Shown here: piece by piece, positions 1-64,000 of the stretch | How positions within the stretch are numbered: position 1 is the first letter of the stretch | Layout: every line of letters begins with the position of its first letter | DNA from: Limnohabitans sp. 2KL-51 | GTDB lineage: Bacteria > Pseudomonadota > Gammaproteobacteria > Burkholderiales > Burkholderiaceae_C | DNA: 64,000 nucleotides | Assembly (NCBI RefSeq): GCF_003063645.1 | Contig: NZ_NESJ01000001.1 | Location: 62,001 to 126,000 of the forward strand | Direction: 5' to 3' | Position numbers and translations under genes: made by a program | Notes under the pieces: generated by a model | The model's input: the letters and a program-made list of their open reading frames with translations, nothing else | What the model was told of the DNA's origin: nothing | Databases searched by the model: none

Positions 1-3000
1 CTGTCTGAGGCCAGCAGCACCTTTGCCCTGTCCGACATCGATGTGACGGGCGGCACACTGTCGAACTTTGCGCCGGTGTCCACCAGCGGCAGCGCAGCGG
101 GCGGCTACACCCAATACACGGCCACCTTCACGCCGTCTGCCAACGCCAGCGGCAGCGCCACCGTTGGCGTCAAATCCAGCGCGTTCACCGATGCGGCGGG
201 CAATGCCAACGCGGACACTTACGTCAGCCCCGCCCCCGCAGGGGCCACGCAAGAGGCCAACAACCAAGTGGTGCTGGCCTACAACACCCGCACCAACCCA
301 GCCACCCCGGACACCACCGCCCCCACCATCGCGATCACGGCCGACAAAGCCACACTCGCGGCCGGCCAGACGGCGCAGCTGAGCTTTGTGCTGTCCGAGC
401 CCTCCAGCGACTTTGTGCAAAGCGATGTGACCGTCAGCGGCGGCACACTCTCCAACTGGGTGCAAGTGAGTCCTACGCAGTACACCGCCACCTTCACGCC
501 GGCAGCCGGCAGCCAGGGCGTGGGCAGCGTGAACGTGGCCAGCAACGCATTCCGTGATGCGGCACTGAACGCCAATGCTGATGGTGCAGACGCCAACAAC
601 ACGGTCAACTTCATCACCAACTACGGCAACAACCAAGCCGACACCACCGCGCCCACCATCGTGGTCGCACGCATGGGCAGTGGCACGCTCACCAGCGCAG
701 AAACACTCACCTTCACACTCAGTGAAGCCAGCACCACCTTTGGCCAGACCGATGTGGATGTGGTGGGCGGCAGCCTGAGCAACTTCACGCCCGTGCCCAC
801 CAGCGGCACGGCTGGCACCGGCTACACCCAATACACGGCCACCTTCACGCCCAGTGCCAACAGCACGGGCACGGCCACCATTGGTGTCGCGGCAGGCAAG
901 TTCAGCGACAACGCGGGCAACACCAACCAAGACGACTACCGCCTGTCTGGCGCAGAAAACACGAACAACCAAGTCAGCATCACCTACAACACCCAGGCCA
1001 ACCCCAACCCGCCAGCCGACACGGCGGCGCCCACCATCGTGGTGGCGCGAGCGAGCACCAGCAGCCTGGCCAGTGGCAACACGGAGCTGATCACCTTCAC
1101 CTTGAGCGAAAACGCCAGCAACTTCACACTGGCCGACATCGACGTCTCGGGCGGCACGCTCAGCGGCTTGGCGCCCGTGCCGGGCAGCGGCAGCGCGGCC
1201 ACCGGTTACCACCAGTACACGGCCGTCTTCACGCCAGCGGCCAACAGCGTGGGCACGGCCACCATTGGTGTGGCTGCGGGCAAGTTCACCGACGCGGCGG
1301 GCAATGCCAACCAAGACGACTACCGCCTGTCTGGCGCAGAAAACCTGAACAACCAGGTCGTCATTGCCTACAACACCCGCATTGCCGATACCACTGCACC
1401 CACCATTGAGGTCAGCCGCGCAGGCAGCGGCACCGTCACCGCGAGCGAGACGATCTACTTCACGCTCTCCGAGGCGAGCACCACCTTTGCGCAGTCCGAC
1501 ATTGATGTGACAGGCGGCACGCTGTCGAACTTCACACCAGTGCCCAGCTCGGGCACGGCCAGTGCGGGCTACACGCAGTACACCGCCACATTTACGCCCA
1601 GCTCGGGCAGCAGCGGCACGGCCACTATCGGCGTCAAGTCGAGCATGTTCAGCGACGCGGCGGGCAATGCCAACGCGGACACCTACGTCAGCCCCGCCCC
1701 GGCGGGTGCCACGCAGGAGGGCAACAACCTGGTGTCACTGAACTACAACACCAGCACCAACCCGGCAACGCCCGACACCACGGCACCCACCATTGCCATC
1801 ACCGCCGACAAAGCCACGCTCGCTGCGGGCCAGTCGGCCAGCGTCACCTTTGTGCTGTCTGAGCCCTCTAGCGACTTCCTGTCCACAGACGTGCAGGTCA
1901 GCGGCGGCACACTGTCTGGCTGGACCCAGCTCAACCCCAGCACCTACAGCGCCACCTTCACCCCGGCAGCGGGCGGGCAGGGCACGGGCCGCATCTACGT
2001 GGCCAGCAGCGCCTTCCGCGACGCGGCGGGAAACGCCAACGCCGACGGCGCGGATGCCAACAACGCTGTCGACTTCATCACCAACTACGGCAACAACGGG
2101 GGCGACAGCACACCACCCACGATCGTGGTGGCGCGTACCGCCAGCGGCACGCTCACCAGCTCTGAGACCCTCACCTTCACGCTCAGCGAGGCCAGCACCA
2201 ACTTTGCCGCCACCGACATCGATGTGGTGGGCGGCAGCCTGAGCAACTTCAGCCCCGTGCCCACGAGTGGCACCGCTGGCACCGGCTACACCCAATACAC
2301 AGCGACCTTCACACCCTCAACCAACAGCACCGGCACCGCCACCATCGGTGTGGCCGCAGGCAAGTTCTCTGACAACGCAGGCAACACCAACCAAGACGAC
2401 TACAAGCTCTCCGGTGCAGAGAACACCAACAACCAAGTCAGCATCGCCTACAACACGCAGGCCAACCCCAACCCGCCTGCCGACACCACAGCGCCTTCCA
2501 TTGTGGTGGCGCGTGCGGGCAGCGGCAGCCTGGCCTCGGGCGGTACAGAGACCATCACCTTCACCTTGAGTGAAAACGCCAGCACCTTCACGCTGGAAGA
2601 CATCGATGTGGTCGGCGGCACGCTCTCGGGCTTTGCGCCGGTGGCCAGCAGCGGCAGTGCCGCCAGCGGCTACCACCAGTACACCGCCACCTTCACGCCC
2701 AATGCGGGCGCCAGTGGTACGGCCACCATCGGGGTGGCCTCGGGCAAGTTCACCGACGCCAAGGGCAACGCCAACACCGACACCTATGTGGCGGGCAGCG
2801 GCTTTGAGGCCAACAACCTGGTGACCATTGGCTACAACACAACCCAAGCCGACAGCACACCTCCCACCATCGAAGTCAGCCGTGCAGGCAGCGGCACTGT
2901 GGGTGCCACGGGCGAGACGGTCTACTTCACGCTGTCAGAGGCCAGCAGCACCTTCACGCTGGCCGACATCGACGTGTCGGGCGGCACCGTCACCAACTTG

Positions 3001-6000
3001 GTGCCAGTGGCCTCGAGCGCTTCGGGCACCGGCTACAAGCAATACGCGGCCACCTTCACACCGGCAGCCAATGCCAATGGCACGGCCACCATCGGGGTGG
3101 CTTCGGGCAAGTTCACCGACTTGAGCGGCAATGCCAACACAGACACCTACGTGAGCCCCGCGCCTGCGGGCGCCACGCTGGAGGCCAACAACCAGATCAG
3201 CCTGAGCTATAACACCAGCACCAACCCGACCACGCCCGACACCACGGCCCCCAGCGTGGCGGTCACGCTGGACAAGTCGAGTCTGAGCGCAGGTCAAACG
3301 GCCTCGGTCACCTTCACGCTGTCTGAGTCAAGCAGCACCTTCACCCAAAGCGATGTGGACGTGACAGGCGGCACGCTGTCGGGCTGGGTGCAGGTGAGCG
3401 CCAGCGTGTACAGCGCCACCTTCACACCCACAGCCAACACGGCGGGCACAGCCACCATCGGGGTCAAATCGGGCACCTTTGCCGATGCGGCGGGCAACCT
3501 CAACGAGGACACCTACGTCAGCCCAGCGCCGGCCGGTGCGGTGCTGGAGACCAACAACCAGGTCAGCCTCACCTACAACGCCATCCCAGCCGACACCACA
3601 GCGCCCACGATCATCGTGGCCCGCACCAACGCAGGCACCACCTTGGCCAATGGGGCCAACGAGACCATCACCTTCACGCTGTCTGAGGCCTCGATGGACT
3701 TTGACCTGAGCGATGTGGTGGTCACGGGCGGCACGCTGGGGGCCTTCACCCCGGTGCCCACCAGCGGCACGCCGGGCACTGGCTACACCCAGTACACCGC
3801 CAGCTTCACGCCTGCAGCGGGCAGCTCGGGCACGGCCACCGTGGGTGTGGCCGCAGGCACCTTCAGCGACAACGCAGGCAACAAGAACGCCGACACCTAT
3901 GTGGCCGGCACGGGCTACGAGGCCGACAACCAAGTCACACTGGCCTACAACACCGTACCCCCCGACACCACCGCGCCCAAGATTGCCCTCAGCCGCCAAG
4001 GCAGCGGCAGCCTGACTGCGGGCGGCAGTGACGAGATCACCTTTGTGCTGTCTGAGGCCAGCACCACCTTCAGCCTGGCCGATGTCGACGTGGTGGGCGG
4101 CACGCTCACCAACTTTGCGCCCGTGCTCTCCAGCGGCAGCGCCAGCACTGGTTACACCGACTACACCGCCACCTTCACGCCCAGCAGCAACAGCGCCGGC
4201 TTGGCACGCATTGGTGTGCAGTCGGGCAAGTTCACCGACGCCAGCAACAACGCCAACCTCGACACCTACGTGACGGGCGTCTCGGGCACCTCGGTCGAGG
4301 CCAACAACGTCATCGACATCACCTACAACACCCAGCTGCCCGACACCACCGCCCCCACCATCGTGGTCAGCCGCGCAGGCGCGGGCATGGTCAGCACCAG
4401 CGAGACGATTTACTTCACGCTCAGCGAGGCCAGCACCACCTTCACCCAAAGCGACATCGACGTGCAAGGCGGCAGCTTGAGCGGCTTTGCCCCCGTGGCC
4501 AGCAGTGGCAACGCCACCAGCGGCTACACCCAGTACGCTGCCGTCTTCACCCCGACAGCCAACAGCAGTGGCACCGCCACCGTGGGCGTCAAGTCCGGCA
4601 CCTTTGCCGATCTGGCGGGCAACAACAACGCCGACACCTATGTCAGCCCCGCTCCGAGCGGCGCGACCCTGGAGACCAACAACCAGGTCAGCCTGAACTT
4701 CAACACCTTGGTGCCCGACACCACCGCCCCCACCATCGCCATTGACCGCAGCGGCACGGGCGTGGTCACCAGCACCGAGACCATCACCTTCACGCTGTCT
4801 GAGCCCAGCACCAACTTTATTGCCAGCGACATCGACGTCTCCGGCGGCAGCTTGAGCGGCTTTGCGCCCGTGCTCACCAGCGGCAACGCCAGCACCGGCT
4901 ACACCCAGTACACCGCCACCTTCACACCCACCGCGGGCGTGGTGGGCAGCGCGTCTGTGGCGGTGGCCAGTGGCAAGTTCACCGACGCGGCCAGCAACGC
5001 GAATCTGGACACCTACCAAAGCGGCGTGACGGGCACCACACAAGAAGCCAACAACATCGTTGAGTTCAGCGTCAACACCGACACCACCGCGCCCACCGTG
5101 GCCATTGCCCGTGCCAGCGGCGCAACCACCCAGACCTTCACCGGCGCCGAGACGATCAACATCACCCTGTCCGAGGCCTCGCGCGACTTTGCTGACACCG
5201 ACTTGGTGGCCACGGGCGGCGTGCTCAGCGGTTTTGCGCCTGTGCTCGCCAGCGGCAGCGCGGCCACCGGTTATACCCAGTACACCGTCACCTTCACCCC
5301 CACGGCCAACGCCAGTGGCAACGCCACCATCAGCGTGGCCAGCAGCACCTTCAGCGACGCGGGCGGCAACACCAACCGCGACACCGGCACCAACCCCGCC
5401 CCGACAGGCGCCACCTTTGAGGCCAACAACCTCATCAGCGCCCCCTTCAACACCGACACCACCGCCCCCACCGTCATCGTCACCCGCACCAGCGGCGCCA
5501 CCAGCACCGTGACGGGCACCGAGAGCATCACCTTCACCTTCAGCGAGGCCATCAACCCGGCCAGCTTTGACGCCAGCGACATCGACGCCGTGGGCGGCGC
5601 CATAGGCAATCTGCAGCCCGACCCGTCCTCTGGCTCGGCAGCCACCGGCTACACCCGCTACACCGCCACCTACACGCCCACATCGGGCACCAGCGGCAGT
5701 GGCAGCGTGGGCATCAAAAACGCCAAGTTCTCCGACATGTCGGGCAACCAAAACCTGGACACCTACGTCAGCCCCGCGCCCACCGGGGCCAGCACCCAGG
5801 CCGACAACCAAGTGGCCTTCCAGGTCAACACCAGCGCCCCCGACACCACAGCGCCCACCATCGCCATCACCCGCGCGGGTGCAGGCACCGTGACGGGCAC
5901 AGAAGTCATTTACTTCACGCTGTCCGAGGCCAGCAGCACCTTCACGTCTGGCGACATCGACGTGAGTGGCGGAAGCCTCAGCGGCTTTGCACAAAGCTCC

Positions 6001-9000
6001 ACCAACCCGCTGCTCTACAGCGCCACCTTCACGCCCACGCCCAACGCCACCGGCAACGCCACCATCGGCGTGGCCGCAGGCAAGTTCCAAGACGCGGCGG
6101 GCAACCAGAACCTGGACACCTACAGCGGCGCCCCCAGCGCGGTCACAGGCCAAGTGGTGGAGGCCAACAACCAGCTCACCCTGGCTTACAACACCGACAC
6201 CACCGCGCCCACCATCGTTGTGGGCCGTCAGGGCTCGGGCACCGTCACTGGGCCGATCACTGTCACCTTCACCCTGTCAGAGGCCAGCACCGACTTCAGC
6301 CTGGCCGACATGGACGCGGTGGGCGGCACCTTGAGCAACCTGCAAGGCTCGGGCACCAGCTACACCGCCACCTTCACGCCGACCCCCAACGCGGTGGGCA
6401 CGGCCAGTGTGGGTGTGGCCAGCAGCAAGTTCAGCGATGCTGGTGGTAACTTCAACAAAGACACGTACCTGGCCAACGTGGCGGGTGCCACCGAAGAAGG
6501 CGTCAACAGCGTTGGCCCCAACATCGTCGTCTTCCAATTCAGCACCGATACCTCAGCACCCACCATTGCGCTGTCACGCTCGGGCACAACAGGTGCCACC
6601 TTCACCGCGCCCGAGACCATCACCTTCACGCTGTCTGAGGCCAGCTCCGACTTCACTTGGAACGGCACCAGCGGTGACATCGCGGTCAGCGGGGGCACCC
6701 TCAGTGCCCTTACACAAAGCAGCGCCAACCCGCTGATCTACACCGCCACCTTCACGCCCAATGCGAATGCCAGCGGCACCGCCAGCATCAGCGTGGCCAG
6801 CAGCAAGTTCAGCGACAGCGCAGGCAACTTGAACGCTGACGGGGCCGACGCCAACAACCTGATCACGGCCCCCTTCAACACCGTGCCGGCCGACACCACG
6901 CCACCCACCGTGGCCGTCACCCGCGCCAACGGCAACACCACACAAAGCTTCACGGGCGCCGAGTCCATCGTCTTCACCTTCAGTGAAGCCGTGTCCAGCA
7001 CCAGCTTCATCAGCACCGACATCGACGCGGTCGGCGGCGCCATCAGCGGCTTGCAGCCCGACACCAGCAGCGGCACGGCCGCCACGGGCTACACACGCTA
7101 CACCGCCACCTTCACGCCCAGCACAGCTGGGACGGTGAGCATTGGCGTGGACGCCAGCCGCTTTGCGGACGCTGCGGGCAACAGCAACATTGACACCTAC
7201 CGCAGCGGGGTGACCGGCACCACGCAAGAGGCCAACAACCAGGTGTCAGCCACCTACGTGCCACCGGCCACCAACGCGACGGCCACCATCGACATCCTGG
7301 CCATGACCACGGACGCTGGCACCAGCACCACCGACTTCAAGACCAACGACCGATCGCTTGCCTTCAACGGCAGCATCACCGGCTGGGTCTCCACCAACGG
7401 TGACCGCGTCATGCTCGAGGTCTATGACGCCGACCCCACCAGCGGCACCTTTGGTCAAATCTTGACCAGCGGCTTCACTGCGCCTGCAACCGACGGCACC
7501 TGGAGCTGGACCGACAGCAACACCAACCGCGCTGCGGGTCTGTATACCCTCAAAGCCACGATCGTGAGCGCCAACGGCACCACACCGGTCAACACCACTG
7601 CCCCCACCACCGTCAGTGGCAACCAGACCAATGGCGGCTGGGACAACCAGGTCTTCAGCATCGACACTGGGGCCAACAACACCGACATCAACCTGGGCCT
7701 GAGGATCACCACCGACACCAGCAACGACGGCAACGTCACCACCGCCGAGTTGGCCGGCGCCACCAGCTTCACCAGCCGGGCCACCTTCAACAGCAGCGCC
7801 AAGGCGGGTGACAAGCTCACCTTCACGGCCACCAATGACGGCGTGGCTCTGAACGCGGTCACCGTGACCCTCACGCCTGCTGACATCACCAACGGCTACG
7901 TCGACACCACCTTCGCCATTCCGGCCGACAGCAAGACCCAGATCGTCAAGGTGAACTACACCGATTTGGCTGGCAACGTGGCCACCGACACGCAGCCTCA
8001 AGACAGCGCCACGCTGCAGCTAACAAACAACACCACCGCCACGATCGACATCACCAGCATCGTTGATGCCGCCACCGACTCGTCCGACACTGGCACCAGC
8101 GCCACGGACTTTGTCACCAGCGACCAGACCCTGAGCTACAAGGGCACCATCACCGGTTGGGTCTCCACCAACGGCGACCGCGTGATGCTGCAGCTCTTTG
8201 ACAGCAGCAACAACCAGATTGGCAGCAACGCCTTTGTGACCCCGGCTGCAGATGGCAGCTGGACGTGGAACGACACCACCAACACCCGCGCAGCAGGCAC
8301 TTACAGCCTCAAGGCCACGATCGTGAGCGCCAACGGCACAACAGCGCTCAACAGCACCGCGCCGGTCAACGGCACTGGCGGTGGCTACGACCAACAGGTG
8401 GTGGTCATCGACACGGCGGCTGCCAACAGCGACATCACCCTGGCGGTTCAGATCAGCACCGACGCCGACAACAATGCCTTTGTCAACACCAGCGAGATTG
8501 GCAGCAGCACCACCTTCACCACCCGTGCTACGTTCAGCAACAGCACCGCCAAGGCTGGCGACAAGATCACCATCACCGCCAGCAACGATGGCACGGCGCT
8601 TACTCCCGTGACTGTGACCCTGAGCGCCACCGACATCACCAACGGTTACGTGGAAACCACCTTTGCCAAGCCCACCGAGGGCAAGGTCCAGCAGGTGACC
8701 GCCCGCTATACCGACCTGGCCGGTAATGTCGCTGCCAACACCGTCAGCGACAGTGCCACCCTGGACACCACCACGCCGACTATTGTGGTCAGCCGCAGCG
8801 GCAGTGGCACCATGATCGGCGCTGAGACCATCACCTTCACCTTGAGTGAAGCCAGCACCGATTTCGTGTGGAACCACCTGACACAAACGGGCGACATCGT
8901 GGTGACGGGTGGCTCGTTGGGGCAGCTGACAACCAGCAACAACATCACCTACACCGCCACCTTCACGCCCACGGCCAACACCACGGGCACGGCCAGCGTG

Positions 9001-9110
9001 GGTGTGCAGGCCAGCGCCTTCAAAGATGCGGCGGGCAACAACAACGCGGACGATTACCGCAACACCGGTGCAGAAAACACCAACAACCAGGTCAGCGCGA
9101 CATTCAACAC
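1..9110 (+). repeat. array of about 21 Ig-like coding repeats
   Basis: Units of roughly 330-380 bp recur with the same landmarks: ACCGCCCCCACCAT-like start (encoding TAPTI), CTGTCTGAGGCC-like (LSEA), GGCGGCAC (GGT), TACACCGCCACCTTCACG (YTATFT) and AACAACCAAGT (NNQV). Counting the GGxLS motif gives about 20 units before 7250 and one more near 8900; two more occur at 14770 and 15120. Several non-adjacent units are almost identical, which points to recombination between repeats and makes the exact copy number prone to assembly error. Confidence 0.85.
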
Positions 9111-12100
9111 CGTGTTGCCCACTGCCACCATCACCCAGATCAACGGCGATGGTGCGCCGACTGCACCGCCCACGCTGACCATCACCGACAGCACCACGGG
9201 TACCGCAGCAAACGCTGCAACCATCACATTCACATTCACATTTGACCAAGCAGTCAATGGCTTCACTGCACAGGATGTGACCTTGCACGACAGCAACGGC
9301 GCTGCCCTCACCCTGACGCCCACTGGCACATGGGCCGATGGCCAAACGGTCTTCACGGGCACCGTTGCTGCACCGGCAAGCGGCAATGGCAGTGTGGCGG
9401 TGGTTGTCAATGACGGCAGCTACAGCGCCGCCGCCAATGCCCAGCTGCTGGGCACAGGCGCGAGCCATGCGCAAGGCTATGGCAGCGATGTTGGTGGGTT
9501 TGTGCAAGGCGCCACCGTCGCCATGCATCCCACTCCTCTGCAGAGTTCGTATACATTTTCTGAACAACTGAGCAACGGCAACTTCATTGTTGGTGCTGAC
9601 TACAATCCCCAAAACAGTGGTTGGCCGGGCAATAGTGGCCCACGACTCAACATTTACAACAGCTCAGGCGCGCTGGTCAGCGCAATTACATCCGTACCTT
9701 CAGGGATAAACACGGATTACATGGGGTTCATTAGAGTCTCAATTGAACCCATCTCAGGTGGTGGCTTTGTTGCAGCATTTCACGAAAGCTCTGAGACCAC
9801 AGGACAAAACAAAATAAAGTTTGCTACTTACAACAGCAGCGGTCAAATGGTCACCGACGCAAATGCAACCCAATTCAGTTTTAGTGGAGTGGTGAAAACT
9901 CTAAACGATTCGACTTTCTCGCTGGCTACCAACGCCTCCGGAAACTATGTCGTCGCCTACTATGCCAACAAATCAACCACGAATTGGGAAAGTGCTGGCC
10001 TTTACACCCGTGAATACACACCTACAGGCACTTTGGTCAAAGGGCCCACTTTGGTGTCTTCGTCGGCAAGCGCTCTCGGCACTTCCCTAGATCTGGAGCG
10101 TTTGAACAATGGCAATCTGGTGTTGAGCTGGAATGAGGGTAATGATGTCAAAGCCCGTGTGCTCAAACCGAACGGCGAGACGCTTTCGGCTGCTTTTGAT
10201 ATCTTGGTTGGCGGTAATACCAATGGATCGGACAACATCCAAATACAGCCGACCCAAGACGGCGGATTTGTCATCGTCACTACCAGTAAGATCGGTGATT
10301 ACATCAGCGGTTTAGACAATGTAATTATTGCCAAGAAATTTGATGCCAGCGGGAGCTTGATCAAATCGACTGAAGTCAGTGCCTTCAGAACCCTTCCCAA
10401 TGCCTATAACAGCGTAGATGGAAGGGCTGATTCCCCAGACGTCACCGAATTGACTGACGGCACGCTCGTGTTTGTTTGGAGTCAAGAATCATCAGGAAGA
10501 CAACACACAATCGCTGTTGTCGACAGCAATTTGAACAAGATTACTGAGAGCGCAATCGCAAATACATTGCATCAGCAAGGCTATGCCGATACAGGTGTAG
10601 CTACGGTAAGCGCTTTGCCTGATGGTGGTTTTGTTTTCACCGAAACATGGGGCTACGGCAGCGGCGGTGACGTTCCCACACACAGGTTCTTCTCGTCCAC
10701 CCTCTCACCCATCTCCACCACCGGCACCACCGGCGACAACACCCAAATGGGCGGCGCAGGCGCAGACACCCTCACCGGTGGTGGCGGTGCCGACATCATC
10801 TTGGCCGGTGCAGGCAACGACACCGTCGTCATCAACGCCAGCAACATCAGCAACCTGACGACTGCAGGCAAGCTGCTCGACGGCGGCGCGGGTGTCGACA
10901 CCCTGCGCATCAGCGCCAACGCCAGCACGCTGGACTTGTCCAAGTCTGCAGTGCAGGCCAATGTGCAGAACTTCGAGAAGATCGATCTGGGCTCTGACGC
11001 GGTGGTCAACACCGTCATCTTGAACGCCACCGCGGTGCAGCGCCTGGCCACGCAAAACCTGGACGGCAGCACCAGCAACAAGCAGCTGATCATCGATGGC
11101 AGCAGCAGCGACCTGGTCAAGCTCTCGGGCCAGTACAACAACGGCATCCTGGCCGGTTACTGGCAGCCAGGCAGCACAGCCACCCGCACGATTGGTGGTG
11201 TGACTTACAAGGTCTACACCATCAGTGGTTTGTCGGGTGTGGAGGTGTTAGTCAACAACGCCATCACCAGCGCCAACACCGATGTGGCCTACCAGATGGC
11301 CAGCGGCGACATCGTCACGCTGGCCAACACCAGCGTGACCATTGGTGACTTGGAGTCCACCGCTACTGGTGGCAGCACCGGCTCGGGCGACGGCGGCAGC
11401 CAGCAGCCCTTGGCTACCAGCAGCACCACCAGCGATGTCACGCCGCTGGTCAAAGGCACGCTCAGCCAGGCACTCTCGGGCAACCAGGTGCTCAAGCTCT
11501 ACCGCACCAACGTGACAGACAACGGCTCGGCTGTTGAAGTCTCGGCCAATGTGACAACCAGCGGCACCAGCTGGCAGTTCCAGGACTCTGGTTTGACTGC
11601 AGGCAAGCAGTACCGGTATGAGGCCCGCATCATGGACGGCACCACACTGGTGGACGCGTCCAACACCTACACCATCAACGAGGCGGTCAGCGTTCTGCCC
11701 ACCAACGCAGGCGTCAGCTTGACGCTCAGCATCAGCACCGACGCCGACAACAACACCTGGGTCAACACCAACGAAATTGGCAGTGGCACCACCTTCACCG
11801 CCCGCGCCAACTTCAGCAACAGCGCGGTCAAGGCCGGCGATGTGCTGACCTTTGCAGCCACCAACGGCAGTACCGCGCTGACCAACCAGAGCGTGACCCT
11901 TTCAGCCAATGACGTCAGCCGTGGCTATGTGGATGTCACCTTTGCCAAGCCGAACGATGGGACCACCCAAACGGTGACCGTTCGCTACACCGACGGTTTT
12001 GGCAACGCAGCTTCTGATGCAGCACCAAGCGACAGCGCCACGCTGGACACCACGGCGCCGACCATTGCCCTGGCCCGCACCGACAGCAACGGCACCGTGG

Positions 12101-15100
12101 TCGGCGGGGTCAACACCCTCAAAGTGGCAGAGACGGGCACCATCACCCTCACGCTTTCTGAAGCGCCCGCCAGCGGCACGCTCGCGGCGACAGACATCAT
12201 CAGCAGCGCCGGCGCCACCATTGGCGCCGTCACCGCCACCGCCGACCCCAAGGTCTTCACAGTGCAGTACACCCCACCGGCCAACGCGCAGGGCACCGAC
12301 ACCCTCACCGTGGCGGCCAACGTCTTCACCGATGCGGCGGGCAACTTCAACCTGGACACCTACGCCAACCCCGCACCCAGCGGTCAGACCTACCAAGCCA
12401 ACAACCAGACCACCATCGCCTACGACACCTTGGCACCCACCCAGACTGTCACGCTCTCGAGCATGACCAAGGACAGTGGTGTGAGCGGCACCAGCGCCAA
12501 CAGCAACTGGACCACTGGCGACGGTAGTGCAGGCCGTTTGTTGTCGGGCTTCATCAGCGCCCCACTGGCCACCGGTGAAGTGGTCAAGGTTTATGCCAAT
12601 GGCAATTTCCTGGGCAACGCCACCGTGCCGACGGGTGGCACCACTTGGGTGTTCACGGACACCAGTGGCTATAACGCCAACTGGACCTACAGCGCCAAAG
12701 TGGTCGATGCGGTGGGCAACGAGGGCACGGCCAACAACGGTGGTGCAGGCCAGCTTGTCACGCTGAGCATCGACACCGAGCCCGCGCCGGTCATCACCGC
12801 CGTCAAAGACGTGAATGCCAGCAACGCGACTGTCGCTAACGGCGGCAGCTCCAGTAACAGTGTTTTCACCATCCAAGGCACAGGTCATGCATCGGGTGAT
12901 GTGGTGTATGTCTACGACAACACGCGCACACAGTTTCTCGGCAAGGCCACGGTACAAAATGATCTCAGCTGGTCGCTCGCCAGTGTGACCATGCCCGGTG
13001 CAGGAACGCAGAATTTTTACGCTTATCAGGTCGACAGCGTCGGCAAGTTGAGCAATTGGTCCAGCGTGTACACAGTCACCACTTCGGGTGCCAATGTTCT
13101 GACTAACGGAGATTTCAGTTCCACGATCACCCAGTCCAATGCAGGGGCATCCATCGCGGTTGTGCCATTCGATGGAAACTTACCTCTTACTGGTGCCATC
13201 AGTAATGGTGTCACCAACGTGGCTGCGGGTACGTCAGCCAACGATGTGACCCTGACACAGTCAGCTGCGCAATCGCTGTTTGGTAGTACACCAAATTCAG
13301 TGAGCTCTGCATATACCGTTGGGTACATCAAACCCAATGCCACATCGGCTGGCAATGCGCTTGGGAGCTTGCCGAACAGCGAGCCAACAACTTGGCAAAA
13401 TTTGGTCAGCGGTCAAAAGTACCTTGCATTCAGCCTGGACGGCTCCACGAACGCTTACAAGGTCTGGTCACAAAGCGTGACAGTCACTGCCGGGCAAAGC
13501 TACCAATGGAATTTTGATTATTGGGTCAATGCCGTCAATGGCGGAATGTCATGGTCTATCGATGCTGGTAATTGGTTCAACACCGCAGTAGCGACTGCGA
13601 ACTTCATAGAAGGGCCCAATGGCGGTATCGGAACACAATATGTGACTTGGACACCTGCCAGCTCCGGCTCCTATACCTTGGCCATCTATGGTTGGGGAAG
13701 TAGTCCTGGTGACGGTGGCCTCGATGACATTAATTTCAGTGCCAATTCAGCCGCGCCTGCCGGGAGTCTGACGGGCAACATCAGCGGTGCTGCGAACAAT
13801 GTCAATGGGTCACTGTCATTCGGTGCGACCGATGGCGCTGTCAATGGATTGAGTGGCAACGACACCATCACCGCCACCACGGGCATTCAGTCCCAACTTG
13901 TTGCAGGCGGGTTGATCAGAGGCGGCGCCGGTGTCGACACCTTGCGACTGGCCGCAGGCACCACGCTGAACCTGGGTTCGCTCACAGGCAACCAGACCGT
14001 CAAGCCGCTGCAAGAAGTCGAGATCATCCAGATGCAAGGCACCAGCTCGGTGCTGACCATGACGGCCAACAACGTGCTCTCGCTGGGTGGCAGCAATGCC
14101 AGCACCATGAGCGACTACAACTTCAGCAGCACCACGCAATCGTCAGGTGCGACCGGCTCCACCAGCTCCACCGGCAAGGTGCAGATGGTGGTGCTGGGCA
14201 ACACCGGCGACACGCTCAACCTGCAGGCCCTGGCCAACGACGGGGTCAGCGGCACGGGTCTCAATGCGGGCATATTGGGCAACAGCAACCTGGCAGGCAG
14301 CTGGAGCTACAAAGGCGATGTGACCATCAACAGCGTCACTTACAAGGTCTATGACCACAGCACCACCAGCGCTCAGGTGCTGGCCAAGGTGGATGTGACC
14401 GTCAACACCCTCACGCCGATCGAGATCACCGGCATCACCACCGACACGGGCGTCAGCGCGAGCGACTACGTCACGACCGACACGCTGCTGAGCTACGGCG
14501 GTACCGTGCCGGTGTTGGCCACAGGCGAGAAAGTGCGCGTGCAGATTCTGAACGCCAGCACGCAAGCCGTGATTTACGAAGGCGATGCCGTGCTCAACGG
14601 CACCAACTGGACCTTTGATCGCACCGATGTGGCCGTCACGGCCAACACATTGGCAGCTGGCAGTTACACGATCAAGGCCACCATTGTGGACGCCAGCAAT
14701 GTCGCAGTAGCGGCCTACGGCAACCTCGGTGTGGACTCTGAAACGCTGGTCATTGACACCAGTACCCCCACCGTGACCGTGAGCCAAAGCGGCACCGGCA
14801 GCACCCGCACCATCACCTTCACCCTGAGTGAGGCCAGCACCACCTTTGCCGCCAGCGATGTGGACGTGAGCGGCGGCAGCCTGAGCAACTTCATGGCCGA
14901 CACCAGCACCCTGGGTGCCAAAGGCGGCTACACCCGGTACACCGCCACCTTCACTGCCAACAGCGGCTTCAGCGGCACGGCCACTGTGGGCGTGTTGAAC
15001 AACAAGTTCACCGACATTGCGGGCAATGCCAACCTGGACACCTACACCGCCAGCCCAACCAGCCCGCTGGTCAATGACGGCAACAACCAGGTCAGCATCA

Positions 15101-18100
15101 CGGTGGACGGCGTACCGCCCACAGTGGCCATCAGCAGCAACCAGCTGTACCTCAACAGCGGCACCAACACCGCCACCATCACCTTCACCTTCAGCGAGGC
15201 GGTGGTGCAGGGCAGCGCAACCAACCAGTTTGACCTGTCCGATGTGGTGTTTACGGGCGGAACGCTCACGGCCTTGACGCCAGTCAACGGCACGGGCGAT
15301 GTCACCAACGGCTACACCCAGTACACCGCCACCTTCACGGCGGCGACCAACAGCACCGCCGATGGTTTCGTCGGCATCCAGAACGGAAAGTTCGCCGATG
15401 CGGCCGGCAACCTGAACCGGGACACTTATGTGGCCGGTGTGACCGGTGCGGTGCAGGAGTCAGACAACTCACTGACCATGCCGGTGAATACGTCCGGCAC
15501 CATCCAAGTGTTCAATATCACAGGAAACGGACAGAACCAGATCCAGGCTGGATTCGACTTGCATGGCGTGGGGGATGTTAACGGCGACGGCAGGGAAGAC
15601 TTCATGGTCACCACCCGCGGAGACATGAACAATGCCAAGACAGTGATCGAACAGCCCTCCCGGTCTTATGTGGTGTTTGGCAGCAATGGCTTGGACATCA
15701 ATGGCCTGGATTTGACATCACTGCAGACTGCAGGCAACGGCAAGGGCTTTGCAATCACGGGCACTGGTTACAACGACTATTTCCCGGCCACTAACGGGGC
15801 AGGCGGTTTTGATTACAACGGTGATGGCTTGGCCGACATCGTGATGAACAACGGCACCGAATCGAAGTCTTATGTGGTGTACGGAAAGACCAATACCAAC
15901 CCGGTGAATTTGAGCACGGGTTTTCAGCCCAGTGATGGTTTCACCATAGCTGCGCCCAGTGGTACGGTCTACTCCACGCCTGTCGGCGACATGAACGGTG
16001 ATGGTTTCACCGACACCTTCATGGCGGTCAACCCTGGTGGCTATGTGCTCTATGGCACTTCGGCCAACACCAATGTGACGATTCCTTCTGGACAGACGGG
16101 TTCGTCGGCCATGGGTTTCTTTGTACAAACCGGCAACGCAGGTACGAGCATTCAGCGTGCACCGGTGGTGGGCGATTTCAACGGTGACGGCTACAGTGAT
16201 TTTGCTGTTCAGGAAGGTGCCGGAAACAGCACCGGCGGACCTTTGAGTGTGGTGTTTGGTGGCCCTAGCAACATTGCCAACCTGGTGGCGGGTGACAGCA
16301 ACACCAGTGGTCAGATTGGTAAAGCGGGTGTGGGTTTTCAGGTGACTGGATTTAGCCGTGTGGATGATGGTCTTGGCATACCCGGCACCCTATCTGGCGA
16401 CATCAACGGTGATGGCTTGACGGATTTGATTGTCAACAATCAGCGCGTCACTGGAGAAAACAACGTCTATGTAGTCTTTGGTAAGACGTCGACGACATCT
16501 CTGAGCACTGCGCAGCTGTCTTCAGGCACCAGCACCAATGGTTTCCGTATCTTCAACAGTAATTGGAGTTCGGGCGGCTCTGCGGGCGATGTGGATGTCG
16601 TTGGCGACTTCAACGGCGACGGTTTGGCAGACATGATCGTCAGTACCTACGATGTCAATAATGTCAAAGGTGGCGCTTGGTTGGTGTATGGCAAAACCAG
16701 TGGCACCAACATTGATTTAGCTTCGATCAATGCGACCGATGGATTCAAGATCATGTCGGACACGACCGACAACTTGTGGGGCCAAGACGGCACCACGGTG
16801 ATTGGCTCTTGGAACCAATTAGGTTGGTCTGTCGCTGCCGCGGGGGACTTGAATGGCGATGGTTTTGCAGATCTGATCATTTCTAACCCTCACAAAGACA
16901 CCAACCCAACCACGGGACGTGATTCTGGCGCAACTTATGTGGTCTACGGCGGTCAGTTCCCCAGTGGCTCGCCCACGGTGTTCTCGGCCGCTTCTGGCGA
17001 CAAGCTGGGCACGGCGGGTAACGACACGCTGACCGGCACCAGCGGCAACAACCAGATCGTGGCGGGTGCGGGCAACGACACCCTGACTGGCGCCGGGGGT
17101 GCCGATGCCTTGTACGGCGGTGCGGGCAACGACACGTTTGTGATCAATGCGTCCAACGTGACGGCTTTTGCCAACACCAGCAACAGCAGCCAATCGGTGA
17201 TGAAGGTGGACGGCGGCACGGGTCTTGACACGCTCAAGCTGGACGGCGCAGGCATCGCCTTGAACCTGAAAACCATCACCCGTACCGATCTGGACAGTGT
17301 GGAGCACATCGACATCACCGGCTCGGGCGCCAACACGCTCACGCTGTCTGCACTCGATGTGGGTGAGCTGGGTGACTACAACCGCTTCAACGTCAACCCC
17401 TCAGCCACCGACACCCGCAAGCAGCTGATGATCACCGGCAGCAGCGACGACGCGCTGAGCCTGGGCAGCAACTGGCTCAACGAATGGGTGCAGCCTGCCA
17501 CCAACAGCACCTTCACCTTTGCCGACAACGGCCGCACTTACAAGGTGTACAACTCGGTCGCGGGCAACTACCAGTTGCTGATCGACAGCGCCATTCCGCT
17601 GGACATGACCATTCCCACCAACGATGGGGATGTGCAGGCTTCAACGATCGCGGGCGGTGTGGATCATTACCAGGCCGGCACCTATGTTTTCGGGGTGGGC
17701 GACATCAGCGGCGATGGCTTGGCCGACTTTGTGGTCAACACCCGCAGCAGCGCTAATGACACCGGTCCGTCCAAGAGCTATGTGGTGTTTGGCACGGGCG
17801 GTCTGAACATCAGCGGTCTGAACCTCACGTCGCTCGAGACTGCGGGCAATGGCAAGGGTTTTGTGATCACACACACGCAAAACTACATCCAATCGCAAGT
17901 CTTGAGCATCAGTGGCAACCAGGATTACAACGGCGACGGCCTGATGGACATGGTGGTCAACGACGGGCGGAATATCTCGTATGTGGTGTATGGCAGGAAC
18001 ACCACCAACCCCATCGACTTGCAGACCACCTTCCAAGCGTCTGACGGGTTCACCATCACCGCACCCTACAACACCAACGCGGGCACGATCGGCGACTTCA

Positions 18101-19647
18101 ACGGTGATGGCTATGTGGACACCCTTCTCGGTCTTTCGAACGGCAGCAACTGGAGAAACAGCTTCATCTTGTTTGGCGATGGCACGACCAGCAACAAGAC
18201 CTTCAATGCCATTGGCAACACCAACAGCAATGGCATTTACGTGACCACAGACCGGGACTTGCACACCGGCTTCCCGCCGGTGGTGGTGGGCGATTTCAAC
18301 GGAGACGGCTACAGCGACTTCGCTACAACCGAGACATCCAGCGGGGTTTTCAAATCCGATGTGGTGTTTGGCGGGCCGAGCAGCGTGACCACCTTGCGGT
18401 CCAACTCCAACCTCAATTCGGTCGGATTTTCGGTCACGTTTTCGGGCGGTGACACGGCCTATGACTCGGTGGGCACCCAAACGGGCGACATCAACGGCGA
18501 TGGCCTGGACGATTTGATCTACCGCAGGGGCACCATGGGGCAGTTTGCCGTGGTGTATGGCAAGACCAGCAACACCTCGGTCGATCTGAACAGCCTGGGC
18601 ACCAATGGCTTTCGCATCACCTACACCAACGGCTCTAACCCCGCCAATGCCAACAATGGCGCGATTGACATGGTGGGTGACTTCAACGGCGATGGCCTGA
18701 GTGACATGATGGTCACCATACGGGACTCTAACAACACCTACGGCGGGGGGTCTTGGTTGGTGTATGGGCGCACAGCCGGCACCAACATCGACCTGGCCAC
18801 CATGAATGCCACCGATGGCTTCAAGATCGGCAAAGGGGTTCTGGATGGTGACACGGCTGCTACAGCAACCAGCAGTTACTACAACCAATACGGCTACCAT
18901 GGATCAGCGGCCGGAGATCTCAACGGCGATGGCTTTGCCGATCTGTTGATTTCGGACTACACCAACAATGCGACCCCGGGCAAGTACAACACCGGTGCGG
19001 TCTATGTGGTCTACGGCGGTCAGTTCCCCAGTGGGGCGCCCACGGTGTTCTCGGCCGCTTCTGGCGACAAGCTGGGCACGGCGGGTGACGACACGCTGGC
19101 CGGAACCAGCGGCAACAACCAGATGCTGGGCGGGCAGGGCAACGACACCCTGACGGGCAATGGTGGCGCTGACGTGCTGTATGGCGGTGCGGGCAACGAC
19201 ACGATGGTGCTCAATGCGTCCAACGTGTCGGCTTTTGCCAGCGCGTCCAGCAGCCAGAGCGTGATGCGCGTCGATGGCGGCACGGGCCTGGACACTTTGC
19301 GCCTGGACGGCACCGGCATCACGCTGGACCTGACGGCAATCACCCAGGCCGATCTGGCCAGCACCGAGGCGATTGACATCACCGGCTCGGGCAACAACAC
19401 GCTGCGCTTGAGCTTGCGTGATGTGATCGAGCTGGGCAGCAGCAATGCCTTCAATGTGGACGCTTCGGCCACCGACACCCGGGTGCAGCTGATGATCACT
19501 GGCGACAGTGGCGATGCGGTGCAACTGACCGATCTGGGCAGCTGGTCACAGTCAGGCACCTTCAGCTACGCCAGCGAGACCTACAACGTCTACAACAACG
19601 GCAATGCGCAGCTGCTCATTGACCAGCACATGGTGCCCACCACCTGA
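1..19647 (+). CDS. giant RTX/Ig-like repeat adhesin, 5' end outside window
   Basis: The frame is open from base 1, so the N-terminus lies upstream; about 6,548 residues are visible. Order seen: about 20 repeats of 110-125 residues (Bacterial Ig-like, Big_12 type, with LSEAST, DVxGGxLS and TATFTP motifs) to about 7250; two longer beta-sandwich repeats (7270-8760); another Ig-like unit; a WD-like, lower-GC segment (9480-10700); an RTX block with GGxGxD-like nonapeptides (10740-10840); further Ig-like units; a jelly-roll-like segment (13080-13740); then two copies of a module made of seven FG-GAP motifs (NGDGxxD) followed by RTX nonapeptides. The product is rich in Thr, Ser, Asn and Gly and almost free of Cys. 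By family knowledge such proteins leave by type I secretion and mediate surface attachment or biofilm, with Ca2+ stiffening the repeats. No secretion ATPase, adaptor or protease is in the window. The adhesin role is inference from architecture. Confidence 0.9.
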   Translation: MSEASSTFALSDIDVTGGTLSNFAPVSTSGSAAGGYTQYTATFTPSANASGSATVGVKSSAFTDAAGNANADTYVSPAPAGATQEANNQVVLAYNTRTNPATPDTTAPTIAITADKATLAAGQTAQLSFVLSEPSSDFVQSDVTVSGGTLSNWVQVSPTQYTATFTPAAGSQGVGSVNVASNAFRDAALNANADGADANNTVNFITNYGNNQADTTAPTIVVARMGSGTLTSAETLTFTLSEASTTFGQTDVDVVGGSLSNFTPVPTSGTAGTGYTQYTATFTPSANSTGTATIGVAAGKFSDNAGNTNQDDYRLSGAENTNNQVSITYNTQANPNPPADTAAPTIVVARASTSSLASGNTELITFTLSENASNFTLADIDVSGGTLSGLAPVPGSGSAATGYHQYTAVFTPAANSVGTATIGVAAGKFTDAAGNANQDDYRLSGAENLNNQVVIAYNTRIADTTAPTIEVSRAGSGTVTASETIYFTLSEASTTFAQSDIDVTGGTLSNFTPVPSSGTASAGYTQYTATFTPSSGSSGTATIGVKSSMFSDAAGNANADTYVSPAPAGATQEGNNLVSLNYNTSTNPATPDTTAPTIAITADKATLAAGQSASVTFVLSEPSSDFLSTDVQVSGGTLSGWTQLNPSTYSATFTPAAGGQGTGRIYVASSAFRDAAGNANADGADANNAVDFITNYGNNGGDSTPPTIVVARTASGTLTSSETLTFTLSEASTNFAATDIDVVGGSLSNFSPVPTSGTAGTGYTQYTATFTPSTNSTGTATIGVAAGKFSDNAGNTNQDDYKLSGAENTNNQVSIAYNTQANPNPPADTTAPSIVVARAGSGSLASGGTETITFTLSENASTFTLEDIDVVGGTLSGFAPVASSGSAASGYHQYTATFTPNAGASGTATIGVASGKFTDAKGNANTDTYVAGSGFEANNLVTIGYNTTQADSTPPTIEVSRAGSGTVGATGETVYFTLSEASSTFTLADIDVSGGTVTNLVPVASSASGTGYKQYAATFTPAANANGTATIGVASGKFTDLSGNANTDTYVSPAPAGATLEANNQISLSYNTSTNPTTPDTTAPSVAVTLDKSSLSAGQTASVTFTLSESSSTFTQSDVDVTGGTLSGWVQVSASVYSATFTPTANTAGTATIGVKSGTFADAAGNLNEDTYVSPAPAGAVLETNNQVSLTYNAIPADTTAPTIIVARTNAGTTLANGANETITFTLSEASMDFDLSDVVVTGGTLGAFTPVPTSGTPGTGYTQYTASFTPAAGSSGTATVGVAAGTFSDNAGNKNADTYVAGTGYEADNQVTLAYNTVPPDTTAPKIALSRQGSGSLTAGGSDEITFVLSEASTTFSLADVDVVGGTLTNFAPVLSSGSASTGYTDYTATFTPSSNSAGLARIGVQSGKFTDASNNANLDTYVTGVSGTSVEANNVIDITYNTQLPDTTAPTIVVSRAGAGMVSTSETIYFTLSEASTTFTQSDIDVQGGSLSGFAPVASSGNATSGYTQYAAVFTPTANSSGTATVGVKSGTFADLAGNNNADTYVSPAPSGATLETNNQVSLNFNTLVPDTTAPTIAIDRSGTGVVTSTETITFTLSEPSTNFIASDIDVSGGSLSGFAPVLTSGNASTGYTQYTATFTPTAGVVGSASVAVASGKFTDAASNANLDTYQSGVTGTTQEANNIVEFSVNTDTTAPTVAIARASGATTQTFTGAETINITLSEASRDFADTDLVATGGVLSGFAPVLASGSAATGYTQYTVTFTPTANASGNATISVASSTFSDAGGNTNRDTGTNPAPTGATFEANNLISAPFNTDTTAPTVIVTRTSGATSTVTGTESITFTFSEAINPASFDASDIDAVGGAIGNLQPDPSSGSAATGYTRYTATYTPTSGTSGSGSVGIKNAKFSDMSGNQNLDTYVSPAPTGASTQADNQVAFQVNTSAPDTTAPTIAITRAGAGTVTGTEVIYFTLSEASSTFTSGDIDVSGGSLSGFAQSSTNPLLYSATFTPTPNATGNATIGVAAGKFQDAAGNQNLDTYSGAPSAVTGQVVEANNQLTLAYNTDTTAPTIVVGRQGSGTVTGPITVTFTLSEASTDFSLADMDAVGGTLSNLQGSGTSYTATFTPTPNAVGTASVGVASSKFSDAGGNFNKDTYLANVAGATEEGVNSVGPNIVVFQFSTDTSAPTIALSRSGTTGATFTAPETITFTLSEASSDFTWNGTSGDIAVSGGTLSALTQSSANPLIYTATFTPNANASGTASISVASSKFSDSAGNLNADGADANNLITAPFNTVPADTTPPTVAVTRANGNTTQSFTGAESIVFTFSEAVSSTSFISTDIDAVGGAISGLQPDTSSGTAATGYTRYTATFTPSTAGTVSIGVDASRFADAAGNSNIDTYRSGVTGTTQEANNQVSATYVPPATNATATIDILAMTTDAGTSTTDFKTNDRSLAFNGSITGWVSTNGDRVMLEVYDADPTSGTFGQILTSGFTAPATDGTWSWTDSNTNRAAGLYTLKATIVSANGTTPVNTTAPTTVSGNQTNGGWDNQVFSIDTGANNTDINLGLRITTDTSNDGNVTTAELAGATSFTSRATFNSSAKAGDKLTFTATNDGVALNAVTVTLTPADITNGYVDTTFAIPADSKTQIVKVNYTDLAGNVATDTQPQDSATLQLTNNTTATIDITSIVDAATDSSDTGTSATDFVTSDQTLSYKGTITGWVSTNGDRVMLQLFDSSNNQIGSNAFVTPAADGSWTWNDTTNTRAAGTYSLKATIVSANGTTALNSTAPVNGTGGGYDQQVVVIDTAAANSDITLAVQISTDADNNAFVNTSEIGSSTTFTTRATFSNSTAKAGDKITITASNDGTALTPVTVTLSATDITNGYVETTFAKPTEGKVQQVTARYTDLAGNVAANTVSDSATLDTTTPTIVVSRSGSGTMIGAETITFTLSEASTDFVWNHLTQTGDIVVTGGSLGQLTTSNNITYTATFTPTANTTGTASVGVQASAFKDAAGNNNADDYRNTGAENTNNQVSATFNTVLPTATITQINGDGAPTAPPTLTITDSTTGTAANAATITFTFTFDQAVNGFTAQDVTLHDSNGAALTLTPTGTWADGQTVFTGTVAAPASGNGSVAVVVNDGSYSAAANAQLLGTGASHAQGYGSDVGGFVQGATVAMHPTPLQSSYTFSEQLSNGNFIVGADYNPQNSGWPGNSGPRLNIYNSSGALVSAITSVPSGINTDYMGFIRVSIEPISGGGFVAAFHESSETTGQNKIKFATYNSSGQMVTDANATQFSFSGVVKTLNDSTFSLATNASGNYVVAYYANKSTTNWESAGLYTREYTPTGTLVKGPTLVSSSASALGTSLDLERLNNGNLVLSWNEGNDVKARVLKPNGETLSAAFDILVGGNTNGSDNIQIQPTQDGGFVIVTTSKIGDYISGLDNVIIAKKFDASGSLIKSTEVSAFRTLPNAYNSVDGRADSPDVTELTDGTLVFVWSQESSGRQHTIAVVDSNLNKITESAIANTLHQQGYADTGVATVSALPDGGFVFTETWGYGSGGDVPTHRFFSSTLSPISTTGTTGDNTQMGGAGADTLTGGGGADIILAGAGNDTVVINASNISNLTTAGKLLDGGAGVDTLRISANASTLDLSKSAVQANVQNFEKIDLGSDAVVNTVILNATAVQRLATQNLDGSTSNKQLIIDGSSSDLVKLSGQYNNGILAGYWQPGSTATRTIGGVTYKVYTISGLSGVEVLVNNAITSANTDVAYQMASGDIVTLANTSVTIGDLESTATGGSTGSGDGGSQQPLATSSTTSDVTPLVKGTLSQALSGNQVLKLYRTNVTDNGSAVEVSANVTTSGTSWQFQDSGLTAGKQYRYEARIMDGTTLVDASNTYTINEAVSVLPTNAGVSLTLSISTDADNNTWVNTNEIGSGTTFTARANFSNSAVKAGDVLTFAATNGSTALTNQSVTLSANDVSRGYVDVTFAKPNDGTTQTVTVRYTDGFGNAASDAAPSDSATLDTTAPTIALARTDSNGTVVGGVNTLKVAETGTITLTLSEAPASGTLAATDIISSAGATIGAVTATADPKVFTVQYTPPANAQGTDTLTVAANVFTDAAGNFNLDTYANPAPSGQTYQANNQTTIAYDTLAPTQTVTLSSMTKDSGVSGTSANSNWTTGDGSAGRLLSGFISAPLATGEVVKVYANGNFLGNATVPTGGTTWVFTDTSGYNANWTYSAKVVDAVGNEGTANNGGAGQLVTLSIDTEPAPVITAVKDVNASNATVANGGSSSNSVFTIQGTGHASGDVVYVYDNTRTQFLGKATVQNDLSWSLASVTMPGAGTQNFYAYQVDSVGKLSNWSSVYTVTTSGANVLTNGDFSSTITQSNAGASIAVVPFDGNLPLTGAISNGVTNVAAGTSANDVTLTQSAAQSLFGSTPNSVSSAYTVGYIKPNATSAGNALGSLPNSEPTTWQNLVSGQKYLAFSLDGSTNAYKVWSQSVTVTAGQSYQWNFDYWVNAVNGGMSWSIDAGNWFNTAVATANFIEGPNGGIGTQYVTWTPASSGSYTLAIYGWGSSPGDGGLDDINFSANSAAPAGSLTGNISGAANNVNGSLSFGATDGAVNGLSGNDTITATTGIQSQLVAGGLIRGGAGVDTLRLAAGTTLNLGSLTGNQTVKPLQEVEIIQMQGTSSVLTMTANNVLSLGGSNASTMSDYNFSSTTQSSGATGSTSSTGKVQMVVLGNTGDTLNLQALANDGVSGTGLNAGILGNSNLAGSWSYKGDVTINSVTYKVYDHSTTSAQVLAKVDVTVNTLTPIEITGITTDTGVSASDYVTTDTLLSYGGTVPVLATGEKVRVQILNASTQAVIYEGDAVLNGTNWTFDRTDVAVTANTLAAGSYTIKATIVDASNVAVAAYGNLGVDSETLVIDTSTPTVTVSQSGTGSTRTITFTLSEASTTFAASDVDVSGGSLSNFMADTSTLGAKGGYTRYTATFTANSGFSGTATVGVLNNKFTDIAGNANLDTYTASPTSPLVNDGNNQVSITVDGVPPTVAISSNQLYLNSGTNTATITFTFSEAVVQGSATNQFDLSDVVFTGGTLTALTPVNGTGDVTNGYTQYTATFTAATNSTADGFVGIQNGKFADAAGNLNRDTYVAGVTGAVQESDNSLTMPVNTSGTIQVFNITGNGQNQIQAGFDLHGVGDVNGDGREDFMVTTRGDMNNAKTVIEQPSRSYVVFGSNGLDINGLDLTSLQTAGNGKGFAITGTGYNDYFPATNGAGGFDYNGDGLADIVMNNGTESKSYVVYGKTNTNPVNLSTGFQPSDGFTIAAPSGTVYSTPVGDMNGDGFTDTFMAVNPGGYVLYGTSANTNVTIPSGQTGSSAMGFFVQTGNAGTSIQRAPVVGDFNGDGYSDFAVQEGAGNSTGGPLSVVFGGPSNIANLVAGDSNTSGQIGKAGVGFQVTGFSRVDDGLGIPGTLSGDINGDGLTDLIVNNQRVTGENNVYVVFGKTSTTSLSTAQLSSGTSTNGFRIFNSNWSSGGSAGDVDVVGDFNGDGLADMIVSTYDVNNVKGGAWLVYGKTSGTNIDLASINATDGFKIMSDTTDNLWGQDGTTVIGSWNQLGWSVAAAGDLNGDGFADLIISNPHKDTNPTTGRDSGATYVVYGGQFPSGSPTVFSAASGDKLGTAGNDTLTGTSGNNQIVAGAGNDTLTGAGGADALYGGAGNDTFVINASNVTAFANTSNSSQSVMKVDGGTGLDTLKLDGAGIALNLKTITRTDLDSVEHIDITGSGANTLTLSALDVGELGDYNRFNVNPSATDTRKQLMITGSSDDALSLGSNWLNEWVQPATNSTFTFADNGRTYKVYNSVAGNYQLLIDSAIPLDMTIPTNDGDVQASTIAGGVDHYQAGTYVFGVGDISGDGLADFVVNTRSSANDTGPSKSYVVFGTGGLNISGLNLTSLETAGNGKGFVITHTQNYIQSQVLSISGNQDYNGDGLMDMVVNDGRNISYVVYGRNTTNPIDLQTTFQASDGFTITAPYNTNAGTIGDFNGDGYVDTLLGLSNGSNWRNSFILFGDGTTSNKTFNAIGNTNSNGIYVTTDRDLHTGFPPVVVGDFNGDGYSDFATTETSSGVFKSDVVFGGPSSVTTLRSNSNLNSVGFSVTFSGGDTAYDSVGTQTGDINGDGLDDLIYRRGTMGQFAVVYGKTSNTSVDLNSLGTNGFRITYTNGSNPANANNGAIDMVGDFNGDGLSDMMVTIRDSNNTYGGGSWLVYGRTAGTNIDLATMNATDGFKIGKGVLDGDTAATATSSYYNQYGYHGSAAGDLNGDGFADLLISDYTNNATPGKYNTGAVYVVYGGQFPSGAPTVFSAASGDKLGTAGDDTLAGTSGNNQMLGGQGNDTLTGNGGADVLYGGAGNDTMVLNASNVSAFASASSSQSVMRVDGGTGLDTLRLDGTGITLDLTAITQADLASTEAIDITGSGNNTLRLSLRDVIELGSSNAFNVDASATDTRVQLMITGDSGDAVQLTDLGSWSQSGTFSYASETYNVYNNGNAQLLIDQHMVPTT
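15511..17606 (+). repeat. coding module copy A: seven FG-GAP motifs plus RTX block
   Basis: Seven NGDG-type FG-GAP motifs (first VGDVNGDGRED, last AGDLNGDGFAD) match a seven-bladed integrin-like propeller. They are followed by PSGSPTVFSAASGDKLGTAG, RTX nonapeptides near 17010-17150 and a tail ending LLIDSAIP. A second copy with the same order follows directly. Confidence 0.8.
17627..19644 (+). repeat. coding module copy B: seven FG-GAP motifs plus RTX block (C-terminal)
   Basis: This segment repeats copy A: seven FG-GAP motifs (VGDISGDGLAD to AGDLNGDGFAD), a nearly identical linker (PSGAPTVFSAASGDKLGTAG), RTX nonapeptides near 19090-19205 and a tail ending AQLLIDQHMVPTT. The C-terminus is presumably where a type I secretion signal would lie, but no classical motif is certain by eye. 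Confidence 0.8.
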
Positions 19648-19666
19648 AGTCCGGATTGCTTCGTAC

Positions 19667-19815
19667 CTCGCAATGACAGTTTTTTTGTCATTGCGAGGAG
19701 CGAAGCGACGCTTCAATCCATGCGCGCAGCGCTGCAATCCATGGATGGCTTCGTCCCTCGCCATGACGTTTCACTCGTCATTGCGAGGAGCGAAGCGACG
19801 CGGCAATCCATGCTG
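19667..19815. repeat. palindromic intergenic repeats, cluster 1
   Basis: Two hairpin units built from GTCATTGCGAGGAGCGAAGC and its inverted half (GCTTCGTACCTCGCAATGAC). The first has a poly-T loop (19680-19688). Half-elements ending CAATCCATG follow each unit. The cluster fills most of the 206-bp gap between the adhesin and the glycosyltransferase gene. The hairpin plus T-run may also stop adhesin transcription. Confidence 0.75.
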
Positions 19816-19853
19816 TAAAACAGCGAAGATCTATCCCTTTTCAGCACTCACAC

Positions 19854-22067
19854 ATGTCTGTTACATCTGAAACCACGCCTGCTTCTGAAGTCACCCTGAA
19901 CCCAGAAGCCACCATCGTCTGGCAGCAAGGTGTTGCACACATGAAGGCTGGGCGATGGCGGGAGGCCGATGCGGCCTTTGAGCAGGTGCTGACCCTGGAG
20001 CCGCAGGCGCATCGGGCGTGGTTGCAGCGGGCACGGTGTGCAGTGGCAGTAGGCGAGTCATCGGCCGCGGGCGAGCATTTCAAGCGACTCTTGCAGGCCC
20101 TGCCTGATGATTTTTCAGGCTGGCTGGAGTTGGGCAACTGGCTGCGCCGTCAGGCCCGCATGGCTGAAGCGGCGAAGGCGTATGACCGGGCAGCCACATG
20201 CCAGCCGCAACGTTTTGAAGCCCTTTTGTCGCTGGCGCGCGTGCTGGAAGAGCTGGGCCAGTGGGCTGGCGCTGCTGTGGCTTACCAGCGGGCCGTGCTG
20301 GTGTGCGGCCACGGTAAGCTGAGGCAGTTGCATTGGCACATGGCCAACTTCCGGCTGGAGAGGGGCGATGCACCACGAGCGATCGAGGCCATGCGCCAAG
20401 CCCTGATGGCGGCGCGACACGAAGGCGATGATCTGCACGCCGACGTGGCCTGCGAAATGCAGATCGATCTGGGCGATATGCTGATGCGGCTGGGCATGGA
20501 CTCTGAGGCACACCGGGCGTTTGAGCGGGCCAGCCAGAGCACTGCCGAGCCGACGCTGGCGCGGCTGGCCCAAGTGTCTTTTCGGCACAACCTGTGGCAA
20601 GAGGCCCAACAGGTTTGCACCAAAGCCACCGAACTGCACCCCGGCAGCGACAGGGCCTGGTGGAACCTGGCTTATGCCTGCAGCGAAAGCTGGGACCTGG
20701 CCCAAGCCCAGCAGGCACTGGCCCGGGCCGAGGCCATTGCGCCGCAGCCGGGTGCAGCCAGCATGCGGGCTGCGATCGCTGGTCGGCGTGGCGACGTCGA
20801 TGAAGCGCTGTCCGCGTACACCGCCTTGGAGGAGCAGGACAGCACCTATGCTTCCAGCGCAGCCATGAGCAGTCTGTATTCGGACCGGCTGTCGGCCAAC
20901 GAGGTGGTCGATTTGCACAAGCGATTGTTTGCCCCTCTGGGACAAGGGGCCCGCAGCGCAGCGTCTTTGCAGCGGGAACGTCAGCCTGGGCAGCGCATTC
21001 GGCTGGGCATTCTGAGCGCCGACATGCACCACCAGCACCCGGTGAACATCTTCATGCAGCCGGTGCTGGCGCGTCTGGACAAAACCAAGTTCGAGACAGT
21101 GATGTATTACACCGGCGTGGCCTTGGACAGCGAAACGCAAAAGGCCCGCCAGCGGGTGCAGCACTGGGTACAGGTGCAAGGCTGGAGTGATGAGCGGCTG
21201 GCCAAGCGCATCGCGGCCGACGGTATGGATGTGCTTTTGGATTTGTCTGGCCACACCACCCATAACCGCATGGCCATGCTGGCTGGGCGTGTGGCGCCTG
21301 TGCAGGTGTCTTTTCTGGGTTACCCGCATTCCACGGGCGTCCCCAATATCGATGCCATGCTGGCCGACCCGGTGGTGGCCCCACCGGGCAGCGAGGCCCT
21401 GTTCACCGAGCGTGTGCTTCGATTGCCCAACACCGTGTTTTGCTATGCGCCCGAGGTGGTTTATCCCTATCCGGCATATGGCGAACAACATGCGCAGCGG
21501 CCGCTGACTTTCGGCTCATTCAACAACGTACCCAAGCTCACACCTCACACCCTGCAGCTGTGGGCGCGTGTGCTGGAGGCAGTGCCTGGCTCGCGCCTGC
21601 TGCTCAAGGCGCCGAGCTTCAAAGACGCCTCGGCCCAAGCCGCGTTCAGAGATCGCTTGCAGGCGCTGGGTGTGGATCTGGCGCGGGTGGTGTTCAGGGG
21701 CCCCACGGGCTTGAGCGACATGATGGCCGAGTACGAAGAGGTGGACATCGCGCTGGATCCGGTGCCCTACAACGGCGGCACGACCACGCTGCAGGCCTTG
21801 TGGATGGGCGTGCCCGTGGTGGTGAAATCCGGCCAAAACTTTGTCAGCCGCATGGGCGCCAGCTTCATGACAGCGGCAGGTTTGACCGATTGGGTGGCTT
21901 TGACCGATGAACACTATGTGGACATCGCCCGGCAAATGGCTGCAGACCGAGCCGGCTTGCTGACCCTCAAGCAGACGCTGCGCGAGCGTCTGCTGGCAAA
22001 ACCCGCTTGGGACATCGACCGGTACACGCGGGACTTTGAACAAGCCCTCTTGTCATGTCTGCCATGA
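19854..22067 (+). CDS. TPR-containing O-GlcNAc-transferase-like glycosyltransferase (GT41, SPINDLY type)
   Basis: 737 residues. The N-terminal half (about 20-340) is a series of TPR-like helical repeats (for example AHRAWLQRARCAVAVGESSA). The C-terminal half is the OGT catalytic region: GILSADMHHQHPVN near 382, DLSGHTTHNRMAML with the conserved His near 465, then LGYPHSTGVPNIDAMLADP, FGSFNNVPKLTP, LLLKAPSF, and DPVPYNGGTTTLQALWMGVP as the nucleotide-sugar site. In this family the enzyme moves a sugar from a UDP-sugar onto Ser/Thr (OGT type) or, in HMW1C relatives, Asn of proteins; it is cytoplasmic. It sits 206 bp downstream of a Thr/Ser/Asn-rich adhesin in the same direction, so that adhesin is a natural candidate substrate (inference). 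The last codons run into the first unit of the 33-bp tandem array. Confidence 0.88.
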   Translation: MSVTSETTPASEVTLNPEATIVWQQGVAHMKAGRWREADAAFEQVLTLEPQAHRAWLQRARCAVAVGESSAAGEHFKRLLQALPDDFSGWLELGNWLRRQARMAEAAKAYDRAATCQPQRFEALLSLARVLEELGQWAGAAVAYQRAVLVCGHGKLRQLHWHMANFRLERGDAPRAIEAMRQALMAARHEGDDLHADVACEMQIDLGDMLMRLGMDSEAHRAFERASQSTAEPTLARLAQVSFRHNLWQEAQQVCTKATELHPGSDRAWWNLAYACSESWDLAQAQQALARAEAIAPQPGAASMRAAIAGRRGDVDEALSAYTALEEQDSTYASSAAMSSLYSDRLSANEVVDLHKRLFAPLGQGARSAASLQRERQPGQRIRLGILSADMHHQHPVNIFMQPVLARLDKTKFETVMYYTGVALDSETQKARQRVQHWVQVQGWSDERLAKRIAADGMDVLLDLSGHTTHNRMAMLAGRVAPVQVSFLGYPHSTGVPNIDAMLADPVVAPPGSEALFTERVLRLPNTVFCYAPEVVYPYPAYGEQHAQRPLTFGSFNNVPKLTPHTLQLWARVLEAVPGSRLLLKAPSFKDASAQAAFRDRLQALGVDLARVVFRGPTGLSDMMAEYEEVDIALDPVPYNGGTTTLQALWMGVPVVVKSGQNFVSRMGASFMTAAGLTDWVALTDEHYVDIARQMAADRAGLLTLKQTLRERLLAKPAWDIDRYTRDFEQALLSCLP

Positions 22068-22193
22068 CGGGGGAGTGGATGGCTTCGTTCCTCGCCATGA
22101 CGGGGGAGTGGATGGCTTCGTTCCTCGCCATGACGGGGGAGTGGATGGCTTCGTTCCTCGCCATGACGGGGGAGTGGATGGCTTCGTTCCTCG
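22062..22193. repeat. 33-bp tandem repeat, four perfect units
   Basis: A 33-bp unit beginning CCATGACGGGGGAGTGGATG and ending TTCGTTCCTCG occurs four times head to tail (starting at 22062, 22095, 22128 and 22161), then degenerates into the palindromic element. Because 33 is divisible by 3, all frames stay open and give spurious ORFs. The unit is half of the neighbouring palindromic repeat plus a GGGGGAGTGG linker. The first unit overlaps the stop codon of the glycosyltransferase gene. Confidence 0.9.
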
Positions 22194-22386
22194 CCATGAC
22201 AGTTTTTTGTCATTGCGAGGAGCGAAGCGACGCTTCAATTCATGCGCGTGGCGCGGCAATACACCCCGTCATTGCGAGCGTAGCGTGGCAATCCATGGAT
22301 CGCTTCTTATCTCGCCATGATGGTTTCTTGTTAGTGCGAGCGGATGGAATCAACCTTCAAGCAGATGATCCCTTGGGTCATTGCGA
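22194..22386. repeat. palindromic intergenic repeats, cluster 2
   Basis: Contains CATGACAG-T6-GTCATTGCGAGGAGCGAAGC, then variant half-elements (GTCATTGCGAGCGTAGCGTGG, CAATCCATGGATCGCTTC). The last copy ends GGTCATTGCGAA, which doubles as the -35 region of the toxin-antitoxin promoter. No coding sequence is evident in the 22068-22415 gap. Confidence 0.7.
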
Positions 22387-22409
22387 ATAAATAGCATGCA
22401 TGCTATATT
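22381..22409 (+). promoter_or_regulatory. higBA promoter and palindromic operator
   Basis: TTGCGA (22381-22386) and TATATT (22404-22409) are separated by 17 bp, a good sigma-70 arrangement. Between and over the -10 lies a perfect 16-bp palindrome, ATAGCATGCATGCTAT (22391-22406), a plausible binding site for the XRE antitoxin (autorepression, as in the family). Transcription would start about 7 bp after the -10, essentially at the toxin ATG (22416), so the mRNA may be leaderless. Confidence 0.6.
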
Positions 22410-22415
22410 CTTTGC

Positions 22416-22741
22416 ATGGATTACCAACTCCAGTTCTACAACGCCAAGGTCCAATCCGCCATCGAGGCATGGCCTGCCGGAATCAGTGCCAGCTTTATTC
22501 GGATTGCGGAGCAAATGGTGTCGTCAGGCCCCAACCTGGGGATGCCTTACACGCGTCCTTTTGGAAACGGTTTGTTCGAAATCCGTGCCAAGGGTGCCGA
22601 AGGTATTGGTCGTGCATTTTTTGCTGCATTGTGGGGGGGAGGGTGATCATCTTGCATGGGTTCATCAAGAGGACGCAGGCAACTCCTGCGAAAGAATTGG
22701 AAATTGCCCGAAAACGTATGAAGGAGATCAAACATGACTGA
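22416..22741 (+). pseudogene. higB: HigB-like (phage Gp49 type) toxin, frameshifted at a G-run
   Basis: The first frame reads MDYQLQFYNAKVQSAIEAWP through GLFEIRAKGAEGIGRAFF, typical of Gp49-like HigB RNases of the RelE superfamily. It then runs into a 7-G tract (22633-22639) and stops at 22644-22646. The family C-terminus (GRVIILHGFIKRTQATPAKE and onward to MKEIKHD) continues in the -1 frame and ends at 22741, overlapping the antitoxin start. One extra G would restore a full toxin of about 108 residues. The options are an inactivated toxin, slippage or frameshifting at the G-run, or a sequencing error. No Shine-Dalgarno precedes the ATG. Confidence 0.75.
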
Positions 22742-23057
22742 CCCAAAAAAGTTCAGCCCCGTGGCTTTTGATCCAAAAGGCTATGCCGCAAAACGTCGGA
22801 AAACAGACGCCAGGTTTGCTGTGTCCTATGACGCACTAGAAGACGAATTTGCAGCCTTGGCCGCTCTGCTCAAGGCTCGTTCAGCGGCCGGCCTGACCCA
22901 GGCCGAAGTCGCGTCCCGTATGGGGGTTTCTCAACCTGTGGTCGCTCGCATCGAGGCCAGTTTAGGCAAGAAAGATCATTCGCCCTCTCTCAATACATTG
23001 CGCCGCTATGCAGATGCGTGTGGAATGAAGTTGGTTATCCAGATGGTGGCCCATTGA
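22734..23057 (+). CDS. higA: HigA-like XRE-family antitoxin
   Basis: 107 residues. The C-terminal helix-turn-helix (about 50-100) reads GLTQAEVASRMGVSQPVVAR, a canonical Cro/CI-type fold. The N-terminal part (about 1-45) would wrap the toxin. In this family the antitoxin neutralises HigB and represses its own operon through a palindromic operator, and one lies just upstream of the toxin. The start overlaps the toxin stop (8 bp), showing the usual translational coupling. It appears intact although the toxin is frameshifted. Confidence 0.85.
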   Translation: MTDPKKFSPVAFDPKGYAAKRRKTDARFAVSYDALEDEFAALAALLKARSAAGLTQAEVASRMGVSQPVVARIEASLGKKDHSPSLNTLRRYADACGMKLVIQMVAH

Positions 23058-23061
23058 GATC

Positions 23062-23252
23062 GCCACGGTCTATGGCCTCGCGATGACGTTTCACTAGTAA
23101 TTGCGAGCGTAGCGCGGCAATCCTCCCCGTCATTGCGAGCGCAGCGTGGCAATCCATGGATTGCTTCGTTCCTCGCAATGACAGAAGCGACACGGCAATC
23201 CATATATGGCTTCGTTCCTCGCAATGACAGAAGCGACGCAAGTCCCTACACT
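23062..23252. repeat. palindromic intergenic repeats, cluster 3
   Basis: At least five half-elements: GCCTCGCGATGACG, TAATTGCGAGCGTAGCGCGG, GTCATTGCGAGCGCAGCGTGG, and CTTCGTTCCTCGCAATGACAG twice. They alternate in orientation and fill the gap between the antitoxin gene and the GIY-YIG gene. No coding sequence is evident. Confidence 0.75.
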
Positions 23253-23281
23253 GACACCCCAAAAAAGGGGAGGTCGAGGAT

Positions 23282-23572
23282 ATGAAAAATCCGTGCGTCT
23301 ACATCATGGCTAGCCGGCGCCATGGCACGCTCTATGTGGGCGTGACCAGCCAACTCGGTGCGCGGGTCTGGCAGCACAAAAATGGGGTCACGCAAGGCTT
23401 CACCAGTCAGTACCGGGTGCATCAATTGGTGTGGTACGAACAGCATGAGACGATGGCCTCGGCGATCCTGCGTGAAAAGCAACTCAAGGCAGGCTCGCGG
23501 CAGCGCAAGATCGACCTGATTGAGGCGCTTAACCCGCAGTGGCTGGATTTGTACGAGCGTATGCTGGGCTGA
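23282..23572 (+). CDS. GIY-YIG domain protein (UPF0213/YhbQ type)
   Basis: 96 residues spanning one GIY-YIG domain: CVYIMAS near the N-terminus, GTLYVGVTSQL (the YIG part), the conserved Arg in ARVWQHK and the Glu in LREKQLK. These are the positions of the catalytic Tyr, Arg and Glu in the family. Small solo GIY-YIG proteins are thought to be structure-specific DNA nucleases, but their biology is poorly defined. A GGGAGG sequence lies about 10 bp before the ATG. It is flanked on both sides by palindromic repeats, and solo GIY-YIG genes embedded in repeat clusters might act on such hairpins (speculative). Confidence 0.85.
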   Translation: MKNPCVYIMASRRHGTLYVGVTSQLGARVWQHKNGVTQGFTSQYRVHQLVWYEQHETMASAILREKQLKAGSRQRKIDLIEALNPQWLDLYERMLG

Positions 23573-23725
23573 GATGGCTTCGTTCCTCGCCATGACGGGT
23601 TCATTGTCATTGCGAGCGCAGCGCAGCAATCCCCCCGTCATTGCGAGGAGCGCAGCGACGCGGCAATCCATATGCAAGTCGTGGCGATCCATGGATTTCT
23701 TCGTTCCTCGCAATGACATCGGCAA
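23573..23725. repeat. palindromic intergenic repeats, cluster 4
   Basis: Begins with GGCTTCGTTCCTCGCCATGAC right after the GIY-YIG stop codon, then GTCATTGCGAGCGCAGCGC, GTCATTGCGAGGAGCGCAGC and TTCGTTCCTCGCAATGACAT. The remaining 130 bp to the kinase gene show no clear feature beyond GGATATCC and GGATATCT motifs near 23765-23791. Confidence 0.75.
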
Positions 23726-23856
23726 CGTGGCATTCCATCGCTTGCGTTTGGGCGGTTCTGATACGGATATCCGCCATTTGGAGGATATCTGTGCGCGGAT
23801 TGTGGGTGGAGCGCTGCAGCTGAATACTTCAAAATTTTTGTTTCTGAAGATTTTGC

Positions 23857-25257
23857 ATGGATTTGGTTTTGCCCTTGGCGGTGCTGGGCTTTGTGGGGCT
23901 GTGCCTGGCCACCACAGGCTTGTGGCGACCCATGAGTTTGGGGCGGTCGGGTATTTTTCTGCTCGTCACGACGCTCTTCACCGCCTTGTTTTATGGGGCC
24001 TACCGCCTGACCGATGGCGATCTGGCGCTTGGTGCGATCGCCAAAATGTTGGGCGAGGCCAACTATGCCTTTCTAATCGTTTTTTTGCGTTGGCAGCGCA
24101 GGCCCATGCCAGTGACCTCCCAACGCCAAGCGGCCTGGGCTGTTCTCATGGTGTCTTTGACACACCTGACGCTGAACATGGTGCTGACTGGCCCGTGGCA
24201 AATGGCGGTCATGACCGCGCAGGTGCTGGTGGTCATTGGTTGGGTGGTCCTTGAAAGCTGGTGGTTGTGGCGTGCACAACCACAGGGCGTTCGTCTGATG
24301 TTGTTCATGATGGTCACGGCGCACTGGCTTTCGGAGTTGCTGGGCCGTTCGGCGCTGGCGTGGTTCGCTTGGCAGGATCGGCAGCTGATGCAGGCACCCG
24401 GTTGGACCGATGCCATGGTTGACTGGATGTGGGTGACCTTCTTTTTGGGCTTTATGGCGCAGTTGGCGGTGGCTGTTGTTGTGGCCCAGGCATTGCGCGA
24501 CGAAAAGGATCGACTGCAGCAAATGGTCTCGCAGGTGGAGGGCATGCTCAAGGAAAAAGAGTCTATGGTGATGACGCTGTTGGCCTCGAATGCGGCGAGT
24601 GAGGCCGAACCGCAGATGGCCAGTCTCGCGCACGAATTGCGTCAGCCACTGGGGGCTATCCAGCTCAATGCCGAGTATCTGGTCAGTGGCCAACGGCTGA
24701 GCCGCGAGGAAGAATCGCAAGTGCTGCAGGAGATCCTGCGTGAGAACCATCGCGCCGTGGCCATCGTGCAGGGCTTGCGTAGCCTGTTCATGGACAAGGC
24801 GCCGCAGCAAAATCGGTTGGACTTGTCTGACTTCTTGGAAAACTGGATCGCGCAGCAAGCCCCTTTGTTGCAGCAGCAATTTGGGGTGCGTCTGAGCTTA
24901 CGTTCACAGGCCAGGGTGCAGGTCCTGGCCAGCGCAGTGCAGCTGGGGATGGTGCTGCAAAACCTTGTGAATAATGCCGTGGAAGCCATGGCCGACCGAG
25001 ACGGTGGCTCTATCGAGGTGATCTTATTGGCGCACGACCAACTGGCCTTGGTGGATGTGGTTGACGATGGGCCGGGTTTGCCCACAGACTTGCATTCAAA
25101 GGTCTTTGAGATGAATTTTTCCACCAAAACTAAAGGTATGGGTTTGGGCCTGTGGTTGAGTCGCCGGATCGCGCAAATGCACAGAGGTGACCTGAACGCC
25201 ATTGCCCACCATGCGGGCGCACGCATGCGGCTGAGTCTGCCCTTGGAGGCGACATGA
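23857..25257 (+). CDS. multi-TM sensor histidine kinase (intact)
   Basis: 466 residues. About seven hydrophobic segments fill residues 1-215, followed by a short coiled coil (RDEKDRLQQMVSQVEGMLKE). The H-box is LAHELRQPLGAIQLNAEYL with phospho-acceptor His259; the N-box is VLQNLVNNAVEAM near 366-378; the G boxes are VDDGPGLP and KGMGLGLWLSRRI. All ATP-binding elements of a HATPase_c domain are present. The membrane part has no recognised ligand domain, so the signal is unknown. Its stop overlaps the start of the second kinase (ATGA), and a FixJ-type regulator follows, so the three are one transcription and translation unit. No clear Shine-Dalgarno precedes the ATG, so the start is provisional. 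Confidence 0.87.
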   Translation: MDLVLPLAVLGFVGLCLATTGLWRPMSLGRSGIFLLVTTLFTALFYGAYRLTDGDLALGAIAKMLGEANYAFLIVFLRWQRRPMPVTSQRQAAWAVLMVSLTHLTLNMVLTGPWQMAVMTAQVLVVIGWVVLESWWLWRAQPQGVRLMLFMMVTAHWLSELLGRSALAWFAWQDRQLMQAPGWTDAMVDWMWVTFFLGFMAQLAVAVVVAQALRDEKDRLQQMVSQVEGMLKEKESMVMTLLASNAASEAEPQMASLAHELRQPLGAIQLNAEYLVSGQRLSREEESQVLQEILRENHRAVAIVQGLRSLFMDKAPQQNRLDLSDFLENWIAQQAPLLQQQFGVRLSLRSQARVQVLASAVQLGMVLQNLVNNAVEAMADRDGGSIEVILLAHDQLALVDVVDDGPGLPTDLHSKVFEMNFSTKTKGMGLGLWLSRRIAQMHRGDLNAIAHHAGARMRLSLPLEAT

Positions 25258-26693
25258 ACGATATCGTTCTTCCTCTGTATTTGGCGATGGCTTGTCTGTT
25301 TGTAGGGCTGACTCTGGCGGGCATGCCCGCTCGCGACAGCCGATTGATGCCTGACGAACGTATGGGTCTTTATGGCGTGATCGGTGGCGTGGCGGCGGCA
25401 ATGGCCTGTGTCTGCATTGCGCTGGCGCCCCTGCTTGGGCGAGCGTTGCTGGTTTTTTCGACCTTGTTCCTGTGGACCAGTTTTTTTGCCACGGGCTTAC
25501 GGGTGCGATCCTGGCATCAGCCACACAACCCCCGCTTTGCACGCAACTGTGCACTGGCCATGGGGCTGGCGATGGTGATCATGCTGGTGCAGTTTTTCAC
25601 CGTTCAAAACCGTGATTTTCGCGTGGTCTACCAGCTGCTGGTCTCATTGACGTTGCTGTTGTGGATGCTCTATGGCTTGCGCCAGACACGCCGTTTGTCG
25701 GCATCCATTCAGCTCGACTTGATGGGTGTCGCTGTACTGGCCATGATGGTGTTGATCTTTTTCTGGTCTTGGACGCTGCTGTCGGGCAATGCTGGACAGC
25801 GGCTCTATTTTTCTAAGCTTTTTGCCGAAGAGTCTCTGTCTTTTTCGATGCGGCTGTTTGTGGTGGCTACCCTCGCGTTGATGTTGATCAGTGCCAACGG
25901 ATACGGGTTCGAGCGCATGGTCATCCAAAAGATGGCGGTCAGAGACCAGAAGGAGCAAGCTGACCAACTCAACCAGCAACTCAATCAGTTGCTCAACGAA
26001 AAAAACGAGATGCTGCAGGCTTTGTCTTTTGCAGCCCGCTCGCAAAACCTGCCGGCCATCATGAGTTCCTTAGCCCACGAGATCAACCAGCCTCTGGGCG
26101 CCATCCGGCTCAATGCAGACTATTTGTTGGCCGAAGACGCTTCGCTGATTCCGCTGGAGCGGGCCCAACTGTTGCAGCAGTTGGTGGCTGGCAGTACTGC
26201 GGCCACCGAGGTGGTGCGGGATTTTCGCCGGTTTATAGAAGTCGATATCACGGTACATGTGCAGGTCGATTTGTCCCAACTGCTTGCGGACCTGGTCCGC
26301 GGCTTCCAGACCGAATTTGGCCGTCAGCGTGTGCATGTTTCTTTGTTGGTCAGCGAAGCGGTGATGGTGCAAGGCGACCCGGTTCAATTGGAGTCAGCAT
26401 TGACCGGGATTTTGCTGCACGTGCTCAAGCGAAGCAGTCCGAATGTTCGTTATATGCAGATCACCACCACCTGCATTGGGAGTTTTGTTCACCTGCGCTT
26501 CCTTGATGATGGTTTGCCCATCACCACGGCCCAGCTCGCTGAGGCTTTGGATCGTGGTACCCAGCATTTCAGTCAAAGTATGTGGCTGAGCCGTGCCATC
26601 ATCGAACACCACGGCGGGGCCATGAATGTCTACGAACAAAACGGGCTGGTTGGCATGAGCTTGCAATTGCCCTTTCAGGAGAAAAAATCATGA
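25254..26693 (+). CDS. multi-TM histidine-kinase-like protein with degenerate ATPase domain
   Basis: 479 residues with six or seven hydrophobic segments (to about residue 225), a coiled coil rich in Gln and Asn (EQADQLNQQLNQLLNEKNEM), and an intact H-box, LAHEINQPLGAIRLNADYL, with His275. The catalytic domain has lost its hallmarks. The N-box position reads LESALTGILLHVLKRS with no Asn. The first G box is FLDDGLPIT rather than DxGxG, and the second glycine-rich loop is replaced by FSQSMWLSRAI. It probably cannot bind ATP and may serve as a phospho-acceptor or regulator for the intact kinase, or as a sensing partner in a heterodimer (inference). The TM and H-box regions resemble the first kinase, so duplication and decay are likely. 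Confidence 0.82.
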   Translation: MNDIVLPLYLAMACLFVGLTLAGMPARDSRLMPDERMGLYGVIGGVAAAMACVCIALAPLLGRALLVFSTLFLWTSFFATGLRVRSWHQPHNPRFARNCALAMGLAMVIMLVQFFTVQNRDFRVVYQLLVSLTLLLWMLYGLRQTRRLSASIQLDLMGVAVLAMMVLIFFWSWTLLSGNAGQRLYFSKLFAEESLSFSMRLFVVATLALMLISANGYGFERMVIQKMAVRDQKEQADQLNQQLNQLLNEKNEMLQALSFAARSQNLPAIMSSLAHEINQPLGAIRLNADYLLAEDASLIPLERAQLLQQLVAGSTAATEVVRDFRRFIEVDITVHVQVDLSQLLADLVRGFQTEFGRQRVHVSLLVSEAVMVQGDPVQLESALTGILLHVLKRSSPNVRYMQITTTCIGSFVHLRFLDDGLPITTAQLAEALDRGTQHFSQSMWLSRAIIEHHGGAMNVYEQNGLVGMSLQLPFQEKKS

Positions 26694-27343
26694 TGACCGA
26701 TGCGGGCCTGTCCACCGAACAAGTGCCAGTCAAGGCGATCGACGTTGAGGGTCATGTGTTCATGGTCGAAGACGATCTGGCCATGCGCGAGAGCATGTCA
26801 CGGGTGTTGAAGGGGCAGGGCTATCGTGTTTATGCGTTTGATGACCCTGCGGCTTTCTTGCAGTTTGTGGCGCCCGTGACACCCGCTATGGTTTTGCTGG
26901 ACATGCGTTTGCCTGGCATGACCGGTGTGGAGGTGCAGGCCCGCTTGGTTGAGATGGGCTTGAGCATGCCGGTGGTGTTTGTCTCTGGAGAGAGCACCGT
27001 TCAGCAGGCTGTGACCGCGCTTGGCAACGGCGCCTTGCAATTTTTGGTGAAACCCCTTAGCCGCCTCGATTTGTTGGAGGCTGTTCGCAATGGCATTGCC
27101 AAAGACCTTGCGATCCAGGCTGAAAAAAAACGACAGTTTGCCCAGAAGGATCGCGTCACTCGTTTAGCGCCCCGCGAGAGAGAAGCCTTGCAGCTGCTGC
27201 TGGCGGGTTTTGGCAATCAGGAGATCAGCAAGAAATTGGGTATTTCATACGCCACAGCCAAGCAGTACAAGAGCAACATCATGATGAAGCTGGATGTGCA
27301 AAGCATGGCCGAACTGATCGACCTGATGCGGCCGGCAGATTGA
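26690..27343 (+). CDS. FixJ/NarL-type response regulator
   Basis: 217 residues from the ATG at 26690, chosen because it overlaps the preceding stop (ATGA) and has AGGAG 9 bp upstream. The receiver domain occupies about 22-135, with acidic residues in MVEDD, phospho-acceptor Asp71 in VLLDMRLPG, and Lys121 in FLVKPLSR. The C-terminal LuxR-type helix-turn-helix (about 155-215) reads LAPREREALQLLLAGFGNQE then ISKKLGISYATAKQYKSNIM. It should be phosphorylated by the upstream kinase and bind DNA as a dimer. Targets are unknown. A terminator follows at once. Confidence 0.9.
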   Translation: MMTDAGLSTEQVPVKAIDVEGHVFMVEDDLAMRESMSRVLKGQGYRVYAFDDPAAFLQFVAPVTPAMVLLDMRLPGMTGVEVQARLVEMGLSMPVVFVSGESTVQQAVTALGNGALQFLVKPLSRLDLLEAVRNGIAKDLAIQAEKKRQFAQKDRVTRLAPREREALQLLLAGFGNQEISKKLGISYATAKQYKSNIMMKLDVQSMAELIDLMRPAD

Positions 27344-27393
27344 AGGCCATCTGGGGTGTGCGGCCGCAGAGGGTTCACAAAGCGCCCAAGCCA

Positions 27394-27427
27394 TAAAAAA
27401 ACCCGCTGTGTGAACAGCGGGTTTTTT
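27394..27427. terminator. bidirectional intrinsic terminator
   Basis: AAAAAAACCCGCTGT, a short loop, then ACAGCGGGTTTTTT: a GC-rich stem with A-run and T-run on either side. It serves the regulator operon on the plus strand and rpmB-rpmG on the minus strand. Confidence 0.9.
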
Positions 27428-27447
27428 CTTGAAAAGCTCAGGCCGAA

Positions 27448-27618
27448 TTACTTCAGCTTGATTTCTTTGTATTCAACGTGCTTGCGAGCTTTGGGGTCGA
27501 ACTTCATGATCGACATTTTCTCGGGCATGGTTTTCTTGTTTTTGCTGGTCGTGTAGAAGTGACCAGTGCCAGCTGTGGATTCCAGCTTGATTTTTTCGCG
27601 TCCGCCTTTGGTTGCCAT
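27448..27618 (-). CDS. rpmG: 50S ribosomal protein L33
   Basis: 56 residues, [20 protein letters not shown] to [11 protein letters not shown], the full length of bacterial L33. It is a small basic protein of the large subunit near the E site. The usual zinc-ribbon cysteines are absent, giving the zinc-independent (C-) form. It lies 26 bp downstream of rpmB, the normal pairing. Confidence 0.95.
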
Positions 27619-27644
27619 GGTAGATGACTCCTAATGTTCTGGGT

Positions 27645-27878
27645 TTAGGCTTGACCGCGTTCGCGCAGGTCAGCGAGAACGACATCAATGCCATTTTTGT
27701 CGATCAGGCGCAGGGCGGCGCTGGAGACGCGCAGACGCACCCAACGGTTTTCGCTCTCGACCCAGAAACGACGGTATTGCAGGTTCGGCAGGAACCGGCG
27801 CTTGGTTTTGTTGTTGGCGTGGGAAACGTTGTTTCCCGTCATTGGGCCTTTGCCCGTTACTTCGCAGACGCGTGCCAT
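27645..27878 (-). CDS. rpmB: 50S ribosomal protein L28
   Basis: 77 residues, [20 protein letters not shown] and onward with [20 protein letters not shown], full length. It is a large-subunit structural protein and the first gene of the rpmB-rpmG operon. It shows the C- form without zinc ligands, matching its L33 partner. Confidence 0.96.
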
Positions 27879-28057
27879 GTGGACACTCCGATACTTTTTA
27901 AACAGCCGGTGCCGATGGGTCTCGTGCAGATTTGCACGGGACCTGGCGCTCCAGCCTCACCTCGCCAAGATGGGTGGCGGTATCCCAGATCGCTGTGCCT
28001 GTAGCCCCGAACAAAAGTCCGGGCAGAAGCAGCAAAGCCTTGGATTATAACCAGAAA

Positions 28058-31610
<3,553 letters not shown>

Positions 31611-31615
31611 ATCGA

Positions 31616-32302
31616 ATGAAAAACAATGTTGAGCAGCGACGCACGGTGCTGGGTTGGGGGGGCGGGGCTGTGTTGGCCGTTGCGGTGTGGGCCTTGGCCC
31701 TGCCCGCACAGGCCGACAGCGTGGACCTGCTGGCCCAGTTCATGAAGCAAGCGCGCAGCGGTCGTGCCGACTTCACCCAGGTCGTCACTTCGCCGACCAG
31801 GGCGGGGCAGGTGACGCGCACCAAGACATCGAGTGGTCGATTCGAATTTCAAAGGCCGGGCAAGTTCCGCTTTGATTACCGCAAGCCCTTTTTGCAAACC
31901 CTGGTGGCCGATGGTCAAACCCTGTGGTTGCACGATGTGGACCTGAACCAGGTCACTGCCCGCCCACAGTCGCAGGTGCTGGGGGCCACACCGGCCGCTT
32001 TGTTGACAGCCGCTTCCGATTTGCAGGCCCTCAAAGCCGATTTCCAGTTCACCCCCGAGCCTGCTCAGGAGGGCCTGCAGTGGGTGCGGGCGACGCCCGT
32101 ACAGCGTGAGGGCCCGATCCGCTCGGTCATGGTCGGCTTGCGTGTCAGCGCTGCTGGCCCCGAGCTGGCGGTGCTGGATGTGCAAGACAGCCTCGGTCAG
32201 CGCTCTTTGCTGACCTTCTCCGCCTTCGAACTCAACCCGGCTTTGCCTGCCAGTACCTTCACTTTCAAGCCCCCGGCGGGTGCCGATGTGATCAAACCTT
32301 GA
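31616..32302 (+). CDS. lolA: outer-membrane lipoprotein carrier LolA
   Basis: 228 residues from the ATG at 31616; an in-frame GTG at 31607 would overlap the ftsK stop. A signal peptide (AVLAVAVWALALPAQA) ends near residue 33. The mature part has the LolA pattern: FTQVVTSP, GRFEFQRPGKFRFDYRKPF, LWLHDVDLNQVT, and a hydrophobic C-terminal region. It carries lipoproteins across the periplasm from LolCDE to LolB; lolB is also in this window, near 62.4 kb. The order ftsK-lolA-rarA is common across proteobacteria. Confidence 0.93.
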   Translation: MKNNVEQRRTVLGWGGGAVLAVAVWALALPAQADSVDLLAQFMKQARSGRADFTQVVTSPTRAGQVTRTKTSSGRFEFQRPGKFRFDYRKPFLQTLVADGQTLWLHDVDLNQVTARPQSQVLGATPAALLTAASDLQALKADFQFTPEPAQEGLQWVRATPVQREGPIRSVMVGLRVSAAGPELAVLDVQDSLGQRSLLTFSAFELNPALPASTFTFKPPAGADVIKP

Positions 32303-32321
32303 AGCGGGCTGGGCTCGTGTC

Positions 32322-33620
32322 ATGAAACCTGCTCCCATGTCGCCCCAGGCGCCCCTGGCCGAGCGCTTGCGCCCGCGCCACTTGGGTGAGGTGATTGGCC
32401 AGCAGCATTTGTTGGGTGAAGGCATGGCCTTGCGCTTGGCTTTCGAGTCGGGACAGCCGCACAGCTGCATTTTGTGGGGACCGCCTGGTGTGGGCAAAAC
32501 CACCATCGCCCGTTTGATGGCCGATGCGTTTGAAGCGCAATTTTTGAGCATCAGTGCGGTGCTGGGGGGCATCAAAGACATCCGCGAAGCCGTAGAGAAA
32601 GCCGAAGTCGCCCGCACGGGCTTGAACCCCCAGCGCACCATCATGTTTGTGGACGAGGTGCACCGCTTCAACAAAAGCCAGCAAGACGCTTTTTTGCCGC
32701 ATGTCGAAAGTGGGCTGTTCACCTTCATCGGGGCCACCACCGAAAACCCGTCTTTTGAGGTCAACTCGGCCTTGCTCTCCCGGGCGGCCGTGTACGTGCT
32801 GCAGCCCCTTTCCGAGGACGACTTGCAGCACATCGTGGTGCGGGCCCAGGCCATCCAGGCCATTCCCGCTATTGAGCCGGAGGCGCTGGCCCGCTTGTTG
32901 GCCTATGCCGACGGCGACGCCAGGCGGTTGCTCAATACCTTGGAGACGCTGGCCATGGCGGCCGGGCAGGAAAGCATCGACCCAGTGACCGACGCTTGGT
33001 TGATGCGGGTGCTGGGCGAGCGCATGCGCCGCTACGACAAGGGCGGCGAGCAGTTCTACGACACCATCAGCGCGCTGCACAAATCGGTGCGGGGCTCGGA
33101 CCCGGATGCCGCCCTGTATTGGTTCGTGCGCATGCTCGACGGGGGTGCGGATCCGCGCTACATGGCCCGCCGCCTGATCCGCATGGCCAGCGAAGACATT
33201 GGCCTGGCCGATCCGCGAGCGCTTCGCATGGCGCTCGATGCTGCCGACGTGTACGAACGACTGGGCAGCCCCGAGGGTGAGTTGACGCTGGCGCAGTGTG
33301 TGATTTATCTGGCGGTGGCCCCCAAATCGAATGCCGCTTACAAAGCATTCAAGGAGGCCAAAGCCTGGGTCAAGCAAGATGGCACCCGCCCTGTGCCTAT
33401 GCATTTGCGCAATGCGCCCACCCAACTCATGAAGCAGTTGGACTACGGCAAAGGCTATCGCTATGCGCATGACGAAGAAGATGGCTTTGCTGCAGGCGAG
33501 CGTTACCTGCCCGATGGCATGGCGGATCCCGGCTTTTACAAACCGGTTCGCCGGGGGCTAGAAATCAAAATTGCCGACAAACTGGAAGAACTGCGAAAGA
33601 AAAATTCAGCCAAAGGGTAA
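32322..33620 (+). CDS. rarA: replication-associated recombination protein A
   Basis: 432 residues. AAA+ ATPase with Walker A GPPGVGKTT near 53, Walker B and box VDEVHRFNK near 111, sensor 1 (GATTENPSFE), and the C-terminal tetramerisation domain with SALHKSVRGSDPDAALYW and RRLIRMASEDIGLADPRAL. It acts at stalled forks and interacts with SSB. It lies 20 bp after lolA, in the same transcription unit. Confidence 0.95.
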   Translation: MKPAPMSPQAPLAERLRPRHLGEVIGQQHLLGEGMALRLAFESGQPHSCILWGPPGVGKTTIARLMADAFEAQFLSISAVLGGIKDIREAVEKAEVARTGLNPQRTIMFVDEVHRFNKSQQDAFLPHVESGLFTFIGATTENPSFEVNSALLSRAAVYVLQPLSEDDLQHIVVRAQAIQAIPAIEPEALARLLAYADGDARRLLNTLETLAMAAGQESIDPVTDAWLMRVLGERMRRYDKGGEQFYDTISALHKSVRGSDPDAALYWFVRMLDGGADPRYMARRLIRMASEDIGLADPRALRMALDAADVYERLGSPEGELTLAQCVIYLAVAPKSNAAYKAFKEAKAWVKQDGTRPVPMHLRNAPTQLMKQLDYGKGYRYAHDEEDGFAAGERYLPDGMADPGFYKPVRRGLEIKIADKLEELRKKNSAKG

Positions 33621-33674
33621 GTCCCGACAGCAATGAATACTGGTGCGGTCCTTTCTTTCACTACAATCCCGCCA

Positions 33675-33710
33675 CCCCGCCCGGAATCGCACGAATCTGG
33701 CGGGGTTTTT
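33675..33710 (+). terminator. intrinsic terminator after rarA
   Basis: CCCCGCC (33675-33681) pairs with GGCGGGG (33699-33705), followed by TTTTT. It separates the ftsK-lolA-rarA unit from the liv operon. Confidence 0.75.
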
Positions 33711-33805
33711 GCTAGTGGTTTGGTGCGCCCACAAGGTGCTGGCCGATCCGAAAAAACAACCGAAGCGAAGAACTGTTAAGCGCAGTTCAAAACACGGAGA
33801 AATCA

Positions 33806-34735
33806 ATGGACGTCTTTCTGCAGCAGGTCATCAACGGCCTGGTCATGGGCAGCATGTACGCCCTGGTGGCCTTGGGCTACACCATGGTGTACGGCATCAT
33901 CAACCTGATCAACTTTGCGCACGGAGAAGTGCTGATGGTGGGTGCTTTGACGAGTTGGTCTGCCATCGGAATGATGCAAGGCGCCATGCCCGGTGCGCCG
34001 GGTTGGGCCATTTTGATTTTGGCCACCTTGATCGCCTGTGTGGTGGCGGTGGTGCTCAACTTCACCATTGAAAAAATCGCTTACCGGCCGCTGCGCAACA
34101 GCCCCAAGCTGGCCCCCCTGATCACCGCCATTGGCATGAGCATCTTGCTGCAAACCCTGGCCATGATCATCTGGAAACCCAACTACAAGGCTTACCCCAC
34201 ATTGCTCTCCAGCACCCCGATCAACATGGGTGGTGTGGTGATCACGCCCACACAAATCATGATTTTGGGCGTCACGGCCGTGTCCTTGGCCATCTTGATG
34301 TGGTTGGTCAATTACACCCGCTTGGGCCGCGCGATGCGTGCCACATCTGAGAACCCGCGTGTGGCCGCCTTGATGGGCGTCAAGCCTGACATGGTCATCT
34401 CAGCCACCTTCGTGATCGGTGCCGTACTCGCCGCCATTGCCGGTGTGATGTACGCGTCCAACTACGGCACAGCGCAACACGCGATGGGCTTCTTGCCTGG
34501 CCTCAAAGCTTTCACCGCTGCGGTGTTTGGCGGCATTGGCAACCTGGCTGGAGCCGTCATTGGTGGCATTTTGCTGGGCCTGATCGAAGCCATTGGTTCG
34601 GGCTACATCGGTTACCTGACTGGGGGGGTCCTGGGCAGCCACTACACCGACATTTTTGCGTTCATTGTCTTGATCATCGTGCTGACCCTGCGCCCCTCGG
34701 GCCTCATGGGTGAACGTGTGGCCGACCGCGCTTAA
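33806..34735 (+). CDS. livH: branched-chain amino acid ABC transporter permease LivH
   Basis: 309 residues, about eight hydrophobic segments, with the family opening QQVINGLVMGSMYALVALGY and the cytoplasmic motif GRAMRATSENPRVAALMG. It is one of two inner-membrane permeases importing Leu, Ile and Val or related amides and aromatic acids. First gene of livHMGF; GGAGAA lies 9 bp before the ATG. No cognate periplasmic binding protein gene is found next to it. Confidence 0.94.
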   Translation: MDVFLQQVINGLVMGSMYALVALGYTMVYGIINLINFAHGEVLMVGALTSWSAIGMMQGAMPGAPGWAILILATLIACVVAVVLNFTIEKIAYRPLRNSPKLAPLITAIGMSILLQTLAMIIWKPNYKAYPTLLSSTPINMGGVVITPTQIMILGVTAVSLAILMWLVNYTRLGRAMRATSENPRVAALMGVKPDMVISATFVIGAVLAAIAGVMYASNYGTAQHAMGFLPGLKAFTAAVFGGIGNLAGAVIGGILLGLIEAIGSGYIGYLTGGVLGSHYTDIFAFIVLIIVLTLRPSGLMGERVADRA

Positions 34736-34746
34736 TGGAGGTGAAC

Positions 34747-35823
34747 ATGAAAAACAACAAGACACTTCAGTACATCCTGGTTGGTGCAGCGCTCATCGCT
34801 TTGCCCTTGATCCTGCAAATGTTTGGCAACGCCTGGGTGCGCATTGCCGACATGGCTTTGCTCTACATCCTGCTGGCCATTGGCCTGAACATCGTGGTGG
34901 GCTACGCGGGACTGCTTGACCTGGGGTATGTGGCTTTCTTTGCGGTGGGGGCCTACATGTACGGCCTCTTGTCGTCACCACATCTGACCAACACCTTTGC
35001 GTGGATTGCTGCCGCCTATCCCACGGGCATGCACATGCCCATTTGGCTCATCTTGCCTGTGGCTGCCGCTTTGGCGGGTTTGTTCGGCATGCTGCTGGGG
35101 GCGCCCACGCTCAAGTTGCGTGGCGACTATTTGGCCATCGTGACCTTGGGTTTTGGCGAGATCATCCGTGTGTTCATGAACAACCTGGACCACCCGGTCA
35201 ACATCACCAACGGCCCCAAGGGCTTGTCCCAGATCGATCCGATCTCGATCTTTGGTGTGAACCTGGGTCAAAAGCTGATGATTGGCGACTTCGAAATCGC
35301 CTCGGTCTCGCTTTACTACTACCTGTTCCTGAGTCTGGTGCTGGTGACCATTGTCGTTTCGCACCGCTTGGAGGTGTCCCGCATTGGCCGCGCCTGGATG
35401 GCCATTCGTGAAGATGAAATCGCCGCCAAGGCCATGGGCCTGAACACCCGCAACCTGAAGCTGCTGGCTTTTGGCATGGGCGCCACTTTTGGTGGCGTGT
35501 CGGGTGCGATGTTTGCGGGCTTCCAGGGCTTCATCTCGCCCGAGTCCTTCAGTTTGATGGAGTCGGTGATGATCGTGGCCATGGTGGTTTTGGGCGGGCT
35601 GGGCTATTTGCCCGGCGTGATTCTTGGCGCGATCTTGTTGTCGGCTTTGCCCGAGGTGTTGCGCTATGTGGCGGGACCTTTGCAGGAGATGACCGGGGGC
35701 CGGCTGGACGCGGCCATCTTGCGCCAGTTGCTGGTGGCCCTGGCCATGATCGTGATCATGTTGATGCGGCCTCGCGGGCTGTGGCCTTCGCCTGAGCATG
35801 GCAAATCGCTCACGCCGAAATGA
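34747..35823 (+). CDS. livM: branched-chain amino acid ABC transporter permease LivM
   Basis: 358 residues from the ATG at 34747, chosen because GGAGGTGA sits 2-9 bp upstream; the in-frame ATG at 34735 would put that Shine-Dalgarno inside the gene. Motifs: GLNIVVGYAGLLDLGYVAFF, LRGDYLAIVTLGFGEIIRV, and GRAWMAIREDEIAAKAMG, the cytoplasmic loop that contacts the ATPases. About nine hydrophobic segments. It pairs with LivH. Confidence 0.94.
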   Translation: MKNNKTLQYILVGAALIALPLILQMFGNAWVRIADMALLYILLAIGLNIVVGYAGLLDLGYVAFFAVGAYMYGLLSSPHLTNTFAWIAAAYPTGMHMPIWLILPVAAALAGLFGMLLGAPTLKLRGDYLAIVTLGFGEIIRVFMNNLDHPVNITNGPKGLSQIDPISIFGVNLGQKLMIGDFEIASVSLYYYLFLSLVLVTIVVSHRLEVSRIGRAWMAIREDEIAAKAMGLNTRNLKLLAFGMGATFGGVSGAMFAGFQGFISPESFSLMESVMIVAMVVLGGLGYLPGVILGAILLSALPEVLRYVAGPLQEMTGGRLDAAILRQLLVALAMIVIMLMRPRGLWPSPEHGKSLTPK

Positions 35824-35834
35824 AGGAGCAGACC

Positions 35835-36620
35835 ATGAACCCATCCGCCAACCAAGACACTGTTCTCAACGTCTCAGGCATCTCCAAACGATTCGGTGGC
35901 CTGCAGGCCCTTTCTGATGTGGGCATCACCATCAAGCGCGGTCAGGTCTATGGCCTGATCGGCCCCAACGGCGCGGGCAAGACCACGTTTTTTAACGTGA
36001 TCACCGGTTTGTACACGCCAGACAGCGGCACTTTTGAGCTGGCAGGCAAGCCCTACCAGCCCACAGCGGTGCACGAAGTGGCCAAGGCGGGCATTGCCCG
36101 TACGTTCCAGAACATCCGCTTGTTCGCCGAAATGACAGCGCTTGAAAACGTGATGGTGGGTCGCCATGTGCGCACCCATTCGGGCTTGCTGGGTGCGATT
36201 TTTCGCACGCCCGGCTTCAAGGCCGAAGAGGCTGCGATTGCCAAGCGTGCGCAAGAGCTGCTCGACTATGTGGGCATCGGCAAATACGCCGATTACAAAG
36301 CCCGCACGCTGTCGTATGGCGACCAGCGTCGCCTGGAAATCGCCCGCGCCTTGGCCACTGACCCGCAGCTGATTGCGCTGGACGAACCAGCTGCCGGCAT
36401 GAACGCGACCGAGAAAATTCAGTTGCGCGAGTTGATCGATCAGATCCGCAAAGACAACCGCACCATTTTGTTGATTGAACACGACGTGAAGCTGGTCATG
36501 GGCTTGTGTGACCGTGTCACGGTGCTCGATTACGGCAAGCAGATTGCCGAAGGCACGCCCGCCGATGTGCAGAAAAATGACAAAGTGATTGAAGCCTATC
36601 TGGGCACGGGAGGGCACTGA
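35835..36620 (+). CDS. livG: branched-chain amino acid ABC transporter ATPase LivG
   Basis: 261 residues from the ATG at 35835, with AAGGAG 9 bp upstream. Walker A is GPNGAGKTT, the signature is LSYGDQRRLEIARAL, and Walker B ends in ALDEPAAGMN. The insert typical of LivG (MVGRHVRTHSGLLGAIFRTP) follows the Q-loop. It is cytoplasmic and powers import through LivHM as a heterodimer with LivF, whose gene starts 2 bp downstream. Confidence 0.95.
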   Translation: MNPSANQDTVLNVSGISKRFGGLQALSDVGITIKRGQVYGLIGPNGAGKTTFFNVITGLYTPDSGTFELAGKPYQPTAVHEVAKAGIARTFQNIRLFAEMTALENVMVGRHVRTHSGLLGAIFRTPGFKAEEAAIAKRAQELLDYVGIGKYADYKARTLSYGDQRRLEIARALATDPQLIALDEPAAGMNATEKIQLRELIDQIRKDNRTILLIEHDVKLVMGLCDRVTVLDYGKQIAEGTPADVQKNDKVIEAYLGTGGH

Positions 36621-36621
36621 G

Positions 36622-37338
36622 ATGGCCAATGTTCTGTTGAAAGTCAAAGACCTGCAAGTGGGCTACGGCGGCATTCAGGCCGTCAAAGGTGTGAGCCTGG
36701 AGGTGTGCGAAGGCGAACTCGTCTCGCTAATCGGCTCGAATGGCGCGGGCAAAACCACCACCATGAAAGCCATCACCGGCACCTTGCCCTTGCAAGCGGG
36801 CGACATCGAGTACCTGGGCAAAAGCATCAAGGGCCAAGGCCCTTGGGATCTGGTCAAACAAGGCCTGGCCATGGTGCCGGAAGGCCGCGGCGTGTTCACC
36901 CGCATGACCATCACCGAAAACCTGCAAATGGGCGCGTACATCCGTTCGGACAATGCAGGCATTGCCGACGACATCGAAAAGATGTTCACCATTTTCCCGC
37001 GTCTGCGCGAGCGCAAAGACCAGCTGGCGGGCACCATGTCCGGTGGCGAGCAACAAATGCTGGCCATGGGCCGCGCCTTGATGAGCCGCCCCAAGGTTTT
37101 GCTGCTGGATGAGCCCTCCATGGGCTTGTCGCCCATCATGGTCGACAAGATCTTTGAGGTGGTCCGCGATGTGTACGCCCAGGGCGTCACCGTGCTGCTG
37201 GTGGAGCAAAACGCCAGCCGCGCGCTGGCCATTGCCGACCGGGGTTATGTGATGGATTCGGGTCTCATCACCATGACGGGTGTGGGTAAGGAGATGCTGG
37301 CAGACCCAAAAGTCCGCGCAGCTTATCTGGGCGAGTGA
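36622..37338 (+). CDS. livF: branched-chain amino acid ABC transporter ATPase LivF
   Basis: 238 residues from the ATG at 36622, preceded by GGGAGGG. Walker A is GSNGAGKTT, the signature is MSGGEQQMLAMGRALM, and Walker B is VLLLDEPSMGLSP. It has VPEGRGVFTRMTITENLQMG typical of LivF. It is the last gene of the operon; its stop codon abuts the last codon of a convergent receptor gene with no spacer and no separate terminator. Confidence 0.95.
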   Translation: MANVLLKVKDLQVGYGGIQAVKGVSLEVCEGELVSLIGSNGAGKTTTMKAITGTLPLQAGDIEYLGKSIKGQGPWDLVKQGLAMVPEGRGVFTRMTITENLQMGAYIRSDNAGIADDIEKMFTIFPRLRERKDQLAGTMSGGEQQMLAMGRALMSRPKVLLLDEPSMGLSPIMVDKIFEVVRDVYAQGVTVLLVEQNASRALAIADRGYVMDSGLITMTGVGKEMLADPKVRAAYLGE

Positions 37339-38304
37339 TCAGTCCACCCGAGCGCCGCTGGCCTTGACCACGGTTTCGTAGCGTGTCAGCTCTGTTTTCA
37401 TGAACGCACCAAACTGCTCAGGCGTGTTGCCCACGGGTTCGGCCATCAGTTGGGCAAAGCGTGTTTTGGTCTCAGGGGCTTGCAGCGCGGCCACAAAAGC
37501 CTTGTTCAGGCGGTCCACCACATCGCGGGGCGTGGCCGCAGGTGCCACCAGACCCCACCAAGTGTCGATCGAAAAGTCTTTCAGGGTTTCGCTCATGCTC
37601 GCAATATCGGGCAGGGCGTTGCTGCGCTGTGCGGTGGTGACGGCCAGGGCTTTTAGGCGACCTGCCTTGATGTTGGCTGAGGCCGTGGCCAGGTTGTCAA
37701 AGTTGAAGTCCACCTGACCCGACAACAAAGCCAGCTGCGCGGGGTTGCCACCGTTGTAGGGAATATGCACCGCAAAAATGCCTGCAGCCCGCTTGAACAT
37801 CTCGCCCGCCAAATGCCCCGCGCTGCCGTTGCCACCCGAGCCAAAGTTCAGTTTGGCGGGGTTGGCTTTGGCATACGCCACCAAATCGACCAGCGTGTTG
37901 ATCTTCAGGCGTTGTGCGGTCTCGGCGTTCATCACCAACACATTGGGCACGCGCAGCATTTGTGTGATGGGCGCAAAGTCTCGGCTCGCGTCGTAGGGCA
38001 TCTTGGCGAACAGCCAGGGGTTGATGGCGTGTGTGGCTGTGGCGGCAATGCCGATCGTCAGGCCATCGGGTGCCGCTTTGGCCACAAGATCAGCACCCAG
38101 ATTGCCACCTGCGCCGGGGCGGTTTTCAATGATGACGGTGCCCAGGCTGTCTTTCACGCGCTCGGCCAGTGCACGCGCTGTGACGTCGATGGGACCACCA
38201 GGCGCGTAGGGCACGATGATGCGGATCGTTTTGCCCTGAGCCCAAGCTGGGGCCGAGAGGGCGATTGAGGCAGCAGTGAATTGGCGGCGGGTGATCAAGG
38301 TCAT
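37339..38304 (-). CDS. Bug-family tripartite tricarboxylate transporter substrate receptor
   Basis: 321 residues. The N-terminus, MTLITRRQFTAASIALSAPA, is a Tat-like signal (RRQF). The mature part has the Bug family motifs IRIIVPYAPGGPIDVTARAL, ENRPGAGGNLGADLVAKAAP, and LNFGSGGNGSAGHLAGEMFK. Bug receptors bind carboxylates and related small molecules in the periplasm; most are orphans without TctAB membrane genes nearby, as here. Ligand unknown. It is convergent with livF at zero distance. Confidence 0.92.
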   Translation of the reverse strand: MTLITRRQFTAASIALSAPAWAQGKTIRIIVPYAPGGPIDVTARALAERVKDSLGTVIIENRPGAGGNLGADLVAKAAPDGLTIGIAATATHAINPWLFAKMPYDASRDFAPITQMLRVPNVLVMNAETAQRLKINTLVDLVAYAKANPAKLNFGSGGNGSAGHLAGEMFKRAAGIFAVHIPYNGGNPAQLALLSGQVDFNFDNLATASANIKAGRLKALAVTTAQRSNALPDIASMSETLKDFSIDTWWGLVAPAATPRDVVDRLNKAFVAALQAPETKTRFAQLMAEPVGNTPEQFGAFMKTELTRYETVVKASGARVD

Positions 38305-38327
38305 GAAGGGTTCCAGAAAGAAGGGTT

Positions 38328-39368
38328 TCAGGCTTTGGCTTTGTCAGCCTCGGAGGTGAACGAGTCGGCGAAGAACTCTTCTTCGGGCAAGCCGCCTTGC
38401 GCCACGTAATCGCGCTTGGCCGAGTCCACCACGACTGGGGCACCGCAGGCATAGACCTGGTGGCCCGACAAATCCGGGAAGTCCTGCAACACCGCTTGGT
38501 GCACAAAGCCGGCGCGGCCAGTCCAATGGTCTTGCGCTTCGGCATTCGAGATCACGGGCACATAACGCAGGTTGGGCATCTCGGCCAGGCGGGCCTCCAC
38601 CCAATCTTGCATGTAAAGGTCTGCCGGACGGCGGCCGCCCCAGTAAAGCGTGGCGGGCCGGGTGATGCCGCGGTGCTGCATGTGCTCGATCAGCGCCTTG
38701 ATGGGCGCAAAGCCCGTGCCCGAGGCCAGCAGCACCATGGGCTTGTTGCTGTCTTCACGCAGGTAAAAACTGCCATACGGGCCTTCGGCGCGCAGGATGT
38801 CTTTTTCTTTCATGGTGGTGAACACTGGGTCGGTGAACTTGCCGCCGGGCATGTGGCGGATGTGCAGTTCCACCGTGGGTGGTGCCACCTCCAGGGTGTG
38901 CGGCGCGTTCGCCATGCTGTAGCTGCGGCGCGAACCATCGCGCAGCAAAAATTCGATGTACTGACCAGCGTGAAACTTCATCACATCGTTGGCGGGCAGT
39001 TGCAGTTTCAGCACAATCACATCGTGCGATTTCTTCTCCAGAGTGACCACGCGCACCGGCATCTTCTTGACGGGCAGGCCGCCTTCGGCCGTGACTTGTT
39101 TTGATTCGAGGACCACATCGCTTTGGGCGGTGGCGCAGCAAGTCAGCACCAGGCCTTGGGCTTCTTCGTCTTCCGACAAAGCTTTGTCTTGGTGTGGGCC
39201 GTGCACCACAGTGCCCGAAACTTTTTTGCATTTGCACGAACCGCAAGCGCCGTCCTTGCAGCCATAGGGCAGGCCAATGCCCTGGCGGATGCCAGCGGCC
39301 AGCAGGGTTTCGTTGGTATCGGCGGTGAAGCTGCGGCCACTGGGCTGCACGGAAATCTGAAAGCTCAT
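38328..39368 (-). CDS. CDP-6-deoxy-delta-3,4-glucoseen reductase-like iron-sulfur flavoprotein
   Basis: 346 residues from the ATG at 39368. A plant-type 2Fe-2S ferredoxin domain comes first (Cys37, Cys42, Cys45, Cys77 in YGCKDGACGSCKCKK and LTCCAT). Next is a ferredoxin-NADP reductase-like FAD domain (RRSYSMANAP) and an NAD domain (LLASGTGFAPIKALIEHM, VYACGAP). The architecture matches AscD/RfbI and oxygenase reductases. The specific partner is unknown: no deoxysugar genes are nearby, so the enzyme name should be taken as a homology label. Confidence 0.85.
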   Translation of the reverse strand: MSFQISVQPSGRSFTADTNETLLAAGIRQGIGLPYGCKDGACGSCKCKKVSGTVVHGPHQDKALSEDEEAQGLVLTCCATAQSDVVLESKQVTAEGGLPVKKMPVRVVTLEKKSHDVIVLKLQLPANDVMKFHAGQYIEFLLRDGSRRSYSMANAPHTLEVAPPTVELHIRHMPGGKFTDPVFTTMKEKDILRAEGPYGSFYLREDSNKPMVLLASGTGFAPIKALIEHMQHRGITRPATLYWGGRRPADLYMQDWVEARLAEMPNLRYVPVISNAEAQDHWTGRAGFVHQAVLQDFPDLSGHQVYACGAPVVVDSAKRDYVAQGGLPEEEFFADSFTSEADKAKA

Positions 39369-39415
39369 CTTTTGGGTATCCTTGAGGGGTTGCAATTGAC
39401 CCGGAACCCCTGATT

Positions 39416-40366
39416 TTGCCTTCAAACCAAACCCCCTTGGGCGCGCTGCCTGCCCGTTTTCGTCGCCAGCGTGTCCTGATCGTGGGCTGTGGCGACGTGG
39501 GGCTGCGCACGGCGGGTCAACTGGGGGCGCCGCAAAGCCAACGCGTTCGCCTGATGGCGTTGACTTCTTCACCCGATCGCGTGCGGTTGCTGCGCGCTTG
39601 CGGCATCACCCCCTTGCTGGGTAATCTGGACGATCCCGCGAGCATTCAACGCTTGGCGGGCATCGCCCACCGCGTGATTCACCTGGCGCCACCACCGACC
39701 GACCGTGCGGGCGCGTCCGAGCGTGATCCGCGCAGCTTGGCGCTCGTGCGCGCTTTGCGTTTGCGCACGCCCCCGCTGGCGCTGGTGTACGGTTCGACCA
39801 CGGGTGTATACGGTGACTGCGGCGGGCAGCGGGTGGACGAAACCCGAACCGTGAACCCGCACACACCCCGCGCCCAGCGCCGGGTGGATGCAGAAAACCT
39901 GATGCGGTTTTTGGGGCGCAGCGGTGTGCGGGTGAGCGTGTTGCGCATTCCCGGTATCTACGCGGCCGACCGAGAAGGCGGCACGCCCCGTGAGCGCTTG
40001 CTCAAAGGTACGCCGGTGCTGGCGGCCAAAGACGATGTGTACACCAACCACATCCACGCCAACGACCTGGCGCGCGCTTGTGCGGCAGCACTGTGGCGCG
40101 GTAAACCCCAGCGTGTGGTCAACGTCACCGACGACACCGATCTGAAAATGGGCGACTACTTTGACTTGGCCGCCAGCCTGTTTGGCCTGCCCAAACCGCC
40201 CCGCCTGCCGCGTGACCAAGCCAGCTCAGCCTTGCCCTTGATGCTGCTGAGTTTCATGAGCGAGTCACGGCGACTGGACAATACGCGCATGAAGCAGGAA
40301 CTGCGGCTCAAGCTGCGATACCCACATGTGCGCGATGGCCTGAGCCCACAAGGCCAGCTGATCTGA
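39416..40366 (+). CDS. SDR-fold NAD(P)-binding protein (YeeZ-like epimerase family)
   Basis: 316 residues from a TTG start at 39416; no ATG or GTG lies before the dinucleotide motif and no strong Shine-Dalgarno is visible, so the start is uncertain. Rossmann motif VLIVGCGDVGLRTAGQL is at about 20-36. An extended-SDR pattern follows (VIHLAPPP, LVYGSTTGVYGD, VLRIPGIYAADR, NHIHANDLARACAAAL), but the YxxxK catalytic pair is not clear. Substrate unknown. It is divergent from the flavoprotein gene with 47 bp between them. Confidence 0.8.
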   Translation: MPSNQTPLGALPARFRRQRVLIVGCGDVGLRTAGQLGAPQSQRVRLMALTSSPDRVRLLRACGITPLLGNLDDPASIQRLAGIAHRVIHLAPPPTDRAGASERDPRSLALVRALRLRTPPLALVYGSTTGVYGDCGGQRVDETRTVNPHTPRAQRRVDAENLMRFLGRSGVRVSVLRIPGIYAADREGGTPRERLLKGTPVLAAKDDVYTNHIHANDLARACAAALWRGKPQRVVNVTDDTDLKMGDYFDLAASLFGLPKPPRLPRDQASSALPLMLLSFMSESRRLDNTRMKQELRLKLRYPHVRDGLSPQGQLI

Positions 40367-40386
40367 TATTTTCTGGACCCTCTGCG

Positions 40387-40791
40387 ATGAATTCCTTGCG
40401 CATCGACAAATGGTTGTGGGCCGCACGTTTTTTCAAAACCCGCAGCATCGCCAGCGAAGAAATCGGCAAGAACCGCGTGCAGGTCAATGGCCAAGACGCC
40501 AAGGCCTCGCGCGAAGTCAAGGCGGGCGACACGGTGCGCCTGCGCCAAGGCGCAGTGGAGCGCACGGTGCGGGTCTTGGGCGTGAGCGGTGCGCGTGGCC
40601 CGGCACCCGTGGCGCAATTGCTTTACGAAGAAACACCCGAAAGCACAGAAGCCCGCCAAAAAGCCGCAGAGCAGCACCGCTTGGGTCGCGAGCCGGCGCT
40701 CAGCATAGAGCAAGGTCGCCCTACCAAACGCGACCGCCGGCAGATTGAGCGCAACTGGAACGACCGATGGAGTGCGGGGATCGACACCTGA
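40387..40791 (+). CDS. hslR: S4-domain RNA-binding heat-shock protein Hsp15
   Basis: 134 residues. The S4 domain at the N-terminus reads LRIDKWLWAARFFKTRSIAS then GKNRVQVNGQDAKASREVKA, followed by a basic tail (GRPTKRDRRQIERNWNDRW). Hsp15 binds 50S subunits carrying nascent chains released by premature dissociation and helps recycle them. It starts 20 bp after the SDR gene and probably shares its transcript. Confidence 0.92.
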   Translation: MNSLRIDKWLWAARFFKTRSIASEEIGKNRVQVNGQDAKASREVKAGDTVRLRQGAVERTVRVLGVSGARGPAPVAQLLYEETPESTEARQKAAEQHRLGREPALSIEQGRPTKRDRRQIERNWNDRWSAGIDT

Positions 40792-40846
40792 CAGGGTTCC
40801 CAAATTCCCCTTGCGAACCTTGCCAAGACCAAAGCCACTGCACCCT

Positions 40847-41431
40847 TTAATTCGCCTTGCGCATTCGCACGAAGGCCAAGATCCCCATCAAGCTGGCCAA
40901 CAAGATCATGGCCCATTCGTCGAGCGTGGGTATTGGGGCTGGTCTTTCGATGTGGATGGTCAATGAATCACCGGGCCACGTATAAACATAGGTTCCCGGG
41001 AACAAGCTAAGTCCTTCAATAGTATTGTTGCTCCAAGTAGCGTTAGCAGATACGGCACCCCCAGTAAAACCTTGAGGAACGATCAGTCTGTCATTTGACA
41101 TATTGATGCCAAATGGGCCTCCGCTTCCAATATCGGCAGTAATATGAGGGTTGCCTAAACTGCCGATCACAGAAGGTCCTGAAATGCTTGTATAGCCATC
41201 AGCGGGTGTATCGGCAACAAAACCGATGATGACGTTGGCTCCCGGCCCTGCTCCCCGAACTCTTGCACCTGGATTTTGTGGCGAAGTGTTTGCCAAACCT
41301 GTTAAGTCCAATGAGCCTGTTGCAACGGCCTGAACACTGCTTCCAACCTGCCTGATTGTGATCACTGTGGCGGCATGGCTTTCCATTTGCAAAAGAAACA
41401 AAATCGGGAAAAAATAAAAAAACTTTGCCAT
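40847..41431 (-). CDS. small IPTL-CTERM surface or secreted protein
   Basis: 194 residues. An N-terminal signal peptide (MAKFFYFFPILFLLQMESHA) is followed by a mature part rich in Gly, Ser, Asn and Thr with no recognised fold. The C-terminus is a clear IPTL-CTERM sorting signal: IPTLDEWAMILLASLMGILA then the basic FVRMRKAN. In the family this tripartite tail (motif, TM helix, basic end) resembles PEP-CTERM and is thought to be processed by a dedicated membrane protease; none is in this window. GGTGAG lies upstream of the ATG. Codon use is more A/T-rich than in neighbouring core genes. Probably co-regulated with the next IPTL-CTERM gene upstream. Confidence 0.85.
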   Translation of the reverse strand: MAKFFYFFPILFLLQMESHAATVITIRQVGSSVQAVATGSLDLTGLANTSPQNPGARVRGAGPGANVIIGFVADTPADGYTSISGPSVIGSLGNPHITADIGSGGPFGINMSNDRLIVPQGFTGGAVSANATWSNNTIEGLSLFPGTYVYTWPGDSLTIHIERPAPIPTLDEWAMILLASLMGILAFVRMRKAN

Positions 41432-41501
41432 TAAGTACTCACCAGAAAAAATTTACAAAAACATAATGTGAGGTGCACTTCATTCAGTCGGCATCGTAAA
41501 A

Positions 41502-43058
41502 CTACCCAAGAGTAACTTTACGCAATCTGACAAATGCAAAGAGCCCCATCAAGCTGGCCATCAAGATCATGGCCCATTCAGACAGTGTGGGAATGGCTGC
41601 CGGCGCAGCCGCAGCTGTTCTGCAACCCACACCGGGTCCGGTTGAGATGCTCAGACCGCCATCCGTTGCGGCATAGATGGTGCCACCGCTGACGAAGACC
41701 CCACTGACGAAATAGCCGCCCAGGCAGTTCTCGGGGGTGTCGTTGGTGAATGACGTGCCACCATTGCTAGAGATGCTCAAACCGCCCCACGTGCCGACGT
41801 AGAGTTTGCCACTGTCCATGGCAATCGTCTCCACATTAGCTGCTCCATCGCCTAGGCCGTCAAGACTGTTTCTAAGGGCAGGCGGAGTTGCAAAATTGTC
41901 GGTGGAGACCTGCAAGCCAAAGTTGCTGCCGAGGAACACTTTGGTCCCGTCTTTGAAAACCCCACGCGTCGACAATTCTCCGTTGGGCGCATGGGTGAAT
42001 GTCGTTCCGCCATCATTTGAGTAGACCAGACGGTTGTCCGTGGCCAGGTAGATGTTGGAACCACTGGCGTAGATTGCGCGCACATGGTTGCAGCTGACGG
42101 ACCCACACAGCGCGGTGCTGTTGAAGTGGGTGAAAGTGACGCCACCATTTGTGGAAATACTCAAGCCGCCGGCAACCATAAGTTTGGCGGTGCCAGCAGG
42201 GGCAGGGAGTGTGTAATCCGCCGCGGTCTTTGCGAACGAGAACTGGGTCGTCGAAGGGACGGCGGTAACGGAGTATGTGCCGTCGAATGGGAAGTTGATA
42301 CCGCTGACTTGCACGATGGAGCCGACAACCAACCCGTGAGGGGTTGACGTGGTCAGGGTCGCGATATTCGAGGTGATGTTGGCTGTGGTGATGGGTGCTG
42401 TGGCTATAACTTCACTGGTAACGGAGGTGCCGACGTAGATGGTGCTACCGTCCACAAACACCGTATTCACATTATTGCTGCCCAAGCCGTCGGCTATGGT
42501 CTTGTTGGTGAAGGTGGTGCCGCCGTTGGTAGAGATGCTCAAGCCACCCTTAGTGGGGCTTCCATAGCCGTATGTGGTGTCCTTGGTTGCCGCGTAAATG
42601 GTGCTGCCGACGACGAACACTTTGCTCACATCATTGCTGCCGAGGCCGTTGGCGGTGGTGTAGTTGGTGAAGGTGGCCCCGCCGTCCGTGGAGATGCTCA
42701 GGCCGCCGCCGGTGGCAGAGGAGCCAAAGCCATCAGGGGCGGTGGCGGCGTAAACGTTGCTGCCGACGACATAGACGGCTTTCACAGAGTTGCTGCCCAA
42801 ACCGTTGGTTGTCGTCCTATTGACGTACTGCAGGCCGCTGTCGGCGGCATTCGCAGGACCCGTAACCAGTACCGTTAGGGATAAAACCAGCCCACTGATC
42901 GCCATGCCAATGTTGGCCAAGAACGTGTCTTTGTATTCAAGCAGGGCACGCATGAATCGGTGTCTCGCCGGGTTAGCGTTCATGGTCACCGCTGCAGCCT
43001 TGGCGTCTTTGGCCATCGTATGGAAAGCTGAGCGGTGTGTGTTGTTCAGTTTGGCCAT
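41502..43058 (-). CDS. IPTL-CTERM beta-propeller-like surface protein
   Basis: 518 residues from the ATG at 43058 (a TTG two codons earlier is possible). It has an unusually long N-terminus of about 70 residues with a late hydrophobic core (IGMAISGLVLSLTVLVTGP) and a cleavage site after ANA, resembling an extended signal peptide. The mature part repeats the pattern GLGSNxVxxVFVxGSxIYAAT and GGLSISTNGGTTFT about seven times, typical of BNR/propeller blades. An insert near 220-295 (TPHGLVVGSIVQVSGINFPF) interrupts them. The C-terminus has IPTLSEWAMILMASLMGLFA and a basic end, the same sorting signal as its neighbour. Function unknown; surface display is inferred. Confidence 0.85.
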   Translation of the reverse strand: MAKLNNTHRSAFHTMAKDAKAAAVTMNANPARHRFMRALLEYKDTFLANIGMAISGLVLSLTVLVTGPANAADSGLQYVNRTTTNGLGSNSVKAVYVVGSNVYAATAPDGFGSSATGGGLSISTDGGATFTNYTTANGLGSNDVSKVFVVGSTIYAATKDTTYGYGSPTKGGLSISTNGGTTFTNKTIADGLGSNNVNTVFVDGSTIYVGTSVTSEVIATAPITTANITSNIATLTTSTPHGLVVGSIVQVSGINFPFDGTYSVTAVPSTTQFSFAKTAADYTLPAPAGTAKLMVAGGLSISTNGGVTFTHFNSTALCGSVSCNHVRAIYASGSNIYLATDNRLVYSNDGGTTFTHAPNGELSTRGVFKDGTKVFLGSNFGLQVSTDNFATPPALRNSLDGLGDGAANVETIAMDSGKLYVGTWGGLSISSNGGTSFTNDTPENCLGGYFVSGVFVSGGTIYAATDGGLSISTGPGVGCRTAAAAPAAIPTLSEWAMILMASLMGLFAFVRLRKVTLG

Positions 43059-43064
43059 GGACAA

Positions 43065-43182
43065 GGTGGTTTTTCCGTTAAATGAGTTAAGATAATTCTT
43101 AAAATTGCAATTAACTACATTGAAATATTAATATATTGATTTTTTCATTTCTTGCAAATTCTTAACAGAAGAAACATCCAAG
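43065..43182 (-). promoter_or_regulatory. AT-rich control region between IPTL-CTERM genes and response regulator
   Basis: This stretch is far richer in A and T than its surroundings. AATTCTTAA occurs twice (43094-43102 and 43157-43165), and GTTAAG (43086-43091) is the inverse of CTTAAC (43161-43166). Repeated 9-mers like these suit an OmpR-type regulator, and one is encoded just downstream on the plus strand. Exact promoters are not assigned. Confidence 0.35.
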
Positions 43183-43281
43183 ATGAAAAAATTAACCAAA
43201 AATCTGAATATTTCGAACATGGCAGCCAAGTCTGCGCTGATGTTTACCCTAACCTGCTCACCTATAACCATGTGGCCCTGA
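43183..43281 (+). other. possible small ORF or broken gene start
   Basis: A 32-residue frame, MKKLTKNLNISNMAAKSALM and a short hydrophobic end, has the basic start and hydrophobic stretch of a signal peptide but stops early. Nothing recognisable follows between 43282 and 43438. It may be the remnant of an exported protein lost when this region was rearranged, or chance. Confidence 0.2.
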
Positions 43282-43438
43282 TCCAAATACCCAATACCGT
43301 TGGCAAGGCAGGTCAACTTGATCCCGACAAAGTATTCAAGCGCTGTTGCAGGGAAGAAGGGGCCAAAAGTAAAGCGCTGCGGGACAGGCCTGTGGTTGGC
43401 TCAAGCGCTGGCCCTCAAACTGGGCTCCGAACGGAGTT

Positions 43439-44197
43439 ATGAAACCGAACAGGACCGAGTCAACTTCTTTTTCCGTTGGGGAAGATTTGAAAACAGACAC
43501 TGAAAACTCAAGAAAAATCGACTTGATCGTGGTCGAAGACAACGACACATTGCGCCATGAGCTGTGCGATTTTTTGTCGGAAGAAGGCTTCGTGGTCAGG
43601 GCGGCTGACAGTGGAGAAAGCTTGAACCAGGCGCTGCGTGAAAGGTTCACCGATATTTTGCTGTTGGATCTGAATATGGCAGATGAGGATGGCATCAGCA
43701 TCGCCAAAAGAATTCGCATCCATTCACCCCAGGTCGGCATCATCATGCTGACGGGGCGCGTGCTCAGTAAAGACCGCGTGGAGGGTTATCAGAGCGGCGC
43801 CGACGTTTACATCACCAAGCCTGCACGACCTGCAGAGCTTGTCGCTGCAATTCGCAACCTTTCAGACCGATTAAAGCCTGTTGCAGTGCCTATTCCATGG
43901 GTATTGGACACAGTCAATTTGACCTTGCGTTACCGATTGAATGCCCCTATAGAGCTGACCGCCGGCGAGACCAAAATTCTCAAGACCTTGGCCTTGAATA
44001 CCAGCTGTGTGGGCCATGTGGAGTTAATTGAATCCACAGCGACATTCGATTTGTCAGACTCCATCAGCAGAGCCAGCCTGGAGGTGTTGATCAGCCGCTT
44101 GCGTACCAAAATCAGTGGGCACACAGGACCACTTAACCCCATCAAGTCCGTACGAGGGATGGGTTACCAGCTGTGCATCAAAATAAAAATCCAGTGA
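43439..44197 (+). CDS. OmpR-family response regulator (orphan)
   Basis: 252 residues; CGGAG lies about 5 bp before the ATG. The receiver domain (about 27-142) has the acidic pair in VVEDND, phospho-acceptor Asp77 in ILLLDLNMADEDG, and Lys127 in VYITKPAR. The C-terminal winged helix (about 150-250) has LTAGETKILKTLAL, ASLEVLISRLRTKI and IKSVRGMGYQLCIK. There is no kinase gene next to it. Its position divergent from two IPTL-CTERM genes across an AT-rich region suggests it controls them (inference). The DNA-binding part is diverged from typical OmpR, so the family is clear but targets are not. Confidence 0.88.
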   Translation: MKPNRTESTSFSVGEDLKTDTENSRKIDLIVVEDNDTLRHELCDFLSEEGFVVRAADSGESLNQALRERFTDILLLDLNMADEDGISIAKRIRIHSPQVGIIMLTGRVLSKDRVEGYQSGADVYITKPARPAELVAAIRNLSDRLKPVAVPIPWVLDTVNLTLRYRLNAPIELTAGETKILKTLALNTSCVGHVELIESTATFDLSDSISRASLEVLISRLRTKISGHTGPLNPIKSVRGMGYQLCIKIKIQ

Positions 44198-44246
44198 AGC
44201 GCAAGTTTTATGAGCACGACACCGCATCAACGTTCTGACGCACACT

Positions 44247-44312
44247 CAAAAAAAGGCCAACCCGTGAAGGTTGGCCTTTAATCGCATGGAAACCGCATGG
44301 ATGCTGGGTTTC
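44247..44312. repeat. duplicated tRNA-Leu downstream region, copy 1 (with terminator)
   Basis: AAGGCCAACC, loop CGTGA and GGTTGGCCTT form a perfect 10-bp stem with flanking A and T runs; the match with 45648-45713 continues through CGCATGGATGCTGGGTTTCC with a few changes. Copy 2 lies just beyond the 3' end of tRNA-Leu and is its likely terminator. Copy 1 now serves the response regulator gene. The pair brackets the toxin-antitoxin debris. A short (CAGT)n run follows at 44324-44342. Confidence 0.8.
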
Positions 44313-44363
44313 CGCTGGCCAGTCTGTCAGTCAGTCAGTCAGGAAATCCGTGGGCACCTGCTG

Positions 44364-44510
44364 AGCCATGGCGTGACGGGCGTGCAAGTGGCCAGCTATG
44401 ACGGGCACGATTACGCGCCACAAAAGCTGGAAGCCTTGGATACGCTGCAACGATTCCTGACCGAGACCAGCGCCAGCGTGGTGCTCATCGCATCAAGGGT
44501 TGCGGCATGA
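44364..44510 (+). pseudogene. C-terminal remnant of a tyrosine recombinase (tentative)
   Basis: The frame reads VTGVQVASYDGHDYAPQKLE then ALDTLQRFLTE before a stop at 44508. This resembles the extreme C-terminus of P4-type integrases, where a Tyr region is followed by HDYxxEKRxAL and W-x-L. No upstream catalytic domain is present, because the frame runs into the duplicated terminator. Position beside a tRNA gene fits a decayed integrative element. The match is short, so confidence is low to moderate. Confidence 0.4.
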
Positions 44511-44571
44511 AAAACCAAAAGACAAATGCAAGTTGCCAAAGTACGACTTGTAAACCCATGATTTACAGTTT

Positions 44572-44850
44572 ATGGTTCTTTCATTCCGACACAATGGGCT
44601 TGAGGCCATCTACCAAACGGGTGGCATGGCAGGCATTCAACCCATTCACGCCAAGCGATTACGCGAATTGCTAACAGCGCTGAGTGTCGCCAGTGGGCCG
44701 CAAGACTTGATGCGCCCATCTTGGCGACTGCACGGCCGATCGGGTGACAGGGCTGGTTTTCATGCTCTGACCGTGCAAGCCAATTGGCGGCTGACGTTGC
44801 GCTTTGTCGGTCAGGATGTTGAATGACTGGATTACGTGGATTACCACTGA
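44572..44850 (+). pseudogene. higB: HigB-type RelE-family toxin with nonsense codon near the C-terminus
   Basis: 84 codons to the TGA at 44824: MVLSFRHNGLEAIYQTGGMA, AGIQPIHAKRLRELLTAL, WRLHGRSGDRAGFHALTV, NWRLTLRFVGQDVE. After the TGA the same frame continues LDYVDYH and stops at 44848-44850, exactly the usual HigB ending. The TGA therefore replaces one sense codon. In the Proteus HigB the C-terminal Asp-Tyr-His are catalytic mRNase residues, so the truncated form should be inactive unless the TGA is read through. The antitoxin gene follows 10 bp after the ancestral stop. Confidence 0.82.
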
Positions 44851-44860
44851 AAGGCACACC

Positions 44861-45157
44861 ATGAACATGCACAACCCCGCACACCCCGGCGAACTACTCA
44901 CAGGCTGGCTGGATGACTTGGGCGTGAGCGTGACCGCCTTTGCCGCACACATTGGTATCAGCCGGGTGATGTTGTCGCGTGTCGTGAACGGCCATGCTGC
45001 CGTGAGCGCCGATATGGACTTGCGCTTATCCGAGGCTTTGGGGACGAATCAGGGGTATTGGCTGGCGCTGCAAACCCAGCGTGACCTTTGGACGGCAAGG
45101 CAAAGCGCCAAGGACCGAAGCCGCATCAAGCCGATGACGGCCAATGCGCCAGCTTAA
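44861..45157 (+). CDS. higA: HigA-type XRE antitoxin
   Basis: 98 residues from the ATG at 44861. The opening NPAHPGELLTGWLDDLGVSV and the helix-turn-helix VTAFAAHIGISRVMLSRVVN plus GHAAVSADMDLRLSEALG are typical of HigA/VapI antitoxins that bind their toxin and repress the operon. It appears intact next to a toxin carrying a nonsense codon. A VapI-like YWLALQTQRDLW follows. Confidence 0.88.
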   Translation: MNMHNPAHPGELLTGWLDDLGVSVTAFAAHIGISRVMLSRVVNGHAAVSADMDLRLSEALGTNQGYWLALQTQRDLWTARQSAKDRSRIKPMTANAPA

Positions 45158-45170
45158 GGTCGTAAAAACA

Positions 45171-45490
45171 ATGTCGCAGCCAAACAGAAAACCTGCCGTT
45201 ACCGATTGGGAGCGCGTCAAACGCGAAGCCGCCCAAGGCGCGCCAATTGCCCACACCGCCACCGATGGCCCCTATGACCCCAAGGATGCCGCCGCCGTGG
45301 CGGCCTATTGGCATCAGGCCAGCATCAAGCGAGGCCGGGGCAGGCCACCGCTGCCGTGAAGCGCCCTCCCCTGAACATGCGTGTGGATGCCGATGTGCTT
45401 GAAGCCTTCAAGGCCACCGGACAAGGCTGGCAAACCCGCGTCAATGCTGCGCTGCGTGAGGCTGTGGCGCATGGGCTGACCAAGGCGTGA
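45171..45490 (+). pseudogene. BrnA-like antitoxin, frameshifted
   Basis: The first part (45171-45359) reads VTDWERVKREAAQGAPI, GPYDPKDAAAVAAYWHQAS and RGRGRPPLP, then stops. The -1 frame continues RPPLNMRVDADVLEAFKATG then QGWQTRVNAALREAV to 45490, the DNA-binding half of the BrnA_antitoxin family. A GTG at 45356 overlaps the first stop, so two separate products are conceivable, but a single frameshifted gene is more likely. No BrnT toxin gene is adjacent. Confidence 0.65.
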
Positions 45491-45569
45491 GTTTTCGCCA
45501 CCGAGCAGCGCAAAGGGCTGGCGTTGGTCGCCTCTTGAAAACACCACCAACCAGGGAGAACAACCGCCA

Positions 45570-45668
45570 TGACCACACTCCGTGATGACAATTTTGACCA
45601 ATACATGGTTGAGTCCATGAAAGACCCCGCCCAAGCGGCACAGACAAGAAAAAAGGCCAACCCGTGAA
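45570..45668 (+). pseudogene. truncated N-terminus of an addiction-module antitoxin
   Basis: Preceded by AGGGAG, the frame reads MTTLRDDNFDQYMVESMKDP then AQAAQTRKK and stops inside the duplicated terminator. N-termini of this form (ESLKDPxxAA) begin a family of HTH antitoxins paired with Gp49-type HigB. Everything after residue about 26 is lost at the junction with the tRNA terminator repeat. Nothing else is recognisable in 45491-45647. Confidence 0.45.
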
Positions 45669-45713
45669 GGTTGGCCTTAGTTCGCTTGGAACCCGCATGG
45701 TTGCTGGGTTTCC
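45648..45713 (-). repeat. tRNA-Leu downstream region, copy 2 (with terminator)
   Basis: This is the probable original copy of the repeat at 44247-44312. Read on the minus strand it lies immediately after the tRNA-Leu 3' end, and its 10-bp stem is followed by a T-run, so it is the tRNA terminator. Confidence 0.8.
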
Positions 45714-45718
45714 AGAGA

Positions 45719-45803
45719 TGGTGCCCGGGGCCGGACTCGAACCGGCACGCCTTGCGGCGGGGGATTTTGAGTCCCCTGAGTCTACCAATTTCACCACCCG
45801 GGC
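45719..45803 (-). tRNA. tRNA-Leu (anticodon CAA)
   Basis: On the minus strand: GCCCGGGTGGTGAAATTGG at the 5' end, anticodon stem GGGGA, loop CTCAAAA with anticodon CAA, a class II variable arm (GCCGCAAGGCG), T arm GGTTCGAGTCC, acceptor CCCGGGC and encoded CCA. 85 nt and complete. It is flanked by duplicated fragments of its own locus on both sides. Confidence 0.95.
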
Positions 45804-45839
45804 GGTATTCGTCAAGACGCAAATTATGGCACATTAATG
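45765..45839. repeat. tRNA-Leu 5' half plus leader, original copy
   Basis: From TTTTGAGTCCCCTGAGTCTA (anticodon loop) through the tRNA 5' end to ATTATGGCACATTAATG. It matches 47115-47189 with about four mismatches over 75 bp. The matched part contains the tRNA promoter side. Confidence 0.88.
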
Positions 45840-46035
45840 ACGCTATTTTGGGCTTTTTTGGGGCGGGTGATCAAAACATCTTGGCTTGAGTGTAGAGCAA
45901 GCGTTGGCAAGCGTGCCCCATTACTTTTCCTTAACCTGCGGACCCTACCTTCCAGTGTGTTTTCCAGGGCTACCAAGCCACGGTGCTGGCTGTTCAATGA
46001 CAATTTCTTTGGGTGCTTAAAAAGTGAGGTGTCAG

Positions 46036-46860
46036 TTGATTAAACGACTTCTGATGATTGCGGCTGTATTTGTTATGGCTGGTTGTGTGAGTACAGGACC
46101 CAAAGTACCTGTTTCAGTGCAGCCAAACCTAAGCCAAATGCGAAATCTCACAGACTCCACAGGTAAGGAGCTACCAGTCCGAATTTCTATTCGGTTGGGT
46201 GACAACCAACCCAAACCTACTGTAATTGTGGGACATGGATCAGCAGGAGTCACGCCAATCGAATATGCACAGGCTCGCCACTTACGGGGCTGGGGCTATA
46301 ACGCTGTTGTTGTTGATCATTACACAGCACGCGGTATCAAAGTGCACACTGGTAGGCGTGTCGCCGGAGGATTGCCGGATGACCGAGCTGCGGACATGGT
46401 CGCAGTAGCTAAATGGGTCCAACAACAGCCCTGGCATAAAGGCAAGATCGCAGTCATTGGAGTAAGTCAAGGTGGGGCAGGTGTTTGGGCGTTGGCAAAT
46501 GAGAGAAATATGCGATCTCATTCGGCAATTCAAGTCACTGATGAAGAATTGAAGCTAATCACTGTTGGTGTTGCCATGTATCCAGCATGTGCACCAGATT
46601 TGGCATCTCCGCCAAGAGATCCAATCTTTCCTGTCCAATTGCATATCGGTGAAGCTGATGACTTAGCCTTGCCCCGCTGGTGTGAAACTTTTGGAAACCC
46701 AAAATACGAAAAGCACATCTACGCTGGGGCGACGCACTCTTTTAATTACGCTGGAGTTATTCCAAATAACACCAGGTTCACACACAGATACGATCGAGAA
46801 GCTGATGAGTTATCTCAAAGTCGGATCAAAAGCTACTTGGACAAGCATCTTAAAAATTGA
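46036..46860 (+). CDS. dienelactone-hydrolase-like alpha/beta hydrolase lipoprotein
   Basis: 274 residues from TTG at 46036, chosen because GAGGTG lies 4 bp upstream; GTG at 46024 is in frame but would contain that Shine-Dalgarno. The lipobox VMAGC near residue 16 predicts an outer-membrane or periplasmic lipoprotein. Alpha/beta hydrolase motifs: VGHGSAG, nucleophile Ser in IGVSQGGAG, an Asp in IGEADDLALP, and His in GATHSFNY. This is the DLH/AXE-like pattern acting on esters or lactones; substrate unknown. Its A/T-rich codon use is unlike neighbouring core genes, and it sits alone between tRNA-derived direct repeats, so it looks like transferred cargo. Confidence 0.85.
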   Translation: MIKRLLMIAAVFVMAGCVSTGPKVPVSVQPNLSQMRNLTDSTGKELPVRISIRLGDNQPKPTVIVGHGSAGVTPIEYAQARHLRGWGYNAVVVDHYTARGIKVHTGRRVAGGLPDDRAADMVAVAKWVQQQPWHKGKIAVIGVSQGGAGVWALANERNMRSHSAIQVTDEELKLITVGVAMYPACAPDLASPPRDPIFPVQLHIGEADDLALPRWCETFGNPKYEKHIYAGATHSFNYAGVIPNNTRFTHRYDREADELSQSRIKSYLDKHLKN

Positions 46861-46920
46861 GTTTTAAGCTGTGTTGATAAGTCTGCTGTTGCAAATTTTT
46901 CAGCATTAGCAGCTTCGCCA

Positions 46921-47100
46921 AACGTCCAGAAACTGGACGTTCGAGCAGCTCGAACTTGCTGGAAGTTTTGGGGAATTTGATGGGTTTTTTCAGCGTGATT
47001 TTGTGCTGAAAAAATCGTGTGCTTATGGCGTCAGCGTTCTACATTGCGTAGGACAATTTTTTGTAGCCTTGCTACAACCTGCGTAAACTTTAGTGTTTAC
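46921..47100. other. cluster of five perfect hairpins
   Basis: AACGTCCAG-AAA-CTGGACGTT (46921-46941); GTTCGAGC-A-GCTCGAAC (46939-46955, overlapping the first); TTTTTTCAGC to GCTGAAAAAA (46985-47014); TTGTAGC-CTT-GCTACAA (47061-47077); GTAAAC-TTTAGT-GTTTAC (47083-47100). The third can act as a bidirectional terminator for the lipoprotein gene. The rest have no assigned role and lie just inside the right-hand direct repeat. The 46861-47191 gap holds no coding sequence. Confidence 0.7.
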
Positions 47101-47114
47101 TAGGGCACTCACTT

Positions 47115-47189
47115 TTTTGAGTCCCCTGAGTCTACCAATTTCACCACCCGGGCGGTATTCGTGAAGCAGCGAATTATGGCACATTAATG
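47115..47189. repeat. tRNA-Leu 5' half plus leader, second copy
   Basis: Begins TTTTGAGTCCCCTGAGTCTA and ends ATTATGGCACATTAATG, immediately before the cysM ATG. It is a partial tRNA (5' half only) and cannot make a functional molecule. With 45765-45839 it brackets the lipoprotein gene and hairpin cluster (1,350-bp period). Confidence 0.88.
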
Positions 47190-47191
47190 GG

Positions 47192-48094
47192 ATGATTTAT
47201 CCAACCATTGAAGATGCGATCGGCAAAACACCTTTGGTGGCTTTGCAGCGATTGGGCGCTGCCGACATGGCGGCCCGTAGCAACGTGATCTTGGGCAAGC
47301 TCGAGGGCAACAACCCTGCGGGCTCGGTCAAGGATCGACCGGCTTTGTCGATGATCCGCCGGGCCGAAGAGCGCGGCGAGATCAAGCCGGGAGACACCCT
47401 GATCGAGGCGACGTCGGGCAACACCGGCATCGCCCTGGCCATGGCAGCAGCCATCAAGGGCTACCGAATGGTTTTGATCATGCCCGAGGACTTGTCCATC
47501 GAGCGGGCCCAGACCATGAAGGCCTTTGGTGCGGAGCTGATCCTCACACCCAAGAGCGGTGGCATGGAATACGCCCGCGACTTGGCCGACAACATGGCCA
47601 CGCAGGGCAAGGGCCGCATCCTGGACCAGTTTGCCAACGCCGACAACCCGCGAATCCACTACGAAACCACTGGCCCCGAGATCTGGGAGCAAACCGGCGG
47701 CAAGGTCACCCATTTCGTCAGCGCCATGGGCACCACCGGCACCATCACGGGCGTGTCGCGGTTTCTGAAAGAAAAGAACCCGGCGATCCGCATCGTGGGT
47801 GCTCAGCCCAGCGAGGGCTCGCGCATTCCGGGCATCCGCAAGTGGCCGCAAGAATACCTGCCCAAGATTTACGATCCCAGCCATGTGGATGAGCTGGTGT
47901 ATGTCAGTCAAAACGATGCCGAAGAAACCTGCCGCCAGATGGCGCGGACCGAAGGCATTTTTGCGGGGATCTCCGCTGCAGGTGCTTGTTGGGTGGCCCA
48001 GCAGGTGGCCAAGACGGCGCAGAACGCCACCATTGTGTTCATCGTGTGCGACCGCGGTGACCGTTATTTGTCTACGGGCGTTTTCCCCGCCTGA
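47192..48094 (+). CDS. cysM: cysteine synthase B
   Basis: 300 residues. PLP enzyme of the OASS family: Lys47 in NNPAGSVKDRPA forms the Schiff base, TSGNTGIALA binds the substrate carboxylate, and SAMGTTGTITGVSRFL binds the PLP phosphate. The short form with PSEGSRIPGIRKWPQEYLPK is typical of CysM. It makes cysteine from O-acetylserine and sulfide or thiosulfate. The leader is a duplicated tRNA-Leu fragment, so its present promoter may be borrowed from that repeat. Confidence 0.94.
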   Translation: MIYPTIEDAIGKTPLVALQRLGAADMAARSNVILGKLEGNNPAGSVKDRPALSMIRRAEERGEIKPGDTLIEATSGNTGIALAMAAAIKGYRMVLIMPEDLSIERAQTMKAFGAELILTPKSGGMEYARDLADNMATQGKGRILDQFANADNPRIHYETTGPEIWEQTGGKVTHFVSAMGTTGTITGVSRFLKEKNPAIRIVGAQPSEGSRIPGIRKWPQEYLPKIYDPSHVDELVYVSQNDAEETCRQMARTEGIFAGISAAGACWVAQQVAKTAQNATIVFIVCDRGDRYLSTGVFPA

Positions 48095-48108
48095 TTGGAG
48101 TTGTTGTC

Positions 48109-48666
48109 ATGGCTGAATACCGTTTTTGCCCAATGTGTGCCCAACCTTTGGCCTGGCTCTCGCAAATGGAAGACGGGGGCGAGACGATGCGCCTGCGTTG
48201 CACCGCTTGCGACTTCACGCACTGGAACAACCCCACGCCCGTTTTGGCAGGCATTGTGCAGGTGGGTGACCAGATTTTGTTGGCCCGCAATGCGGCTTGG
48301 CCTGGGCGGCGTTTTGCGCTGATCACGGGCTTCATGGAGGCGGGCGAAACACCGGAAGAAGGTATCACCCGCGAGATTGCCGAAGAAACCAACCTGAAGG
48401 TGTCGGCCCTCAAGTTGATCGGCGTCTACGACTTCCAGCGCATGAACCAGGTGATCATTGCCTACCATGCGGTGGCTGAAGGTGAGGTGCGCTTGTCGCC
48501 CGAGTTGGCCGAGTACAAGATGTTTGATTTCAAGGACCTGATCTGCTGGCCTGCGGGCACCGGTTACGCCTTGGGCGACTGGCTGCGCACCATTGGCATC
48601 GAGCCCAAGTTCATGACTTGGGAAGAGCGTGCTGCGCAAAGTCAGGAAGTGAATCAGAGCACATGA
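48109..48666 (+). CDS. NUDIX hydrolase with N-terminal zinc ribbon
   Basis: 185 residues. A zinc ribbon (Cys7, Cys10, Cys31, Cys34) precedes a Nudix domain whose box runs GFMEAGETPEEG, then TREIAEETNL, matching GX5EX7REUXEEXGU. The layout resembles NudC-like NADH pyrophosphatases, though shorter. It probably hydrolyses a nucleoside diphosphate derivative; the substrate is unknown. It starts 14 bp after cysM, and its stop overlaps tusA (ATGA). Confidence 0.9.
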   Translation: MAEYRFCPMCAQPLAWLSQMEDGGETMRLRCTACDFTHWNNPTPVLAGIVQVGDQILLARNAAWPGRRFALITGFMEAGETPEEGITREIAEETNLKVSALKLIGVYDFQRMNQVIIAYHAVAEGEVRLSPELAEYKMFDFKDLICWPAGTGYALGDWLRTIGIEPKFMTWEERAAQSQEVNQST

Positions 48667-48893
48667 TGCACATCGACAAGGAAATTGACACCAGCGGGCT
48701 GAACTGCCCGCTGCCCATTTTGAAGGCCAAAAAGGCCCTCAATGACATGGTCAGCGGCCAGGTGCTCAAGGTGATCGCCACCGACCCGGGTGCGTGGCGA
48801 GATTTCGAGGCGTTTGCCCGCCAGACGGGCAATGAGTTGGTGATGCAGGAAAAAACCGAAACCAGCTTTGTCTTTGGCCTCAAGCGGCGCTGA
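48663..48893 (+). CDS. TusA-family sulfurtransferase
   Basis: 76 residues. The single-domain SirA/TusA fold carries the hallmark CPxP motif in GLNCPLPILKAKKAL, whose Cys carries persulfide sulfur, and VIATDPGAWRDFEAFARQTG. In the family it relays sulfur to tRNA thiolation or other acceptors. Downstream of cysM, it suggests a small sulfur-metabolism unit. The start at 48663 overlaps the Nudix stop; the next ATG (48666) is equally possible. Confidence 0.9.
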   Translation: MMHIDKEIDTSGLNCPLPILKAKKALNDMVSGQVLKVIATDPGAWRDFEAFARQTGNELVMQEKTETSFVFGLKRR

Positions 48894-49772
48894 TCAGAGA
48901 CTCAAACCCTTGAGGTACTCACGGAAAGAAGCGCCCACTTGCGGGTGCTGCAAAGCCAGTTCCACCGTGGCTTCCAAAAAGCCTTCCTTGCTGCCGCAGT
49001 CGTAGCGCTTACCTTCGTACTGGAAGGCATAGACCGCTTCGCGTTGCATCAAGCGGGCAATTGCGTCGGTCAGCTGGATCTCGCCGCCCACGCCTGTGGG
49101 CTGGTTGCGGATTTCGTCAAAAATGCCAGGAGTCAGGATGTACCGACCGGCCACGCCCATGCGTGAGGGGGCTTTGTCGGGGCTGGGCTTTTCCACAATT
49201 TGCTCGACGCGTATCAGTTGGCGACCCGCGGATTCGCCGGCCACGATGCCATAGCGCTTGACCTGATCGAGCGCTACTTCTTGCACAGCCAAAACCGAAC
49301 GGCCTTGCTTGGTATAGGCCTCAACCATCTGGGACAAGATGGACGGGCCTGCGTTGACCATCAAATCGTCGGCCAGCAGCACCGCAAAAGGCTCGTTGCC
49401 CACCAGAGGCTCGGCGCACAGCACGGCGTGGCCCAAGCCCAGCATGCGGTTTTGCCGCACATAAGCGCAAACCATGTCGTCGGGTTGCACCGAGCGAACC
49501 AACGCAAGCAACTCGTCTTTGTGCGCTGCCTCGAGTTCGCTTTCGAGTTCGTAGGCGGTGTCAAAGTGGTCTTCGATGGCCCGCTTGCTGCGACCCGTGA
49601 CAAAGATCATGTGCCGCACACCTGCCGCGTAGGCTTCTTCCACCGCGTACTGAATCAGCGGTTTATCCACGATCGGCAGCATCTCTTTGGGGGCAGCTTT
49701 GGTGGCGGGCAAAAAGCGGGTGCCGAGGCCCGCGACGGGGAAGACGGCTTTGCGGATGACGTTGTGGCTCAT
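48894..49772 (-). CDS. galU: UTP-glucose-1-phosphate uridylyltransferase
   Basis: 292 residues from the ATG at 49772, preceded by AAGGA. The nucleotidyltransferase signature is [20 protein letters not shown], with LLADDLMVN binding Mg2+ and [15 protein letters not shown] typical of GalU. It makes UDP-glucose for surface glycans. It is convergent with tusA with no gap, and 26 bp downstream of valS. Confidence 0.95.
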
Positions 49773-49798
49773 GGTCGATTCCTTGTCCAAGCAGGGTT

Positions 49799-52700
49799 TT
49801 AACCCATGCGTTGCAGTTGCTGGCGGATTTTGTCGAGTGTGGCGCCGAAGTCTGCCACACGCTTTTTGGTTTCGTCGAGCACCGCTGGCGGGGCTTTGGA
49901 CACAAAGGCCTCGTTGCCAAGCTTGGCGTTGGCCTTGGTGATTTCGCCTTCCAAGCGAGCGGCTTCTTTGGTCAGGCGGATTTTTTCTGCGGCGGCGTCG
50001 ACTTCGATGAACAGGCACAGGCGCGCTTCGCTCACCACGGCCACCGGTGCAGCTTGTGCCGCAGTGATCCATTCGGCTTCGGTGTCAAACACCTTGACCT
50101 CGCTCAGTTTGGCCAGTGACTGCAACACCGGCGCCACGCTTTGCATGTAAGTGGTGTCGCCCAGCACATACAGGGGCATGCGGGTGGCGGGCGAGACGTT
50201 CATCTCGCCGCGCAGGTTGCGGCAGGCATCCACCAGCGTCTTGAGCTTGGCCACATGGGCCTCGGCCGCTGTGTCGATGCGATCGGGTTGGCTCACGGGG
50301 TAGGCGGCGATGCTGACCGACTCACCCGGAAGACCCGCGACCACCGACACTTTTTGCCAGAGCTCTTCGGTGATGAACGGGATGATCGGGTGCGCCAAAC
50401 GCATGATGGTCTCGAGTGTGCGGATCAGTGTGCGACGGGTGGCGCGTTGTTGCGCGTCGTTGCCGGTGTTGATCTGCACCTTGGCGATTTCGAGGTACCA
50501 GTCGCAGAACTCGTTCCACACAAAGTCGTAAATCGTGTTGGCCACGTTGTCCAGGCGGTATTCGGCAAAACCTTTGGCCACCTCGGCTTCGACGCGTTGC
50601 AGGTGCGAGCTGATCCAGCGGTCGGCTTGGCTGAAGTCCATGTAGTCGTGCGCTGGGCCACCGGGTTGGCATTCAGCTTTGGTGTGCTTTTTCAAGCCGC
50701 AGTCTTGGCCTTCGCAGTTCATCAGCACAAAGCGGGTGGCGTTCCAGAGTTTGTTGCAGAAGTTGCGGTAACCCTCGCAGCGCTTGGAGTCGAAGTTGAT
50801 GCTGCGGCCCAAGCTGGCCAGGGCCGCAAAGGTGAAACGCAGCGCGTCAGCACCGTACGCGGGAATGCCTTCGGGGAATTCTTTTTCGGTTTGCTTGCGC
50901 ACCTTGGGGGCGGTCTCGGGCTTGCGCAGGCCCTGGGTGCGTTTGTCGAGCAATGGCTCCAAGGTGATGCCGTCGATCAGGTCCACCGGGTCGAGCACGT
51001 TGCCTTCGGACTTGCTCATCTTCTTGCCTTGGGCGTCGAGCACCAGGCCGTGGATGTAGACGTGTTTAAAGGGTACTTTGCCTGTGAAGTGCGTGGTCAT
51101 CATGATCATCCGGGCGACCCAGAAGAAGATGATGTCGTAGCCTGTCACCAGCACGCTGCTGGGGAGGTAGAGGTCGTAGTCTGTTCCGCTGGCGAGCGTG
51201 CCGGAATCGTTCTTGCCCATACTCGCTTCGCTCGCAAAGTCGCTGCGCCCGTTTCCGGCACGCTCGCCAGCTGCGTTGTGTGTGTTCTCGTCGTTGCCCC
51301 AGCCCATGGTGCTGAATGGCACCAGTGCACTGGAGTACCAGGTGTCCAGCACGTCTTCGTCGCGCTTGAGTGTTTTGCCGGGTGATACCTTGTCAGATTG
51401 TGCTTGCGCCTCGGCTTCGTTGCGGGCTACGTAAACCTTGCCGTCTTCGTCGTACCAAGCGGGAATTTGGTGGCCCCACCATAGCTGGCGACTGATGCAC
51501 CAGTCCTGAATGTTGTTCATCCACTGGTTGTAAGTGTTGACCCAGTTCTCGGGCACAAAGCTCACTTCGCCGGACTGCACCGCGTCGATGGCTTTTTGCG
51601 CGATGCTCTTTCCGGTGGCGTCGCCTTGGCCGACTTGGTTCATGGCCACAAACCATTGGTCGGTCAGCATGGGCTCAATCACCTGGCCGGTGCGGGCGCA
51701 TCGCGGCACCATGAGTTTGTGTTTCTTCACCTCGACCAAAGCGCCTGCTGCTTCGAGGTCGGCCACCACAGCCTTGCGGGCCACGAAGCGGTCAAGGCCT
51801 CGGTATTTTTCGGGTGCGTTGGTGTTGATGGTCGCGTCCAGATTCAACACGCAAATCAGGGCCAGCTTGTGGCGTTGGCCGACTTGGTAGTCGTTGGTGT
51901 CGTGCGCGGGCGTGACCTTGACCACGCCGGTGCCGAAGTCTTTGTCCACATAATCGTCGGCGATTACGGGGATGGTGCGGCCGCACAAAGGCAAGTTGAC
52001 CTGCTGGCCTATGAGGTGTTTGTAGCGCTCGTCTTCGGGGTGCACCATCACGGCCACGTCGCCCAGCAGGGTTTCGGGGCGGGTGGTGGCCACGGTCAGG
52101 CTGCCAGAGCCCGCAGCCGCAAGGCTGCCGTCCGGGTCCACCAAGTCATAACGGATGTGCCACATCGAGCCGTCTTCTTCGGCGCTTTCCACTTCAAGAT
52201 CAGACACCGCGCTTTGCAACACCGGGTCCCAGTTCACAAGACGTTTGCCACGGTAAATCAGGCCTTGCTCATACAGTTGCACAAAGGTTTCGGTCACGGT
52301 CTTGGACAGCTTGGGGTCCATCGTGAAGTATTCGCGGCTCCAGTCCACGCTGTCGCCCATGCGGCGCATTTGGCTGGTGATGGTGCTGCCGGACTCTTCT
52401 TTCCACTCCCAGACCTTGCTCACAAAGTTCTTGCGCGCTTCGGCCGGTGTGGGGCCCATGTCGTGGCGGCTGATGCCTTTGGCCTGCAACTGGCGCTCCA
52501 CCACGATCTGCGTAGCGATGCCCGCGTGGTCGGTGCCCGGAATCCAGGCGGTGTTGTGGCCCAGCATGCGGTGGTAGCGGGTCAACGAGTCCATGATGGT
52601 CTGGTTGAACGCATGGCCCATGTGGAGCGTGCCCGTCACATTGGGCGGCGGCAGCTGGATGGAGAAGGCGGGCGCGTCGGTCGTTGGCGCACCCGTTCCG

Positions 52701-52834
52701 CGAAAACCGGCCACGCCATAGCCGCGTTTTTCCCACTCGGGGCCCCAATGGGCTTCCAGGGCGGCGGGCTCGAACGATTTGGACAGGCTGTTTAAGCCAG
52801 GTTGTTCGAGGGGGATGGCGGGGGCGTTGCTCAT
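49799..52834 (-). CDS. valS: valyl-tRNA synthetase with an in-frame palindromic insertion
   Basis: 1,011 residues, against about 950 in E. coli. Class I motifs: HMGH at 71-74 (HIGH box) and KMSKSEGN near 605. The CP1 editing domain lies between, then the anticodon-binding domain and a C-terminal coiled coil ([20 protein letters not shown]). It charges tRNA-Val and edits Thr-tRNA. Residues 522-549 are encoded by an 84-bp stem-loop element not expected in the family; it lies just before the conserved [20 protein letters not shown]. The frame is intact, so the enzyme should be made, with an extra loop in the catalytic domain. Confidence 0.95.
51188..51271. repeat. 84-bp palindromic element inserted in frame within valS
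   Basis: GCTGGCGAGCGTGCCGGAA (51188-51206) and TTCCGGCACGCTCGCCAGC (51253-51271) are perfect 19-bp inverted arms around a 46-bp loop. The length is 28 codons exactly, and the element starts and ends on valS codon boundaries. The encoded peptide starts [12 protein letters not shown] and ends NDSGTLAS. The loop, read on the valS strand, holds TTTGCGAGCGAAGCGAGTA, similar to the TTGCGAG(GA)GCGAAGCGA core of the intergenic repeats at 19.7-23.7 kb. Confidence 0.85.
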
Positions 52835-53160
52835 GGCGGACTTTTCAAAAAGAAAACGGCAGCTCAGCAGATGCCGTGTGGGACCTTATGTGGCCCAAAT
52901 CGATGATTTTACCCAGCCATACGAGCCTTTCGCTGTGACTGTCAGACCCGTTTTCGGGTTTCTGGCCAGTGGACGCTCTCGCTGAAAGACAGGGCATACC
53001 TGATTAGTAGATATTTATCAAACGAGTCGTTCAATAGTATTGGCCAATCAATGCCATTGCATCAATCTATTGGGCAGACTGGGTGGTACAGAGTTAACCT
53101 ACGTCGTCACTGGCGATTTTGCCAGGGCAACCTCACGTTTAACCCCACTAGGAGATATCC
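52835..53160. promoter_or_regulatory. valS / rubrerythrin divergent intergenic region
   Basis: No coding sequence is evident in this 326-bp gap. An A/T-rich patch at 53000-53045 holds the short palindrome CAATAGTATTG (53032-53042). GGAG (53151-53154) is the rubrerythrin Shine-Dalgarno. I could not assign a -35/-10 pair or a peroxide-regulator site with confidence. Confidence 0.4.
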
Positions 53161-53583
53161 ATGGCAGCACTCAAAGGCTCGCGCACGGAACAATGCCTGA
53201 AAGACGCCTTCGCAGGCGAATCCCAGGCCAACCGTCGCTATTTGTACTTCGCGAACAAAGCGGACGTTGAAGGTCAGAACGACGTGGCAGCCCTGTTCCG
53301 TTCCACCGCTGAAGGTGAAACAGGTCACGCCCACGGTCACCTGGAGTTCCTGGAGCAATCCGGCGACCCAGCCACTGGCATGCCCATCGGCCCGACACGC
53401 GACAACCTGGCTTCGGCTGTGGCTGGCGAAACCCACGAGTACACCGACATGTACCCTGGCATGGCCAAAACCGCCCGCGAAGAAGGTTTCGACGAAGTCG
53501 CTGACTGGTTCGAGACTCTGGCCAAGGCTGAGCGTTCACACGCCAACCGCTTCCAGAAAGCTTTGAACGAAATGGTGGATTGA
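53161..53583 (+). CDS. rubrerythrin-type diiron protein (no rubredoxin domain)
   Basis: 140 residues. A four-helix bundle with the ferritin-like ligands: Glu in [14 protein letters not shown], ExxH in [18 protein letters not shown], Glu in [15 protein letters not shown], and ExxH in [12 protein letters not shown]. The C-terminal rubredoxin domain of classical rubrerythrins is missing, so an external electron donor is needed. The family reduces peroxide. It precedes a CCG iron-sulfur protein and a DUF3501 gene; a terminator lies between, but this gene order recurs in many proteobacteria. Confidence 0.92.
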
Positions 53584-53602
53584 TTCCCCCGTTTCTTCAG
53601 CC

Positions 53603-53633
53603 CGCTGCGCTGAAAAGTGCAGCGGGTTTTTCT
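53603..53633 (+). terminator. intrinsic terminator after rubrerythrin
   Basis: CCCGCTGC (53603-53610) pairs with GCAGCGGG (53621-53628), followed by TTTTT. Confidence 0.88.
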
Positions 53634-53692
53634 CAGGGCTCTGGCTGCAGAGTCTTCAGAAAAACCCCACAAAATTCCCAATGGAGCACCCC

Positions 53693-55042
53693 ATGGCCAA
53701 AGAAGGCAACCTCGAAGCCCCCACCAGGCACGCGCTAGCCTGGCAGACCCCGGACTTTTACAACGAAGAAAAATGCTTCGATGAACTTGAGCGCATTTTT
53801 GACATTTGCCACGGTTGCCGCCGCTGCGTGAGCTTGTGTGGTTCTTTCCCTACCTTGTTTGACCTGGTGGACGAGAGCAGCACCATGGAAGTCGATGGCG
53901 TGGACAAGAAGGACTACTGGAAAGTGGTGGACCAGTGCTTCATGTGCGACCTGTGCTACATGACCAAGTGCCCCTACACACCGCCCCACGAGTGGAACCT
54001 GGACTTCCCGCACACCATGCTGCGGGCCAAGGCCATCAAGTTCAAAAACGGCGAAGTGGGTGCGGCTGAAAAGTTCCTCGCTTCTACCGACACGCACGGC
54101 TCTTTTGCGGGCATCCCGATCGTGGTGCAAGCCATCAACGCCATCAACAAAACCGAAGCGGCGCGCAGCGTCATGGAAAGCGTGGCGGGCGTGGACAAAA
54201 ACGCCTGGTTGCCTTCTTTGGCCACTAAAAAATTCCGTTCCAGTGCCCCTGATGCCCAGGCTGTCACTGTGGTGGATGGCGAGAAAACACCCGGCAAAGT
54301 GGCGATCTATTCCACCTGCTACATCAACTACAACGAGCCTGGCATTGGCCATGACCTGCTGAAGATCCTCGACCACAACGACATCCCGTATGTGCTGGTC
54401 GAGAAAGAAAAATGCTGCGGCATGCCCAAGCTGGAGTTGGGCGATCTGGACTCGGTGAAGGACTCCAAAGAAGCCAACATCCCGGTGCTGGCCAAATACG
54501 CCAAAGATGGTTTTGCGATCATGGCGGCGGTGCCCAGTTGCGCACTGATGTTCAAGCAAGAGATTCCGCTGATGTTCCCCGATTGTGCCGACACCCAGTT
54601 GGTCAAAGACGCGATGTGGGACCCGTTTGAATACTTCATGGCCCGCAAGCGCGATGGTCTGCTCAAGACCGAGTTTCCGCAAAAACTGGGCAATGTGAGC
54701 TACCAGATTCCTTGCCACGGCCGGGTGCAAAACATCGGCAAAAAGACCGAGGAAATGCTCAAGATGATTCCGGATACCCAGATCAACACCATCGAGCGCT
54801 GCTCGGGCCACGCCGGCACGTACGGCGTGAAAAAAGGCTCACACGAGATGGCGATGAAGATCGGCAAGCCAGTCTTCAAGGCCATGGCCACTATGAAAGA
54901 CGGCTCCAAGCCCGACTTCATCAGCTCCGACTGTCCGCTGGGCGGCCACCACATTGCCCAAGGCTTTGAGGTCAATGGCCTGGGCGCCCCCGAACTGAAC
55001 CACCCCTTGACCTTGGTGCGCAAAGCCTACGGTCTCAAATAA
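53693..55042 (+). CDS. CCG-domain iron-sulfur oxidoreductase (HdrB/GlpC/GlcF-like)
   Basis: 449 residues from the ATG at 53693, since GGAG lies just upstream; ATG at 53681 is in frame. Two 4Fe-4S sets come first ([11 protein letters not shown] and [12 protein letters not shown] with further Cys). Two CCG-type domains follow ([23 protein letters not shown] with [10 protein letters not shown]), as in HdrB and GlpC. It likely passes electrons between a flavoenzyme and another acceptor. The neighbours rubrerythrin and DUF3501 suggest a role in peroxide reduction, with this protein as electron donor (inference). Confidence 0.85.
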
Positions 55043-55053
55043 GGAAAACCGTC

Positions 55054-55644
55054 ATGCAACTGACCGGAAAAATCACACCCGAGACCTTGATGTCTTTGGA
55101 GGCCTACACCAAGTGGCGCAAGGTCCACAAGCCCCAAGTCATTGCCCACCGCAAGCTGCGCAGCGTGCGTCTGGGTGAGCACATCAACATGCAGTTTGAG
55201 AGCGAAACCACGATCCGCTATCAAATTCAGGAGATGCTGCGCATCGAAAAAGTGTTCGAAGAAGAGGGCATCCTGCAAGAGATCGAGGCCTATGCCCCAC
55301 TGGTGCCGGACGGCAGCAACTGGAAGGCCACCATGATGATCGAGTACACCGACATCAACGAACGCAAGCGCGAACTGGCCAAGCTGATTGGCGTAGAAGA
55401 CCGCATGTTTGTCGAGGTCGAAGGCCATGGCCGCGTGTATGCGATTGCTGACGAAGACCTGGACCGCGAGACCGACGAAAAAACCTCGGCCGTGCACTTT
55501 GTGCGCTTTGAGCTGAAGCCTGCAATGTCCGCAGCGGTCAAGGCCGGTGCAGGCGTCAAGATGGGCTGTGACCACACACACTACCCCTCGCACATCGATG
55601 TTTCTCCAGACACACTGGCCAGCTTGGCAGGTGACTTGAAGTAA
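55054..55644 (+). CDS. DUF3501 family protein
   Basis: 196 residues, 11 bp after the iron-sulfur gene. It contains SLEAYTKWRKVHKPQVIAHR, RSVRLGEHINMQFESETTIR, QIQEMLRIEKVFEEEGILQE and GCDHTHYP near the C-terminus. These fit DUF3501, a soluble family of unknown function found next to CCG iron-sulfur proteins and rubrerythrin. The Cys-Asp-His and nearby His could bind metal. No signal peptide or membrane segment. Confidence 0.85.
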   Translation: MQLTGKITPETLMSLEAYTKWRKVHKPQVIAHRKLRSVRLGEHINMQFESETTIRYQIQEMLRIEKVFEEEGILQEIEAYAPLVPDGSNWKATMMIEYTDINERKRELAKLIGVEDRMFVEVEGHGRVYAIADEDLDRETDEKTSAVHFVRFELKPAMSAAVKAGAGVKMGCDHTHYPSHIDVSPDTLASLAGDLK

Positions 55645-55667
55645 GTCTCGCAGCCCGTTCTGGCTTG

Positions 55668-55706
55668 ACCCTGCCGTGGCGTATGCGCTGCTGCAGGGTT
55701 TTTGTT
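55668..55706 (+). terminator. intrinsic terminator after DUF3501 gene
   Basis: ACCCTGC (55668-55674) pairs with GCAGGGT (55693-55699), then TTTTTG and a further T-run. Confidence 0.75.
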
Positions 55707-55784
55707 TTTTGGGGTCAGTGATCGCTGTTCAGACCTTTCGCGGTGCAAGGCAGGCTCCGTGTGGGCGCTACCTGTCGCGCCAAG

Positions 55785-56408
55785 TCAAAGGCCCAGCAGT
55801 GCTGGATCGCCTTGACCGAGCCTGAGCACTTCGGGGGCGTCTGCGCTCATGTCGATCACGGTGGTGGGCTCCAAAGAGCAGGCGCCTGCATCGATGACCG
55901 CGCCCACTTGGTGTTCCAGCCGTTCTCGTATTTCTTCCGGGTCGTTCAGCGGCATTGCTTCGCCGGGCATGATGAGCGTGGCGGCCAACAGCGGCGCGCC
56001 GTGCAGGGCAAGCAGTTCCTGCAGCACTTTGTGATCGGGCACCCTCAGGCCGATGGTTTTGCGTTGCGGGTGGCTGACCCTGCGCGGCACTTCCTTGGTG
56101 GCTTCCAGAATAAAGGTGAAAGGCCCGGGGGTGGCTTGTTTGATGGCCCGAAATTGCCAGTTATCCACCCGCGCGTAATTGGCCAACTCGCTCAGGTCGC
56201 GGCACAGCAGCGTCAGGTGGTGTTTCTCGTCCACAGCGCGGATGCGGCGCAATTGGTCAGCAGCGGTTTTATCGTCCAGGTGGCAGACCAGGGCGTAGCT
56301 GGAATCGGTGGGCACGGCCAAAACGCTGCCCTGGTTGAGCAGTTGCACGGCTTGCTTGAGTAAACGCGCTTGCGGGTTGTCGGGGTGAACGCTGAAAAAC
56401 TGGGCCAT
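55785..56408 (-). CDS. Sua5/YciO/YrdC-domain protein (YciO-like)
   Basis: 207 residues from the ATG at 56408. The YrdC fold shows PTDSSYALVCHLDDKTAADQ, HHLTLLCRDLSELANYARVD, PGPFTFILEATKEVPRR and TIGLRVPDHKVLQELL. It binds RNA and nucleotide; the best-known members make threonylcarbamoyl-AMP for tRNA t6A, but YciO-type paralogues such as this (no C-terminal Sua5 domain) have an unsettled role. Last of a three-gene minus-strand cluster. Confidence 0.88.
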   Translation of the reverse strand: MAQFFSVHPDNPQARLLKQAVQLLNQGSVLAVPTDSSYALVCHLDDKTAADQLRRIRAVDEKHHLTLLCRDLSELANYARVDNWQFRAIKQATPGPFTFILEATKEVPRRVSHPQRKTIGLRVPDHKVLQELLALHGAPLLAATLIMPGEAMPLNDPEEIRERLEHQVGAVIDAGACSLEPTTVIDMSADAPEVLRLGQGDPALLGL

Positions 56409-56488
56409 GGGTCTCAACAGTCGAAGTTCAGTACCGAGCAGTATGCGACACAGATGAGGCCAAAGCCCCGCAACGCAAGCGCGAAGAC

Positions 56489-57385
56489 TCAGGATTGTGC
56501 TGGAGGGATGGCGACGCGGTTCTCTCGCAGCGTGAGCCAAGCCCCCAAAGCCCCGCACAGCGCGACCAGGCCCATGCCCATGAAGGTCCATTGGTCAGGC
56601 AGGTGGTTGAAGACCAGCCAGCCGCCCAGCACGGCAAAGCCAATTTGGCTGTACATGTAGGGCGTGAGGGTGGCTGCCGGGGCGCGGCCGTAGGCCAGGA
56701 TCAACAGAAAGTGCCCAATCGAGGCGAGCACGCCCATCAAGAGCAATTGGAGCCATACGGTCCAGTCATTGGGCATTTCCCAGACAAAAGGCAGGATGAG
56801 GGTGGCCAAGGCCGTGCCGATCCAGCCGGTATAAAAGTGGGTGGTGATGGGGTCCTCGGTTTTGGACATTTTGCTGGTCAGCAGCTGAAAGCCGGAGTTG
56901 GTACCCACCAACATCAGGGGCAACAGTACGGTCCAGTCAAAGTGCTGGCTGCCGGGGCGGATGATGATCAGGGTGCCGATGAAGCCGCCCAGCACCAGCA
57001 ACCAGCGCAGCGGACGAATTTTTTCCTTCAGCATCCAGGCCGCAAGCAAGGTGATGACCAAGGGGGCCAGCAGCGTGATGGCAGTGAATTCGCCCACAGG
57101 CATGTACTTGAGGCTCAAAAAGGCCAGGATGCTGCAGGCAAACAGCAGCAGGCCGCGTGCCAATTGAAAGCGCGGGTGCAGGGTGCGCAAGATTTGGCTG
57201 CCACGGCCTGGCCAGACGACGATCGTGGTGATGACGGCCTGAATGGCGTAGCGGAACCACAGCGCCACCAGCACCGACAGGCCCGCGCTGACGTGCCGGG
57301 TGGTGGTGTCCAGCGTGGCGAAGCACGCGGTGGCCAGAACGGCAAAACCGATGCCGTGCAGCGCATTGGCCTTTAAAGAATTCAC
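56489..57385 (-). CDS. EamA/DMT-family membrane transporter
   Basis: 298 residues, ten hydrophobic helices in two repeats of five (EamA x2): ATACFATLDTTTRHVSAG, FLSLKYMPVGEFTAITLLAP, LLLMGVLASIGHFLLILAYG. It is an inner-membrane carrier for a metabolite of unknown identity. Its start overlaps the stop of the PHP phosphatase gene (ATGA), so the two are coupled. Confidence 0.9.
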   Translation of the reverse strand: MNSLKANALHGIGFAVLATACFATLDTTTRHVSAGLSVLVALWFRYAIQAVITTIVVWPGRGSQILRTLHPRFQLARGLLLFACSILAFLSLKYMPVGEFTAITLLAPLVITLLAAWMLKEKIRPLRWLLVLGGFIGTLIIIRPGSQHFDWTVLLPLMLVGTNSGFQLLTSKMSKTEDPITTHFYTGWIGTALATLILPFVWEMPNDWTVWLQLLLMGVLASIGHFLLILAYGRAPAATLTPYMYSQIGFAVLGGWLVFNHLPDQWTFMGMGLVALCGALGAWLTLRENRVAIPPAQS

Positions 57386-58227
57386 TGAACGCGGTCAGTC
57401 AGCAGTTCCCAAACAGGGGTCAGTTGGCCAGGCAAGAAGGGCAGGGTGCCCAAGTCGATCCGGCTTTCGGTGGGGCTGTGAAAGTCACTGCCACGAGAGG
57501 CCGCCAAGTTGAATTCGAGCGCGGTTTCTGCGTAGCGTACTGCGTCGGGAGATGAGTGGCTGCCGGTAACGACCTCGACGCCGCGCCCACCGTGCGCTTT
57601 GAATTCACTGAACAGCGCGTACTCCTCGTTGGGGCTAAAGCCGTAGCGCGCCGGGTGGGCGATGATGGCCATGCCGCCGGCATCGGTGATCCATTGCACG
57701 GCTTCTTGCAGGCGTGCCCAGCGGTGCGGCACGTAGCCGGGTTTGCCTTCGGTCAGGTATTTGCGAAATACTTCCGAGGTGTCGCTGCACACGCCAGTGT
57801 CGACCAGGTGCCGCGCAAAGTGGGTGCGTGAAATCAATTCCGGGTTGCCTACATAGCGCAACGCGCCTTCGTAGCAGTTGGGGATGCCGACTTTGGCCAG
57901 GCCCTCTGACATTTCCTGAGCGCGTTCACTGCGGCCGCCTCGGGTGCGGCGCAGGCCTTCGACCAAGGCGTTGTTGTGCGCGTCGAAACCCAGGCCCACA
58001 ATGTGCACCGTCTGGTGGGCAAAGGTGACCGAAATTTCGGTGCCTGTGAGGTAGGGCAGGCCTTGCGCACGGGCCGCAGCCAGGGCGCGTTCTTGGCCAG
58101 CCACTTCGTCGTGGTCGGTCAGCGCCCACAGTTCCACGCCGTTGGTTTTGGCGCGCTCGGCCAAGGCTTCGGGGGTGAGGGTGCCGTCAGAGATGACGGA
58201 GTGGCAGTGCAGGTCGGCGTTCATCAT
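57382..58227 (-). CDS. PHP-domain phosphoesterase (3',5'-nucleoside bisphosphate phosphatase, YciV/RnaseAM type)
   Basis: 281 residues; ATG at 58227 or the adjacent ATG at 58224. The PHP metal-binding motifs are in order: ADLHCHSVISDG, LTDHDEVAG, GTEISV, ISRTHFARHLV, IIAHPARY, and SRGSDFHSP. Relatives in betaproteobacteria and E. coli hydrolyse pAp and short RNA 5' ends. The order PHP-transporter-YrdC-like gene is a compact minus-strand operon. Confidence 0.92.
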   Translation of the reverse strand: MMNADLHCHSVISDGTLTPEALAERAKTNGVELWALTDHDEVAGQERALAAARAQGLPYLTGTEISVTFAHQTVHIVGLGFDAHNNALVEGLRRTRGGRSERAQEMSEGLAKVGIPNCYEGALRYVGNPELISRTHFARHLVDTGVCSDTSEVFRKYLTEGKPGYVPHRWARLQEAVQWITDAGGMAIIAHPARYGFSPNEEYALFSEFKAHGGRGVEVVTGSHSSPDAVRYAETALEFNLAASRGSDFHSPTESRIDLGTLPFLPGQLTPVWELLTDRVQ

Positions 58228-58346
58228 GCAATCTATTTTAGGCGCATGCCGCCGGGACAGTGCGGCTTGTGGGGTCATTGGGCATGCGAGGCCCAGGGGC
58301 CTGTAACAGCCCTGCAGTTTCTCGGGCTCAGACCTGTGGCCGATAA

Positions 58347-58637
<291 letters not shown>

Positions 58638-58647
58638 GGCGTAAGGT

Positions 58648-59292
58648 TCAGTTCTGCTGACCGGGTTCGGTCGTTGGGGCGGGCTCGGCTTTCTGCGGTC
58701 TGGGTGGTTTGGGCCTGGGGGGCTTGCTGGTGTGGATTTTCACCATCGCTTTTTCCATCTCCCCTGTCAATAAAAGCGGCAAGGCCAACACCGCGCGGTG
58801 GATGCTGTCGTCGATGGCTTTTCGGTGCTCCAGCATTGGCTTCTTTAATACCCAGCTGACCACTTCGGCCTTGTCGCCCGGGTGGCCCACGCCAATGCGC
58901 AGTCGCCAGTAATCGGCTGTGCCCAGTTGGGCATGGATGTCGCGCAAGCCGTTGTGGCCAGCGTGGCTGCCGCCCAGCTTGAGCTTGGCTTCACCGGGGG
59001 GGATGTCGAGTTCGTCGTGTGCCACCAGAATCTCTTGCGGCTGGATTTTGAAGAACCTGGCCAGGGCGCTCACCGACTTGCCTGACAGGTTCATGTAGGT
59101 CTGTGGTTCGAGCAGCCACACGTTTTGGCCGTTGACGGTGGTGCGGGCCATCAGGCCGTAGTAGCTGCGCTCGGGCACCAGTGACACCTTGAGTTCACGG
59201 GCCACGGCATCGATCCACCAGAACCCGGCGTTGTGGCGGGTGTCTTCGTATTCGTTGCCCGGGTTGCCCAGGCCGACAAGCAGTTTGATCAT
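58648..59292 (-). CDS. pth: peptidyl-tRNA hydrolase
   Basis: 214 residues. [20 protein letters not shown] has the conserved Asn10 and catalytic His20; Asp93 lies in [16 protein letters not shown]. It frees tRNA from dropped peptidyl-tRNA. The C-terminal 25 residues (Pro- and Lys-rich, [19 protein letters not shown]) extend past the usual end. Downstream of rplY, the usual neighbour. Confidence 0.95.
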
Positions 59293-59339
59293 GGTGCGAG
59301 ATTATCCTTGCTGCAGGGTGCGCAGCTGCCAAGCATGGG

Positions 59340-59370
59340 CACAAAACAAAAGGCCCGCTTGCGCGGGCCT
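59340..59370 (-). terminator. intrinsic terminator after rplY
   Basis: AGGCCCGC, loop, GCGGGCCT (59351-59370), followed on the minus strand by a TTTTGTTTTGT tract. Probably partial, since pth lies just beyond. Confidence 0.7.
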
Positions 59371-59405
59371 TGAAAGTGCAGGGCTTGAAAGCCCGAGCCA
59401 GAAGA

Positions 59406-60032
59406 TTACTTCTTGCCTTTGCCCTTGCCTTTGGCGTCCACAGGAGCGGCCACGGGAGCTGCCACAACTTCTTCCACAGGTGCCACCACGGACACGAGGA
59501 CCGGGTTTTTCTTGCCGTGGGTGACGGCTTTGCAGCCAGCAGGCAAAGTGATGTCGTTCAGATGCAAAGACACGCCTTTGGTCAAGCCTGTCAAGCTCAC
59601 TGCAATGAACTCAGGCAGGTTGGCAGGCAAGCAAGCGACTTCGAGCTCGGTCACCACGTGGTTGACGGTGCACTTGTCTGTCTTGACGGCTTCGGACTCT
59701 TCTTCACCGCTGAAGTGCAAAGGCACTTTCATGTGCAAAGTGGTGTTGGCATCAACGCGCTGGAAGTCGATGTGTTGCACCAATTGTTTGTAGGGGTGCA
59801 TCTGGTAGTCACGCAGCAAAACTTTGCTGGACTGACCGTTGAATTCCATGTCCAGAATCGTGGCGTGGAAAGCCTCTTTTTTCAGGGCGTGCCACAAAGC
59901 GTTGTGGTCCAGTTCGATCAGCTGTGGGGCCGATGTGGAACCGTAAACGATGCCAGGTGTGCGACCGGAATTGCGGAGACGGCGGCTCGCACCCGTACCC
60001 TGCTTAGCGCGCTCAAAAGCGACGAATTTCAT
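59406..60032 (-). CDS. rplY: 50S ribosomal protein L25/general stress protein Ctc
   Basis: 208 residues, the long TL5/Ctc form: L25 domain ([29 protein letters not shown]) binding 5S rRNA, then the beta-barrel domain ([20 protein letters not shown]) and an Ala/Val/Lys-rich tail. AAGGAG sits 7 bp before the ATG. Lies between prs and pth, the conserved order in proteobacteria. Confidence 0.95.
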
Positions 60033-60078
60033 AGATTTCTCCTTCTAGGGTGCACCGCGACCAGTGCGACCCTGACTC

Positions 60079-60111
60079 AAAAAAGCCAGCCAGTCCAGTA
60101 GAACGGCTGGC
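60079..60111 (-). terminator. intrinsic terminator after prs
   Basis: GCCAGCC (60085-60091) pairs with GGCTGGC (60105-60111); on the minus strand the stem is followed by TTTTTT. Confidence 0.82.
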
Positions 60112-60131
60112 CGCTAAAGGCCTCTTTCCGA

Positions 60132-61103
60132 TCAGGTTTGATCGGAAAACAGGCTCATCACCGACTCACCATGGGCAATCCGGTTGATCGTTTCGGCGAT
60201 CAGCGGAGCCACGGAAAGTTGGCGAATCTTAGTACACGCTGCGGCTTCTGCCGTCAGCGGTATGGTGTTGGCGACCACGACTTCGTCGAGCGCTTCGCCC
60301 TTGGCGATGCGTTCGATGGCCGGCCCCGAAAAGATCGGGTGTGTGCAATAGGCGTAAACTTTTTTGGCACCACGCTCTTTGAGCACTTCGGCGGCTTTGA
60401 CCAAAGTGCCTGCGGTGTCGATCATGTCGTCCATGATCACGCAGTTGCGGCCTTCGATCTCACCAATGACGTGCATGACTTCGCTCACATTGGCTTTGGG
60501 GCGACGCTTGTCGATGATGGCCAGGTCGCAACCGAGTTGCTTGGCCAGTGCGCGAGCGCGCACAACACCGCCCACGTCAGGGGACACGACGATCAGGTCT
60601 TCGTAATTTTTCTGGCGCAGATCGCCCAGCAGCACGGGGGACGCGTAAATGTTGTCGACCGGGATGTCAAAGAAGCCTTGAATCTGGTCAGCGTGCAAGT
60701 CCATGGTCAGGACGCGGTCAACTCCCACGGCCTGCAGCATGTTGGCCACAACTTTGGCCGAGATGGGGACGCGGGTAGAGCGAGGACGGCGGTCCTGGCG
60801 GGCGTAACCGAAATAAGGGATGACGGCACTGATGCGACCAGCCGATGCGCGTTTGAACGCATCAACCATGATGAGCAACTCCATCAGGTTTTCGTTAGTC
60901 GGTGCGCAGGTGGACTGAACCACAAACACTTCACGAGCACGGACGTTTTGTTTGAGTTCGACGGTGACTTCGCCGTCAGAGAACCGGCCCACATCGACGG
61001 CGCCGAGTTGCGTGCCCAGGCATTTGGCAATTTCGGCGGCCAACACGGGATTGGCGTTGCCGGTGAACAGCATGAATTCTGGGGGGAGTGAAGCAGGCTG
61101 CAT
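60132..61103 (-). CDS. prs: ribose-phosphate pyrophosphokinase
   Basis: 323 residues from the ATG at 61103, picked because CTGGA lies 6 bp upstream; ATG at 61109 is in frame but too close to it. Motifs: [18 protein letters not shown], the ATP-loop region [20 protein letters not shown], the His-containing [12 protein letters not shown], and the PRPP site [13 protein letters not shown]. It makes PRPP from ribose-5-phosphate and ATP for nucleotides, His, Trp and NAD. tRNA-Gln and ispE lie directly upstream in the same direction. Confidence 0.96.
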
Positions 61104-61150
61104 GTGCATTCCAGCGATCAGATAAAGGGGCCTGTACGAATGAACGTATT

Positions 61151-61227
61151 TGGCAGGGGAAGAAGGACTCGAACCTTCGCATGCTGGAATCAAAATCCAG
61201 TGCCTTAACCAACTTGGCGACTCCCCT
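61151..61227 (-). tRNA. tRNA-Gln (anticodon TTG)
   Basis: On the minus strand: AGGGGAGTCGCCAAGTTGG, anticodon stem CTGGA with loop TTTTGAT (anticodon TTG), T arm GAAGGTTCGAGTCCTTC, acceptor TTCCCCT, discriminator G and encoded CCA. 77 nt. It lies between ispE and prs, as is usual in betaproteobacteria. Confidence 0.95.
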
Positions 61228-61261
61228 ACACGGGTTGACCGCTGAAACAGCGATCGACCGA

Positions 61262-62107
61262 TCAACTATCGCTGGATGCCCAAGCTTTTAAGGGATGGGC
61301 TTCCAAATTACTGCAAAGCCGGGCCAGAAAGAGGTCAGGGACCGAAACTTTCGTGGTGCTGTCCATGCAATGGGCAAACACGGCACTGCCGGAACCCGTC
61401 ATTCTGGATTTGAGACCGGCTTGGTTGAGGGCTTGAAGGGCTTGCTCAACACCGGGGCACAAAACCTGTGCAACGGATTGCAGATCATTGTGACCGAAGT
61501 CATATGTCTCTGCAGCGAAGAGCAAAATTGTAGCAGCGTTTGTGTCACGTTTGAGGTTTGGATGGGCAAAAATTTGAGAAGTATCGATGCCTTGGGGCGG
61601 CTTGACCACCCAAAACCGGGCGGCGGGCAGTTCAATGGGGGTGATTTTTTCTCCCACGCCTTCGACCCAGGCGTTGTGCCCACGCAGGAAAAATGGCACG
61701 TCTGCACCCAGTTGAAGTCCCAGCTTTTCCAGGGTGGGCAGATCCAGATTCAGGCCCCACAAGCGGTTGAGTGCCAGCAGGCAGGTGGCTGCATCCGAAG
61801 AGCCACCGCCCATGCCCGCTTGCGCGGGAATTTGTTTTTCAACAGCAATGTGCACGCCATCGGTGCAGCCGGTGTGGCTTTGAAGCAGATGCGCTGCGCG
61901 GGTGATCAGGTCCTGGGCGGGCAGGGCAAGGGTGAGGTCTTCGCGGCTGATGGCGCCACCGGGCCGTTTTTCAAAATGAAGTGTGTCGCACCAGTCGATC
62001 AGCATGAAGACCGATTGCAGTTCATGGTACCCATCGGGGCGACGGCCCGTGACGTGCAAAAATAAATTCAGTTTGGCCGGTGCAGGCACATCGTGCAGCG
62101 ATTTCAT
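61262..62107 (-). CDS. ispE: 4-diphosphocytidyl-2-C-methyl-D-erythritol kinase
   Basis: 281 residues. GHMP kinase: [20 protein letters not shown] at the N-terminus, the ATP loop [20 protein letters not shown], and GSGSAVFA near the C-terminus. It phosphorylates CDP-methylerythritol in the MEP isoprenoid pathway. It lies between lolB and tRNA-Gln, a conserved arrangement. Confidence 0.95.
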
Positions 62108-62152
62108 AGGGGGATTATCGCCAGGCTTGGGGTGCCCGAAAAAAAGGCCGGC

Positions 62153-62674
62153 TCAGCGGTCAAGTGCGATGCGCAGCACTGCACCGGGGCTGGGTTCGCG
62201 CCGCTCTGCGCTGATGCGGCCTTGTGCGTGTGCCGACAAGTCGACTTGCCAGCCGGGTGCCTCGGCGGGGCGGCCCGCCAGCCATTCGAACAAAGCCGCT
62301 ATGGGCAGTTCCGTGCCCGTCAGGCGAGCCCCCAGCCTTTGCAGACTCGGGCTGTCCACTTGTTGCTGGCCTTGCGTCAGGCGTGCGCCTTGGGGCGTCC
62401 ATTCCAGGCGGGCCAGCGTGGTGCCGATGGGGCTGAGCAAGACCATCTCGCCGGCTAGGGCCGAGCCTTGCAGTTCGAAACCGGCACTCAGCGATTCTGG
62501 TGGGTCCTTGAGCACCTGAATGGCCATGCGACCTGACCAATAGGCGTTGGCGTCCATGGGGGTCATGCGGGGTGTGGCGCAGCCTGCAGCCAGCAAAACG
62601 CTGGCCAAGGCCAGCGCCAAAACCCGTCGCCGACCGTTGCCGGTGGGCTCTTTGGCGAGTGCGCAGGGCTTCAT
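62153..62674 (-). CDS. lolB: outer-membrane lipoprotein receptor LolB
   Basis: 173 residues from the ATG at 62674, which overlaps the upstream TPR gene's stop. Lipobox LLAAGC (Cys32) follows a basic N-region. The LolB body has YWSGRMAIQV, SLSAGFELQG, GEMVLLSPIGTTLARLEWTP and LFEWLAGRP. It takes lipoproteins from LolA and inserts them in the outer membrane. Confidence 0.92.
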   Translation of the reverse strand: MKPCALAKEPTGNGRRRVLALALASVLLAAGCATPRMTPMDANAYWSGRMAIQVLKDPPESLSAGFELQGSALAGEMVLLSPIGTTLARLEWTPQGARLTQGQQQVDSPSLQRLGARLTGTELPIAALFEWLAGRPAEAPGWQVDLSAHAQGRISAERREPSPGAVLRIALDR

Positions 62675-64000
62675 GGCTTGAATTCGAAGCGCTTCAGGGT
62701 TTCGACCAAGGTGTCGTTGTCGGCTTTGAGCAGTAAACCTTCGCGCCAGATCGCCCCGGCTTCCTGACGCTGTCCCATGACCCACAACACTTCACCCAGA
62801 TGGGCTGCAATTTCTGCGTCAGGGCGAGCTTTGTAGGCAGTCTGCAATATTTGGAGTGCCTCGGCATATTGGCCTTGGCGAAACGCGACCCAGCCCAAGC
62901 TGTCCTGGATGTAGGCATCGTCGGGGGCCAGTTGCAGGGCCTGCGTGATCAGTTGGCGGGCTTCAACGAGACGGATATTGCGATCGGCCAAGGAGTAACC
63001 CAGGGCATTAAAGGCCTGGGGATCTTCGGGTTTGAGCTTGATCAGATCGCGCAGCAGGCTTTCCATTTCGTCAAAGCGTTTGAGCTTTTCGCTGACCAAG
63101 GCCATTTCTGACATCACATCGGTGTTTTGCGGTTGAGCATTGAGGGCTTGCTTGACCAAGGTATAGGCCTCGTCCAATTGCTTGTTATCCCGCAACCACA
63201 TGGACTGCACCAGGGTTTTGCGCGTCGCCTGCTCAGCATTGGTGGTTTTGATTTGCGCGAGCACCTGCCGTGCTTCTTCCTTGCGCCCTTGCTGTGTGAG
63301 CAAGTCGGCGCGGCGGCTGGCCAACTTGATGGGGTCTGCGTTGGCCGGCACCTGGGCCAGCCATTGCTCGGCTTGGGGCAGTTGACCTTGGCGCTGAGCC
63401 ATCTGGGCCAACGCCATCAAGGCTTCGGACAAACCGGTTGGCGTTTCCTTGTCTTGGCTTGCTTGGGCCAGTTCCACGTGTTTGCGCAGTTTTTCTTCAG
63501 CCTGGGCCAGTTGGCCAGTTTCCTGCAGCAGCAAACCATGCACCAGCCAGCCATCGGCGAAGGCGGGGTGTTCTGCGTTCAGGCGGGCAAGTTGACGCAA
63601 GGCTTCGGCCTGCTGGGATTGGGCGATGAGGTGCCGTGCATAGCCCATTCTCACTTCAGGCTGCACCGGGCCTAGCATGGCTTGGGCCAACAAGGGCTTC
63701 ATCTCGGCCGGTGCCGCACTGGCCAAGCTCAGTGCCAGGATCAGGGGCCCAGGGGCCGATGCATCGGACGCGCGTCCCTGGCGAGCGGCCTCAATGGCCA
63801 GTGCAAGTTGGCCGGCTTCACGTCGCATGCGCCCGACGGAGGTCCATGCGGTGGCTGCTGTGCTGCTTTGTTTCAAGGCCAAAGTCAGGGCTTTTTCGAC
63901 GGTGTCGGCGGCCATCTTCTTGTCTGGCACTCTGGCAAAAATGCGGGGCACTGAGGCAATGGCGTCATTTTGTTCAGCCGCAGGCAGCTCCCGGATCGAG
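62671..64000 (-). CDS. TPR-repeat protein, N-terminus outside window
   Basis: The frame is open to the window edge (upstream residues SIRELPAAEQNDAIAS precede a GTG at 63951), so the true start lies beyond 64000; about 443 residues are visible. It has many TPR motifs, for example PEVRMGYARHLIAQSQQAEA, DAYIQDSLGWVAFRQGQYAE and PEDPQAFNALGYSLADRNIR. Periplasmic or membrane-associated TPR proteins at this place before lolB are standard in betaproteobacteria; the partner is unknown. Confidence 0.88.
   Translation of the reverse strand, partial: SIRELPAAEQNDAIASVPRIFARVPDKKMAADTVEKALTLALKQSSTAATAWTSVGRMRREAGQLALAIEAARQGRASDASAPGPLILALSLASAAPAEMKPLLAQAMLGPVQPEVRMGYARHLIAQSQQAEALRQLARLNAEHPAFADGWLVHGLLLQETGQLAQAEEKLRKHVELAQASQDKETPTGLSEALMALAQMAQRQGQLPQAEQWLAQVPANADPIKLASRRADLLTQQGRKEEARQVLAQIKTTNAEQATRKTLVQSMWLRDNKQLDEAYTLVKQALNAQPQNTDVMSEMALVSEKLKRFDEMESLLRDLIKLKPEDPQAFNALGYSLADRNIRLVEARQLITQALQLAPDDAYIQDSLGWVAFRQGQYAEALQILQTAYKARPDAEIAAHLGEVLWVMGQRQEAGAIWREGLLLKADNDTLVETLKRFEFKP

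Follow-up and report, generated by a model that had tools for sequence, protein, structure and literature searches.

The valS gene of Limnohabitans sp. 2KL-51 contains, in frame, an 84-bp hairpin belonging to a dispersed family that is found almost only in Comamonadaceae. The stems of these hairpins covary, the apex is better conserved than the sequence around it, including in a non-coding spacer, the core has been flipped in place, and wobble is tolerated on the apex strand. In the interpretation we consider probable, these are old palindromic repeats passed on mostly by vertical descent. Their apex strand would be selected in its folded form, their stems would be renewed in part by template switching, and the valS copy would be translated within a tolerant loop.

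The window, i.e. the whole stretch of 64,000 nucleotides that was analysed, spans positions 62,001 to 126,000 of contig NZ_NESJ01000001.1. In window coordinates, the features are the following:

49799..52834, minus strand: valS, valine--tRNA ligase of 1011 aa, the host gene (NF004349 and TIGR00422, both above cut-offs)
51188..51271, minus strand: 84-bp hairpin element, codons 522-549 of valS, 28 residues (inverted arms, covariance model, folding z-score)
51272..51278, minus strand: 5' foot, outside the hairpin, which fits (C)AACGCA (family profile)
51244..51271, minus strand: 5' arm on the coding strand, 28 nt (alignment to the family)
51215..51243, minus strand: 29-nt apex or core, GCGACTTTGCGAGCGAAGCGAGTATGGGC (family core pattern), corresponding to G000:C1:113215-113243 of the organism's own genome
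51188..51214, minus strand: 3' arm on the coding strand, 27 nt (alignment to the family)
51182..51187, minus strand: 3' foot GGAACA, outside the hairpin, which fits GGAaAAC (family profile)

Recomputation from the window reproduced what the earlier note had described: perfect inverted arms of 19 bp (51188-51206 and 51253-51271) enclose 46 bp, for a total of 84 bp that starts and ends on codon boundaries and encodes residues 522-549. The hairpin far exceeds chance. With loops of up to 100 bp, the window holds 4 perfect inverted repeats of 16 bp and one of 19 bp, against none of either in 20 sequences simulated from it by a first-order Markov model. The folding z-scores of the 84 nt were -6.6 as RNA and -6.1 as DNA. 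The covariance model R1 assigned 84 bits to the valS copy, which is itself one of the 50 training rows of the model. Scanning the window stretch against Rfam 15 returned only MIR1437, with 26.7 bits for a gathering threshold of 168, and scanning 9 further loci returned only a tRNA located elsewhere.

The repeated part of the element is its apex. The arms, further copies of which the earlier note expected in related genomes, differ from locus to locus: the 19-mer arm occurs without mismatch in its own genome only at these two arms, the next best place having 2 mismatches, and a 16-mer of the arm was retrieved in 3 of 299 family genomes, its own included. The arms were thus ruled out as a repeat family. 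The family is instead defined by a near-fixed asymmetric apex of about 29 nt, GCGATTTGGCGAGCGNAGCGAGTATGAGC, carried by a stem of 27/28 nt that differs by locus and stays complementary. The standard unit of 28 + 29 + 27 = 84 nt is bounded by the feet (C)AACGCA|GC and GC|GGAaAAC. The window apex, GCGACTTTGCGAGCGAAGCGAGTATGGGC, shows 3 mismatches to the family core and contains GC-GAA-GC. Altogether, 94 copies were read in 80 of 117 stretches; 31 of them were flagged as valS, and among the unflagged ones L121, L124 and L163 are valS by their reading frame. The base located five positions before the apex is usually unpaired and is an A in 67 of 83 elements (a G in the window copy), and the apex is closed by a G-C pair in 39 of 50 copies and by a C-G pair in 10. 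Among 29 distinct copies retrieved with 3 mismatches allowed, inner apex base 16 was the most variable (C 15, A 13, T 1), followed by base 8 (G 22, C 5, T 2). Base 16 is the N of the GC-GNA-GC motif; its variability is a hint only, because the search pattern already left A/C open at this position. GNA mini-hairpins are described as stable DNA structures whatever the N (PMC4686876, in the part concerned with them). On our reading of the letters, the rest of the apex may fold with tandem G.A pairs.

Outward-facing pairs of copies are frequent, with 124-178 bp from core to core (L101, L116, L131, L140, L147), and are encountered inside valS too (L104, L113, L124, L157). Inward-facing pairs were seen in L133 and L153.

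Covariation of the arm helix was analysed on 50 aligned copies. Changes were observed on both sides at 27 of 29 pairs, and the covariation score was reached by none of 500 shuffles. Paired cells amounted to 90.2%, against 29.5-40.0% in slid registers, a figure favoured by the choice of rows, since 49 of the 50 had been selected for having the core together with 17 or more pairs in fixed register; the changes on both sides of pairs are not explained by this choice. The conservation of the apex is inflated since copies were gathered by core patterns, the coaBC-pyrG spacers and the valS loci of the family DNA search being the exceptions.

Copies recur at syntenic spots, in either orientation: mutL-bcr, murB-argG, coaBC-pyrG and recX-argC. 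The gene names were taken from one example each, and the Bcr-like transporter scored below the Bcr cut-off and above that of MFS_1. For coaBC-pyrG, 30 spacers were fetched through PyrG and not through the element, from the best 30 of 56 matching genomes (the L318 spacer was cut to 7 nt, and the start of coaBC escaped recognition in L306 and L333). The element was present in 8 of the 30 spacers. Among these 8 copies the identity was 95% in the core, 78 and 76% in the arms, and 58 and 60% in the 40-nt flanks; the apex is thus conserved in non-coding DNA. Between L331 and L307, for example, three Watson-Crick pairs were swapped for other Watson-Crick pairs, and one further change is one-sided. 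The stem score was 14-23 in 7 of the 8 copies and 7 in L320, which exhibits no long ungapped stem and harbours a second, degenerate core; it was at most 10 in the 22 spacers without a core. Loss at this spot seems to have occurred by deletion.

The valS site was compared across relatives by a family DNA search that matched 107 of 299 genomes, of which the 30 most similar loci were stored and 26 parsed. The linker measured at least 100 nt in 14 loci and was short in 12. In 13 of the 14 long linkers the folding z-score was -2.3 or lower, the remaining one, L029, having -0.2 (the shuffles were approximate). Several valS apices are divergent (L034, L037, L046, L047, L050). The alignment of the Limnohabitans enzyme with Thermus ValRS (1gax) breaks off after residue 515 and resumes at residue 552, opposite residues 472 and 475 of the chain, which places the insert in a short linker within the catalytic domain. 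The loop was placed by sequence against 1gax, a prediction from a shallow alignment (mean pLDDT 37.8) being of no use. The 28-residue insert is absent from the Thermus enzyme and from 12 of the 26 parsed loci, in line with the earlier note's view of a protein-coding palindromic element. Among the 118 proteins parsed from the 120 closest ValRS, 111 displayed the sense motif at one site. In the other 7, the linker measured 7 residues in two close relatives (P0114 and P0119), 18 in a third (P0117) and 28 in one, and three had variants of the motif.

The presence of the motif at a single site in these 111 proteins could speak for an adaptive insertion in ValRS, the 28 residues being what matters and the palindrome a by-product. 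We regard this as very improbable, as the valS copy shares its DNA apex with copies in spacers and in other proteins, close relatives make do with short linkers, and the peptide encoded by the valS stem varies freely between relatives. In the interpretation that we prefer, the element, in frame in the linker of the catalytic domain, is translated as 28 Ala/Ser/Gly-rich residues that ValRS can probably spare.

In-frame copies of 28 codons in phase 0 were found in valS, in DUF3025 (PF11227) and in ygiQ (PF08497). The encoded peptide resembles GDLASEASMS for sense copies and AHTRFARQIA for antisense copies. In DUF3025, the motif was present in 45 of 50 parsed homologs (out of 120 listed), P0348 and P0360 having a short version. 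In ygiQ, the insert was found in P0121, and P0122 is devoid of its tip. The sense copy is read in the same frame in two more ORFs of doubtful family, L097 and L145, for which the name of DNA methylase was discarded: L097 had no Pfam match and L145 only a sub-threshold one to MmeI_TRD. In P0132 and P0134, the peptide VRPELVEG, perhaps another coding repeat, fills the variable YgiQ linker in which L103 carries the hairpin.

Mismatches on the apex strand comprised 124 G.T against 31 A.C in 83 non-redundant elements, and 40 against 15 at 70% non-redundancy, the starting set being the 153 elements (out of 198) that have 15 or more pairs in fixed register; the ratio in slid registers was 0.87-1.44. 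The excess points to selection on a folded single strand, given that strand-symmetric mutation or pure template switching predicts no difference. Few data are available for copies antisense to genes: the G.T:A.C counts were 11:5 in antisense valS copies (n=4) and 12:1 in related copies antisense to mutL or bcr (n=7). Because the excess is independent of transcription, we favour single-stranded DNA over host mRNA as the folded form, RNA being possible.

This strand-specific tolerance of wobble, together with the strong covariation and the conserved apex, would also be expected of a functional RNA hairpin in the host transcript, acting on stability, processing or regulation of valS and other genes. 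Such a role appears unlikely to us, for both orientations occur at one site (L106/L192 and L166/L126), the G.T excess keeps its direction in antisense copies, the hairpin has been lost from valS in relatives, and Rfam yielded no match of such kind.

The orientation of the core can change at a fixed place. At mutL-bcr, L192 and L106 have near-identical flanks and arms, and the core is reverse-complemented in place. In L126 and L166, the element occupies one and the same position in DUF3025; the arms are similar, the cores face opposite ways, and both versions are in frame. Here, the sequences are less alike outside the element, and inversion of the core is likely. Chimeric hairpin arms occur in valS of P0096, P0097 and P0115, where the left arm of one allelic type is associated with the right arm of another, and also in L128. 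The hairpins of these three proteins look as if recombined through the common apex, as judged at the protein level only. Homogenization of arms and inversion of the spacer are reported as products of template switching (PMC8604942, in the part dealing with them), and multi-base compensatory change has been attributed to the same process (PMC8794818, likewise). The inversions, the chimeric arms and this published mechanism are the grounds for invoking template switching. In our preferred interpretation, the apex strand would be selected as a folded single strand, either ssDNA or RNA, the stem would be renewed partly by replication template switching between the arms, in which the spacer would invert too, and the pairing of the stem would be what is kept. 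Most copies would be old insertions passed on by descent and often lost through deletion.

To delineate the family, the apex pattern was searched with at most 3 mismatches and was present in 18 of 299 family genomes, a reversed control being found in none. The exact pattern was retrieved in 117 stretches of a wider sequence collection, whose record titles name Limnohabitans, Rhodoferax, Brachymonas, Hydrogenophaga, Polaromonas, Hylemonella, Comamonas and Ramlibacter; one Sulfuritalea MAG and one MAG labelled Gammaproteobacteria also carry the apex. Model R1 matched 45 of the 60 Limnohabitans genomes at E 0.01, each genome having 0 to 21 copies; at E 1e-6 it matched 42 of the 299 genomes of the family, which represent 26 of 141 genera. 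Under strict filters, from which weak copies may escape, it matched 5 of 300 genomes order-wide, one of them outside the family and weak, and 3 of 299 phylum-wide at E 1e-5, none of them outside the family. Two patterns had 0 matches in viral contigs, and a search of plasmids and phages with one copy returned no match. No clear pattern of concerted evolution of the core emerged from the match lengths in the 60 genus genomes, on which alone it was judged.

In its own genome R1 had 9 matches; besides valS, one is strong (85 bits) and lies in the spacer between the convergent genes fabI and a decarboxylase-like gene. Weaker relatives with a different apex (GCGATGTGGCAAAGCGAAGCGCCTCTGAGC) were noticed in the same genome: L216, L217, L219 and L222 (G000:C4, C2, C1 and C22). 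Among them L216, L219 and L222 adjoin terminator-like hairpins. In L220 (G000:C12:244359-244455), the stem continues into inverted terminator-like copies on both sides, making a foldback of well over 100 nt.

Some movement of the hairpin is likely. In one Rhodoferax MAG, L097 and L125 have the same whole stem, within a homology that extends about 400 bp leftward and stops 9 bp beyond the right end of the element. Moreover, L097:3467-3538 is a 72-bp half copy that retains left arm and core at 90% and lacks the right arm; an intact copy with the same left arm lies 1.5 kb away. Duplication or movement, and decay, thus occur at least in this MAG. Outside this case, a search for like-armed copies, covering those 153 of the 198 elements in which 15 or more pairs are in fixed register, gave 15 pairs with unlike flanks, which were judged from the flanks to be same-locus, tandem or inverted. 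One clean filled/empty pair was obtained (L322/L311); it differs by 102 bp with a 3-bp microhomology, which fits deletion equally, and no target duplication could be established from it. No partner enzyme was found in a survey of Y1_Tnp in 60 genomes and at the four Y1_Tnp loci fetched. The Y1 transposase gene was detected in 58 of the 60 genomes, including the element-free G299 and G309, and no core motif was detected near it in the four loci (L335-L338). RAYT was rejected as a partner on both grounds.

These data bear on the strongest of the alternatives, to which we give somewhat less than an even chance. The element would be a purely selfish repeat of the RPE, REP or MITE kind, which a transposase would mobilise in trans. 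Only copies with the pairing and the apex would have been mobilised, hence the conservation of both, and the copies would now be decaying. It would account for copies scattered at 0 to 21 per genome through 45 of the 60 Limnohabitans genomes and lying in frame in unrelated genes, as well as for the stem-sharing copies and the half copy of the Rhodoferax MAG, and a Y1 transposase gene is at hand in nearly all of the surveyed genomes. Against it, most arms are specific to their locus, changes are compensated between orthologous copies, and the 30 coaBC-pyrG spacers yielded no long stem lacking a core; the Y1 gene, too, has the distribution and the surroundings just described.

We also venture, as a speculation that we would rather doubt than defend, that the family represents a new class of strand-specific folded nucleic-acid site. 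Its near-invariant apex would consist of a GC-GNA-GC mini-hairpin and an internal loop, recognised as ssDNA (or RNA), independently of transcription, by a putative factor of the Comamonadaceae; the stem would be arbitrary provided that it pairs, and the site would flip in place and occupy recurring chromosomal places, some of them in essential genes where it would be translated. Whatever its role, the natural set of copies makes stem turnover, core inversion and strand-specific selection measurable at orthologous sites in coding and non-coding DNA, and allows testing whether hairpins persist through folded-strand selection, template switching or both.

The window contains other repeats, at 19.7-23.7 kb, which the earlier note had proposed as kin of the valS loop. 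There are 14 matches with at most 3 mismatches to GTCATTGCGAGGAGCGNAG, at window positions 19659-19795, 22083-22227, 23164-23228 and 23578-23717. The kinship was not confirmed: the valS-family model scores 30.8 bits at 23569-23664, against 84 for the valS copy, and the clearest of these repeats read CGTCATTGCGAGGAGCGAAGCGACGCGGCAATCCA, i.e. CGTC...CCA. On the low score, the CGTC start and the CCA end, we rejected a single family, a remote link (rough E 3.8e-6 for the 30.8 bits) being possible. CGTC REPs begin with CGTC, end with CCA and are mainly reported from alphaproteobacteria, according to the relevant part of PMC3733652. The repeats at 19.7-23.7 kb look like this other, CGTC family.

Finally, the hairpin can be compared with known systems. 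The portions of the open-access literature that describe such repeats did not yield a description of the fixed-apex, free-stem design. GTAG/CGTC REPs, as characterised in part of PMC3733652, are likewise hairpin repeats that occur singly or as dimers, sometimes in genes. In contrast, they measure 20-40 bp and have a fixed foot tag, whereas the present hairpin has 84 bp, a fixed apex and a free stem, and neither a GTAG nor a CGTC tag is present in its profile feet. The REPtron arrangement, in which copies flank a RAYT gene, was not seen at the four Y1_Tnp loci. Template-switch hairpins share with our family arm homogenization, multi-base compensatory change and spacer inversion, also in coding DNA; in the parts of PMC8794818 and PMC8604942 devoted to them, they concern RNA genes, as well as short repeats within yeast genes, and are not presented as dispersed families whose apex is near-invariant.

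Among the repeats described in these hosts, the closest is BRE, the beta-proteobacterial repeat element of 2011, whose Comamonadaceae hosts include Rhodoferax, Polaromonas, Acidovorax, Delftia and Verminephrobacter (PMC3110155, host section). Like the hairpin, it is GC-rich and of similar size (75-91 bp in Bordetella), and it is usually intergenic with some copies within coding sequences. It differs in being defined by a sequence identity above 70% and in being often tandem with few or no bases in between, and the passages describing it mention neither a hairpin, nor a reading frame, nor stem variability (PMC3110155). The core words that we tried were not in the main text of that paper. Part of the hairpin family may thus already bear the BRE name, the two being set apart by description only.

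In behaviour, the element looks like a Rickettsia palindromic element (RPE), as the earlier note had proposed. RPE are palindromic, lie in frame in unrelated genes and give a peptide in one frame (PMC10969869, in its RPE section), and the present hairpin is absent from Thermus and from 12 of the 26 valS loci, in frame in DUF3025 and ygiQ, and recurrent in related genomes. The expected recurrence of the arms did not stand. RPE are moreover about 150 bp long (PMC10969869, same section), against 84 nt here, and the conserved apex on a locus-specific covarying stem belongs to our hairpin, the two having been compared by description only. The hairpin resembles RPE in how it works, and it extends in-frame coding palindromes, which in the account of a review are unusually frequent in Rickettsia, to free-living freshwater bacteria.
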